From: a virus
DNA: 40,423 bases
IMG/VR virus record: IMGVR_UViG_3300033149_005223
Coordinates: 1-40,423 of that record
Direction: 5' to 3' (one strand)
In this document: positions 1-40,423 of the stretch, in pieces
Numbering within the stretch: position 1 is the stretch's first letter
How the letters are laid out: every line of letters begins with the position of its first letter
Position numbers and translations under genes: made by a program
Notes under the pieces: generated by a model
Seen by the model: only the letters and a program-made list of their open reading frames with translations
Databases searched by the model: none
Told to the model about the DNA's origin: nothing

Positions 1-114
1 CTCCCAATATCCACACCATTTAGGAGAGCACCACCAGGCTCCCGGCGTGGTTGGAATAAATATCCCGGTTTCTATTTGCTTAATAGCCACCATTAGCCGA
101 TTTATGAACACCTG
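1..114. repeat. Left copy of 114-bp terminal repeat (circular contig overlap)
   Basis: Bases 1-114 are identical to 40310-40423. The repeat lies inside a nuclease gene whose frame continues correctly from one copy to the other. This is the signature of a circular assembly opened at an arbitrary point, giving 40309 unique bp. A real terminal redundancy of a linear virion genome is not excluded, but nothing here marks a packaging end. Confidence 0.95.
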
Positions 115-831
115 CACTTGGGCAGGTGTTCGGTAATCTGTTTGCTCTACCCAGCCAGTTTTCCCGGAGGAAGTTTTTACAAGAAAATCTAGGGCGACCG
201 GGATTTTTTTCTGCTTATTAACCAATGATAAAGAATTACTTGTATTAAGGCAACTTTCTAAAAATAAAGGCAGAGCATAGGCAGATAATTGTAAAGAATT
301 TTTTATCTCATCTTTTGGTGGAGTTCGGGAAGAGGTTTTTAAATCTCTTAATCTTGGATTTTTTTCTTTTTCCTTCTGGGCATATAAATCAATAGTTCCC
401 TGTAATTTCCAGTCCGTATCTCCAATTCTAATTAAGAATGATTTTTCTGGAGGGATAACTGGCTCTAAAATGGGGGCAAGGTTTTTGTAATGTAATTCCG
501 CCAGAGATACCGCTTTATCTACCGCTTCCGCTTTTACCACCTTCAATCCTTTATTCCGCTCCTCTTCCCCCAGAAAAACCTCGCCCCCTTCAAATTGATT
601 AACTACATTATCTCTGACTAAATCTAAAACCATATCTTGGGGTGGTAAGATTTGCTTTTCATATTTCTCTTTAAAGGTTTCTTCCGCCCCTTTATGGACT
701 GATTTACCCACAATAATAGCAATCCCGGGCGGGATAATTTTATCTTTAATATAGCGGAATTCAAACTGCACAGGACAACGGAAAAGCATATTTAATTGGG
801 TTTGATGGATTATTTTATCTTCGGTAATCAT
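1..831 (-). CDS. Cas4/RecB-like PD-(D/E)XK nuclease with Fe-S cysteines (N-terminal 277 codons; gene crosses the circular join)
   Basis: Reading from ATG at 831, the gene runs off the left edge and ends at 40286 in the right copy, 284 aa in all. Visible nuclease motifs are H46 in VGKSVHKGAEE, D148 in GTIDLYA, D163-x-K165 in RDLKTSS, and QLSAYA at 181-186. C19 near the N-terminus plus C268, C273 and C279 near the C-terminus match the four-Cys Fe-S arrangement of Cas4/AddB-type nucleases. Proteins of this family degrade DNA ends, often 5' to 3', to make ssDNA for recombination. ATG overlaps the stop of the upstream gene as ATGA. With the putative annealing protein at 38700-39545 it could form an exonuclease/annealase pair. 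The family is clear; exact polarity and role are inferred. Confidence 0.85.
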   Translation of the reverse strand, partial: MITEDKIIHQTQLNMLFRCPVQFEFRYIKDKIIPPGIAIIVGKSVHKGAEETFKEKYEKQILPPQDMVLDLVRDNVVNQFEGGEVFLGEEERNKGLKVVKAEAVDKAVSLAELHYKNLAPILEPVIPPEKSFLIRIGDTDWKLQGTIDLYAQKEKEKNPRLRDLKTSSRTPPKDEIKNSLQLSAYALPLFLESCLNTSNSLSLVNKQKKIPVALDFLVKTSSGKTGWVEQTDYRTPAQVQVFINRLMVAIKQIETGIFIPTTPGAWWCSPKWCGYWE

Positions 832-1175
832 TTCCTTTTCCCTACAAAATGGAAGTCAACCCATTCTGGAATATATTCAGATATTATTATCAAATTTTCC
901 CATAATGATTTAAAATCTTCTATTATTCCTGCAATTCTAATATATAACTGCACGGGACCACTACCCTCAATTGGTTGTAATCTGTCTTCGTGGAGATGAA
1001 AGTAAATAATTGCTTCGGGATTATTTTTTAAAAAATTCTGAGTGGGGACCTTCTCTTGTAATTCCCAAGCCCTTTCCCCATTCATTAACTCGGAAAGAAA
1101 TTGAATATCAACCCAATTGATTCTTCCCCAATAACGGATTTCTTTCAAATCAACATAAGGGAAGGTATATGTCAT
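828..1175 (-). CDS. Hypothetical protein, 115 aa
   Basis: Not recognised. It is a soluble-looking, Trp- and aromatic-rich protein with alternating hydrophobic strands (GPVQLYIRIAGII, LIIISEYIPEWVDFHFVG), so probably alpha/beta. It starts in a TAATG overlap with the upstream gene and ends in an ATGA overlap with the nuclease, so it is translationally coupled on both sides. Position directly upstream of the recombination nuclease suggests an accessory DNA-metabolism role, by context only. Confidence 0.7.
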   Translation of the reverse strand: MTYTFPYVDLKEIRYWGRINWVDIQFLSELMNGERAWELQEKVPTQNFLKNNPEAIIYFHLHEDRLQPIEGSGPVQLYIRIAGIIEDFKSLWENLIIISEYIPEWVDFHFVGKRK

Positions 1176-1525
1176 TATTCTTCTCCTCTCTGATATTTCT
1201 GTTCTTCTTCCAGCCTGAATTTTTTATATGCTTCAACAATCGCCCCCATTATTTTTATGGCAGGCTTCCAGAAATATGTAAGCTTTCCCAATTTACCAGC
1301 ACAAAGAAAAAGTTTATCAAAAGTTTTATATATTTCTTCTAGTGGAGGCGGAGAATTGGGGGAAGGAAATTCGGTTTCCCCCAAAGCCCAATCTAATTTC
1401 TGGCGTGTTTCTTCTCTTATTTTTTCTTCTTCTAAAAATTTAGGAAGTATTTCTTCTAATATTTCTTTAATTATTTTCTGGAGTTCCTGTTGGGAAATTT
1501 GATTCTTTTTTTTGCGGAAAATCAT
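1175..1525 (-). CDS. Hypothetical charged helical protein, 116 aa
   Basis: Not recognised. Residues 1-50 are a strongly charged Lys/Glu helix, followed by a Pro-rich linker (SPNSPPPLEE) and a second helical part with one moderately hydrophobic stretch (YFWKPAIKIMGAIVEAYKKF). A GGAGAAAG site precedes ATG 1525. The first 59 bp overlap the end of the upstream gene in another frame, across an A8 tract. The stop overlaps the next ATG as TAATG. Confidence 0.65.
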   Translation of the reverse strand: MIFRKKKNQISQQELQKIIKEILEEILPKFLEEEKIREETRQKLDWALGETEFPSPNSPPPLEEIYKTFDKLFLCAGKLGKLTYFWKPAIKIMGAIVEAYKKFRLEEEQKYQRGEE

Positions 1526-1679
1526 TTTCTTTCTCCTTTGTCTGGTTAATCAGTTCTTCTTTAATCTTCCCGGCTTGTTTGCCGATTTTGTCAAGGAGCT
1601 TTATTACATATTTGACGGAAATAAATTTTTCCTCTCCTACTTGGACAATTAAAAGTTTTTTAGCTTTTTTTCTTGTCAT
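1467..1679 (-). CDS. Small basic hypothetical protein, about 70 aa
   Basis: Not recognised. The product begins MTRKKAKKLLIVQVGEEKF, a basic tail followed by a likely beta strand, then an amphipathic helix rich in Lys. Strand-then-helices order loosely recalls small ribbon-helix-helix DNA binders, but this is weak. I chose the second of two adjacent ATGs because GGAGG lies 5 nt before it. It overlaps the previous gene by 20 bp and the next by 59 bp. Confidence 0.6.
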   Translation of the reverse strand: MTRKKAKKLLIVQVGEEKFISVKYVIKLLDKIGKQAGKIKEELINQTKEKENDFPQKKESNFPTGTPENN

Positions 1680-1878
1680 CATTCCCTCCTTTATTTTCTT
1701 CTAGAGCTTGCCATAAGGAATTGTAAACCGCCACCGAAACTTCCGCCAATCTTTGTATAGCATTGCATTTGTATTCATCTTTACATTGCTCCTGAAATGG
1801 ACAATTTTTACAAACCCAATATAACTCTTCAGTCAGGTATTTATCTATATCGCCTTCATCTACAGCTAAATATTTCAT
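1660..1878 (-). CDS. Small four-cysteine protein, 72 aa
   Basis: Contains C-x2-C-x5-C-x5-C at residues 23-38 (CKNCPFQEQCKDEYKC), a likely zinc or Fe-S site. The rest is acidic and helical. ATG 1878 follows GGAGAGGGAAAA and overlaps the stop of the preceding 48-aa gene. The C-x2-C-x5-C pattern is shared with the 69-aa protein at 36265-36474. No function can be assigned. Confidence 0.7.
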   Translation of the reverse strand: MKYLAVDEGDIDKYLTEELYWVCKNCPFQEQCKDEYKCNAIQRLAEVSVAVYNSLWQALEENKGGNDDKKKS

Positions 1879-2021
1879 TTTTCCCTCTCCTTTCTTTTCC
1901 CTTCATTCATTAGTAAAATAAGTTTTTCTTTTCCTATCCCACACCAGAAACAATATTGGGAACCTTTCCCCCCTTTATAAATCTTTCCGCACCTTTTACA
2001 TCTTTTCCAATACCATCTCAT
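1875..2021 (-). CDS. 48-aa zinc-ribbon protein
   Basis: Short gene with two CxxC knuckles, CKRC at residues 8-11 and CFWC at 24-27, a minimal zinc ribbon in a basic protein. Its ATG overlaps the recombinase stop (TAATG) and its TGA overlaps the next ATG (ATGA), so it is tightly coupled on both sides. This coupling plus the paired cysteines is the main reason to accept such a short gene. The role is unknown; small basic ribbons often bind nucleic acid or protein partners. Confidence 0.75.
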   Translation of the reverse strand: MRWYWKRCKRCGKIYKGGKGSQYCFWCGIGKEKLILLMNEGKRKEREK

Positions 2022-2614
2022 TATTGCGTCATCCTTTCCCAAACTTTCCCGTTGAATTTTTCTATTTCCGATTTAAGTTCTTCAAAATTTATATGAGTAT
2101 ATTCTCTAGTAATATCTATTTTTTTATGCCGGGCAAACATTGCGGTTTCTACAATATCTTTACATTGCCGGTAAAAATCGCTAATAGCGGTATGCCTTAA
2201 ATCGTGAAATCTATAATTCTCTTTAACTCCATTTTCTTTCAGGCAATCTTTCCAGAGACGCCATAAAGTTTTCCTGCTCATAGGAATTTTGCCGTGCCGA
2301 TGAGCAGAAAAAAGATAACCTTCTGTCCTACCCAGAAAATTGACAATATAATCAAGGATGGCTTCTCTCAATTTAACCGGTAGATAAACTTCCTCATACC
2401 GGTTCTGAACTTTTTTGCTGGTATTTTTGACTTTAACTTTAATAACAGATTTGACTCTTAACTTATCTCCTTCCCAATAAGTTATGTCTTCAATTTTCAG
2501 GGAGAGAAGTTCGGAAATCCGGAGAGCGGTTGATAAAGCAATCCGCACCGCCATTTCCAATCTTTTATCTTTAAACTGAATTTTTAAATCAGATGGAAGG
2601 ACTTTTATTTTCAT
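2021..2614 (-). CDS. Tyrosine recombinase/integrase, catalytic domain only, 197 aa
   Basis: Full set of active-site residues: R32 in TALRISELL, H137-x-x-R140 in FHDLRHTAIS, H163 in ARHKKIDI and the nucleophile Y172 in REYTH; a lysine in the beta hairpin near residues 57-70 is likely. Such enzymes cut and rejoin DNA at specific sites for integration, excision or multimer resolution. Typical phage integrases have about 350 aa with arm-binding and core-binding domains. This one starts only about 30 residues before the first catalytic Arg, so both N-terminal domains are missing. No truncated remnant is seen upstream, where a 58-aa membrane-protein gene overlaps its start. No att core can be defined. 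Confidence 0.85.
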   Translation of the reverse strand: MKIKVLPSDLKIQFKDKRLEMAVRIALSTALRISELLSLKIEDITYWEGDKLRVKSVIKVKVKNTSKKVQNRYEEVYLPVKLREAILDYIVNFLGRTEGYLFSAHRHGKIPMSRKTLWRLWKDCLKENGVKENYRFHDLRHTAISDFYRQCKDIVETAMFARHKKIDITREYTHINFEELKSEIEKFNGKVWERMTQ

Positions 2615-2787
2615 TGTTTTCTTTCTCCACTTATTAAATCTTTCCTAATAGCATTCGGGAAATTCACTTCCAGCTGTTTAGACCAAAATTCCAGAGAATC
2701 CTCTTTTTGATTTTTTTCTTTCCATCTATAAATCTTTGAAATTATTATAAAAACCATCCAGAATCCTAATATTATCCAGATTTTCAT
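2611..2787 (-). CDS. 58-aa single-pass membrane protein
   Basis: A short gene starting at ATG 2787 after AAGGAGCAAGAAA. Residues 2-18 form a hydrophobic segment (IWIILGFWMVFIIIS), followed by a basic stretch and a charged cytosolic tail. TGA overlaps the recombinase ATG, so the two are coupled. Function unknown; possibly a small inner-membrane effector. Confidence 0.7.
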   Translation of the reverse strand: MKIWIILGFWMVFIIISKIYRWKEKNQKEDSLEFWSKQLEVNFPNAIRKDLISGERKQ

Positions 2788-2805
2788 TTTCTTGCTCCTT
2801 TTTTA

Positions 2806-3123
2806 CTATTTTTTGCCTTCATTGTCAAGTCCAATATAATCCGATTTGGGATATACTTTTAAAACTTTTTGCCCTTTTTCGCTCATTTTCTTGTAAAATT
2901 GTCCAATTTCATTTTTTAAACAATTTTCTATATCACACCTCTGGCAAAATTCAGGATGTCTTTTCCCGTTTCTGCACCCTTCTATAAACCAAAATCTGTT
3001 AAAAATCAGTATCATAGATGGTTCTCGGGGTAGTTCTCTTGGAGATTTTTTCTTTTGCCCGGTTAAACACCGGCAATTGGAAGTATAATAAGTTCCACAT
3101 TTAGAGCAATATTTGAATTTCAT
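2806..3123 (-). CDS. Cys-rich zinc-binding protein, 105 aa
   Basis: Nine cysteines in clusters: CSKCG at residues 6-10, CRC near 17-19, a lone Cys near 50, and CQRCDIENC around 60-68. This suggests two zinc sites. The protein is basic in its middle. It overlaps the stop of the upstream gene by 4 bp. No known family is recognised; it belongs to the group of small zinc-ribbon proteins scattered through the minus operon. Confidence 0.7.
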   Translation of the reverse strand: MKFKYCSKCGTYYTSNCRCLTGQKKKSPRELPREPSMILIFNRFWFIEGCRNGKRHPEFCQRCDIENCLKNEIGQFYKKMSEKGQKVLKVYPKSDYIGLDNEGKK

Positions 3124-3284
3124 TTTCCCCCCTTATCGCTTATTTTTTTCTTATTTTCCCCATATTTATAGAATATTTCCTCAAGTTGCTTTTGTTGGGG
3201 AGGAGATATTGGACCGAACCCAATTTTATTAACCAGTTCATTAAAATTTTTCTCGGCAATCCTAATTGTCTTCTTTTTCTTCAT
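3120..3284 (-). CDS. 54-aa basic protein, possibly ribbon-helix-helix-like
   Basis: I set the start at ATG 3284 because GGGGGAAGG lies just before it; an upstream in-frame ATG at 3356 would run into the preceding gene without a ribosome site. The product opens with a basic strand (KKKKTIRIAEKNF) followed by two predicted helices, the order seen in ribbon-helix-helix DNA binders such as Arc or omega. The fit is suggestive only. It is worth testing because a heptad repeat array lies nearby at 4921-4983. Confidence 0.55.
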   Translation of the reverse strand: MKKKKTIRIAEKNFNELVNKIGFGPISPPQQKQLEEIFYKYGENKKKISDKGGK

Positions 3285-3297
3285 TTCCTTCCCCCTT

Positions 3298-3480
3298 TCA
3301 TTCAAATAATTTTCTTTCCGCCTTTTTAACCTTTTGACGGTATATATAAATTTCAAGATTTTCTTTACTGGTCAATGGTAAATTTTCATCCCGGCATTTT
3401 TTGTTTTGTTTTTCCACCCACCGGTTATATCTTTCCAAATCCGCTTCAGTGGGATTAACTAATTGAAATTCTTTATTCAC
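3298..3480 (-). CDS. Hypothetical protein, 60 aa
   Basis: Small charged, probably helical protein, not recognised. It overlaps the end of the 190-aa gene by 8 bp and ends 13 bp before the next start. One cysteine only, no membrane segment. Confidence 0.55.
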   Translation of the reverse strand: MNKEFQLVNPTEADLERYNRWVEKQNKKCRDENLPLTSKENLEIYIYRQKVKKAERKLFE

Positions 3481-4045
3481 TTATTGCCTCCTTGATTAAA
3501 TTTAAAGCTTCTCCTTTGGTTAATTCCTTTCCATCTTCTAAACAATACCATCCCGGAGAATTTTTCAGCTGGGAATAAGGTTTACCATATTTCATTTTAT
3601 ACCATTTCCCCAATTGCCCAGCAGACACACCCAACCCTTTACATAAAACCCAAAATCCTAATTCTCTAATTGATTGAAATTCAGTTAAATAATCAAAAAG
3701 CTCAAAATCATCTAAATAAACTCCTAGTAAATCTTGAATACTTATTTCCGCAATCACTTCTGCTAAAGCAGAATCCACCCAGGGTTCTGGCTCATTTTGA
3801 ATTTGCTCTATTTTCTTTTCAATATAAACTGGAGGTTTTTTAATCCGGGAAGGGTTTTTCTGCTTTAATAATTGATAAAACCATTCCCGCCATTCAATTC
3901 TATTCCACTTTTCCATACCATTGCGATAATAAACCCAACCTCGGAGCCTGAAATTCCATTTAAAACCATATTTTTTTAACTTTTCTTTAATACTTTCCGG
4001 CACGCCCCGGATGATAATCCTTTTCTGGCTGAAAATCATATACAT
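3473..4045 (-). CDS. Hypothetical protein with GVPxSIKEKLKKYGFKWN domain, 190 aa
   Basis: Residues 10-45 (GVPESIKEKLKKYGFKWNFR followed by LRGWVYY) resemble the short alpha/beta module with conserved G-x-K-W-x(n)-G-W found in DUF5710-like and primase/ArdC-associated phage and plasmid proteins. A linker and an all-helical C-terminal half follow. ATG 4045 lies 2 bp after the upstream stop; an alternative ATG is two codons on. Domain assignment is tentative; a DNA-processing role would suit the context. Confidence 0.6.
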   Translation of the reverse strand: MYMIFSQKRIIIRGVPESIKEKLKKYGFKWNFRLRGWVYYRNGMEKWNRIEWREWFYQLLKQKNPSRIKKPPVYIEKKIEQIQNEPEPWVDSALAEVIAEISIQDLLGVYLDDFELFDYLTEFQSIRELGFWVLCKGLGVSAGQLGKWYKMKYGKPYSQLKNSPGWYCLEDGKELTKGEALNLIKEAISE

Positions 4046-4047
4046 TC

Positions 4048-4377
4048 TTAATACCCCGCCATCATTTCAGCTGAATAATCAAAAGCTTCTTGTCTCCAAT
4101 AATTAAAGAGAAAATCCCAATCCACTATATCCCAACATCCATAAAAGTCCATCCAGATTTTTCTATAATTTTGCTTTAATTCCCTTTTTATATTTTTCTT
4201 AAAATTTTGTAAATTGTTGTTAATAACGAGATTAACTACCCGCCGGTAAAGGTAATTATAAGTTAAGATATAATGATTTAACAGCCAGCTGGCAAAATTC
4301 GGATAACCTAAATAATCCTTTTGTGCCATATCATCATAATTTTTCTTACATTCTCTTACTAAATCTTGCTTTTTCAT
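4048..4377 (-). CDS. Hypothetical helical protein, 109 aa
   Basis: First gene downstream of the 1.2-kb gene-free region, with a strong AAAGGAGGGAGG site before ATG 4377. The sequence is Tyr-, Trp- and Asn-rich and mostly helical, with no recognisable family. Being closest to the suspected origin, it could be an origin-associated or regulatory protein, but that is position-based inference only. Confidence 0.6.
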   Translation of the reverse strand: MKKQDLVRECKKNYDDMAQKDYLGYPNFASWLLNHYILTYNYLYRRVVNLVINNNLQNFKKNIKRELKQNYRKIWMDFYGCWDIVDWDFLFNYWRQEAFDYSAEMMAGY

Positions 4378-4520
4378 TTTTCCTCCCTCCTTTTTTTACT
4401 CATTCCACTCAATTTATTATGCAACCCAAATGCCAAATATTCATTTTTCTGTCTAGAAAAATTATAAATATTTGAAAAACAAAAAATAAAAATTTCATTT
4501 GTTAACTAAATTACAATCCC

Positions 4521-4574
4521 AAAATCAGCAAAAAACATCAAAATTATGCAAAAATTGTCAATAAAACTTGCAAA
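4521..4574. other. Phased A-tracts, predicted bent DNA
   Basis: Six runs of 3-6 adenines are centred near 4522, 4532, 4541, 4552, 4564 and 4573, a spacing of about 9-12 bp, close to one helical turn. A-tracts in phase bend DNA intrinsically. Such bends are common beside replication origins and strong promoters. Confidence 0.55.
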
Positions 4575-4644
4575 TTTTGACCAGATTTAAGTAAATACTT
4601 GATTTTATTAGCAATTTCCCAAAAGCAAAAATTACAAATCTTGC

Positions 4645-4664
4645 CAATACAATATCTTGTATTG
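4645..4664. repeat. Inverted repeat, 8-bp arms
   Basis: CAATACAA, a 4-bp spacer TATC, then TTGTATTG: perfect arms. It is flanked by TTGC (4641-4644) and GCAA (4664-4667). It could be a protein-binding dyad next to the bent DNA. Confidence 0.6.
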
Positions 4665-4684
4665 CAAAAAGGCAACACACAATC

Positions 4685-4735
4685 TTTTTCTTTCTTTCTT
4701 TTCTTTTATATATTTTCTTTTCTTTCTTTCTTTTT
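4685..4735. repeat. Perfect 51-bp polypyrimidine mirror repeat (H-DNA/triplex-forming)
   Basis: The plus strand reads, in run lengths, T5 C T3 C T3 C T4 C T4, then ATATA, then T4 C T4 C T3 C T3 C T5. The two 23-nt arms are exact mirror images around ATATA, and that centre is itself mirror-symmetric. A homopurine-homopyrimidine mirror repeat is the classic substrate for intramolecular triplex (H-DNA) under negative supercoiling. The symmetry ends at 4684/4736. Confidence 0.85.
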
Positions 4736-4773
4736 ATTAAAGGCCCTGAGAGCATGTAAGGCCCTGCCCTTAG

Positions 4774-4806
4774 TCTAAGATATCTTAGATATCTAAGAAT
4801 CTAAGA
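4774..4806. repeat. Two interlocked 16-bp palindromes plus an extra half-site
   Basis: 4774-4789 (TCTAAGATATCTTAGA) and 4783-4798 (TCTTAGATATCTAAGA) are each perfect palindromes and share 7 bp. A further TCTAAGA half-site is at 4800-4806. Overlapping dyads with a repeated half-site look like an operator or iteron block where bound dimers would compete or stack. Confidence 0.75.
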
Positions 4807-4885
4807 ATATATATATGTCCAATAATTAGAAAAAGATTAGAAATAAATTAAAAGTTTCTAATGATTGCTTAACTGACCCTGAAAG

Positions 4886-4900
4886 CAAACAAAGTGTTTG
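4886..4900. repeat. Inverted repeat CAAACA-AAG-TGTTTG
   Basis: Perfect 6-bp arms with a 3-bp spacer, 20 bp before the heptad array. A possible binding dyad; short enough that chance is not excluded. Confidence 0.4.
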
Positions 4901-4920
4901 GGTTTTAATCTAAAGGGGTA

Positions 4921-4983
4921 AGTTTTAAGTCTTAAGCTCCTAGCTTTTAGCTTAAAGCATCTAGCATTAAGTTATAAGCACCC
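4921..4983. repeat. Nine contiguous 7-bp repeats, consensus AGYWTYW
   Basis: Starting at 4921, every seventh base opens AGT or AGC: AGTTTTA, AGTCTTA, AGCTCCT, AGCTTTT, AGCTTAA, AGCATCT, AGCATTA, AGTTATA, AGCACCC. There are no gaps, and a tenth unit AGGGGTA precedes at 4914. The remaining columns are mostly T then T/C then A/T. Unspaced heptad arrays are known as binding sites of the ribbon-helix-helix protein omega of pSM19035 (different sequence), which serves as centromere and operator. A similar role here is inference. Confidence 0.75.
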
Positions 4984-5005
4984 TACAGGGGAAAGAAGGC
5001 TAGGA

Positions 5006-5036
5006 TTGGCAAGGGTTTGCGGGCTCGCTTTGCCAA
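5006..5036. repeat. Inverted repeat TTGGCAA...TTGCCAA with G/C-rich loop
   Basis: TTGGCAA at 5006-5012 pairs with TTGCCAA at 5030-5036 around a 17-bp interior containing GCGGGCTCGC. The same 7-mer half-site recurs at 4641-4647 and 5282-5288, so this may be a recurring binding site as well as a hairpin. Confidence 0.5.
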
Positions 5037-5199
5037 AAATTGATGGGTTATAATGAAAAGATTGAGGAAAATAAGGATAGAGTTAAATGTAAAAGATTAT
5101 TAAACTGCGATAAAAAAGCGTATTTGAGGAAATCAAGGGGTTAAATACCACCCGCCCTCCATTTTTCACGCCCGGGAAGTGCTAAAAACCCCCAAACCC

Positions 5200-5231
5200 A
5201 AAACAGACAAAAGAAGAGAATTGTCTATTTT
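5200..5231. repeat. Inverted repeat, 11-bp arms with one mismatch
   Basis: AGACAA (5205-5210) and TTGTCT (5221-5226) are separated by 10 bp, and after one C/A mismatch the arms continue for four more A-T pairs on each side. Could form a cruciform or hairpin, or bind a dimer. Confidence 0.45.
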
Positions 5232-5275
5232 GTTTGTAAGTGGTTGTTTTTATTTATTAGTAAGGTAATTAGTGT

Positions 5276-5298
5276 AGACTTTTGGCAAAGTCTTGCCA
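5276..5298. repeat. Two overlapping inverted repeats
   Basis: AGACTTT-TGGC-AAAGTCT (5276-5293) is a perfect 7-bp-arm hairpin. TGGCAA-AGTC-TTGCCA (5283-5298) is a perfect 6-bp-arm hairpin sharing its bases, so only one can form at a time. This repeats the interlocked-dyad design of 4774-4806. Confidence 0.55.
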
Positions 5299-5306
5299 GT
5301 TTTAGA

Positions 5307-5336
5307 CCCCTCCCCTGGTGCCCCCTCCGTCCCCCC
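5307..5336 (-). other. Potential four-run G-quadruplex
   Basis: On the minus strand the order is G6, ACGGA, G5, CACCA, G4, A, G4. Four runs of at least four G with loops of 5, 5 and 1 nt meet the usual quadruplex rule and would allow four tetrads. In such an AT-rich genome this is striking. The G-rich strand is also the sense of leftward transcripts, so an RNA quadruplex is possible too. Confidence 0.7.
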
Positions 5337-5443
5337 TGATATATATAAGTAGCCACTTTCAATACACGCCCCATTTTTTGTTTCGGGGTATTTTTAGCCT
5401 TTTGCTGTTAAATCAGGGGAATTTTTCCCTTTAAAAAGAACAA

Positions 5444-5487
5444 CTTATCTAAAAACTGACAATTTTTGTCATATAAACTGACAATTT
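5444..5487. promoter_or_regulatory. Repeated TGACAA sites with a weak candidate leftward promoter
   Basis: AAACTGACAATTT occurs twice as a direct repeat (5453-5465 and 5475-5487). TGACAA-TTT-TTGTCA (5457-5471) is a perfect dyad between them. On the minus strand ATGACA (5472-5467), 17 bp, then GATAAG (5449-5444) forms a moderate -35/-10 pair reading left across the gene-free region. The arrangement looks like operators over a promoter. Confidence 0.4.
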
Positions 5488-5540
5488 ACATATGGCTATA
5501 TACCCCTTAGTCAGACCAGTTCTCTCAAAACCTCTCTCGC

Positions 5541-5563
5541 AACCCCTTGATACAAGCGGGGTT
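5541..5563. repeat. Hairpin-forming inverted repeat AACCCC...GGGGTT
   Basis: AACCCC at 5541-5546 and GGGGTT at 5558-5563, with inner TTG/CAA pairing. It lies 44 bp past the stop of the 77-aa gene in the direction of its transcription. It could attenuate leftward transcription, but no T-run follows, so a terminator is not assured. Confidence 0.4.
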
Positions 5564-5606
5564 CAGAAAGGGGCAATTTAAATTAGAGGGTATTTTGAGT
5601 GGGGTT

Positions 5607-5840
5607 TCAGAGTTTTACTTCCTGTTTGATTTGTTTTAGGGTGAGAGGGTATGGATTTTTTAGGTAAAATTTATCTTCCAATCTGATTAAAAGCTTCTTT
5701 TGTTTTTTAATCCAAGAGAGATTTGGGTATCTATGGCAGATTGGCTCATCTGGAAACCAATTTCTTGAGGGCAATTCTGGGTCTAGTGGGCAAAGTGGGG
5801 CGGAGCAATGTTTAAAGCTGGGGCAGTTTTCCATTTTCAT
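5607..5840 (-). CDS. 77-aa Cys-rich phage protein (CPxxxxCxxPLCPLD type)
   Basis: First gene behind the strong minus promoter. I use ATG 5840, preceded by AGGAGGAGAAAG; the in-frame ATG at 5894 would lie in the promoter. The N-terminus has the pattern C-x5-C-x5-C-PLD and a later Cys in EPICHRYP, a motif seen in short uncharacterised phage and bacterial proteins. The C-terminal half is basic. Being the first leftward gene, it may be an early regulator. Function unknown. Confidence 0.7.
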   Translation of the reverse strand: MKMENCPSFKHCSAPLCPLDPELPSRNWFPDEPICHRYPNLSWIKKQKKLLIRLEDKFYLKNPYPLTLKQIKQEVKL

Positions 5841-5865
5841 CTTTCTCCTCCTATTTTTTAAGCGA

Positions 5866-5894
5866 ATAATAGCAAACTTCAGGCAAGCTGTCAA
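5866..5894 (-). promoter_or_regulatory. Sigma70-type promoter for the minus (early) operon
   Basis: Minus strand: TTGACA (5894-5889), 17-bp spacer, TATTAT (5871-5866). Near-perfect consensus. The start point would be near 5859, giving a leader of about 20 nt that contains the AGGAGG of the 77-aa gene. Confidence 0.85.
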
Positions 5895-5906
5895 GGAAAA
5901 GTTTGC
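5872..5906. promoter_or_regulatory. Candidate operator dyad over divergent promoters
   Basis: GCAAACTT (5872-5879) and AAGTTTGC (5899-5906) are perfect inverted 8-bp arms 19 bp apart. They fill the leftward promoter spacer next to its -10, bracket its -35, and cover the -35 of the rightward promoter. A repressor bound here could control both operons. Confidence 0.6.
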
Positions 5907-5930
5907 ATTTTAAAAATTTTCCCTTATAAT
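5902..5930 (+). promoter_or_regulatory. Rightward promoter giving a leaderless late mRNA
   Basis: TTTGCA (5902-5907), 17-bp spacer, TATAAT (5925-5930). The perfect -10 box ends 8 bp before the terminase small-subunit ATG at 5939, and there is no Shine-Dalgarno. Transcription would begin at or within two bases of the start codon. Confidence 0.6.
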
Positions 5931-5938
5931 TAAACTAG

Positions 5939-6262
5939 ATGTCTAAAATAGTTAAATCTCCGGGTGAGGCTATTCAGATAACTAGGGAAGATTTTTTAAA
6001 AACCTTGCAGGGTGCTGGTATTACTCCTCAATATTTATCCCATAAATTAGCGGAATTATTAGAGGCAAAAAGTGAAAAAGTTCGGCTTCAAACTCTGGAA
6101 CTAATAATAAAGCACATTATCGGGTTTAAGAAGGGTGATGGGGTTAATATAAATATTGCGCAGGTCTGGAGCACTTTAGAAGATTTAGGGAAAAGGGCAG
6201 AGGATAGAATTTCTCCTGTGAGAGAATATCAATATCGGGAAGATTTAACTGAAGATGGATAA
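5939..6262 (+). CDS. terS: Terminase small subunit (probable), 107 aa
   Basis: First gene of the rightward operon, overlapping the large terminase start by 8 bp. A helical core (LSHKLAELLEAKSEKVRLQT and following) is typical of DNA-recognition small terminase subunits, which bind pac/cos DNA and load it into the motor. The family is short and poorly conserved, so position is the main evidence. The start codon has no ribosome site and lies 8 bp after a TATAAT box, pointing to leaderless translation. Confidence 0.7.
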   Translation: MSKIVKSPGEAIQITREDFLKTLQGAGITPQYLSHKLAELLEAKSEKVRLQTLELIIKHIIGFKKGDGVNINIAQVWSTLEDLGKRAEDRISPVREYQYREDLTEDG

Positions 6263-7817
6263 CAAAAAATTAGCAGAATTAAGATATTTTTATGCTACTC
6301 ATTTTTATGAATTTGTAAAAGATATTCTTGGTTATAAAGATTTAACTGAACATCCTCATCGGGAGTTATGTAATTTTCTGGTTGATACTCCCGGTGATGG
6401 TTCTAATCGCACTTCTAATATTCAGGATATGCCTTTGTCTTCTTCTAATAAACCCAGTAAAGATAAAAGACGATTGGGGGTTTTTATTCCTCGTGATAGT
6501 TTTAAGACCACTATTTGCACGGTGAGTTATCCTATTTGGAGATGGATTAGAAACCCCAATTTAAGAATTTTAATCGGCTCTCATAACATAGATAAAGCTA
6601 GAGAATTTTTACAGGAGATAAAAGACCAGCTTTCCCAGAATCAAAAATTGATTGCATTATTTGGAGATATGGGGAAAGCCTGCCGGGAAAAGAATGCCAC
6701 TTGGTCAAGAGATGCTATTCAATTATTTGACCCGGTTAAAAATCAATATGTGCCTTTTCGGAATATGAATTCCTGCCGGGTTATTGGTATGGGCACTTCT
6801 TTTACTGGCTTACACCCGGATATAGCTATATTTGATGATTTGGTATGTGAACAAAATATCAGCTCTCCAGATATGCTTGAAAAACCTAAAACTTTTTTAA
6901 GGTATATAGAACCTTTATTGAGTTTCGGCACGGAGATTATTATTGTTGGAACTCGGTATCATTGGGGAGATGCTTATCAGGAAATTATAGAAGATGGGAT
7001 GTATGATGTAATTTTAAGGTCGGCTATAAATCCGGATGGTTCTTTATGGTATCCTGAAAGGTTAAATTGGGAATATTTAAAATCTGCCCAGAGAAGATTG
7101 GGGACTTATATTTATTCCTGTCAATATTTACTTAATCCCGTCCGCCCGGAAGATGCTATTTTTAAAGAAGACTGGATAAATCGTTCTGTTTTTAAATCCT
7201 GCCCGATAGATGTAAATGAATTAACCCGAATAATGGTTATAGACCCGTCCGCCCGTTCCACTAAAATTAGCGATTATACCGCTATTTTAATTGCTGGTAT
7301 GGATGTGCAGGGAAATATCTGGGTGTTGAGAGCTTTTAATAAAAAATCCCGTATTGAGGAATTGATAGACGAAATTATAGATATTTATAAAGTCTGGAAG
7401 CCGGAAGCTATTGCAGTGGAAAGTAATGTCTTTCAAGCTTTAGTTAAAGATATTATTGAAATGAAAGCGGAGCAAAGAGGGGAATTTATCAATATTCGCC
7501 CGATAGAAACTTCCACCCGGCAAAGTAAAGAGTGGAGAATAAGAAGAATTATCCCCTTACTGGAAGCTGGGAAAATAAAAATTCTAGAAGAATGCTGGGA
7601 TTTAATTACTGAGATGAGAAGATTCCCAAAGGGAAGTGATGATTTGCTGGATTGCCTTGCTAATGCCTGTAAAATATTGGTTCCCCCAGAAGAAGTTCAA
7701 GAACCTAATTGGGAAAAAATAGAAAAAGAATATAAAGAATCCTGGGAAATATGTAAAGGAATGAAAGAGTTAGAAGACCCGGAAGTTGACTTATTTCAAA
7801 ATTTATGGAATATTTAA
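6255..7817 (+). CDS. terL: Terminase large subunit, 520 aa
   Basis: DNA-packaging motor ATPase and nuclease. The ATPase part shows a divergent P-loop at about 78-86 (IPRDSFKTT), Walker B at 189-196 (DIAIFDDL) and a coupling motif at 229-234 (IIVGTR). The RNase H-like nuclease part shows D330 (VIDPSAR), E389 (AVESN) and D463/D466 (DDLLDCLAN). Length and order match standard phage large subunits. It cuts concatemers and pumps DNA through the portal encoded two genes downstream. A shorter insertion rich in Ser and Asn (residues 50-66) precedes the P-loop. Confidence 0.95.
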   Translation: MDNKKLAELRYFYATHFYEFVKDILGYKDLTEHPHRELCNFLVDTPGDGSNRTSNIQDMPLSSSNKPSKDKRRLGVFIPRDSFKTTICTVSYPIWRWIRNPNLRILIGSHNIDKAREFLQEIKDQLSQNQKLIALFGDMGKACREKNATWSRDAIQLFDPVKNQYVPFRNMNSCRVIGMGTSFTGLHPDIAIFDDLVCEQNISSPDMLEKPKTFLRYIEPLLSFGTEIIIVGTRYHWGDAYQEIIEDGMYDVILRSAINPDGSLWYPERLNWEYLKSAQRRLGTYIYSCQYLLNPVRPEDAIFKEDWINRSVFKSCPIDVNELTRIMVIDPSARSTKISDYTAILIAGMDVQGNIWVLRAFNKKSRIEELIDEIIDIYKVWKPEAIAVESNVFQALVKDIIEMKAEQRGEFINIRPIETSTRQSKEWRIRRIIPLLEAGKIKILEECWDLITEMRRFPKGSDDLLDCLANACKILVPPEEVQEPNWEKIEKEYKESWEICKGMKELEDPEVDLFQNLWNI

Positions 7818-7820
7818 AAT

Positions 7821-8090
7821 ATGAAAGTATTAGGCAAAAATGTTTTGATAGAACTGGAATTTGAGAAAGAATACAAGAATTTGATAAAGATTCCCGATTC
7901 CAGTAAACAACAGCCCAGAATTGGAAAAGTTATTGCCTGCGGGGAAAAAGTTCAAGAGGTTCAGGAAGGAGATAAAGTTCTATTGCCAGAATATTTCCAG
8001 AAGCCTATGGATAATAAATTTTATGTTTTAACTGATGAAAATCATATATTGGGGGTAATAGAAGATGAAGGGAATATTGAGAAGATTTAA
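7821..8090 (+). CDS. GroES-like co-chaperonin (Cpn10), 89 aa
   Basis: Matches the small beta-barrel of Cpn10 along its length: VLIELEF at the start, an IPDS segment where the mobile loop joins the barrel, RIGKVIACG, VQEGDKVLLPEY, and ILGVIEDEG at the end. GroES caps GroEL; phage versions such as T4 gp31 let the host chaperonin fold phage coat proteins. The mobile loop looks shortened (EKEYKNLIKIPDSS). Location between terminase and portal, ahead of the capsid genes, fits a capsid-folding role. It begins 3 bp after the terminase stop. Confidence 0.85.
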   Translation: MKVLGKNVLIELEFEKEYKNLIKIPDSSKQQPRIGKVIACGEKVQEVQEGDKVLLPEYFQKPMDNKFYVLTDENHILGVIEDEGNIEKI

Positions 8091-8220
8091 AAAGAGAAAA
8101 GAAAAGCCAAAATCTTTAGTAGAGCAAATTTCTCAAGATATTATCCCTGAAGTTCTAAAATCCCCAGAAGAAAATAAAAATAAAGATAAATGGACTTTAG
8201 AAGGATGGATATTCTCCTGA
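8065..8220 (+). CDS. 51-aa basic hypothetical protein
   Basis: Short gene overlapping the end of the GroES-like gene by 26 bp, with GGGGGTAAT before its ATG and the portal gene 12 bp after its stop. The N-terminus is very basic (FKKRKEKPK), the middle is an amphipathic helix. Not recognised; possibly a minor virion or head-assembly factor. Confidence 0.6.
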   Translation: MKGILRRFKKRKEKPKSLVEQISQDIIPEVLKSPEENKNKDKWTLEGWIFS

Positions 8221-8232
8221 TGGAGGGACTCA

Positions 8233-10185
8233 ATGAATAAAGATAATATCATTGCGGAAATTAGAGAGAAATACGAAAAATCTAAAACTGCCAAAAGTAA
8301 AATTGTTAAAGATATGAATATCTGGCTCAGCTGGTATCTGGGCCAGCAGTTTTCTTATTATGATAAAAAAACCAAAACCTTCCGCTTACCCACTGATAAT
8401 GAATTGTTAACTATCTTACGAAAACAAAATGTCGTTCTTACCCAGATAAATAAAATCAAGCCAGCAGTTAAAGTGGTAGTCAGCGAATTGACCGCCCGGC
8501 AACCTGCTTTATCTGTCCTTCCCAAATCAAATAAAGAAACCGCTAAAGCGGTAGCGCAAATCGGAAGTGAAATTTTAATGTATTACCGCTTTCGGAAAGA
8601 ATATTTACTTAAAGATATTGAAAATGCCTTCTGGACGGTTAATTGTGGGAAATCGTATAAATATGCCCATCCCAATAAATTTAAAGCTAAAAAGAAAACT
8701 GAAGAATATATGAATCCTATTACCGGGGAAGTAGAAAAGAGAACTATCTATGAAAAAGTTCCAATAGATATTTCAGTTATAAATCCATTTGAATTTTTTC
8801 CTCCTCCCGGGGTTAGAAAGATTGAAGATATGCCCTGGATAATTATTGCCAGATATTTAGATAGGGAAGTTATAGAGAAAAAATATGATATAAAATTAAG
8901 CCCCGGTGGGGAAATTCCTTATCTGCAATTTCAGGCAAATGCTTTTGATTTGATGGAAAACAGAAAAGCAGACCAAAAACTTTTGATAGAATATTTTGAA
9001 AAGCCTTCCTCAAGTAATCCCAATGGAAAACATATAATCATAGTGGATAATGAAATTATACTTAACGATGAGTATCCATACTGGAAGGAATTACCCGATG
9101 GGAAAAGAGAGCCAGAAGATTATCCTATTGTGGAATATACTTTTGATGATTCTCTGGTATCTCATTGGGGGCAAGGGCTTCCTCAGCCAATTATAGATGT
9201 TCAAAAATATATCAATCTGGTTTACTCTATGCTTTTAACCAACATTATTTTAACCAATGCCCCCAAACTTTTAGTTCCTAAGTCTCTAAAATCTATGGTA
9301 AAAGGACTTATGAATATTCCTCAGGTGTTTTTATACGACGAGGGCAGAGAAAAACCCGGCTGGCTTGCTCCTCCACCATCCAGTATGGATTTACCGGGAA
9401 TTTTGGATAAATTAGAAAGAACTTTTGAGGAATTGGTGGGAGTGCACGCTTTAAGCTTGGGGAAAGAACCCCTTAAAAGAATGCCCTATCTGGCTATTCA
9501 ATATTTAAGAGAAACCGATATTGCCAAATTCCGCCCAGTGTTTGATAGATATGAAGAAAGCGAAAGAAAATTAGGATTTATATTGCTCAAGGCAATTAAA
9601 CAATATTCTCCTGAATTTGTTTTTGAAATTTTATCTCCAGATAAAGAAATTCAAATTAGGGAATTTTTGGATGATAATCTGGATGATTATGAAGTAGTGG
9701 TGGAAAGAGGAAGTTCTATTCCTGAATCTAAAGCTGGACAGATAGGAATGCTTCTGGAAATGCTTAAATATAATGCTTTTGATATGTCAAACCGAACGGT
9801 GAGGATGGAATTTTTGAAAGCTATCAATACCGGCTGGGCAAAAGGAATGGTAGAAAAAGAAACCCAATCCCTTAATTTTGCTAATGAGGAAAATAGAAGA
9901 ATGCTTGCAGGAGAACCAGTTCCTGTCCATCCTGCTCAAGACCACGAGATACATATAGAAGCACACAGAAAATTATATGAAAGTTCTGAATATTGGCAGG
10001 CAAGTATAGAGATTAAAGAGATGATTGACAACCATTTTCAGGAACATCAAAATTATTTAGCTCCTCCCCCACAGGAACAAATTCCCCCGGAACAAGGTAT
10101 GCCGGGGGGAGGACAAGGAGCAATTCCTCCTCAATTGGAAGAATTATTAGCCGGGGGGGGATTGGGACAACCGCTCATTGAATAG
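8233..10185 (+). CDS. Portal protein, 650 aa
   Basis: Large portal of the P22/podovirus size class. It forms the dodecameric ring at one capsid vertex through which terminase packs DNA. Features include the N-terminal WLSWYLGQQF segment, the stem/clip region with VVLTQINKIKPAVKVVVSEL, and the wing region DIQKYINLVYSMLLTNIIL-like helices around 330-350. The last 40 residues are Pro, Gln and Gly rich, with a G8 run in the DNA at 10152-10159. GGAGG precedes the ATG. Position between terminase and scaffold supports the call. Confidence 0.9.
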   Translation: MNKDNIIAEIREKYEKSKTAKSKIVKDMNIWLSWYLGQQFSYYDKKTKTFRLPTDNELLTILRKQNVVLTQINKIKPAVKVVVSELTARQPALSVLPKSNKETAKAVAQIGSEILMYYRFRKEYLLKDIENAFWTVNCGKSYKYAHPNKFKAKKKTEEYMNPITGEVEKRTIYEKVPIDISVINPFEFFPPPGVRKIEDMPWIIIARYLDREVIEKKYDIKLSPGGEIPYLQFQANAFDLMENRKADQKLLIEYFEKPSSSNPNGKHIIIVDNEIILNDEYPYWKELPDGKREPEDYPIVEYTFDDSLVSHWGQGLPQPIIDVQKYINLVYSMLLTNIILTNAPKLLVPKSLKSMVKGLMNIPQVFLYDEGREKPGWLAPPPSSMDLPGILDKLERTFEELVGVHALSLGKEPLKRMPYLAIQYLRETDIAKFRPVFDRYEESERKLGFILLKAIKQYSPEFVFEILSPDKEIQIREFLDDNLDDYEVVVERGSSIPESKAGQIGMLLEMLKYNAFDMSNRTVRMEFLKAINTGWAKGMVEKETQSLNFANEENRRMLAGEPVPVHPAQDHEIHIEAHRKLYESSEYWQASIEIKEMIDNHFQEHQNYLAPPPQEQIPPEQGMPGGGQGAIPPQLEELLAGGGLGQPLIE

Positions 10186-10551
10186 GTTCTTTGAAAATAA
10201 AGTGCTGGTAGTAAAAAATATCCAATGATTATTTATATTCCAAGAAAATGTATCAAATTGCCAATCCGGGCGGAGATAGTAAAATAAATAAAAGACACAA
10301 GTAATCCAGAGAAGTGAGCGGGTTATTTGAAGATAATCTTGAACTTTTTTAGGAAACTTGTTATAATATAAAACAAAGAGAGAGACCAGAAACCAGATAG
10401 GTAAACCATAGCGAGTAGTTTCATAATAAGTAAGGACATATTTATGAGAATAATGAAGAACCATATAATCAATAAGAATAATAGAAGCCCAATAGCCGAA
10501 AGTGGCTAATTTGAAAAGGATTATTAAAGCTGTTTTAAATTTAAGCGTCAT
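10147..10551 (-). CDS. Antisense membrane protein inside the late operon, 134 aa (moron-like)
   Basis: The only minus-strand gene in the late block, filling a 411-bp gap and overlapping the portal 3' end by 39 bp tail to tail. It has three hydrophobic segments (about 5-27, 49-63, 77-93), several aromatic residues, and a soluble tail. Size, orientation and isolation fit a moron: an independently expressed gene added between structural genes, often for superinfection exclusion or lysogenic conversion. No clear ribosome site; TATAGA directly abuts the ATG. Family unknown. It could be a chance open frame, but its membrane profile argues otherwise. Confidence 0.55.
   Translation of the reverse strand: MTLKFKTALIILFKLATFGYWASIILIDYMVLHYSHKYVLTYYETTRYGLPIWFLVSLFVLYYNKFPKKVQDYLQITRSLLWITCVFYLFYYLRPDWQFDTFSWNINNHWIFFTTSTLFSKNLFNERLSQSPPG
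10339..10367 (+). promoter_or_regulatory. Candidate rightward promoter for head genes
   Basis: TTGAAC (10339-10344), 17-bp spacer, TATAAT (10362-10367). It lies inside the antisense membrane gene and would drive the 95-aa gene, scaffold and coat, with a leader of about 220 nt. The -10 is perfect, but AT-rich DNA yields such matches at some rate. Confidence 0.45.
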
Positions 10552-10596
10552 TCTATAATTTATGATGCAAAAAACTTAAAGGAGGTTGCAGAAAAA

Positions 10597-10884
10597 ATGC
10601 CCTGGTCAAAAGCGGAAAGAATTGCTTATGGAGGATGGGGAACAGAATTACAGCCTTTCACCAAAGCAGCTCCTCTTCCAATGTTGGTAAAGGGAAAAAC
10701 AACTAGGAAACCAACCTCTCAATTTGTAGGATTACCGGTTCCTATGATTCCCTATGAAAGATTAAAGGAATTACCTGAATATTGGTATATTCAGGTAAAA
10801 AGGGGAAGAAAAAAAGGAGATACAATAAAGGTCAAAAATCCCTGGTATGAGGCAGCCGAGAGGCTTCGTAATAAAAGGAAATGA
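10597..10884 (+). CDS. Small basic hypothetical virion protein, 95 aa
   Basis: A very basic protein (C-terminus AAERLRNKRK) with a Pro/aromatic-rich middle (GLPVPMIPYERLKELPEYWY). It has an excellent AAAGGAGGT site. Not recognised. Position between portal and scaffold suggests a minor head component or assembly factor. Confidence 0.65.
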   Translation: MPWSKAERIAYGGWGTELQPFTKAAPLPMLVKGKTTRKPTSQFVGLPVPMIPYERLKELPEYWYIQVKRGRKKGDTIKVKNPWYEAAERLRNKRK

Positions 10885-10894
10885 ACTTCTTTTC

Positions 10895-10960
10895 CTTCCA
10901 GTATTGCAAATGGGGAGGGCATACTGGAAGCGAAACATATCTCCCCCGGCTCCCAAGCCG
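10895..10960 (+). ncRNA. Structured leader: 10-bp stem with possible pseudoknot before the scaffold gene
   Basis: CTTCCAGTAT (10895-10904) pairs perfectly with ATACTGGAAG (10921-10930) around a 16-nt loop. Within that loop GGGGAG (10912-10917) can pair with CTCCCC (10941-10946) downstream, giving an H-type pseudoknot. A second hairpin CGGCT-CCCA-AGCCG ends at 10960, 28 bp before the scaffold ATG. It may tune translation or processing of the scaffold/coat mRNA. No known riboswitch class is recognised. Confidence 0.5.
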
Positions 10961-10988
10961 TAAAATGCGAGTAAAAGGAGGTTAAATT

Positions 10989-11939
10989 ATGCCTATTGAA
11001 TTAATGGAAGGACAAGGACAGACTCAAGAACAGCCCGTTTCAGAGGAAACCACCTCTGCTGAACCCACCTCTGCTCAAGAGGTGCCTACGGGCGAAGAGG
11101 GGGAAGCTAGAGAAACAAAAGAATCCCCCAAGACTAAAGCAGTGCCCTATCCCAGATTCCAGCAAGTTTATGGAGAGAAAAAAGAATTGGAAAGGGCACT
11201 ACAAGAAAGAGAGGAGGAACTTCGTTATCTTTACTGGCAGATGGAACAGCTTAAAAATCAGGTGCAATCACCTGCTCAACCCGTTCCACAGCCAGAAACA
11301 CCCCCTGCTCCTTCTTCCCAAGAAACTCTCCCCCCGGAATTGTATGAATTAAAATCACTTATCCAAGATGAGCGGGCTTTCCAGGCTTTGGTAAAAGCCC
11401 AATCCAGACTCGCAGAGGAAAAAACAAAAGGTCTTCTGGAGGAAATAAAAACTCTTAAAGAGGAGCTCCAGAAAAGGCAACAGGAAGAGGAATATGAAAG
11501 CACTGTCCAGAATATATACCAAGAAATGGCAACAAGACTGGATAAAATCAACGAGGAACTGAAAATTAACGAGCATCCACTGGGGGAGAGAATTTCCACT
11601 TTAGCAGTTTGGGAAATTCAAAATTGGCTAGCAGAAAGAGAAGGAGACCCTATCTGGGAAAATATGCCTCCCTTCCGGAAATGGCAGGAGTTTGAGGTGG
11701 CTTCAAGAAATATTGCCCAGAATATTCTAAATGAGTTTAATAAACATTTAGCTTCCTTTATTCCAGTTCAAAAATCGGAAGCGGTGGAAAATGCCAGTCC
11801 GGGAGTAGGAGCGGGGGTAGGAAGTGCTCCTCAAGAGGTAGATGAGAATGTTAAAGCTTTTGCAGAGGGGAAAATTCCCCTACATCAAGCTATTAGAGGA
11901 ATAGCTAACTCTATTAAAAATTCCATTGGAGGTGGTTAA
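10989..11939 (+). CDS. Capsid scaffold protein, 316 aa
   Basis: Placed immediately before the coat gene, with the usual scaffold profile: an acidic disordered N-terminus (residues 1-55, rich in Glu, Thr, Pro), coiled-coil segments (about 60-95 and 135-190), a Pro/Gln linker (94-112), and a C-terminal helix after a Gly-rich hinge (GVGAGVGS) that may bind coat. Scaffolds guide procapsid assembly and then leave. No protease motif is visible. AAAGGAGGT precedes the ATG. Confidence 0.8.
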   Translation: MPIELMEGQGQTQEQPVSEETTSAEPTSAQEVPTGEEGEARETKESPKTKAVPYPRFQQVYGEKKELERALQEREEELRYLYWQMEQLKNQVQSPAQPVPQPETPPAPSSQETLPPELYELKSLIQDERAFQALVKAQSRLAEEKTKGLLEEIKTLKEELQKRQQEEEYESTVQNIYQEMATRLDKINEELKINEHPLGERISTLAVWEIQNWLAEREGDPIWENMPPFRKWQEFEVASRNIAQNILNEFNKHLASFIPVQKSEAVENASPGVGAGVGSAPQEVDENVKAFAEGKIPLHQAIRGIANSIKNSIGGG

Positions 11940-11941
11940 AA

Positions 11942-13240
11942 ATGGCAAATCATTTTGGTGCAGCTGAGCTCGCTAATTTAGCGGTGGAGAAAATCCAGCC
12001 TTTGGTGGATACTTTGATTTTAAAGAAACAGCCATTGCTGGATAGAATTCTTCAGGATAATTGGTTTAATCCTAAACACGGACGAGTAGCAGAAAATAAA
12101 TATATTATCCCTGCGCAGGTGGGCTTCCCGATGAATATTCGGGGAACCAGCGAAGGGGATGTTCTCCCCGGAAGCTCTGTCTCTGATTTTGTAAGGATGA
12201 CCACTTCTTTGAAGTTTATGAAAGGTCGTTCCCAGCTTACTTGGGAGCGAAACCTTTTAGGTTCCGGTGGGGAAAGTGCCTATATTGTAGAAGATATTGC
12301 TAATAAAATTGTCAATGATATTGGTCGGGCTTTCCGCCATCGGCTTTGTTCTTGGATATATGGATATACTTATAACGGAGCTTTGGGGTCGGTTAAAAGT
12401 GCCAGCGGGACAACCATTACCCTGAATGCTCATACTGATAGCTCTGGTGAGCCGGGAGTGAAATATCTTGCCCGCAATATGAAAATTATAATTGATGGGG
12501 CTAGCGATTTCGCAGCCGGAAGTGAAAGCACCAGCAACGCTACCACTATCACCGGTATTGACCTTTCTAATAATACCATTACTACCGAAGATGATATTTC
12601 TTCGGGAGTATCTGCTAGTGATATTGTGGTGCCGGGTGAAGTGGTAAGTAGCACTGCGTATGATGAATACGGGAAAGCTATCACCGGCTTGAGACAGCAT
12701 ATCAATGATGATACCGGCACTTATCAGGGATTGAGCCGTTCCACTTATCCTGAAATTCAGGGAAATGTTCTGGATAATAGCGGAAGTCTGCGGGCACTTA
12801 CCGAAGCTCTGGTCTTACAGGCGATTGATGCGCCAATGGAAAAGACTTTTGATTCCGAGCCGGCGGTTGATTTTATTATTACCACTCCGGCTTTGTCCCG
12901 GAAATGGCAAGCTCTCTTTACTGGGTATCGTCGGTTCGGTCCTAATGAGCCTCTCACCGGAGCTAATCGGGAAGTGCGTATCGCTGGTTTGGAGCCTCTG
13001 GTAGATGTATATTGTCCTCCGGGGCATATTTTCTTTATCAATCGGGAAAGTTTTATTTTCCTGACTGCTACCAGAGGACAGAACTATGTTGAATTTGAGC
13101 GGGTAGGTGGTAATGTCCTTCTGCTGGTAGGAAGCGCAGCCGATTATGATAAATATGAAATCAGGGGAAGGTTATCCTGCCAGCTGGTATGCACTAATCC
13201 GGGGGCGAATGCGGTCCTGAAGGACCTGACTGAAGCTTAA
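11942..13240 (+). CDS. Major capsid protein, 432 aa
   Basis: Predicted HK97-fold coat of the P22-like group. The N-arm (residues 1-40) is followed by QDNWFNPKHGRVAENKYIIP and a strand-rich shell, with an inserted domain around 145-240 (KIIIDGASDF, TITGIDLSNNTIT) that breaks the fold as in P22-type coats. The C-terminus (EIRGRLSCQLVCTNPGANAV) is typical of the final beta strands. GGAGGTGG precedes the ATG and the gene starts 2 bp after scaffold. It is noticeably richer in GC than its neighbours, as expected for a highly expressed gene. No N-terminal cleavage site is evident. Confidence 0.9.
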   Translation: MANHFGAAELANLAVEKIQPLVDTLILKKQPLLDRILQDNWFNPKHGRVAENKYIIPAQVGFPMNIRGTSEGDVLPGSSVSDFVRMTTSLKFMKGRSQLTWERNLLGSGGESAYIVEDIANKIVNDIGRAFRHRLCSWIYGYTYNGALGSVKSASGTTITLNAHTDSSGEPGVKYLARNMKIIIDGASDFAAGSESTSNATTITGIDLSNNTITTEDDISSGVSASDIVVPGEVVSSTAYDEYGKAITGLRQHINDDTGTYQGLSRSTYPEIQGNVLDNSGSLRALTEALVLQAIDAPMEKTFDSEPAVDFIITTPALSRKWQALFTGYRRFGPNEPLTGANREVRIAGLEPLVDVYCPPGHIFFINRESFIFLTATRGQNYVEFERVGGNVLLLVGSAADYDKYEIRGRLSCQLVCTNPGANAVLKDLTEA

Positions 13241-13256
13241 GCTTCGTAGATAAGTT

Positions 13257-13281
13257 GGGAGGGGGCTGAGTGCCCCCTCTC
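13257..13281 (+). terminator. GC-rich hairpin after the coat gene
   Basis: GAGGGGGC-TGAGT-GCCCCCTC forms a perfect 8-bp stem (13259-13279), extendable by G-U and G-C pairs. It is not followed by a T-run, so it is more likely a transcript-stabilising or partial-termination hairpin that sets coat mRNA level against downstream genes. A 14-bp palindrome (13232-13245) overlaps the coat stop codon just before it. Confidence 0.5.
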
Positions 13282-13292
13282 TAATAAAAAAA

Positions 13293-13763
13293 ATGAAAGC
13301 TCCTAAATGGTTTATAGAGAAGATTAAACAAATAGACCCTGCCCTGGACATTATTAAAGGGCGTTGGGGATATTGGCATCTGGTAAAAAATATAGATACC
13401 CCGGGAAGGAAAAATTATTATAAGGAAGATAAAACCCTCTGGGATGTCCCTAAATATGCCCTGAAATATATTGGAGTGTTTCACGGGAAACCTTTATACA
13501 AATTAGTTAAAAGAACTATCCATATAGGTAAACTACAAGACGCCAGAGGGCATCCAATTGAGCCTTGCCAGAGAATAATTGATTTATTAAGAGAGGCTGA
13601 TTGCTGGAATAGGGAACAGGAATTAAAACAAAAAAATGAAGAATATTGGGATAAACAGAATAAAGAAATTCAAAAAACCGAGCAGGAAATAGAAGATTTT
13701 AAGAGAGATTTTGTAAAAACCGTGAAAAAAATGGAAAATCCAACTATTATTCTAGGGGATTAA
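13293..13763 (+). CDS. Hypothetical virion protein, 156 aa
   Basis: Not recognised. Residues 1-95 look like a compact alpha/beta domain rich in Trp, Lys and Tyr (KGRWGYWHLVKN, YIGVFHGKPLYKLV). Residues 100-145 form a long charged coiled coil. It lies between coat and adaptor, where head-completion or ejection-associated proteins sit. No good ribosome site is visible after the post-coat hairpin. Confidence 0.65.
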   Translation: MKAPKWFIEKIKQIDPALDIIKGRWGYWHLVKNIDTPGRKNYYKEDKTLWDVPKYALKYIGVFHGKPLYKLVKRTIHIGKLQDARGHPIEPCQRIIDLLREADCWNREQELKQKNEEYWDKQNKEIQKTEQEIEDFKRDFVKTVKKMENPTIILGD

Positions 13764-13766
13764 AAT

Positions 13767-14459
13767 ATGGCTACTTTAAGAAAAACCTTTCAAGAATTAT
13801 ATAATGAATTAGCTAATAAACTAGAAGATAGCTCTCATAACACTTGGTCCTTAGACCGCAAAAAGGATTTTATCAATCAGGAAAATGCCAGCCTTTTACT
13901 TTTAATGGCAGAATATTCAGATTGGGAGGGAAATTCCACGACTATAACTACCTCTGCTAATACCCAAGAATATGACCTTCCAGAGGATTTTCAGTTTATT
14001 AGAATGGTTTATCGGGAAAGTGATAATCTGGAGCTTTATCCAATGCCCAGTTTTAATCGGGCAATAAGATATGGTGAGGAAAATAATACAGGAGAACCTT
14101 ATGCTTATTATCTGGTGGATTCTTACAGAGTGGATGATGGAACTACCAGTTATGCTAAAATTGGGTTTTATCCTGTCCCGGATGGAACTTATACCATTTA
14201 TGTAAAATATTATCCCGCTCCTCAAAAATTAGTTAATGATAATGATATAAGCCCAGTTCCGGGACTTTTCCACGATTTAATAATTCTTGGAGCTGGCTTG
14301 AGGGCTTTTGAGGAAAAAGGAATGATAGATATGTATAAACTCTGGGAAAGGTCTTATTTGAAAAGAAAAGAAGAATTTATTAGTTATCTGGCAAGCAGAC
14401 AGAGATATAAAAGTCCATTTTTTGAAAATATTTATCAAACTTGGCTTAATACTTATTAA
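13767..14459 (+). CDS. Head-to-tail adaptor (P22 gp4-like), 230 aa
   Basis: N-terminal helices (FQELYNELANKLEDSS, WSLDRKKDFINQENASLLLL), a central beta region beginning with YDLPEDFQFIRMVYRES, and a C-terminal helical part (LFHDLIILGAGLRAFEEKG) match the adaptor family that docks under the portal in podoviruses. It should form a 12-subunit ring extending the DNA channel. The gene follows the 156-aa gene by 3 bp. Confidence 0.75.
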   Translation: MATLRKTFQELYNELANKLEDSSHNTWSLDRKKDFINQENASLLLLMAEYSDWEGNSTTITTSANTQEYDLPEDFQFIRMVYRESDNLELYPMPSFNRAIRYGEENNTGEPYAYYLVDSYRVDDGTTSYAKIGFYPVPDGTYTIYVKYYPAPQKLVNDNDISPVPGLFHDLIILGAGLRAFEEKGMIDMYKLWERSYLKRKEEFISYLASRQRYKSPFFENIYQTWLNTY

Positions 14460-14461
14460 AA

Positions 14462-14824
14462 ATGCGAAAAGGAATTTTAATATTGCTTTTCATTTCCCTG
14501 CCGGTTTTTTTATGGGCAAGTCCGCTCACTAAACAAGATAAGATATTGGAGGGATTATTTATAACTACCCTGATGATAGATTGGGGGCAGACTTTATATA
14601 TTTCAGAATATCCTGATAAATATTGGGAAAGTAATCCAATATTAGGTGAAAATCCCTCACGGGAAAGGGTTAATGCTTATTTTGCATCTTGTATTGTAGG
14701 GCATATACTAATTACCAGAATTTTACCCCCCAAATGGAGAACAGCTTGGCAAACTATCTGGATAGGGATAGAATTAAAAACTATTCACAATAACTGGCAG
14801 GTAGGTATAAGGGTTAGATTCTAA
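14462..14824 (+). CDS. Membrane protein with signal-like N-terminus, 120 aa
   Basis: Residues 1-19 form a signal peptide or anchor (MRKGILILLFISLPVFLWA-S). Conserved-looking segments follow: DWGQTLYISEYPDKYWESNP, ILGENPSRERVNAYF, then a hydrophobic stretch (about 78-90) and TAWQTIWIGIELK. This pattern occurs in uncharacterised phage membrane proteins. Sitting between adaptor and tail genes, it may act in DNA entry or at the envelope. Stop overlaps the next ATG (TAATG). Confidence 0.6.
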   Translation: MRKGILILLFISLPVFLWASPLTKQDKILEGLFITTLMIDWGQTLYISEYPDKYWESNPILGENPSRERVNAYFASCIVGHILITRILPPKWRTAWQTIWIGIELKTIHNNWQVGIRVRF

Positions 14825-17454
14825 TGACCAAGCGGTATATCATAGAAAGGGAAGCCCTCACTGGGGGATTAAATGATACTCCATTCCCCAGTAATAGACA
14901 TTTAAGCCAAGCCAAAGAGTTTAAGCATATCCGTCCGCAGAAAGATTTTAGTTTAGAAAAAATTAAAGGGAGAAAAACTAAATATTTTGGTTTTACAGGC
15001 TCTCCTTATAGCTTGATAAAAATTCCGCAAGAAAAAGAAATAATAGAACTTACCCAATTTAATAATACCCTGAAATTTCTATATGGTGCTACTGATTATA
15101 CTGCTACTTTATCTACCGGCAAATATTATACTTATTCAGACCTTGCCAGTGCTTTACAAACCGCACTTAATAATGCGGTAGGAAGTTCGGTATTCACAGT
15201 TAGTTATGATTCTTCTACCAGAAAATTTACCATTTCCGCTAATAATATTTTTATTTTATACTGGTATCACGATGATACTACCCTAGACCGAACTTTATTT
15301 GGCTTTAATTGGAGTGTGTCAACAGGCGGTTATCCTTATTCGGTGCAGAGTGAATTTGCAGTAGAAAAAGAACCCCCTAATGATATTCTCTGGACTCAAT
15401 CCGATAAGGTGGTCAATCAAGATAGCACGGAAATAAAATTCCCTGATGGAGATTCTCTTGAATCATCTGATAAATGGAGCGGAATCTGGCATAATCAAAG
15501 ATATTATGCGAGTAATGGGGAATATTTTTTAATTCAAGATAATAAGGAAGAATTTAGAAAGAATTTAAAGGAATATACCCAAGATATAGCTTACATTGAT
15601 TATTTAACTTATAACTCCTTACTAACTATGCCCGATTTTCAGAATTTACCAGACCCCCCAGATACGGATTATGCGGAATTAGATGTAAATAATCCCAGAA
15701 TAAGATATTTTATAGGCAATGCATCTCATACTAGACTATATGATTATCTTAAATTAAGATTATACGCAACAATAGAGCAATATGATTTTGAATTTAGAAT
15801 TTATCAGGAAATTCCAGAGACAGGAGAAAAAGAATTACTTAAATCTATACCTGCCCAAGAATTACCGACCGGGAGTTTTACAGAACAAACCTATGAATTG
15901 GAATATTTATTTAGGGGAGATGGGAGAAATAATTATTTAATATTGGAATTTTATACTTACAGTTCTTCCTCTGAAAGTAATATTAGAATAAATTTAGTGG
16001 TAGATAATGAGGATAGTTATGAGTTGGGGGATTCGGATGGTCTTTGGAACCCCCAGAGTGGATATGGATTATATGGTGAACTAGGAATGGCAAAATATTC
16101 TAAAGATGATTCGGATACATTAAAATACAAAATATCTTTCGTAAACAAATTGGGATTTGAAACGGAACTTTCCCCTGAATTTACTCATCCTTCCACTTTC
16201 ACTAATTCGTATATATTTTTAAGAATTTTTTTGCCGAACCACAATTGGGAAAAATATGACTTGGAATATATAAGGCTTTACCGAACCACCCTAAATGGAA
16301 ATATCTATTATAAACTAATAGATATTCCCCGAAATTTCTTGGAAAATCTTTCAGGAACCAATCAAGTAATAGAACTAGAGGAAACCTTTCCCGATTCCCG
16401 CCTCCAAGAACACGCCGAAGCTGATGTAATAACTACAAGAAGTGGAATAGACCCTTATAAATATTCTTGTTGGTGGCAGGAAAGACATTGGGTTGCTGGG
16501 GTTTCCGATAGTGAAGATGTGGTTTATTGGTCAAAAGCTAATACTCCTGAAAGTTTTGACTTATCTACTAATTGGATAAAGGTTGGTGTGGATGGCTCTC
16601 CCATTACCGGACTTATCCCTCTAGGAGATAGGCTTTTAGTTTTTAAAGAAAATTCCATTTTTATCTTTTATCCTTCTGGAACTGCTTTTGGATTAACTGA
16701 TTTAAAACAAAAGGGAATAGGAACTCGGTCTCATTGGTCTTTGGTGTCCGCTTTTACCAATGAAGGCTCGGCAGTTTTCTTTCAGGGACAAGACGGACAT
16801 TTTTATGCCACTGATGGAATAAAATTAACCAATATTTCAGCGGGAAGGTTAGATGAAACTATAAATTCTCTCAATTTAAATGCCCTTGACCAAACTTATG
16901 CTATATATGATGATTATAATCACGAGATTATCTGGTCAGTTTGCACTGGCACAAATACTTCTCCTGATTTGAATATAGTTTATAATCTAGATAAAAACTC
17001 TTTCCACACTGAAACTATGCCCGCTAATATTTGGACTAAATATACTGATAAGAATACCGGGAAAATAATTATTTTAGGGGCTAGCTCTGATAAAATATTT
17101 GAAAGAGAAAATGATAATGCGGATTTGGATAATGATATATCTATGGTCTGGGAAACTGCGGATTATGATTGTGGAGAGCCAGAAACAGAAAAATCCTTTA
17201 TTGCCCTTTATATATATGCCTATGGAGAAAATTCCAATCAAGAATTATCTATATCTTGGTATATAAATGAAAGCTCCAATGCGGAAGGCACGCATACTTT
17301 GGATTTAACTACTTCCGCTACCGAGCATAGAATTCCAATCAACGGAAGGGGAAAGAAAATAAGATTTAAATTTACCAATACCGACCAACTGGGGAAAGTT
17401 AAAATAGGAAGACTTGTTATAGAATATCAACCAATTGGGGTGATTAAACGATGA
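14824..17454 (+). CDS. Large tail hub/stopper protein, P22 gp10-like beta-propeller, 876 aa
   Basis: Follows the adaptor, as gp10 follows gp4 in P22. Residues about 85-175 (TLSTGKYYTYSDLASALQTA, then FTVSYDSSTRKFTIS) are a small alpha/beta module found in many phage structural proteins. Residues about 550-740 have propeller-like repeats (WQERHWVAGVSDSEDVVYWS, LIPLGDRLLVFKENSIFIFY, GHFYATDGIKLTNIS). The C-terminus is a beta sandwich. The protein likely closes the channel after packaging and forms the short tail tube. Confidence 0.75.
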   Translation: MTKRYIIEREALTGGLNDTPFPSNRHLSQAKEFKHIRPQKDFSLEKIKGRKTKYFGFTGSPYSLIKIPQEKEIIELTQFNNTLKFLYGATDYTATLSTGKYYTYSDLASALQTALNNAVGSSVFTVSYDSSTRKFTISANNIFILYWYHDDTTLDRTLFGFNWSVSTGGYPYSVQSEFAVEKEPPNDILWTQSDKVVNQDSTEIKFPDGDSLESSDKWSGIWHNQRYYASNGEYFLIQDNKEEFRKNLKEYTQDIAYIDYLTYNSLLTMPDFQNLPDPPDTDYAELDVNNPRIRYFIGNASHTRLYDYLKLRLYATIEQYDFEFRIYQEIPETGEKELLKSIPAQELPTGSFTEQTYELEYLFRGDGRNNYLILEFYTYSSSSESNIRINLVVDNEDSYELGDSDGLWNPQSGYGLYGELGMAKYSKDDSDTLKYKISFVNKLGFETELSPEFTHPSTFTNSYIFLRIFLPNHNWEKYDLEYIRLYRTTLNGNIYYKLIDIPRNFLENLSGTNQVIELEETFPDSRLQEHAEADVITTRSGIDPYKYSCWWQERHWVAGVSDSEDVVYWSKANTPESFDLSTNWIKVGVDGSPITGLIPLGDRLLVFKENSIFIFYPSGTAFGLTDLKQKGIGTRSHWSLVSAFTNEGSAVFFQGQDGHFYATDGIKLTNISAGRLDETINSLNLNALDQTYAIYDDYNHEIIWSVCTGTNTSPDLNIVYNLDKNSFHTETMPANIWTKYTDKNTGKIIILGASSDKIFERENDNADLDNDISMVWETADYDCGEPETEKSFIALYIYAYGENSNQELSISWYINESSNAEGTHTLDLTTSATEHRIPINGRGKKIRFKFTNTDQLGKVKIGRLVIEYQPIGVIKR

Positions 17455-17972
17455 CTGGTTCTTGGGGGAAATTTAAAGATAGACATCAACAGGAATGGGC
17501 TCAGGAAATAGATAAGAATATCTCCAATGTTTTTAAGATATTTCCCGAACCCAAGACTATTTTACAATATTCTGGAGACCCCAGCTTGGTTTTAAATAAA
17601 GATTGGAAATCAATAGATTTGCCAGTGCCTAATACAGCCCAAATGATATTATTAAATTGTTTTTTAGAAGCTAAACTGGAAATGCAAGATGGGTTTGGGG
17701 GAACTTTCAAGATACTTTTTCAATTTAAATCTCCCAAAATGTCTAGAGAATTTATTTTCGGGGGGGAAGAATTTATAAACGATACGGGTAGAACTGGATA
17801 TTTTTGGTTAAGAAATCAATTTGATGGATATTTACTTATATCATCCCCCCAAGTTCAATATAGGGTATTACAAAGATTTAGAAATACTTATTACTATGAT
17901 TATTTAACTGAACATCCCTGGGTTCAATTCCTTGATATACAATACCAAATTAAAATATTGGCTTATATTTGA
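17451..17972 (+). CDS. Tail-associated hypothetical protein, 173 aa
   Basis: Overlaps the propeller gene by 4 bp (ATGA). Mostly beta, with aromatic-rich strands (GYFWLRNQFDGYLLIS, RNTYYYDYLTEHPW). Not recognised. Coupling to the tail hub suggests a tail knob, needle-like or receptor-contact part. No separate tail-spike or fibre gene is visible in the genome, so this is one candidate for host recognition. Confidence 0.6.
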   Translation: MTGSWGKFKDRHQQEWAQEIDKNISNVFKIFPEPKTILQYSGDPSLVLNKDWKSIDLPVPNTAQMILLNCFLEAKLEMQDGFGGTFKILFQFKSPKMSREFIFGGEEFINDTGRTGYFWLRNQFDGYLLISSPQVQYRVLQRFRNTYYYDYLTEHPWVQFLDIQYQIKILAYI

Positions 17973-17997
17973 TTTTTTTATTATAAAAGGGTATTAT
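17969..17997 (+). promoter_or_regulatory. Candidate promoter for ejection-protein genes
   Basis: TTGATT (17969-17974), 17-bp spacer, TATTAT (17992-17997), overlapping a second box TATAAT (17995-18000). It overlaps the end of the 173-aa gene and would start RNA just before the AGGAGG of the next gene. Confidence 0.5.
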
Positions 17998-18020
17998 AAT
18001 TAAATAGGAGGTAATAAAAA

Positions 18021-18599
18021 ATGAGCTGGCTTTCAGATATTTGGGAAACCGTAACAGGGCAAAAGGATAGAGAAAAAGCTTATAAAAAGGAAAGACAAGC
18101 CCGGGAACAATATGAAGAATGGAAAGGATTTACTAAACCTATATCTGAACAGGGGAAATATTTAGCCACCACATACACCAGACCTGCCTTTCAACAGGCT
18201 TATTCTTTGGCATCTCAGCTAGGACAGACTCCTGCTTTATATTCAGGATATAATTTAGCTTTACAAAATTTGGCTAACCAAATGGCAAGAATGGGATTAT
18301 CTCAATCGGGAATATCTCAAGCAAGCCAACGAGCTCTTTTAGCCCAAAGAGCTCAACAGGCGGCAGAAACTCAATATCGGGCTAAATTAGGACAACAGCA
18401 AGCTTTAAGAGATTTAGCTTTAAGCGCCCTTCAGGCAGGATTATCAGGAGCTGGAGCTTTAGGGCAAATGTATAGTCCTATAGCTAATCTTTATCTGCAA
18501 AGAGCACAACAGCATTATAAAAGTGCAGGAGATTGGGGGCAAATGTGGGGAGGCTTGGGACAATTAGCAGGACAAGCCCTTTCCAGCTTCTTATTTTAA
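18021..18599 (+). CDS. Internal virion/DNA-ejection protein, 192 aa
   Basis: Ala-, Gln- and Leu-rich, repetitive and helical (QALRDLALSALQAGLSGAG), with a Gly-rich hydrophobic C-terminus. This matches the smallest ejection proteins of podoviruses (T7 gp14, P22 gp7/gp20 type), which leave the capsid first and build a channel across the envelope. N-terminus begins MSWLSDIWETVTGQKD, a common opening for such proteins. TAGGAGGT lies 9 nt before the ATG. Confidence 0.7.
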   Translation: MSWLSDIWETVTGQKDREKAYKKERQAREQYEEWKGFTKPISEQGKYLATTYTRPAFQQAYSLASQLGQTPALYSGYNLALQNLANQMARMGLSQSGISQASQRALLAQRAQQAAETQYRAKLGQQQALRDLALSALQAGLSGAGALGQMYSPIANLYLQRAQQHYKSAGDWGQMWGGLGQLAGQALSSFLF

Positions 18600-18618
18600 A
18601 TAAAAGGAGGAATATGAA

Positions 18619-19497
18619 ATGCCCGCAGGAGCTTCTTTTGGTCAAGGATTAGCTGGAGCATTATCTTCAGCCCTTCAGCAAAAATTAGCAATGCAACTTG
18701 CTCAACAAATGGCAGAGCAGGAACTTCAGAGAAAAATGGAGCTAGAAGAAAGGCGAGCTCAATTACAATATGAAAATCAAAAACAGCTTCTTATGGATAG
18801 GGCTATGAGTGATTATGAAGTTAGAAAAAGAATTCACGAGGAAGCTTTAAAGGGAAATCCCGTTGCTCAAGAAATAGAAGAAGAATTAAGGAGAAAGGGG
18901 GAATTACAAGAAGAAGAATTAGGGCTAAAAAGGGAGTGGCTGGAATTGCAAAAGCAATTTGCTCAACCTTCTAGGAAAGGAGGAGGAAGAACAGCTCGGA
19001 GGCAAGCTAGTCCAGAACAATTTTTATCAGGTTTTTTGGCTGAATTGCACGCAATAAATATTAACCCCGAATTAAGCGATGAGCAAAAAGCTGATTTAAT
19101 AGACAAAACAATTCGCTCGGCTAGATTACAAGCTGATATATTGGGATTTTCGGATGTTATTCCTTTTATAGATAAGTATGCTGGTGAATATTTGGGATAT
19201 GAAACCCTTCCTCTTTATGCCCGGGGAGATATATACCAAAGACAAGGATTGAGTAATTTATTTGCACGGCAACCAGTTCCTCGTGCCGGATTGGGATTAT
19301 TCTCTGGGACAGAATTAAGTCAATCCGAGAGTCCAATTAAATTGGGAGCTATACCATTTACCGGGGAAGTGGGAAAGGGATGGATAGGTTTAACTCCAGA
19401 GGAACAGAAAAAAAATAGACTTAAAATAGTAAAAGAAAGAGAAAGACAAATCCCATCAACTCTGGGAGAAGTTGCAGAATCACCTTATTTATGGTAA
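18619..19497 (+). CDS. Second ejection/internal virion protein, 292 aa
   Basis: Starts with a Gly/Ala/Gln-rich amphipathic segment (QGLAGALSSALQQKLAMQLA), then a long charged coiled coil (residues 30-125) and a mixed alpha/beta C-terminal half. Composition and place between the other two ejection candidates support the role. AAAGGAGGAATATGAA precedes the ATG; a nearby upstream ATG is out of frame. Confidence 0.65.
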   Translation: MPAGASFGQGLAGALSSALQQKLAMQLAQQMAEQELQRKMELEERRAQLQYENQKQLLMDRAMSDYEVRKRIHEEALKGNPVAQEIEEELRRKGELQEEELGLKREWLELQKQFAQPSRKGGGRTARRQASPEQFLSGFLAELHAININPELSDEQKADLIDKTIRSARLQADILGFSDVIPFIDKYAGEYLGYETLPLYARGDIYQRQGLSNLFARQPVPRAGLGLFSGTELSQSESPIKLGAIPFTGEVGKGWIGLTPEEQKKNRLKIVKERERQIPSTLGEVAESPYLW

Positions 19498-19501
19498 ATA
19501 A

Positions 19502-22500
19502 ATGACCGATTTTCAAAATATATTCCCTATTAGTTCAGGTAAGAGTGAGTATGATTATATATTCCCTGTTAGTTCGGGGAAATTGGGGAGTGCTTATAAA
19601 GTTAAATCGGGAGATATATTCCCTATACAAAAAGGCAGAATTTCTCCTAGAAAAAAAACCCGAAGGGGTATCCCCCCCGAATTGCAAACCCCTGAAGGTT
19701 GGGCAGAATTTATTAAAGAACATCCCGAAATTACTGGCTATCAGCCCCCTAGTAAAGTAGGGAAAGAAGCACAAGAATTATGGAAAGGATTTAAAGAAGA
19801 ATTAAAAGCTTATTTAATGGCTCCGATTTTACCCTTTGTAATTCCAGCTACTACCGCAGTTGCGGGATATAAAAAAGCAAAAGAGACGGGCGAACCTTTT
19901 ATGGAAGCTTGGGGAGAATCTCTCCGGGAAGTTGGCAGGGAAGCTAAAAAGGGCATTAAGGAATATTTTGTTAGTTATAAGCACCCCTGGGAACATATTA
20001 AAAAATATCCTATTTCCACAGTTCTTGATATAGCAACATTATTTACAGCGGGTGGAACTTTATTAGCTAAAACAGGAACTGTGGCATCTAAATTAGCTTT
20101 TATGGGAGCACAGGCGGAAAAATCAGCCGGGATTAAGGCTTTATCTGAATTGGCTATTAGAAGTGGTGAGCGAATGGCAAAAACGGGGACAAAAATGATA
20201 GAATATGGATTGCCTTATACTTATATTACCAAACCCCTGAAATGGTCTGAAAAAAGCTTCATAAAAGCGATGGAGAAAGGAATTCCCAGAGAAGAATTGG
20301 GAATTCCCGCTAGGATTGGAAGGGTATATAGTGATGTTAAGGCAGGATTAACTGCTCAAAAATTAAGAGCACGCTCTAAAATAAGATTATCTCACGCTAA
20401 AATCCAAACTCTAAACAAAATTGCTCAAGAGAAAAAAGAATTGGGGAATATTTCCCCTGAAGAAATATCTGCTGTTATGGATTATGCTCAAATTCCTTAT
20501 CCCGAACTGCCAGAATCAGTAAAAATTATTATGGAAAATTCCCCGCAAGCTCAAAAATTATATCAAATTCTTAAAAAACACGGAGAAGATTTAAAAAAGA
20601 CGGAGATTAAAGAGGGATTTTATACCCGGGAAATAGCAGAAAGAAGATTATATAAACCCTATGCGGTTAAGATAGAAAAAGAAAAGCTTTTAGATAAAAT
20701 CACAGCCGAATATATAGATGAACACGGAAAGATGCCCACTCCCGAAATTTTAGAAAAAAAATTCCAAGAAAGAAAAGAGGAATTGATTGCGAAAGGCGAA
20801 TGGGATGCTAGAGTTGAAACTACCGCAGAACTTTTAAAACAGGCTTATAAAGATAAGGCAGATAATTTAGCTTATATATATTCTTTAACCGAATTAGCGG
20901 AAAATAAGGGAATAGAAGATTTAGTCGCTTATCTGGGGAATGTGGAACATATATATCCCCCGGGATTTGCCCGTGCTTATCGGGGTGGTAAAATTGCTCC
21001 CATAAATTGGGAAAAGGCTATGGTGGTAAGGGAATGGATGCAACACCAAGCCCTTGCTCAAAGGCAATTTATGAATGATGTTATTCAAACTGGATTAAAA
21101 GAAGGATGGTTAAGAAGATGGGCGGGAGAAGAAATAGATAGAGCTAATGAAGTCTTTTTAATTCCAGATGCACATAGAGTTTATTTGGAAACTGTGGAGA
21201 GGGTTTTAAAGAAAATAAATTGGGAAAAATTGATTCAAGGAGTAAAAGAGGGGCAAAAAAATAGATGGAAAGCTATATCTCAAATTATTAAAAAAGCAAT
21301 AGAAGATAAAGAAATAAATGAACCATTGGCGGAATTAAGTAAAGAATTTACCCAGCTTTTAGATGACCAATTAAAATCCGTGATGAGGAAAGGAAAAGGT
21401 CTTCGCTGGGCGACCACAGCAACAAAAATGAAATATCCTGTTTATGTTATCCCCAAGCGGGTTGCTTCTCAATTAGAACGGGAAAGTAAAAGGGTGGGAA
21501 TATTTAATGGTATGAGATTATTCTGGGATTTACCGCTTAATTTCTGGAGATATATGGTATTGGGGCTTTCTCCCAGATGGTATCTTTATAATACTGTTGG
21601 CAACATTATTTTTAATTTACTTTATGGAACTACTAAAGGATATAAATATGCTTTAGAAAAGAAATGGGAACCTTATGTTCCACCAGAAGTGGGAATGGGA
21701 TTTGTTCGCTCGGAAGCAGAATTTCCAATAGGAGCTACTAGAGGATTATGGTTTTTAAAGCGTCCAGAAAAAATAGTAGAAGTGCCTTCAGCTCTTTACG
21801 AGACTGTCCAAGTGGTTGATAAAAAAGCTAATGTTTGGGGTTCATTGGCTAAATTTACTAGAAAAGCAATAGAAATGCCCCCCTCTCTTAATGAAAAAAT
21901 TGAGTATTTCTTTAAAAAAGCTTTATTCCTTGAGGCTATAGATAGGGAAGCCCGCAAGGCTTTAATGAAAGATACACTCCGTAAAGGATGGTTTTTAAAT
22001 AAAGAATTAGTAGAAAAAAAGATGATGGAATTACTTAAAAACCCGGATGTAGTTTCTAAAGCTCTGGATGCGGTGGGAGATTTTATGTTTAATTACTGGA
22101 ATATGAGTAGATATGAAAAGGAATTTTTAAGGAGAATTATCCCCTTCTGGAGCTGGTATAGGAATATTTTCCGGTTAGTATATTGGACTTTACCAATGAA
22201 ATACCCGGGAAGAACCAGATTGCTTTTAGCTTTAGGGGAAATAGGAAAATCTGCTTGGAGAGAAAATTTAAAAGATTTAGGAATAGACCCGGATTTATTA
22301 ACCGCTAATATGCCCTGGATGGAACACGCAGTCCCTATCGGGTATGACCCTAAAGAGAAAAAGGTTATTTTCTGGAATACTGCTGGAGCTAATCCATTTG
22401 CCACAGTCTCGGAAATGGATTTTAATAATTTAATTGCCTCTACTCATCCTGTCTTAAAAGTGGGCGCTGAGCAGGCTTTTGGAAAGGATGTTTTCAGGGA

Positions 22501-22912
22501 AAAAGAATTTGATAGTCCTTTTGTTTATAAAGACCCTCTCGGAAGGTTATGGGTTCCCACAGATAAACCCCCTTATTTCAAAAGAGTGAATAGAATAGCT
22601 CCTCCGCTTTTGGAACATTTTTTAAGGCAAATTCCTCATTATAACTTGCTTGTTAAACCATTTTATTATAAAATGAAATATGGGACGGTGCCTTATGAAT
22701 ACGGCGTTTCTGCTATATATAGACCGCTCTTTAAGAGAACAAAAGAAGGGGAATTTGCTTATACCAGAACACCAGCGGAATTGGGAATGAAATTGTTTGG
22801 ATTTCCCACAACTAAAATAAGCCCTGAACAAATGCAAGTTCCCGAAAGAATGATTAAAGCTTTAAGAACCACTATTTTTAAAGAATACCAAAAACAAACA
22901 GGAGGTAGATAA
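19502..22912 (+). CDS. Large internal virion/ejection protein, 1136 aa
   Basis: Longest gene of the genome, third of the ejection set, comparable in place and size to T7 gp16. The N-terminus has three copies of an IFPxxxGK/R motif at residues 7-14, 20-27 and 39-46, in a Gly/Ser/Lys tail. Long helices follow, then an amphipathic/hydrophobic part near 675-720 (LSPRWYLYNTVGNIIFNLLY) that could insert in a membrane, and a C-terminal globular part. No lytic transglycosylase motif is recognised, unlike T7 gp16. The start has no clear ribosome site and lies 4 bp after the previous stop. Confidence 0.7.
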   Translation: MTDFQNIFPISSGKSEYDYIFPVSSGKLGSAYKVKSGDIFPIQKGRISPRKKTRRGIPPELQTPEGWAEFIKEHPEITGYQPPSKVGKEAQELWKGFKEELKAYLMAPILPFVIPATTAVAGYKKAKETGEPFMEAWGESLREVGREAKKGIKEYFVSYKHPWEHIKKYPISTVLDIATLFTAGGTLLAKTGTVASKLAFMGAQAEKSAGIKALSELAIRSGERMAKTGTKMIEYGLPYTYITKPLKWSEKSFIKAMEKGIPREELGIPARIGRVYSDVKAGLTAQKLRARSKIRLSHAKIQTLNKIAQEKKELGNISPEEISAVMDYAQIPYPELPESVKIIMENSPQAQKLYQILKKHGEDLKKTEIKEGFYTREIAERRLYKPYAVKIEKEKLLDKITAEYIDEHGKMPTPEILEKKFQERKEELIAKGEWDARVETTAELLKQAYKDKADNLAYIYSLTELAENKGIEDLVAYLGNVEHIYPPGFARAYRGGKIAPINWEKAMVVREWMQHQALAQRQFMNDVIQTGLKEGWLRRWAGEEIDRANEVFLIPDAHRVYLETVERVLKKINWEKLIQGVKEGQKNRWKAISQIIKKAIEDKEINEPLAELSKEFTQLLDDQLKSVMRKGKGLRWATTATKMKYPVYVIPKRVASQLERESKRVGIFNGMRLFWDLPLNFWRYMVLGLSPRWYLYNTVGNIIFNLLYGTTKGYKYALEKKWEPYVPPEVGMGFVRSEAEFPIGATRGLWFLKRPEKIVEVPSALYETVQVVDKKANVWGSLAKFTRKAIEMPPSLNEKIEYFFKKALFLEAIDREARKALMKDTLRKGWFLNKELVEKKMMELLKNPDVVSKALDAVGDFMFNYWNMSRYEKEFLRRIIPFWSWYRNIFRLVYWTLPMKYPGRTRLLLALGEIGKSAWRENLKDLGIDPDLLTANMPWMEHAVPIGYDPKEKKVIFWNTAGANPFATVSEMDFNNLIASTHPVLKVGAEQAFGKDVFREKEFDSPFVYKDPLGRLWVPTDKPPYFKRVNRIAPPLLEHFLRQIPHYNLLVKPFYYKMKYGTVPYEYGVSAIYRPLFKRTKEGEFAYTRTPAELGMKLFGFPTTKISPEQMQVPERMIKALRTTIFKEYQKQTGGR

Positions 22913-22913
22913 A

Positions 22914-23453
22914 ATGGCAGATATTGAATATAGCCCAGCAACCATTGAACAGCCCGATTGGAATCCACAGGAAAGATTAAGACATCATTCGGGAGCTTTT
23001 GAACCTGTCTGGGTAAGTCCAGTAATAACTGCAACAATCAATTCTTTAACAACTGCCCAAGCGAAACCTATGCATCCCGCTATTGAAGGGAAATATTTTG
23101 ATACAATTTCAGTTTTAATACTAAATAAAACAGAGAGAACTCTAGTATTAAAAGTAAGATTGGGGGAAGATTTAGATAATGATGGGAATATCGCTACCGG
23201 GTCTGATGATTTATATAAAGATTTGGATGTTGTTGACCCTTCTGCCTCTCTCACTGCTTGGTATCCTATTACTTTATTTAAAGCAACTAACAAGGAAGTG
23301 CCCACTGGAGAAAGTTCCCTTATAGTAGGTCCTGGAGCAATGGCACCAGCTTGCCTTCCCCGTTATTTTCAAATTATTGCTACTCCCCTTGGTGGTGATA
23401 TAACAAACGGGAAGGTAGTAAAATTAATTATTTACGGCAAATATTCTCAATAG
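22914..23453 (+). CDS. Beta-rich virion protein with Ca-binding-like loop, 179 aa
   Basis: Begins 1 bp after the previous stop with AGGAGG upstream. Predominantly beta (FDTISVLILNKTERTLVLKV, VKLIIYGKYSQ). The loop DLDNDGNIATGSDDL near residue 86 has the D-x-D-x-D-G pattern of calcium-binding loops such as dockerin or thrombospondin repeats. Possible decoration or tail protein. Family not recognised. Confidence 0.6.
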   Translation: MADIEYSPATIEQPDWNPQERLRHHSGAFEPVWVSPVITATINSLTTAQAKPMHPAIEGKYFDTISVLILNKTERTLVLKVRLGEDLDNDGNIATGSDDLYKDLDVVDPSASLTAWYPITLFKATNKEVPTGESSLIVGPGAMAPACLPRYFQIIATPLGGDITNGKVVKLIIYGKYSQ

Positions 23454-23466
23454 GAGGTGATATTCA

Positions 23467-23685
23467 ATGGCTCGTCGAGAATCTTCTCCTTTTCAAGAAG
23501 CTCTTCGCAGATACCAGCAAACAAAAAAGAAATCTCCCCCGGGGGAAGGAAAAAGATTTAAAGCTTTAGCAAAGGTCTTACAAGCGAAAGGGGTAAAAAA
23601 CCCAAGAGCTTTGGCGGCCTGGATAGGGCGGAGAAAATATGGAAAAGCCAGATTCCAAGAGATGGCTAGAAAGGGGAGAAAATAA
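23467..23685 (+). CDS. Small basic phage protein, 72 aa
   Basis: Very basic (about one third Lys/Arg). The C-terminal half (GVKNPRALAAWIGRRKYGKA) matches a motif I know from short uncharacterised phage proteins near virion genes. It may bind DNA inside the capsid. TAGGAGGTG precedes the ATG. Confidence 0.65.
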   Translation: MARRESSPFQEALRRYQQTKKKSPPGEGKRFKALAKVLQAKGVKNPRALAAWIGRRKYGKARFQEMARKGRK

Positions 23686-23688
23686 AAA

Positions 23689-23913
23689 ATGGATTGGAAT
23701 CTAACTGGATTTATAATAGGCACTTTAACCTTATTTTTTGGGGCTAATGTTTATGTCTGGCGGGCTTTATCTAAAAGGATAGATGAAGTAGATGAAAGGT
23801 ATGATGAATTATATGATATTCTCCAGCAAATATCCAGAGACCAGCAGGTAATTCTTCAAAAGCTAGCTTATCTTAATGGTGGAACAGGAAAACCCTTTCA
23901 GCCGGTAAAATGA
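23689..23913 (+). CDS. Membrane-anchored coiled-coil protein, possible lysis accessory, 74 aa
   Basis: A single membrane span at residues 5-25 (LTGFIIGTLTLFFGANVYVW) is followed by a heptad-patterned helix (30-60). It overlaps the amidase start by 4 bp, so it belongs to the lysis cassette. It may be a holin partner, antiholin or inner-membrane spanin-like protein. The short tail cannot span a whole periplasm. Confidence 0.6.
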   Translation: MDWNLTGFIIGTLTLFFGANVYVWRALSKRIDEVDERYDELYDILQQISRDQQVILQKLAYLNGGTGKPFQPVK

Positions 23914-24458
23914 AAAATTTAGTTATTATAGACCCCGGACACGGCGGAAGCGACCCCGGAGCTCAAGGAAGACTATTTAAAGAAAAAGAATTAAATCTCT
24001 GGATAGCCCTCCGGGTTAAAGATTTACTTGAGGAATTGGGAAGGAATGTTTTATTAACTAGAGAAATAGATATTTATGTGCCTTTATATGAAAGGGTTAT
24101 TTTTGCTAATGAAAAAAGAGCAACAGCTTTTATTTCTATACATCATAATGCTTTTTCTGAACCTTCCTCTTCGGGCTGGGAAATATTTTATTATAAAGGA
24201 AGTGGAGAGGGGAGAAGGCTTGCCCGCTCAATCGCTTCTCAATTTAAGATTAAACTTCCCCTCAATAGGCGAGGAATAAAAAATGATAAAAAGTTTTATG
24301 TTCTTAAAAAAACTATCTGTCCCGCAGTTCTAGTGGAAGTGTGTTTTATAACTAATGCGGAAGATGAAAGGTGGATAGGAGAACCAGCTAATAGGCAAAT
24401 GGTAGCAGAGGCAATAGCGGTTGGGATAGATAAATGGCTAGAAAAAAGAACTTCTTAA
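23910..24458 (+). CDS. N-acetylmuramoyl-L-alanine amidase (endolysin), 182 aa
   Basis: Amidase_3 fold that cuts the bond between MurNAc and L-Ala of peptidoglycan. Zinc ligands are H11 (IDPGHGG), E27 (KEKELNLW) and H78 (ISIHHNA); the catalytic Glu is E143 (VLVEVCFITN). No signal peptide and no cell-wall-binding domain, so it should need a holin to reach the wall. It is flanked by two small membrane-protein genes. It proves a peptidoglycan-bearing, bacterial host. Confidence 0.93.
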   Translation: MKNLVIIDPGHGGSDPGAQGRLFKEKELNLWIALRVKDLLEELGRNVLLTREIDIYVPLYERVIFANEKRATAFISIHHNAFSEPSSSGWEIFYYKGSGEGRRLARSIASQFKIKLPLNRRGIKNDKKFYVLKKTICPAVLVEVCFITNAEDERWIGEPANRQMVAEAIAVGIDKWLEKRTS

Positions 24459-24679
24459 AAAATTTAATATCTGATGATAAAGGAAAATTCAGTAAAAAAG
24501 CTTTCTGGTTTAGTATGCTAATGGGGATAAGCTGTTTGATTCTTGTCTCAAGTGCCATTATCCATCTCGGATTTAACCAGCCAATAGATTTCAAAGGACT
24601 TGCCACTCTTTTAGGGGCGGTTAATTCTATATCGGCAGGGGCTTATGTCTGGGGTAAAAAAATTGAAAAAGGAGGATAA
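24434..24679 (+). CDS. Holin-like membrane protein, 81 aa
   Basis: Two membrane spans, about 24-43 (FWFSMLMGISCLILVSSAII) and 54-73 (FKGLATLLGAVNSISAGAYV), with charged ends. Size, topology and a 25-bp overlap with the amidase fit a class II holin that forms the lesion releasing the endolysin. No family signature beyond topology. Confidence 0.7.
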   Translation: MARKKNFLKNLISDDKGKFSKKAFWFSMLMGISCLILVSSAIIHLGFNQPIDFKGLATLLGAVNSISAGAYVWGKKIEKGG

Positions 24680-24682
24680 ATA

Positions 24683-24844
24683 ATGAATGAATTAGAGAAA
24701 AAACTCAAGGAAGGAATTCCTAAAGCTTTTGCTGGGCTAGGTATCTCCAAACGCTTCAATGAAAAAAAAGATGAGTTAATTTCCATCTTTATAAATCTTT
24801 ATAAAATCCTCGTTTATATAATGGAAGGAAGGGAAGTAGAATAA
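24683..24844 (+). CDS. 53-aa hypothetical protein after the holin
   Basis: Short gene with a strong AAAAGGAGGATAA site, 3 bp after the holin stop. Charged N-terminus, then an amphipathic to hydrophobic helix (ELISIFINLYKILVYIMEG). May be a lysis regulator or membrane-associated peptide. Function unknown. Confidence 0.6.
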   Translation: MNELEKKLKEGIPKAFAGLGISKRFNEKKDELISIFINLYKILVYIMEGREVE

Positions 24845-24896
24845 AGAATATATCCCCCTCGTTTTTTTATTATTAAATTTTATAGGAGGTATGATT

Positions 24897-25178
24897 ATGT
24901 CTGGACGAGATTTACAATTGCTTGTTTTTACCAGCCCTTATTGTGCAGGATGTAAAAAATTGGTTAACGATTTGAACAAATTAAATCTAGAATATAAAGA
25001 ATATGATGTGGAAAATGGGGGTATGCATATTGCTAATTATTATGGTGTAAGAGGCTTACCTACGCTTATTGTTTTAGAAAAAAACGAGGTTAAATTTTAT
25101 TATGTAGGTTATCCCGGGAAGGGAAAAGTAGAAAAAATGTTAAATCCATTTCTAGCAAAAGGAAATATGAATGGGTAA
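24897..25178 (+). CDS. Thioredoxin/glutaredoxin-like protein, 93 aa
   Basis: Thioredoxin fold with the redox pair CAGC in FTSPYCAGCKKLVNDL, followed by YDVENG, the cis-Pro loop GVRGLPTLIV and a final strand FYYVGYPG. Acts as a thiol-disulfide reductant, possibly for ribonucleotide reductase or envelope proteins; no such partner is in the genome. I use the second ATG, 7 nt after GGAGG; the first abuts the ribosome site. It overlaps the next gene by 8 bp. Confidence 0.85.
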   Translation: MSGRDLQLLVFTSPYCAGCKKLVNDLNKLNLEYKEYDVENGGMHIANYYGVRGLPTLIVLEKNEVKFYYVGYPGKGKVEKMLNPFLAKGNMNG

Positions 25179-26046
25179 AGAAAGCGGATTGGATTATTTC
25201 CAGCTTATAGAAGATTTAGAAAAATATATAATAGATAAACCCGTTTCAAAGGAGATTTTAAGATATAAATTTTCGCAGGATTTTTTCCCGATGAGAATTG
25301 CTGTCCTTTCGGATTGGCATTGGGGAAATGAATGTTGTTTTTATGATAAAGCCCGTGCGGTAGTTAATTTAATTAAGAAAAATAACTGGTGGTGGGTAGG
25401 ATTAGGAGATTTATTAGAAAATGCCCTGATTGATTCTCCGGGCGGTCCTTACGACCAGATAGCCAGCCCTAATAAACAATTTATAGAAGTAGTAGAATTA
25501 CTTAAACCAATTGCTAGCAAATGTCTTGGAATAGCCTCTGGTAATCACGAGGATAGAACTAGAAGAAAATCGGGAATAAAATTATCCCTTTTATTGGCTC
25601 ATTATTTGGGTATTCCAGAAAAGTATTGTGGATATAGTTTGTGTATGGTGATAAATAAATCTTTTCCCAAAAGTGGAAATGCTTCTTTCCGAATTATAGG
25701 ACATCACGGAACTGGCGGAGGAAGAACCAAAGGCGGGAAGGCTAATTTGTTTACCCGTTTAGCAGAAATATATCCTACTGCCGATTTATATATAATTGGA
25801 CATACTCATCAGCAGGCTTATTGGGCAGATAGATGTTTTGATTTTGATACTGGAAATGGAATTATGCGGGCAATAGAGAGACAATATTATATGGCGGGAA
25901 GTTTTTTGGAATATTTCAATAGCTATGCAGAAATGGGAATGAAACCTCCAGCTTCTCCTAAATTTTTAGTTTTAGAATTAGATGCTAAAAGGGTTTATTC
26001 TCCCAAGAAAAATATAGTTAAAAGTATTAAGGGGGATTATATTTAA
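25171..26046 (+). CDS. Calcineurin-like metallophosphoesterase, 291 aa
   Basis: All five metal motifs are present: D48-x-H50 (SDWHWG), GD at 79-80 (VGLGDLLEN), N125-H126 (SGNHEDR), H178/H179 (IGHHGTGGG) and GHTH at 210-213. These dinuclear-metal enzymes cleave phosphodiesters or phosphomonoesters; the substrate may be nucleic acid, nucleotides or lipids. Related proteins occur in phages, usually unexplained. Residues 1-40 form a helical extension ahead of the catalytic core. Confidence 0.88.
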   Translation: MGKESGLDYFQLIEDLEKYIIDKPVSKEILRYKFSQDFFPMRIAVLSDWHWGNECCFYDKARAVVNLIKKNNWWWVGLGDLLENALIDSPGGPYDQIASPNKQFIEVVELLKPIASKCLGIASGNHEDRTRRKSGIKLSLLLAHYLGIPEKYCGYSLCMVINKSFPKSGNASFRIIGHHGTGGGRTKGGKANLFTRLAEIYPTADLYIIGHTHQQAYWADRCFDFDTGNGIMRAIERQYYMAGSFLEYFNSYAEMGMKPPASPKFLVLELDAKRVYSPKKNIVKSIKGDYI

Positions 26047-26051
26047 TAATT

Positions 26052-26375
26052 ATGCCTAAAAAACGGGAAAGATATAAATATATATTGGATATAGAGGGTA
26101 TTCCCTTTTATGTTCAAGAAGTAAATAATAAAAAAATTCAACAGGCAACCCAAGAACAGGATACAATAGGATGCACTTTCCCTGAAAAACAAATAATTTG
26201 GGTAGATGAGTCTCTGGGAAACCAGATAAAAAAAAGAACAATCATTCACGAGGCAATACATTGCTGGGCTTTTTTAAATAGTTATGACAAGATATTAAAT
26301 GAAAAAATAATAAATTCTCTGGAAAGATTTATTTATTCCTTTTATGTTCATAATCAGGAATTATGGAAAGATTAA
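26052..26375 (+). CDS. Small HExxH metallopeptidase-like protein, 107 aa
   Basis: Contains the zincin motif H66-E-A-I-H70 in TIIHEAIHCWAFLN, preceded by a small beta domain (YILDIEGIPFYVQEV, KQIIWVDESL). Small single-domain proteins of this shape resemble the catalytic part of ImmA/IrrE peptidases, which cut phage or stress repressors. The third zinc ligand is not certain. No repressor gene is adjacent. Confidence 0.65.
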   Translation: MPKKRERYKYILDIEGIPFYVQEVNNKKIQQATQEQDTIGCTFPEKQIIWVDESLGNQIKKRTIIHEAIHCWAFLNSYDKILNEKIINSLERFIYSFYVHNQELWKD

Positions 26376-26650
26376 AAAAGGGTGCTTGTGAGTGGACAGC
26401 TTTTATTGGAGATAAAAAATACAAAGGCTGGGTAAAAAGAATGTGCTTATGTTTAGAGAAAGTTCCAGTAAATTATCATTCAGATAATTTCCAACCCTCT
26501 CGCCCCCAAAAACATATTTTCCCTAATCGGATAGAAATCCGATGTCGTAAATGTAAAAAATTATGGGGTATTCTCTGGCTGGAAGAAATGGACATAAACC
26601 ATCCCGTTAATTCTTCTTCTGGGATGGAGAAAATGCCAGACAATTCTTAA
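26363..26650 (+). CDS. Zinc-ribbon-like protein, last gene of the late operon, 95 aa
   Basis: Cys pairs CLC (about 28-30) and CRKC (about 60-63, in RIEIRCRKCKKLWGILWL) suggest one zinc ribbon, recalling Com-like phage translational activators of Mu (weak). Overlaps the peptidase gene by 13 bp. Its 3' 90 bp are antisense to the end of the ASCH gene on the minus strand. Confidence 0.6.
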   Translation: MERLKKGACEWTAFIGDKKYKGWVKRMCLCLEKVPVNYHSDNFQPSRPQKHIFPNRIEIRCRKCKKLWGILWLEEMDINHPVNSSSGMEKMPDNS

Positions 26651-26869
26651 ATCTCTTTCTGAATCCAATCCGTCCGTTTTGTAATATTTTTTAATAGCTT
26701 CTTCGCAGGGCATTCTTTTTATGTCTTTTATAATGAATTTTTTCCTATTGATAATAAAATAATCTCCTATTTCTCCATATTTTTCATAGCGAATAGTGGT
26801 AGTTTTTCTGCCTGATAATATCATTTCACGGAAAACTGGCTTAAATGGAATGAAAATCTCTTTAGACAT
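26561..26869 (-). CDS. ASCH-domain protein, 102 aa
   Basis: Resembles the ASCH family (small PUA-like beta barrel that binds RNA or modified bases). Signature parts: F-x-x-x-ILSGRKTTTIRYEKYGEI near the N-terminus, the strand GDYFIINRKKFIIKDIKRMP, and the closing RINGMVYVHFFQ. Some ASCH proteins act as amidohydrolases on modified cytidines. It is the last gene of the minus operon, and its end overlaps the late operon tail to tail by 90 bp. Confidence 0.8.
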   Translation of the reverse strand: MSKEIFIPFKPVFREMILSGRKTTTIRYEKYGEIGDYFIINRKKFIIKDIKRMPCEEAIKKYYKTDGLDSERDLRIVWHFLHPRRRINGMVYVHFFQPENTP

Positions 26870-26886
26870 TCTTTAATCCTCCTTTC

Positions 26887-27936
26887 TTAATAATAACCCA
26901 AATCTTTAAGTTTTTCCTTAATTTTTTCATCTTCTTTTTTATCAGAGGAAATTAAACAATAAGTTTCCCAACTAGCTAGAGGATGTTTGGGGTGGATAGA
27001 GGGTAATAATTTTACCATATCATAAAAAAATAAAGAAATGCCATCTATTTTTAAAGGTTTATATTTACAATTTTCTTTCCAATTATTAGGATTTTCTTTC
27101 CATTTTAACATTGATATAAGCGTTGGGAAAATATCCAAATCTCTAGTTTTATAGACGATAGCCCCCCTTTCCCCGAATTCTTTCCACCACCATACTAAAG
27201 GAATTCTTCGGACATTAGGATTGTAATAATCGCCAGAATGGGTATGGATAGCGTCTCTGGGGGTTTCCCGAAAGCCCTCCCCGTGGTCAGCTGTCAAAAT
27301 AATCATATCTGCCCATTCTATAAAATTCTGCATTTCCGGGGAATTTAAAAGAAAATCATCTAACTCATCCAATCTTTTCCTGTATTCTGCTTGCCATTCT
27401 TCAATTTCATTTGGCGGGGGATTTTCTCTTAATTCCCGCAATCTTTGCTCAAATTTTCTAAACCACTCGTGGGGATGGAGAAAATGAATATAAACAAATC
27501 CCGGAGTTTTTCTCTCTTTCTGGATTATTTTCAATCCTTCTTGAATATTATCTAAATTTAATCCGTCTATTTTCTTATTAACTAATTTCCCCCAGCCAGC
27601 TTCTTTACCGCCAAATCCTGCCCCACCTAGCCAAGCAGTATAATAGCCGAAGTTTTTCTTTAAATAAGTAAAAATATTGGGAACCCCCCAATCTTCCCAA
27701 TGTTCTATGGTAGAATATTCTATCTTCCAGAGCTGGTGATGGATAGGTTCCATACCCGTAAATAAAGACCCCAAACAGGGGAAAGTCCAGCTATTACTAG
27801 AAAAATGATTGTGGAATATATAACTGCCCCCTTCCTTTCTTTCCAGAAGGAAATCTATAAACTTCATACCCGGATGATATGCATAATCTTGTCTTAAGGC
27901 ATCCACGAGAATAAATAAAATATTAGGCAATTTCAT
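26887..27936 (-). CDS. Sulfatase/alkaline-phosphatase-superfamily enzyme with Thr nucleophile, 349 aa
   Basis: Opens with NILFILVDALRQD (metal Asp at 12), has SWTFPCLGSLFTG at 49-61 where T51 aligns with the formylglycine Cys of sulfatases, and TADHGEGF with D217/H218, then HTH at 231-233. Thr at the nucleophile site is typical of phospho-group transferases and phosphatases of the superfamily rather than true sulfatases. No signal peptide or membrane span, so it is cytosolic. Overlaps the triple-GT gene by 4 bp. Likely trims or adds a phosphate group on a glycan or lipid; the substrate is unknown. Confidence 0.8.
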   Translation of the reverse strand: MKLPNILFILVDALRQDYAYHPGMKFIDFLLERKEGGSYIFHNHFSSNSWTFPCLGSLFTGMEPIHHQLWKIEYSTIEHWEDWGVPNIFTYLKKNFGYYTAWLGGAGFGGKEAGWGKLVNKKIDGLNLDNIQEGLKIIQKERKTPGFVYIHFLHPHEWFRKFEQRLRELRENPPPNEIEEWQAEYRKRLDELDDFLLNSPEMQNFIEWADMIILTADHGEGFRETPRDAIHTHSGDYYNPNVRRIPLVWWWKEFGERGAIVYKTRDLDIFPTLISMLKWKENPNNWKENCKYKPLKIDGISLFFYDMVKLLPSIHPKHPLASWETYCLISSDKKEDEKIKEKLKDLGYY

Positions 27937-30284
27937 TGGTCTCCTCCTTTAATGTAATGAAATTGGGGAATGATTTGATTAAGCACTTGGCAAATTTCTT
28001 TAGCTACTTGATGTAAATAATGCTCTGGGGGATAAATCTCCATAATTCTTTCCCACAAGATTTTTCCTTTTCTTAAATAATGATTCCCCAGAGCCTTAAT
28101 CGCCAGCGGATGTCCCCTTCTAGTGGCATATTCTAAAAATCTTTCTGCTTTTTCCCACTTCCCATCATTTAAATATTGCATTCCTTCCCTATACCATAAA
28201 TCAGGATTCTGGGGGTCTTTTTTTCTTTCTCTTTTTAATATCTTTAAATATCTCTCTGCCTTTTCCCTTAATTTGTTTTCATTCTCTAAATATCCATAAT
28301 GGTGAATAACAATATCACTATCTCCTGTTAATAGGTCATCTTTGACAATGAACTGCTCGTGAACCTCACCTTCCCAGAGTCCAGCTTCCCTTCGGTGAAA
28401 TCTAATATTTTCCTGCAAAGCATACCCCCCATCTTTGAAATAATTTATAATTTTTACCCAGTATGCTGATATTTCGGGATTATCTGCTAAAGTTCTTATT
28501 TTAGACCATTCTTCTGGTTTTAATTCCTCATCAAAATCCAGCCAAAATATCCATTCAGTAGTAGCATAACTTAATGCCAGATTGCGGGCTTCTGAAAAAT
28601 CATTAGTAGGATGAGAATGTATTTTCGGAGTATAAATCTTGGCTCTATTTATTGAATCATCATCAGAGCCAGTATCTATAATTACTATTTCCCTGAAGAA
28701 AGCCCAGATATGTTCTAAAACTTTATCAACATTTTTCTCCTCATTTTTCATAATCATACATAATCCAATATCATTCTTTGGCTGGAATTTTCTTAAAGTT
28801 ATGGTAGGGCTGATTAGATGACTATAATCCCCCCGTCCGCCGATTAGTTCAGGTCTTTTATCTTGGTCTATCTCCCTATACCAATTAAATTTTCTTTCCC
28901 TATCTTCCCTGCTTATATATCCATAATGTAAAATTCTGAAACTGGTTAACCTTTGATAACCATTGGGAATTTCGGGGATATTCCCGCAATGTAATCCCTG
29001 TTCTGTTCCCCGTATAATCCATTGGTGAGGTTCTATTTTAAACATTCTCGCTCCTTTTATATTCCCCCAGACATCATCTATTCTGAAATATTCCTCACTA
29101 TCCCAGAAATTATACCAAGTAAATCCATAGGCTTTAATATGGGGATTGGGGGGCTTCATTAACCTTTCTACATCTTCTCTGGTTAATTCTGGTATTTCAT
29201 CTCCATCTATGGAAATCATCCAATCTTTTTCTATATCCGCTATATCAAACCCTAATTTTAAGGCTAAATTCCTTTCCGCTCGCTCATTAAAAGGCTCATT
29301 TGGGTAAATATAAGCAATAGTTTGAATTTTAGAATATTTTACTTTCAATTCCTCCATTTTATTTATCCAAGTCTCTGCTAAAGATAAATGCCTTATATCC
29401 ACTAATAGAACGATTTTATCTGCAAATTCGGACACTTTTTTTAAACTTTTTTCTAAATATTTTTCATCTGCTCTTACTCTATACACTGCAATAAGTTCAG
29501 GTTTCCAGTCTTTTCTTGATTGCCAATATTTGTCAATAAATTTCTGTCTGTTAGCCATCCCTCTCTGAATTTCAGGAATTTTATCCAGAGTAGGTGAACC
29601 TTTATGCCAGATATAAACATTATTGGCAATTATACTTTTCCATCCTTTTGCCTGCGCCCTTAAAACCAAATCGTTATCATCATATCCCGCCGGGAAAAAT
29701 AAATCATCCAAACCGCCAATATCTTGATAAACTTTTCTATTTAATAAAATACAAAATCCTGATAAAAAATGAGTTAAGGTAAAATCGGTCGGAGAATTAA
29801 GCGATTGGGAATATTGATTAACCGCTTCTTGGGTAGGGGGATGATATTGCCAGTTAATTATTTTCTGAGGACCTCCTACATTATTACTTACCGGTCCCAC
29901 TAATCCCACCTGTGAGTGTAATTCCTTTTCGGCTATATCCATTGCCATTATCATTCTGGTAAAACAATCTGGGGATAAAATTACATCATCATTTAGCATA
30001 ACTAAATAATCTCCTTCTGCTTTATCTAATCCCCAGTTAATTGCCCCTGTCCAGCCAATATTGGTTTCAGGGTAATGAATTCTACAAAAAAATCCCTCTT
30101 TATTTAAAAGGTCAAAAAAAGGCTGAATTTTATTTTTGTATTCTTGGTCTTTTCTGGGGTCATCAATAGGCTGGATTATAAACAATAGCTCGTGATATTG
30201 AGGCTCTAAACAAGATATAATACTCTGGGTTAAAAGTATTAAGTTTTCCAGATTATCCCAATTGGGAATAATTATGCTAATCAT
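27933..30284 (-). CDS. Three-domain glycosyltransferase (GT2-like x3) with C-terminal TPR, 783 aa
   Basis: Domain 1 (about 1-260): ISIIIPNWDNLENL, NIGWTGAINWGLDKA, metal motif LNDDV at 97-101, and FFPAGYDDNDLVLRA. Domain 2 (about 262-500): IAVYRVRADEKYLEKSL and ISIDGDE at 357-363. Domain 3 (about 505-665): IGLCMIMKNEEKNVDKV, IDTGSDDDS, and WLDFDEEL at 581-588. Residues 668-745 hold TPR-like helices (LWYREGMQYLNDGKWEKAER). Each domain has an Asp-rich metal motif, so one polypeptide could build several linkages of a glycan. It overlaps its neighbours by 4 bp on both sides. Targets could be host surface glycans, virion proteins or DNA. Confidence 0.85.
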   Translation of the reverse strand: MISIIIPNWDNLENLILLTQSIISCLEPQYHELLFIIQPIDDPRKDQEYKNKIQPFFDLLNKEGFFCRIHYPETNIGWTGAINWGLDKAEGDYLVMLNDDVILSPDCFTRMIMAMDIAEKELHSQVGLVGPVSNNVGGPQKIINWQYHPPTQEAVNQYSQSLNSPTDFTLTHFLSGFCILLNRKVYQDIGGLDDLFFPAGYDDNDLVLRAQAKGWKSIIANNVYIWHKGSPTLDKIPEIQRGMANRQKFIDKYWQSRKDWKPELIAVYRVRADEKYLEKSLKKVSEFADKIVLLVDIRHLSLAETWINKMEELKVKYSKIQTIAYIYPNEPFNERAERNLALKLGFDIADIEKDWMISIDGDEIPELTREDVERLMKPPNPHIKAYGFTWYNFWDSEEYFRIDDVWGNIKGARMFKIEPHQWIIRGTEQGLHCGNIPEIPNGYQRLTSFRILHYGYISREDRERKFNWYREIDQDKRPELIGGRGDYSHLISPTITLRKFQPKNDIGLCMIMKNEEKNVDKVLEHIWAFFREIVIIDTGSDDDSINRAKIYTPKIHSHPTNDFSEARNLALSYATTEWIFWLDFDEELKPEEWSKIRTLADNPEISAYWVKIINYFKDGGYALQENIRFHRREAGLWEGEVHEQFIVKDDLLTGDSDIVIHHYGYLENENKLREKAERYLKILKRERKKDPQNPDLWYREGMQYLNDGKWEKAERFLEYATRRGHPLAIKALGNHYLRKGKILWERIMEIYPPEHYLHQVAKEICQVLNQIIPQFHYIKGGDQ

Positions 30285-30943
30285 TTAAATTCTCCTTCCC
30301 AGTTAATAATTCCTATCCCTCCCCAATATGGATGAGTATAGTCAACAAATTCCTTATATTGATATTTTGCTTTTATTTCTCCCCAGAAATGAGCAACCTG
30401 AATTTCCCGGGAGGGGCGGAAAACAATCTTTTCCCATTCGGCTATATCGGGAATAATAATTTCGTTTCCTAAATATCTTTCCGTTAAGGTTTCTTGGGCC
30501 TTTCCCTTTATTAAATCTATTCCCCAGATAGGTAAAATATCGTGGAAAGCAATTATTCCCCCTGTTTTTACCAGAGGAGAATAATTCTTGAAATCTTGCT
30601 TTACTAATTCATATTTATGGTCTCCGTCTATAAAAAGCAGGTCAAAATATTCCAGATTTTTTTGCTTCATTATTTCTTTTATCCATTCTAATGTTCTTTC
30701 ATCCTGCGAATTGGCAGTAATTTTAATAATATTTTTAACATTTCCCCATTCAGAATTTCCAAGTTCTTTATCTATGGTAATTACCAATCCCCCCAGTGTG
30801 GAGAACATTAGAGCGGTTCCCCCACGCCAAGTGCCTATCTCCAAGACATTTTTTACATTCCGGAATTGAATATACTTAAAAAATTCTTTAAATTCTTTTT
30901 CCTTTTGAATCCAGAGAGATTTGGCTTTTTCCCAAATATCCAT
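30281..30943 (-). CDS. SAM-dependent methyltransferase, CmcI/Methyltransf_24-like, 220 aa
   Basis: Class I motifs: LEIGTWRGG at 34-42 for SAM binding, acidic D58 after strand 2 (VITIDKE), FDLLFIDGDHKY, and GGIIAFHDI. The IDGDH and HDI residues suit a metal-assisted O-methyltransferase as found in sugar and antibiotic pathways. Lying between two glycosyltransferase genes, it most likely methylates a sugar of the same glycan. Confidence 0.85.
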   Translation of the reverse strand: MDIWEKAKSLWIQKEKEFKEFFKYIQFRNVKNVLEIGTWRGGTALMFSTLGGLVITIDKELGNSEWGNVKNIIKITANSQDERTLEWIKEIMKQKNLEYFDLLFIDGDHKYELVKQDFKNYSPLVKTGGIIAFHDILPIWGIDLIKGKAQETLTERYLGNEIIIPDIAEWEKIVFRPSREIQVAHFWGEIKAKYQYKEFVDYTHPYWGGIGIINWEGEFK

Positions 30944-30945
30944 TT

Positions 30946-31584
30946 TTAAGTCCTTTCTATTTGCGGGAATTTATCTTTCCATTTTTCACATAATTTAATC
31001 CACTCCCGCCTGAAGTTATCCCCATCTATATGTATCCCCAATTTCCCGCCCCGATGTTCCAGTTTACACGGGAAAATATAATTTTTCAATCCCCTAGATA
31101 AAGCTTCTAGGCAAATATCCGCCCCATATTGGTGCCAATGATTGAACCTCTCATCAAAATGAGGATAAAAAATATCAGGACGGATAGCTAAAAAACATTC
31201 ATCTAGGGTTTGAACAGAAATAGGTTTTTCGATATTTTTTGCCCAAGTCATTTCCCCATTATATCTAGCCACTATCCCCCCTACTCCATATTGCCAATTT
31301 AAGGCATATTGCCAAAAATTTTTCCAGGGATTATCTTCTGAGCTGAATATATCATCGTGGCAGAAAATAAATAAATCGGGTAAATCATTCTCAAATTGTT
31401 TAATCGCATAATTATATGCCTTGCTCATAGATTGCCATTGGGTATTATTTCCATTCTTCATTAAAAAACTTTCAATTTGTAGTTCATTTTTATAAATCTC
31501 CCTGGTTTTTTCTATTAGACCACCAGTTAAAGATTTATATTTCTCTGGGTCATCGGAAACCGTGATAAAAATGATTTTTTTCAT
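30946..31584 (-). CDS. Glycosyltransferase, GT2-like (Glyco_tranf_2_5 type), 212 aa
   Basis: A compact GT-A fold: IFITVSDDPEKYKS at the N-terminus, QWQSMSKAYNYAIKQF, metal motif FCHDDIF, QTLDECFLAIRPD and HWHQYGADICLEALSRG. This set matches the short GT2-related family seen in capsule and lipopolysaccharide loci. First of a tightly packed glycan cassette (31584 down to 26887). Confidence 0.8.
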   Translation of the reverse strand: MKKIIFITVSDDPEKYKSLTGGLIEKTREIYKNELQIESFLMKNGNNTQWQSMSKAYNYAIKQFENDLPDLFIFCHDDIFSSEDNPWKNFWQYALNWQYGVGGIVARYNGEMTWAKNIEKPISVQTLDECFLAIRPDIFYPHFDERFNHWHQYGADICLEALSRGLKNYIFPCKLEHRGGKLGIHIDGDNFRREWIKLCEKWKDKFPQIERT

Positions 31585-31606
31585 TTTAACCCTTCCTCCT
31601 TCTTTG

Positions 31607-32038
31607 TTATGAAAACTCTCTATCTTCTTCTCCTTCTTCTACTACCCAACGGGAAATACATCTTAAAAGTTTCCTGCCCGTGTATCTTTTCCCATACTCA
31701 TCTTTAATCACAGGGATAAAATAAAATAATTTTATTTTTCTTTTTATCTCCTGTTTAGTTTTTCCCAGCCCGCCTCTACCTACATACCAGATAAAGCCTC
31801 TCCTGTATCCGAACGAAGGAGGGACTTTATCCGGGAGAGAATCTGAATTAACAAATACACTTTCCCTGCAATGCACACAAAATATTAAAGTTAAGCGGTT
31901 TCCTTGTTTATCCACAAAAGGAGAACCATCTCTTTCATAGTTTTCCATAAAAGCCAATCTACCGCATTTAAGGCACCTCAAACCGGCGGCATAACTTTTA
32001 CCAATATGCCTCTTGCCCAAATAATAATTTGTCCCCAT
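31607..32038 (-). CDS. MGTNYY-type zinc-binding phage protein, 143 aa
   Basis: N-terminus MGTNYYLGKRHIGKSYAAG matches small phage proteins that begin MGTNYY and carry HIGKS. CLKC (22-25) and CVHC (54-57) form a probable zinc ribbon. The C-terminal half is basic with aromatic residues. Function unknown in all relatives I know of. Confidence 0.7.
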   Translation of the reverse strand: MGTNYYLGKRHIGKSYAAGLRCLKCGRLAFMENYERDGSPFVDKQGNRLTLIFCVHCRESVFVNSDSLPDKVPPSFGYRRGFIWYVGRGGLGKTKQEIKRKIKLFYFIPVIKDEYGKRYTGRKLLRCISRWVVEEGEEDREFS

Positions 32039-32056
32039 TATTTATCTCCCTTCACT

Positions 32057-32383
32057 TTAAAATGGTATTTCCTGATTCTTCACCAGTTTGATGAAATCAG
32101 ATAACCTTATCAGGACTATTCCCTCTTTCTTATAGTTCTTGTCCAGATAGACAACATCCACCCGCTCCAGCCAATTCCAGAGATATTCCGGGAGCCGTTC
32201 CCTGTGTTTTACCTCTATCCTGAAATTCTCCCCAGATGGGCTGGTCAATAAGACATCTGGGAATTTTAGACTTTCCCCTGCTTGCATAGGAGCCATTCGT
32301 TGGGCATTAAGTCCAGCCTCGTTTAAGATTTTAACCAACTCCCGTTCAGCTCTTTTACCTTTACTTATGCTCTTTTTCCCCAT
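32057..32383 (-). CDS. Hjr-like PD-(D/E)XK nuclease (Holliday junction resolvase-like), 108 aa
   Basis: SKGKRAERELVKILNEAGLN has the E of motif I, then FPDVLLTS (D) and FRIEVKHRE (E-x-K), the PD-(D/E)XK triad, in a protein the size of archaeal-type Hjr resolvases. It may resolve recombination or packaging junctions. I use the ATG that lies 6 nt after GGGGGG; another ATG is two codons upstream. Confidence 0.75.
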   Translation of the reverse strand: MGKKSISKGKRAERELVKILNEAGLNAQRMAPMQAGESLKFPDVLLTSPSGENFRIEVKHRERLPEYLWNWLERVDVVYLDKNYKKEGIVLIRLSDFIKLVKNQEIPF

Positions 32384-32394
32384 TCTCATCCCCC

Positions 32395-32721
32395 CTAAAC
32401 CATTTCCTTCCTGATTTTGTTCTTTAAAGCCTGTTTCTTTAAATCATTTAATATTTTGGTGGCTATGTTTTTTAAACCCCTAAAAGTCGTCTTCTCAACC
32501 TTAAACTCCACAATCCTTCCATTGGGAGAATAAATCTCAATATAACCAAATTGTAAGACTTTATCGGGATAATGGTCTACATAATGTCTTGCAATAACAT
32601 TCCAACCGGAATCATACTTTACTGCTATTGAATCTTTATCTCCATCCGCATAAAAAATGGTTTTTGAAACAATCCACTCTTTAAAGTTCGCTTTTCTCGT
32701 TGCTATTTTCTCTACCTTCAT
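32395..32721 (-). CDS. Hypothetical protein, 108 aa
   Basis: Start set at ATG 32721 behind GGAGGGGAAAA; a longer reading to 32853 would overlap the zinc-ribbon gene fully. Alpha/beta sequence with KTIFYADGDKDSIAVKYDSG and GYIEIYSPNGRIVEFKV, ending in basic helices. Not recognised. Confidence 0.6.
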   Translation of the reverse strand: MKVEKIATRKANFKEWIVSKTIFYADGDKDSIAVKYDSGWNVIARHYVDHYPDKVLQFGYIEIYSPNGRIVEFKVEKTTFRGLKNIATKILNDLKKQALKNKIRKEMV

Positions 32722-32881
32722 TTTTCCCCTCCTTCCTCTCGTTAATTTTGGCTCCGTAATAAGGGATAGGTTTATCCCAATCAAACTGATATGGAGTATT
32801 ACAATGCGGGCAATATCCATTGATAGGAGCATCTGGAGGCAGTGGCTTATCACAAAACCAGCAAGTCCTTTTCGTATTCAT
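32681..32881 (-). CDS. Zinc-ribbon protein, 66 aa
   Basis: Classic ribbon: CWFC at 7-10 and CPHC at 24-27, followed by a charged tail. GGAGGAGAAAA before the ATG, 4-bp overlap with the upstream gene and 41-bp overlap with the downstream one. Function unknown; part of the zinc-ribbon set. Confidence 0.7.
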   Translation of the reverse strand: MNTKRTCWFCDKPLPPDAPINGYCPHCNTPYQFDWDKPIPYYGAKINERKEGKNEGRENSNEKSEL

Positions 32882-33081
32882 TTTTCTCCTCCTTCTGAAA
32901 GAACCTCTATCGCATCAATATTTTTCAGCTCCACAATCCGCCATTCTTTTTCCGTTCCCTTATAAAAGGGGAATCTCACCACAAATCCCCGGGGTCTAAT
33001 ACCCTCAACGACCCCCTCAATTTCCGTGAGGACGGTCCTTATTTTCACCCTATCACCTACTTTAACCCCTGCTAGTTCCAT
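32878..33081 (-). CDS. Small SH3/KOW-like barrel protein, 67 aa
   Basis: Opens VKVGDRVKIRTVLTEIEGVV, then IRPRGFVVRFPF and WRIVELKNIDAIEVL, a strand pattern of a small five-strand barrel as in KOW or Hfq-like modules that often bind RNA or ribosomal partners. GGAGGAGAAAA precedes the ATG. Role unknown. Confidence 0.6.
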   Translation of the reverse strand: MELAGVKVGDRVKIRTVLTEIEGVVEGIRPRGFVVRFPFYKGTEKEWRIVELKNIDAIEVLSEGGEK

Positions 33082-33102
33082 TTTTCTCCTCCTTTCTATT
33101 TT

Positions 33103-33483
33103 TTACCACTCTAGAATGACTTCCACATCCCAGCCCCAAGCCCTCAAATACTTTTCAAGATATAACCTTAAACCATCGGCATCGGGGGAAGCTTCCTCCA
33201 CATAAATAATCCATCTTTCCTGCCCTTCCACCTTTTCAACATCCCTGACCCCCAAATCCCCCCAGTTTATCGCATCTTTATCCAACCCATACTTCTTCGC
33301 TATTTCCCTATTGCAAACAAATCCCCATTCGGTCGGTTCATACAAAACCATCAAAAGCCAGTTCGCTAATGCCATTATTTGATTTTCTTTTGGGGTCGGT
33401 TTTAATTTAATTCTTCTATAAAGTTCCTCTCTCTCCTCAAACTCATCCTTCTTTTCTATCAAGCTACTTGCCCAGTGAAACAT
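33103..33483 (-). CDS. Hypothetical acidic protein, 126 aa
   Basis: Charged helical N-terminus (EKKDEFEEREELYRRI), then a part that reads like a winged-helix (NWLLMVLYEPTEWGFVCNRE, IAKKYGLDKDAINWGDLG) and a strand-rich end. No family recognised. AAAGGAGGT precedes the ATG. Confidence 0.6.
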   Translation of the reverse strand: MFHWASSLIEKKDEFEEREELYRRIKLKPTPKENQIMALANWLLMVLYEPTEWGFVCNREIAKKYGLDKDAINWGDLGVRDVEKVEGQERWIIYVEEASPDADGLRLYLEKYLRAWGWDVEVILEW

Positions 33484-33498
33484 TACTAACCTCCTTTT

Positions 33499-33936
33499 TT
33501 ATATTCCTCCGCCCGTTAATGCTCCTGCCATAACAAAGGCAACAACAAACATCAATATTAAACTCCATATACACACCATAGCTTCTTCACCGGCAGTATG
33601 ATATATTTGGTAATTACAATCAGCTATAAGAAATACCCATACAAGAGCTACCAATAATCTCTGCTTCTTTCCCCAGCCAATTCCTATAAATACGCCAAGA
33701 CTTACCGGAATCCAAGCTATTATTAAAACTACCAACCCCCAAACAGATATGGGAGTTAATATTATAAGGGGCAATAAGAATAAAATTGTCATTCCCAAAG
33801 AACCTACAACTAATTCCAATAAACAAAAATACTCTGAAGTATTTTCCAGTTCAATGATTTTTTTCTGAAGTTTGCTCTCAATTATCCAGACTTTTCTTCT
33901 CCAAAAATCTTCAGCTCCAGTGGGAATTTTCTTCAT
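33499..33936 (-). CDS. Four-span membrane protein, 145 aa
   Basis: An amphipathic N-terminal helix (1-35) is followed by about four membrane spans (39-61, 64-88, 92-105, 120-142). GGAGAAAGAA before the ATG. Not recognised; could act in superinfection exclusion or as a second holin-like protein, by topology only. Confidence 0.6.
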   Translation of the reverse strand: MKKIPTGAEDFWRRKVWIIESKLQKKIIELENTSEYFCLLELVVGSLGMTILFLLPLIILTPISVWGLVVLIIAWIPVSLGVFIGIGWGKKQRLLVALVWVFLIADCNYQIYHTAGEEAMVCIWSLILMFVVAFVMAGALTGGGI

Positions 33937-33946
33937 TTCTTTCTCC

Positions 33947-34603
33947 TTATTTTTTAATTTTTATCATTATTCCCGCCCCGGCATTAAAGATTGCTTCATA
34001 TTGATATTGAAAAACTCCACCCCAAACTGCCAATCCTATGGAGAAATTCCGCCCGCCGAATTCTAATGGCTGATAAAATACCTGCCCCTGATAACCGGAA
34101 AACCCATACCCCAGATAAATATTCACCTCATTTATAAATTTAATCGGAGATTTTATTTTATTTTTCAGGGAGTTTTGACATTCTTTTAGAGCAGTTTTAT
34201 AAGGATTTATTACATCTTCTTGAAATTTCTGCGTTAATATCAATTCACCGGGATTAGTAAAAATATCTGGACTTTTATAAATCCACCAGCCTTTTTTATC
34301 TTTAACCTCTACTGGCATTTTATAATTTTTTAAACATTTCTGGCAGTCTGCGGGAATTTCCTTGACCACCAGTTTAGGTTTTTTCTCTAACCTCTTGTTT
34401 AAATTGGCAATTATTTCATTTTTTCCATTCAGTTCATTCATTGCCAGTTTATAATTTTTTTCGGCTAGCTGATAAGCCCGCTCAATATCCTGGGACTTTT
34501 TTTTGTAAAACTTCAAATCGGAGTGTAAATCGTGAAAATAAGAAAATAGGGCTAACCCCAGAATTAGGCTGGCTGTGATTATGATTATTTGTTTTGCTTT
34601 CAC
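33947..34603 (-). CDS. Membrane-anchored coiled-coil protein, 218 aa
   Basis: Residues 5-22 form a membrane anchor (QIIIITASLILGLALFSY), followed by a coiled coil to about 75. A middle part with CQKC precedes a C-terminal glycine- and aromatic-rich strand pattern (VNIYLGYGFSGYQGQVFY, then GLAVWGGVFQYQYEAIF) that resembles beta-hairpins of outer-membrane or phage envelope proteins. The anchor and coil recall i-spanins, but the length is greater and the gene is far from the lysis cassette. It hints at a two-membrane host. Confidence 0.55.
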   Translation of the reverse strand: MKAKQIIIITASLILGLALFSYFHDLHSDLKFYKKKSQDIERAYQLAEKNYKLAMNELNGKNEIIANLNKRLEKKPKLVVKEIPADCQKCLKNYKMPVEVKDKKGWWIYKSPDIFTNPGELILTQKFQEDVINPYKTALKECQNSLKNKIKSPIKFINEVNIYLGYGFSGYQGQVFYQPLEFGGRNFSIGLAVWGGVFQYQYEAIFNAGAGIMIKIKK

Positions 34604-34839
34604 TTTCTTTTACCGCAAATCAATTCTCTAATTTCTTTATCATTCGCTATACTCAAATCTTCAATCAAATCCTCTAGGTCAATAATTACATTTTCCAGCA
34701 TTCCTGTAATGCGAGCAGGAGAACCTTCTTGCTTTAATTTTTCTAATAAATCCTTCTGTTTCTTTATAGAGTTTTTTAGTCTTTTAATTGCCCTTTTTAT
34801 AAGTTCACTTCTTTGCTTCTCTATTTCTTTAATTTTCAT
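34600..34839 (-). CDS. Coiled-coil protein, 79 aa
   Basis: Almost entirely helical and highly charged (EIEKQRSELIKRAIKRLKNS and onward), with a short turn GSPARITG in the middle, so probably a helical hairpin. It overlaps the next gene by 4 bp (ATGA). Function unknown. Confidence 0.6.
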   Translation of the reverse strand: MKIKEIEKQRSELIKRAIKRLKNSIKKQKDLLEKLKQEGSPARITGMLENVIIDLEDLIEDLSIANDKEIRELICGKRK

Positions 34840-34862
34840 TTTTTATTTCTCACCCCTTAATT

Positions 34863-35156
34863 TTAAAATTGAATAATATCCCATTTTAAACTTTCCAATA
34901 TTTCCCTTACCTCAAAATCTATTTCCCTTTCCCTACCGGCTATCCAACCATCTACTACTTGAACCTCAAGAACAGTTATAATTTCTTCATCATCTAGATT
35001 CCTCACATTAAGATAATACACATCCCTAGCGTCTTTATTTTTAAATAAATCTAAAACTTCTGCTTTATTTAACTTTCTTTCACTTATATAAACCGCAAAT
35101 CCACTACAATAACATCCGGAAACAAATATATAAGCCCATCCTTTAAATTTGTTCAA
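34863..35156 (-). CDS. Hypothetical protein, 97 aa
   Basis: Small alpha/beta protein: strands FKGWAYIFVSGCYCSGFAVY and ARDVYYLNVRNL, then EEIITVLEVQVVDGWI and a C-terminal helix. One C-Y-C cluster. Not recognised. It starts 2 bp after the upstream stop. Confidence 0.6.
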   Translation of the reverse strand: MNKFKGWAYIFVSGCYCSGFAVYISERKLNKAEVLDLFKNKDARDVYYLNVRNLDDEEIITVLEVQVVDGWIAGREREIDFEVREILESLKWDIIQF

Positions 35157-35158
35157 CT

Positions 35159-35344
35159 TTATTCCTCCTTTTTATATATCCCCAATCTTTTAATAGGAAT
35201 TATTACACTCCCTTTGGGAATTTCCACAATCAATTTATCTTCATAAAAGGTAAATATCCACCACAGCGGATGCCTATATCCTCCCGCCAGAGCGAACATT
35301 TTGCCGGCTTGAGTTAAATATTCTTTAATGTTGATTTTGGGCAT
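35159..35344 (-). CDS. Hypothetical protein, 61 aa
   Basis: Start at ATG 35344, which has AAGGAGT just ahead; an upstream in-frame ATG at 35371 overlaps the previous gene end. Mixed strand and helix, with KLIVEIPKGSVIIPIKRLGI at the end. Function unknown. Confidence 0.55.
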   Translation of the reverse strand: MPKINIKEYLTQAGKMFALAGGYRHPLWWIFTFYEDKLIVEIPKGSVIIPIKRLGIYKKEE

Positions 35345-35367
35345 TCTAAACTCCTTTTTATTATTTC

Positions 35368-35697
35368 TCATTTTATTTTATATTTCTTGAATGGAATAGA
35401 TTGTTTTTTCTTTTTCCTTTCCCTTTCCTGCTCACATTTCCAGCACAAGTCAAACCCAATAGTTTTAATACCCCCACATTGAGGGCAAGGTTCTACATCT
35501 TTACTATAAAAAACTGCTTGGAAATTATCTTCTCCCGAAGGGGCGGAGATATATTTCCTTATTAAAATAGCCTTCCGGGCGCACCTATAAGCACTTCTGC
35601 GATTCAAAAATAATCCCTTGCTGTTCAATATCTTTTTTATATCAGGGCTGTTTACCCAGAGAATACCATCATCTTGTCGGAAAATTACATATCCCAT
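35368..35697 (-). CDS. Zinc-ribbon protein with helical N-terminus, 109 aa
   Basis: Residues 14-50 look like a small DNA-binding helical unit (SPDIKKILNSKGLFLNRRSA). CPQC and CWKC near 71-88 form a zinc ribbon. The C-terminus is a very basic tail (ERERKKKKQSIPFKKYK). Combination suggests nucleic-acid binding. No known family. Confidence 0.65.
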   Translation of the reverse strand: MGYVIFRQDDGILWVNSPDIKKILNSKGLFLNRRSAYRCARKAILIRKYISAPSGEDNFQAVFYSKDVEPCPQCGGIKTIGFDLCWKCEQERERKKKKQSIPFKKYKIK

Positions 35698-35709
35698 TTT
35701 ACTATCCTT

Positions 35710-35937
35710 TTATTTTAGTCCCATTGCTTGATATGTTAAATGAAAAATTCGGTTTGTAAGCCTTATTTTCTCCAATTCTTTTTGCTGTTGGATGGCTTCC
35801 CGCATAGTTATCTGGTCAAGATAGCAGGTTTCCAGCACTTTGATATAGCAATAAGGACACATAGAAGTTCCATCTCTTTCAAATTCGGCTTCTCGTTTCC
35901 AGCAAATTTGACAGGGATTAACTCTTTTCTTTTCCAT
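35710..35937 (-). CDS. Zinc-binding protein, 75 aa
   Basis: CQIC at 9-12 and CPYC at 27-30 form a zinc ribbon (NPCQICWKREAEFERDGTSM), followed by a helical hairpin. Overlaps the upstream gene by 20 bp; AAAGGAGCAAGGGA lies ahead of the ATG. Function unknown. Confidence 0.65.
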   Translation of the reverse strand: MEKKRVNPCQICWKREAEFERDGTSMCPYCYIKVLETCYLDQITMREAIQQQKELEKIRLTNRIFHLTYQAMGLK

Positions 35938-36268
35938 TCCCTTGCTCCTTTCTTTTTATTCTATATTTCACAAACTTATCAAGATTATAAGTTATCTTAT
36001 AGCACTCGGTTAATAAAGCTTTTAAAAGGCTTATTTCGGTTCTAATGTATTCTTGTTCCCGCTCACCCAGTATTTTGAAGTATTGGCAAATCATAATCAT
36101 TATAAACATATCCGAATAATTAACCCCATCTGCAAGTTCCTCTTTTAACATTTTTAAAAAATTTCTTTTATCTGTAAGTGGATTAAACTGCCCGTGCTCT
36201 TTTGCTCCATCTTCAAACCGCTTTCGGCAATGTTCGTCTAGGATTTGGAGTATTTTTTTATCTCTCAT
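35918..36268 (-). CDS. MazG-like all-alpha protein, 116 aa
   Basis: Helical, with EEL-x-D-x-x-NYSDM (LKEELADGVNYSDMFIMI) like the E-E-x-x-D metal motif of MazG-type nucleotide pyrophosphohydrolases, and EHGQFNPLTDKRNFLKML before it. Such enzymes hydrolyse NTPs or dNTPs, possibly to protect phage DNA synthesis or curb ppGpp. Start chosen at ATG 36268, which overlaps the preceding stop as ATGA; a longer start at 36298 lacks a ribosome site. Confidence 0.55.
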   Translation of the reverse strand: MRDKKILQILDEHCRKRFEDGAKEHGQFNPLTDKRNFLKMLKEELADGVNYSDMFIMIMICQYFKILGEREQEYIRTEISLLKALLTECYKITYNLDKFVKYRIKRKEQGNGKEKS

Positions 36269-36474
36269 TCCTCTTCGGTCTCCCAATAATAAATACAACT
36301 AGAAGCAACTTCTTCCATCATCAAATCTAAATATCTATCTTTAAATTTTTCTGGAGAATTCACCAAATCATTATTTTTCAATTCGTGCCAAAAGTAGAAA
36401 AAAGAGTCTTTTAATTGTTTGGCTTTTAAACATACTGGAAAATGAATACAATTTTTGCAACTTTTGGGATACAT
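36265..36474 (-). CDS. Small Cys-rich protein, 69 aa
   Basis: N-terminal C-x2-C-x5-C (SCKNCIHFPVCL) plus a distant Cys near 60, the same spacing as in the 72-aa protein at 1660-1878, so they may be related. GGGGGTGAAAAA precedes the ATG. Possible zinc or Fe-S binding. Confidence 0.65.
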   Translation of the reverse strand: MYPKSCKNCIHFPVCLKAKQLKDSFFYFWHELKNNDLVNSPEKFKDRYLDLMMEEVASSCIYYWETEEE

Positions 36475-36489
36475 TTTTTCACCCCCTTT

Positions 36490-36666
36490 TTAATTGGTTT
36501 CCTCCTCATAATTTTCCCCATCCTCCGAATAATCATAATCCCAATAATCTTCATCACAGCCTTTTACCAAACTTGCCCCACATTTAGGGCAATATTGGGG
36601 CTTGCCAAAAACTTCACTGGAACTAGGGACATATCCACATTCCGGGCAGTCATAATATTCACTCAT
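36490..36666 (-). CDS. 58-aa zinc-ribbon protein with acidic tail
   Basis: CPEC at 7-10 and CPKC at 26-29 form a rubredoxin-like ribbon (YYDCPECGYVPSSSE), followed by a tail of Asp, Glu and Tyr (EDYWDYDYSEDGENYEEE). The start overlaps the stop of the Gly/Arg-rich gene (ATGA). The acidic tail could bind the basic partner encoded just upstream. Confidence 0.75.
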   Translation of the reverse strand: MSEYYDCPECGYVPSSSEVFGKPQYCPKCGASLVKGCDEDYWDYDYSEDGENYEEETN

Positions 36667-36833
36667 TTTCTACCCTTCCCCCTTCCTTTACCTCCACCTT
36701 TTCCATAACCGGGACCACCTTTTTTACATCCACCTTTATTAGCCCCGCCTCGTTGACCACCGGGCATCCCCCTTCCCTGTCCCCTTCCGTCTCTAGGACG
36801 GGAAATTCCTCTAGGATTTTTTGATTTGTTCAT
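36663..36833 (-). CDS. 56-aa Gly/Arg/Lys-rich disordered protein (RGG-like)
   Basis: Contains repeated GR, RGG and KGG units (GRGQGRGMPGGQRGGANKGG, then GKGGGKGRGKGRK), with one Cys. It is fully low-complexity and strongly basic, like RGG boxes that bind RNA, G-quadruplex DNA or condense nucleic acid. ATG overlaps the DnaC-like stop (ATGA) and its stop overlaps the next ATG, so it is co-translated between a helicase loader and an acidic zinc-ribbon protein. Confidence 0.7.
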   Translation of the reverse strand: MNKSKNPRGISRPRDGRGQGRGMPGGQRGGANKGGCKKGGPGYGKGGGKGRGKGRK

Positions 36834-37387
36834 TTTCCACCTCCTTTTCTAAAGTTTTCCCAATCACACGGAATATATTCCCCGTTCTCTAATAATCTTT
36901 CAATTATTCTCGCGCCGATAAATTTTCTTAATTCCTTTAAAGTGCGATTGCTAATTAAAATGGTGGGAATTTCATAAGCATAACGCTCATCCAACACTTC
37001 AAATAAGTTTATTTTAAAAAGGTCATTATCAGGCAAGATATCAATTTCATCAATCACCAGCAAATCATAATAAATATAAGAGGGTTTTTTATTCCAGTTT
37101 TCTATGATACATTTCAACATTGGCAGGGCTTTAACATAATATCCCGGCGAAGCCTTTTCTATGATATAAAATTGCAATCCCCCGCAAGCTAGGGTTGTTT
37201 TCCCGGTTCCCGGAGGACCGCAGAGAATAATGTTTTTATCTTCTAGCAATAAATTTTTAATCTTTTCCCAAGCAGGTTTGAATTTTTCTCCTATAGCGGG
37301 GAAAGGATTATCCTTCGTAAACTTAAATCTGGGGGGGATATTAGCATTTCTCAAATACGATTTTATATAATACGGATGCACATCCAT
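36830..37387 (-). CDS. DnaC-like AAA+ helicase loader, 185 aa
   Basis: AAA+ ATPase with Walker A GPPGTGKTT at 57-65, Walker B LLVIDEID at 109-116, sensor ISNRT and a probable Arg finger in ARIIERLL. It matches DnaC/IstB-type loaders, which place the replicative helicase on the origin. No helicase gene is present, so it should load the host DnaB. It starts without a clear ribosome site, 7 bp after the preceding stop. Confidence 0.88.
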   Translation of the reverse strand: MDVHPYYIKSYLRNANIPPRFKFTKDNPFPAIGEKFKPAWEKIKNLLLEDKNIILCGPPGTGKTTLACGGLQFYIIEKASPGYYVKALPMLKCIIENWNKKPSYIYYDLLVIDEIDILPDNDLFKINLFEVLDERYAYEIPTILISNRTLKELRKFIGARIIERLLENGEYIPCDWENFRKGGGK

Positions 37388-37394
37388 TGTCTTA

Positions 37395-37868
37395 TTAGGT
37401 AATTACTATTTTTTGTTTTTCTTTTATGGCTTTTTCCAGCCACTTTTTGAGAATTTTTTTAGTTATTTTCTTTTCTGGAACTAAATCATATAATCCAATC
37501 CCCTGTTTGGGAATATCTAAAAAATCTTTCCGCCAATCGGGGGGATTCTCCCAATCATAGGGAGAATACCGAGTAAATACCATAAATTCTTCTAAATTTT
37601 TAATTGGAAGTGGGTCTCCCACTGGTTGAAATTCCACATATCCTAAAATACGCCCCATACTAAAAGGAGAACGGGGGGTATTATAATAAATTGGAATATA
37701 TTTTTTCCGCCAAATACCCCCATCTTTCCCCACCCAAAAATATATATACATTTGTTTTGGGGATAATTCTATCCACGCCCCTTTCAAAACAAACAAAAAC
37801 ACAAATAAATCAGAATATAAAATTTCTTCATTCGGTATAATCTTTTCTTTCAAATCCCTCTGCTTCAT
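37395..37868 (-). CDS. Hypothetical protein, 157 aa
   Basis: Start at ATG 37868, 8 nt after AAGGAG; a TTG start lies two codons upstream. Strand-rich first half (SDLFVFLFVLKGAWIELSP, YIYFWVGKDGGIWRKKYIP), helical end. Lies between the O-like initiator and the loader, so a replication accessory role is likely by context. Family unknown. Confidence 0.6.
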   Translation of the reverse strand: MKQRDLKEKIIPNEEILYSDLFVFLFVLKGAWIELSPKQMYIYFWVGKDGGIWRKKYIPIYYNTPRSPFSMGRILGYVEFQPVGDPLPIKNLEEFMVFTRYSPYDWENPPDWRKDFLDIPKQGIGLYDLVPEKKITKKILKKWLEKAIKEKQKIVIT

Positions 37869-38241
37869 AACCAAATCTCCTTTCCCGTCCGCTATAAAAA
37901 TTATTCAGAATCTTCTGGAGAGTATCAGGTCTTAAAAACCATTCTATATTAGCTCTCCAGCCGTGATTGTTTTTCCCTAATAAAAAATCTGATTCAGGGA
38001 TTAAATCAATAGCCTCTTTATATTTTTCTCTGAAAACTGGCTCCTTCCATCTAGCTCTAAACATTCTTTTAAATTTAGAACCTTCCGATAAGCTTTCCCA
38101 ATACCAGCCAGTAGGTAAATTGTTCTCTTTTGCCATTTTATTCCAAGTATCAACAAATTCATTATAAGCTCTGGCAATAGATATTTCCTTTTGCTGTTCT
38201 GGGAAAAGATATATAACTTTTGATATATTTTTTTTCACCAT
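37828..38241 (-). CDS. Phage replication protein O-like/DnaD-like C-terminal domain protein, 137 aa
   Basis: Residues 50-130 match the helical domain of phage replication initiators: FKRMFRARWKEPVFREKYKE, SDFLLGKNNHGWRANIEWFL, then RPDTLQKILNNFYSG (the W-x(n)-WLL-x(n)-KILxGxY pattern). This part binds the helicase loader or helicase. The usual N-terminal winged helix that reads the origin is absent or very short, so another protein may supply origin recognition. I start at ATG 38241, which overlaps the previous stop. Confidence 0.65.
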   Translation of the reverse strand: MVKKNISKVIYLFPEQQKEISIARAYNEFVDTWNKMAKENNLPTGWYWESLSEGSKFKRMFRARWKEPVFREKYKEAIDLIPESDFLLGKNNHGWRANIEWFLRPDTLQKILNNFYSGRERRFGYEAEGFERKDYTE

Positions 38242-38498
38242 TCGCTCGCCTTCGCTGCAATTAAGAATAATGCTAAAATAAAAATAACAAAAAAGGAGAG
38301 TCCCCAGTATTTCTCTATCCACTCTCCCGGATGACCGATTACAAGGTATGAAATTCCAAATATTACAAAATCAAAACCTAATATAATTCCCCAATATAAT
38401 ATAGAGCCGTGAGAAAAAGTAGGATATTGCCTTTCATATTTTATTGCAATTAGCAATATCAGAATTCCCAGTAATATAAAACCTGTTCCCACCCACAT
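38235..38498 (-). CDS. Three-span membrane protein, 87 aa
   Basis: Hydrophobic spans at about 3-19, 33-53 and 64-82 with short charged loops. CAGGAGGAAATAA lies before the ATG. It sits inside the replication genes, overlapping the initiator by 7 bp. Function unknown; may anchor replication at the membrane or act in exclusion. Confidence 0.6.
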   Translation of the reverse strand: MWVGTGFILLGILILLIAIKYERQYPTFSHGSILYWGIILGFDFVIFGISYLVIGHPGEWIEKYWGLSFFVIFILALFLIAAKASEW

Positions 38499-38500
38499 TA

Positions 38501-38707
38501 TTATTTCCTCCTGTTAGTTTCTATCAGTCCATAAGGATAAACCGCCACAGATTTATTAGATTGCTGGCAAGAAGGACAAATGCGATTAAATTTACTTTCA
38601 CTTAAAAATTTTTTCCCGCATCTCAAACATTCCCGATATTGAGCATCTGGAGATTTTAAATTCCGAAAATGGAAAGGGCTTTTCTGGAGCTTATTACTTT
38701 TATCCAT
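38501..38707 (-). CDS. Zinc-finger protein, 68 aa
   Basis: C-x2-C (CLRC at 27-30) and C-x2-C (CPSC at 44-47) in YRECLRCGKKFLSESKFNRI form a treble-clef-like ribbon of the type used by small transcription or replication regulators. Basic overall. Overlaps the annealing-protein candidate by 8 bp. Confidence 0.65.
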   Translation of the reverse strand: MDKSNKLQKSPFHFRNLKSPDAQYRECLRCGKKFLSESKFNRICPSCQQSNKSVAVYPYGLIETNRRK

Positions 38708-39545
38708 TTTCCTTTTCCTCTTTTATTTTATTTTCTTCAAACAATTTTTCCTCTACTTTGAATTCCACTTTAACTTCCGGCTCATTTCCCGCTTGATTAA
38801 ATATCTCATCCCTTTGCACTGCTCCATCTTTAATAGCCTGACCAAGATTAACCAAATTAGCATATTCTTCGGAAGATAAATCCTCTAGGCTTTTCCCCGC
38901 ATATTCTTCTAGCATATTTCTAGAAACACCAACACGGGCAAAAGCCTCTACCAACTTATCAATTTTCCTTTGAGAAACCGGAGAGCGGGTTTGGGTTTTC
39001 AGGCAAGTTTCTACTGCTTCATCCACAAAATCGCTGGGAAATAAATGTAAAATAGCATTTCTTATTAAAATAGCTCCCCTACGATTAGTTAATTCCCGTA
39101 AATCTCTTTCATCTGGCTTAATCCAGCCCCTATCTTTCCGATAAATCAATTTTTTGAAAGTATCATCAAAAAACACCCGGACATTATTTTCTATATCCCA
39201 AGCTATACCCCGAATGGTTCTGGTCTCCTCATCATCGGAAATTATCATCATACCAGTTAAAATATTTCCATATTGAACTGCCATTTCACGGGCAAGATTT
39301 ATACTCGGTCCTGTAATTTGAGCACCTCCCCGGGGATATGAATACAGCGCCTTATCCGCAAATCTTTTCCTTTTGCAAGTTTCCAGAATTTTATCCTTCG
39401 CCTTTCCCGGGTCTCTGGGGAACTTTTTGGCTAATAAAACCTGACTCTGGACTTCTAGTTCTGCCCTGACTTCTTCGCTGGCTACTGAAACAGGCGGAGC
39501 AGAAGGTTGCTCATACTTTTGAATTTCTTTGGATTTTCTCGCCAT
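38700..39545 (-). CDS. Probable phage recombination protein (ssDNA-annealing-like), 281 aa
   Basis: Resembles a widespread phage family with YPRGGAQITGPSINLAREMA, GIAWDIENNVRVFFDDTF, RRGAILIRNAILHLFPSDFV and a late T-x-SxxR-x-K-x-D-KLV segment, often found next to Cas4/RecB-like nucleases and thought to act in recombination. The C-terminus is acidic. Start at ATG 39545, 6 nt after GGAGG. With the nuclease crossing the join it could form a Red-like pair. The biochemical role is inferred, not shown. Confidence 0.65.
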   Translation of the reverse strand: MARKSKEIQKYEQPSAPPVSVASEEVRAELEVQSQVLLAKKFPRDPGKAKDKILETCKRKRFADKALYSYPRGGAQITGPSINLAREMAVQYGNILTGMMIISDDEETRTIRGIAWDIENNVRVFFDDTFKKLIYRKDRGWIKPDERDLRELTNRRGAILIRNAILHLFPSDFVDEAVETCLKTQTRSPVSQRKIDKLVEAFARVGVSRNMLEEYAGKSLEDLSSEEYANLVNLGQAIKDGAVQRDEIFNQAGNEPEVKVEFKVEEKLFEENKIKEEKENG

Positions 39546-39633
39546 TATCATCCTCCTTTTCCTTTCTTAATTCTTCAACTAATCTCTTTGTCTCATATAA
39601 ATCTGATATTGCTTCTCTTGGATCAAGTATCAT
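39511..39633 (-). CDS. 40-aa hypothetical protein
   Basis: Very short gene, coupled at both ends: ATG overlaps the upstream stop (ATGA), AAAGGAGGTGG lies ahead, and its 3' end overlaps the next start by 35 bp. The product is a charged amphipathic helix (REAISDLYETKRLVEELRKE). Coupling is the reason to accept it. Confidence 0.6.
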   Translation of the reverse strand: MILDPREAISDLYETKRLVEELRKEKEDDNGEKIQRNSKV

Positions 39634-40046
39634 ATACCACCTCCTTTCTTTATCTTATACCTCCTTTTCCCACCAAATATCTTCTCAAATACTGAAACCC
39701 AGTTTTTTGGCTTCCAATTAAAATAAAAACTCTCTAAATCTTCTATAATCAATAATAACTGCACTTCAGCATCAATTATATCCTCATTTAACTTAAACTT
39801 TGTTATATAAGCATCCCAAATTTTTATACAAACAGCAGCTTCATCACAATCCAGATCCTTTCTACGGAAAAAACCTGTATCTAATAAAAACTTTGCAAAA
39901 TCTCTACATATACAACTTTTACAATCATTCCTAAACTCCTTACATATCACACATTGATCCGGTCTACCGTACCTCTCATCTATAATACTCTTCTTTAAAC
40001 TCTTAAAAAACTTCTCAGGGTCTTTTAATATCTTCTTTCTGCCCAT
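39630..40046 (-). CDS. Cys-rich protein, 138 aa
   Basis: Clustered cysteines: CVIC, CKSCIC around 32-47, then C67 and C73, likely a zinc site, in an otherwise helical protein. The C-terminus is basic and ends GGKRRYKIKKGGGI. A C-less aromatic segment (SFYFNWKPKNWVSVF) precedes it. Overlaps the upstream gene by 32 bp. Not recognised. Confidence 0.65.
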   Translation of the reverse strand: MGRKKILKDPEKFFKSLKKSIIDERYGRPDQCVICKEFRNDCKSCICRDFAKFLLDTGFFRRKDLDCDEAAVCIKIWDAYITKFKLNEDIIDAEVQLLLIIEDLESFYFNWKPKNWVSVFEKIFGGKRRYKIKKGGGI

Positions 40047-40299
40047 TATCTTCCTCCTTTTGTTCTAGTTTATTTTCTCTTTCAGGAATAAAAACAATAT
40101 ATCCTGGGGGTTGATATTCAATGCGAATTCTTTTAACACTTTTATCTTCAGCAAGTTTGCGCTGTTTTTCCCAGAATTTTATTTGCCGTCCCAGTGCATC
40201 AAAGGCAATTTCATAACATTTTGCTAAATTTCGCCTTATACCTTCTTGTTCCATAAGTTCTTCTATTGCGTCCTTCTTTTCTTTTTTATTTTTGTGCAT
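40015..40299 (-). CDS. Hypothetical charged protein, 94 aa
   Basis: Start set at ATG 40299, 9 nt after GGGAGG; an earlier in-frame ATG at 40323 lies inside the nuclease with no ribosome site. Helical Lys/Glu-rich protein with a short beta part (VKRIRIEYQPPGYIVFIPER). It overlaps the nuclease stop by 14 bp. Not recognised. Confidence 0.6.
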   Translation of the reverse strand: MHKNKKEKKDAIEELMEQEGIRRNLAKCYEIAFDALGRQIKFWEKQRKLAEDKSVKRIRIEYQPPGYIVFIPERENKLEQKEEDNGQKEDIKRP

Positions 40300-40423
40300 A
40301 AGGACAAACCTCCCAATATCCACACCATTTAGGAGAGCACCACCAGGCTCCCGGCGTGGTTGGAATAAATATCCCGGTTTCTATTTGCTTAATAGCCACC
40401 ATTAGCCGATTTATGAACACCTG
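40286..40423 (-). CDS. Cas4/RecB-like nuclease, C-terminal part (residues 240-284)
   Basis: Continuation of the nuclease that begins at 831. This piece carries the last three cluster cysteines (C268, C273, C279, in the segment WWCSPKWCGYWEVCPYAQK) and the TAA stop. Its end overlaps the start of the next minus gene (ATG at 40299) by 14 bp. Residues 240-277 are the same codons as those in the left copy, so this is one gene and not two. Confidence 0.85.
   Translation of the reverse strand, partial: QVFINRLMVAIKQIETGIFIPTTPGAWWCSPKWCGYWEVCPYAQK
40310..40423. repeat. Right copy of 114-bp terminal repeat
   Basis: Exact second copy of bases 1-114. Joining position 40309 to position 1 (that is, 40310 equals 1) restores a 284-codon nuclease gene on the minus strand. 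Confidence 0.95.

Follow-up and report, generated by a model that had tools for sequence, protein, structure and literature searches.

Genome organization

The window, i.e., the whole stretch of DNA that was analysed, comprises the 40,423 bases of IMG/VR virus record IMGVR_UViG_3300033149_005223. Its first and last 114 bases are identical, giving a circle of 40,309 bp. The contig join falls within a gene encoding a PD-(D/E)XK nuclease, so the 114-bp end repeat is better explained by overlap in the assembly than by a natural end, and the apparent 827-nt gap at positions 1-827 is this nuclease gene spanning the join. The genome is that of a complete, circular-mapping, T7-like podovirus of 40.3 kb. 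Its genes are arranged in two modules that diverge at 4.4-5.9 kb and converge near 26.6 kb. The plus-strand (late) module begins at position 5939 and encodes the terminase large subunit, followed by portal and capsid proteins, with matches to T7-like internal virion and tail proteins as well as an endolysin. Inspecting the terminase by tblastn has revealed matches in A-4L, cobaviruses, and other Zobellviridae. The minus-strand (early) module runs leftward from 4377, across the contig join, to 26.9 kb and contains genes for a DnaC-like loader, an O/DnaD-like protein, a tyrosine recombinase, nucleases, and sugar modification. The tyrosine recombinase (2021-2614, minus strand) has just 197 amino acids, and its match is essentially the catalytic domain. 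Its gene is located between gaps of 142 and 191 nt, one of which contains a 19-nt direct repeat (1964-2005), possibly used for attachment or resolution. The early module ends (26887-31584, minus strand) with a cluster of sulfatase-like, double glycosyltransferase, and methyltransferase genes, an unusual cargo for a 40-kb podovirus.

The gene-free junction

The two modules are separated by the sole intergenic gap longer than 0.4 kb (Table 1), which measures 1229 nt, while the next longest gap is 355 nt. Within it, six-frame codon-usage scores do not exceed 0.17 bits per codon, while the neighbouring genes mostly score 0.2-0.6, in agreement with the original prediction that no gene resides here. 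Both border genes look real. The gene on the left (4048-4377) has a GGAGGGAGG ribosome-binding site and the gene on the right (5607-5843) a AGGAGGAG ribosome-binding site; as the codon-usage score of the latter is not positive, the ribosome-binding site and the support from a homologue count. This homologue, 43% identical, is encoded in a Dehalococcoidia contig (L095, 4511-4825), directly 3' of a phage-type primase/helicase gene, and the sequence match may possibly hint at the host group. The leftward promoter-like site at 5894-5866 meets the gene at 5607-5843 before reaching the gap. No intrinsic terminators were found in the gap or at the convergent junction, and the lack of any at the latter renders their absence from the gap uninformative. 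No DnaA boxes are present in 4378-5606.

Table 1 Elements of the divergent junction, its surroundings, and the genes discussed with it
Feature	Position	Strand	Remarks
Gene-free junction, with the minus-strand early module to its left and the small ORF and plus-strand late module to its right	4378-5606		Without coding signal in any of the six frames
Most AT-rich 200 bp of the genome (79.5% A+T)	4411-4640		Includes the sharpest predicted bend (~4540)
TGACAATT site at the left bend	4553-4560	-	Two further sites at 5457 and 5479
Perfect pyrimidine-rich mirror repeat, 51 bp, 25-nt arms	4685-4735		Potential H-DNA (triplex)
Least stable 50- and 100-bp segment of the genome	4771-4870		Nearest-neighbour energies; candidate unwinding element
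Four TCTWAGA heptamers, spacing 9/9/8	4774-4806		Putative protein-binding iterons
Ten consecutive WAGNNNN heptads	4913-4982	+	WAG every 7 nt
Inverted repeat TGGCAA-N4-TTGCCA	5283-5298		Adjoins the C-run cluster
Strongest G/C-run cluster of the genome, with G-quadruplex motif	5307-5336	-	Candidate packaging-end edge, by comparison with cobaviruses
Second strong predicted bend	5400-5490		Direct and inverted TGACAATT sites (TGACAATTTTTGTCA, 5457-5471)
Small Cys-rich protein gene, 78 aa	5607-5843	-	Early orientation, late side of the gap
Best sigma70-like promoter, TTGACA-17-TATTAT, TG	5866-5894	-	Directed leftward into the gap
Divergent promoter-like site, TTTGCA-17-TATAAT	5902-5930	+	Upstream of the terminase genes
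Terminase large subunit	6255-7817	+	phrog_38, E 1.8e-87; Terminase_6C; near the start of the late module
DnaC-like helicase loader	36830-37387	-	phrog_50, E 2.9e-31; IstB_IS21
O/DnaD-like replication protein, C-terminal domain only	37828-38322	-	phrog_19658, phrog_10469, phrog_345

DNA elements within the junction

The original prediction described bent, easily unwound AT-rich, triplex, heptad, and quadruplex elements in this region, and all of these are recovered. Using a wedge model, the strongest intrinsic curvature of the whole genome is predicted at ~4540 (42-bp arc) and at ~5430-5445 (84- and 126-bp arcs), i.e., both within the gap, and the mean predicted curvature of the gap exceeds that of 99.7% of equal genome blocks. 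The least stable 100 bp and the highest A+T content of the genome also fall within the gap. The mirror repeat is perfect and the only long one present, as no other in the genome has arms of at least 13 nt, and shuffles of the region reach at most 12. It consists of two tracts in which a C follows every 3-5 T, and since such C-spaced T tracts would ease partial symmetry, the shuffles probably overstate its rarity somewhat.

The TCTWAGA heptamer occurs in four copies within 33 bp and nowhere else in the genome, where 5-10 copies are expected; codon-preserving shuffles of the genes gave a mean of 4.9 copies and never reached zero in 300 trials. In an unbiased scan of 7-mers, TCTWAGA obtained a p value of 2.5e-9, compared with 1.5e-5 for the best control window. 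Its absence from the other 39 kb may reflect a protein site that is kept private, or avoidance for another reason. The WAG heptads form the best period-7 array of the genome (z 8.1), which is also the highest z genome-wide across all periods from 6 to 25.

The strongest cluster of G/C runs in the genome is found at 5297-5336 and includes one of the only two G-quadruplex motifs of the genome. The G-cluster is located on the RNA-sense strand of leftward transcription, yet the following 100 nt contain just 7% G, lending little support to an R-loop. The palindromic elements that had also been proposed do not stand out, as the best ordinary hairpin in the gap has an arm of 8 nt against a shuffle mean of 7.3, which is not above chance, and TTGCCA sites are only mildly enriched. 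No perfect inverted repeat in the genome is longer than that at 10771-10798 (12-nt arms, loop of 4), which lies within a coding gene.

Genome ends in phages with related terminases

Protein-pattern scans with the terminase, the capsid protein, the 3476-4045 and 38703-39551 proteins, and the small ORF revealed no near relative, and a DNA search of phages no close one; as no close relative was found in the viral and genome collections, no element of the gap is shown to be conserved. An alignment-based terminase scan identified 80 distant relatives (28-34%), suited to map comparison only. In these, 31-35% of the region 0.5-3 kb upstream of the terminase gene is uncovered by genes, compared with 0-12% downstream, and part of this gene-poor signal may represent small genes, as the ORF caller skips genes below 60 aa. 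The junctions of the relatives contain no long mirror repeat (arms of at most 10), and strong bends are not common to them, curvature being ordinary with two partial exceptions (L026 and L054). Their contig ends show no single common place. Locating packaging ends from clustered contig breaks was abandoned, as near-identical contigs break at different places.

Direct terminal repeats are found in Anabaena phage A-4L (810 bp, verified in sequence) and in the Cobavirus/Zobellviridae phages ICBM1 (172 bp), ICBM2 (159 bp), and VpV262 (138 bp). All four phages display the same two-module map as the phage studied here, with the terminal repeat within the divergent junction, and the left end of RIO-1, the only end read, fits the same arrangement. 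In phages with annotated ends, the gene-free junctions span 784 to 1781 bp, and in A-4L the terminal repeat reaches beyond the junction into the early gene that comes first. On the late side, ICBM1 as well as VpV262 furthermore carry a small ORF in early orientation, resembling the gene at 5607-5843. Similarly, an ORF-free region between the two gene modules of SIO1 proved similar to terminal repeats, and cobavirus terminal repeats share a conserved G+C-rich 5' end (PMC6775973). In line with this, the top G/C-run cluster of the genome coincides with the 5' edge of the terminal repeat in ICBM1 and ICBM2, lies within about 130 bases of the record end in ICBM3 and P12053L, and is found inside the terminal gap in VpV262, so that a cluster at or near the ends is shared by the Zobellviridae examined. 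In A-4L, however, the top cluster lies outside the terminal gap. In VpV262 (L100), the top G-run site of the genome is a purine mirror repeat, GGGGGGAAAGGAAGGGGGG, at 45574-45600 in the terminal gap.

In podoviruses with related terminases and annotated ends, this junction thus carries the direct terminal repeat, and this main rival had been overlooked in the original prediction. The phage could use the gap solely as a genome-end junction, i.e., as a circularised direct terminal repeat with early promoters, and replicate from elsewhere or in a T7-like manner, the unusual elements then representing packaging or terminus and promoter architecture. This reading is somewhat unlikely. While the gene-free position between divergent modules, the G/C-run cluster inside the gap, the related type of terminase, and the T7-type terminase and virion-protein matches argue for it, the private clusters of binding sites and the easiest-melting DNA of the genome would be left unexplained. 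In addition, neither a long mirror repeat nor remarkable curvature is seen in the phages whose ends are known. The orientation of the cluster differs as well, with C-runs on the late-sense strand here and on the early-sense strand in cobaviruses, and the assembly, being circularised, shows no end.

Replication proteins and resemblance to known origins

The matches of the 36830-37387 protein confirm the DnaC-like loader named in the original prediction. The initiator-like protein fares less well: an O/DnaD-like match is indeed found, but covers only the C-terminal, loader-contacting part, and neither a DNA-binding domain nor a DNA-binding partner is evident for the 37828-38322 product. An ORF overlapping this gene (37395-37874) has no match. 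With a loader and an O/DnaD-like protein encoded, but no recognised DNA polymerase family in the proteins scanned, replication by the host replisome from a discrete origin is to be expected. The initiator/loader locus (36.8-39.6 kb) contains no strong short-period arrays, the one exception being repetitive DNA at 36.5-36.8 kb. The 355-nt gap at 36475-36829 shows a strong 6/12/18-nt periodicity and probably comprises small genes that fall below the 60-aa cut-off and encode proteins rich in Cys and Gly.

Cumulative GC skew, suggested as a check with the original prediction, reaches its minimum at 4746 and its maximum at 26464, both at switches of gene direction. At fourfold-degenerate sites, the GC skew of the coding strand is -0.06 for plus-module and +0.04 for minus-module genes, compared with +0.31 and +0.33, respectively, at codon position 1. 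As the fourfold sites lack a consistent G excess, the skew originates mainly from a purine bias at codon position 1. The minimum was accordingly rejected as origin evidence, being a coding effect that follows gene direction and locates no origin. The proposed role in partition is unsupported, as no ParA/ParB family was recognised among the proteins scanned. An origin is plausible in view of the private repeats, the easily melted DNA, the bends, the loader, and the O/DnaD-like protein, while the skew argument falls away and that of the initiator is weakened.

As in phage theta origins of the SPP1/lambda type, site-specific repeats are clustered in the gap (four TCTWAGA copies and ten heptads) and adjoin AT-rich unwinding elements (4771-4870, and at 4411). 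Two phage systems offer precedents. The origins of the lactococcal Ceduovirus phages (c2, bIL67) reside in non-coding DNA where divergent early and late blocks meet, carry a non-coding early transcript, and vary freely in sequence between groups (PMC7150918). The gap likewise is such a junction, with an early promoter-like site directed towards it across the 5607-5843 gene; c2 origins, however, need no phage proteins, whereas a loader and an O/DnaD-like protein are encoded here. In Bacillus phage SPP1, oriL and oriR combine direct repeats with an AT-rich unwinding element used by the initiator and the loader, and oriR occupies one of the longest gaps between SPP1 genes (PMC6316719). The repeats, unwinding element, and encoded loader of the present phage are similar, yet oriL is located within the SPP1 initiator gene, while the replication locus here has no strong array.

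An origin of the c2 or SPP1 kind could occupy the gap alone, with the packaging ends elsewhere. The private TCTWAGA cluster, the heptads, the unwinding element, the bends, the loader gene, and the lack of a comparable array in the replication locus favour it, as do both precedents (PMC7150918, PMC6316719). Nevertheless, it is an unlikely reading, considering that the examined terminase relatives with annotated ends have these ends in this very junction and that GC skew is uninformative.

The heptads also invite comparison with parS of plasmid pSM19035, where the omega site is WATCACW (PMC9499535). Both consist of contiguous 7-bp repeats, but WAGNNNN is a different heptad from the published omega site, and no ParA- or omega-like protein was recognised among those scanned. 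The gap might serve transcription only, as a set of operators and promoters for an early/late switch, e.g., with a ribbon-helix-helix repressor bound to the heptads like omega of pSM19035. The divergent promoter-like sites at 5866-5930 and the resemblance of the TGACAATT repeats and the heptads to operators point this way, yet the best promoters are outside the gap, 1.2 kb is long for a switch, and no ribbon-helix-helix protein was recognised among the scanned proteins, leaving this reading very improbable. Finally, a decayed gene or a structured non-coding RNA gene is scarcely credible, since the gap has no coding signal or remnant and no Rfam match, and its two short structured minus-strand stretches (z -3.4 at 5380, the best in the gap, and -2.9 at 5100) are within the range of controls reaching -3.4 and -4.4, for which the structured RNA reading was dropped.

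A probable junction for replication and packaging

A compact cis-acting control centre, as originally proposed, is well supported by the anatomy of the gap and by its map position at the divergent junction. From this anatomy, its non-randomness, and its position, all directly observed, we infer two functions. A replication origin is probable at ~4.4-5.0 kb, and by analogy with the phages above, a genome end probably lies near 5.3 kb. That the gap unites both in one cis-control junction of a T7-like podovirus is our preferred reading, held tentatively and at not quite an even chance; the concentration of non-random elements in 3% of the genome is in support of it. Against it count the lack of close relatives and of origin evidence from skew, the missing DNA-binding domain of the O/DnaD-like protein, the reversed strand of the C-runs relative to cobaviruses, the ordinary junctions and scattered contig ends of the relatives, and the distance to the phages with known ends, whose terminases are only 24-30% identical to that of this phage and which encode their own DNA polymerase.

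If origin and genome end are indeed combined, the left part of the gap (about 4411-4982) would constitute the origin, where a phage or host protein may bind the TCTWAGA heptamers and/or the WAG heptads. Flanking bent DNA would wrap the initiation complex, the AT-rich and mirror-repeat DNA would melt, and the DnaC-like loader together with the O/DnaD-like protein would load the replicative helicase of the host. Transcription running leftward from the promoter at 5894-5866 would cross the gap and may aid opening, as has been proposed for lactococcal phage c2 (PMC7150918). The G/C-run cluster near 5.3 kb would be positioned at or near the end of the packaged linear genome, where the terminase would cut at a short direct terminal repeat.

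The kind of gap is already known, namely the control and terminus junction of a two-module phage, and the novelty is its unusual set of DNA elements. It could be speculated that these represent a phage origin of a new type, combining a triplex-forming mirror repeat as melting switch, private palindromic iterons, a ten-heptad array, and a packaging end within one 1.2-kb locus, yet this is quite unlikely.

Should the gap be both origin and packaging end, it would make a compact natural system for testing how phages couple replication, transcription, and packaging in a single place, and whether H-DNA and quadruplex motifs have a role in a prokaryotic origin. The comparison also suggests a rule for uncultured phages with a terminase of this group, namely that their true genome ends should be sought in the ORF-free divergent junction, where in some groups the strongest G/C-run cluster serves as a marker.
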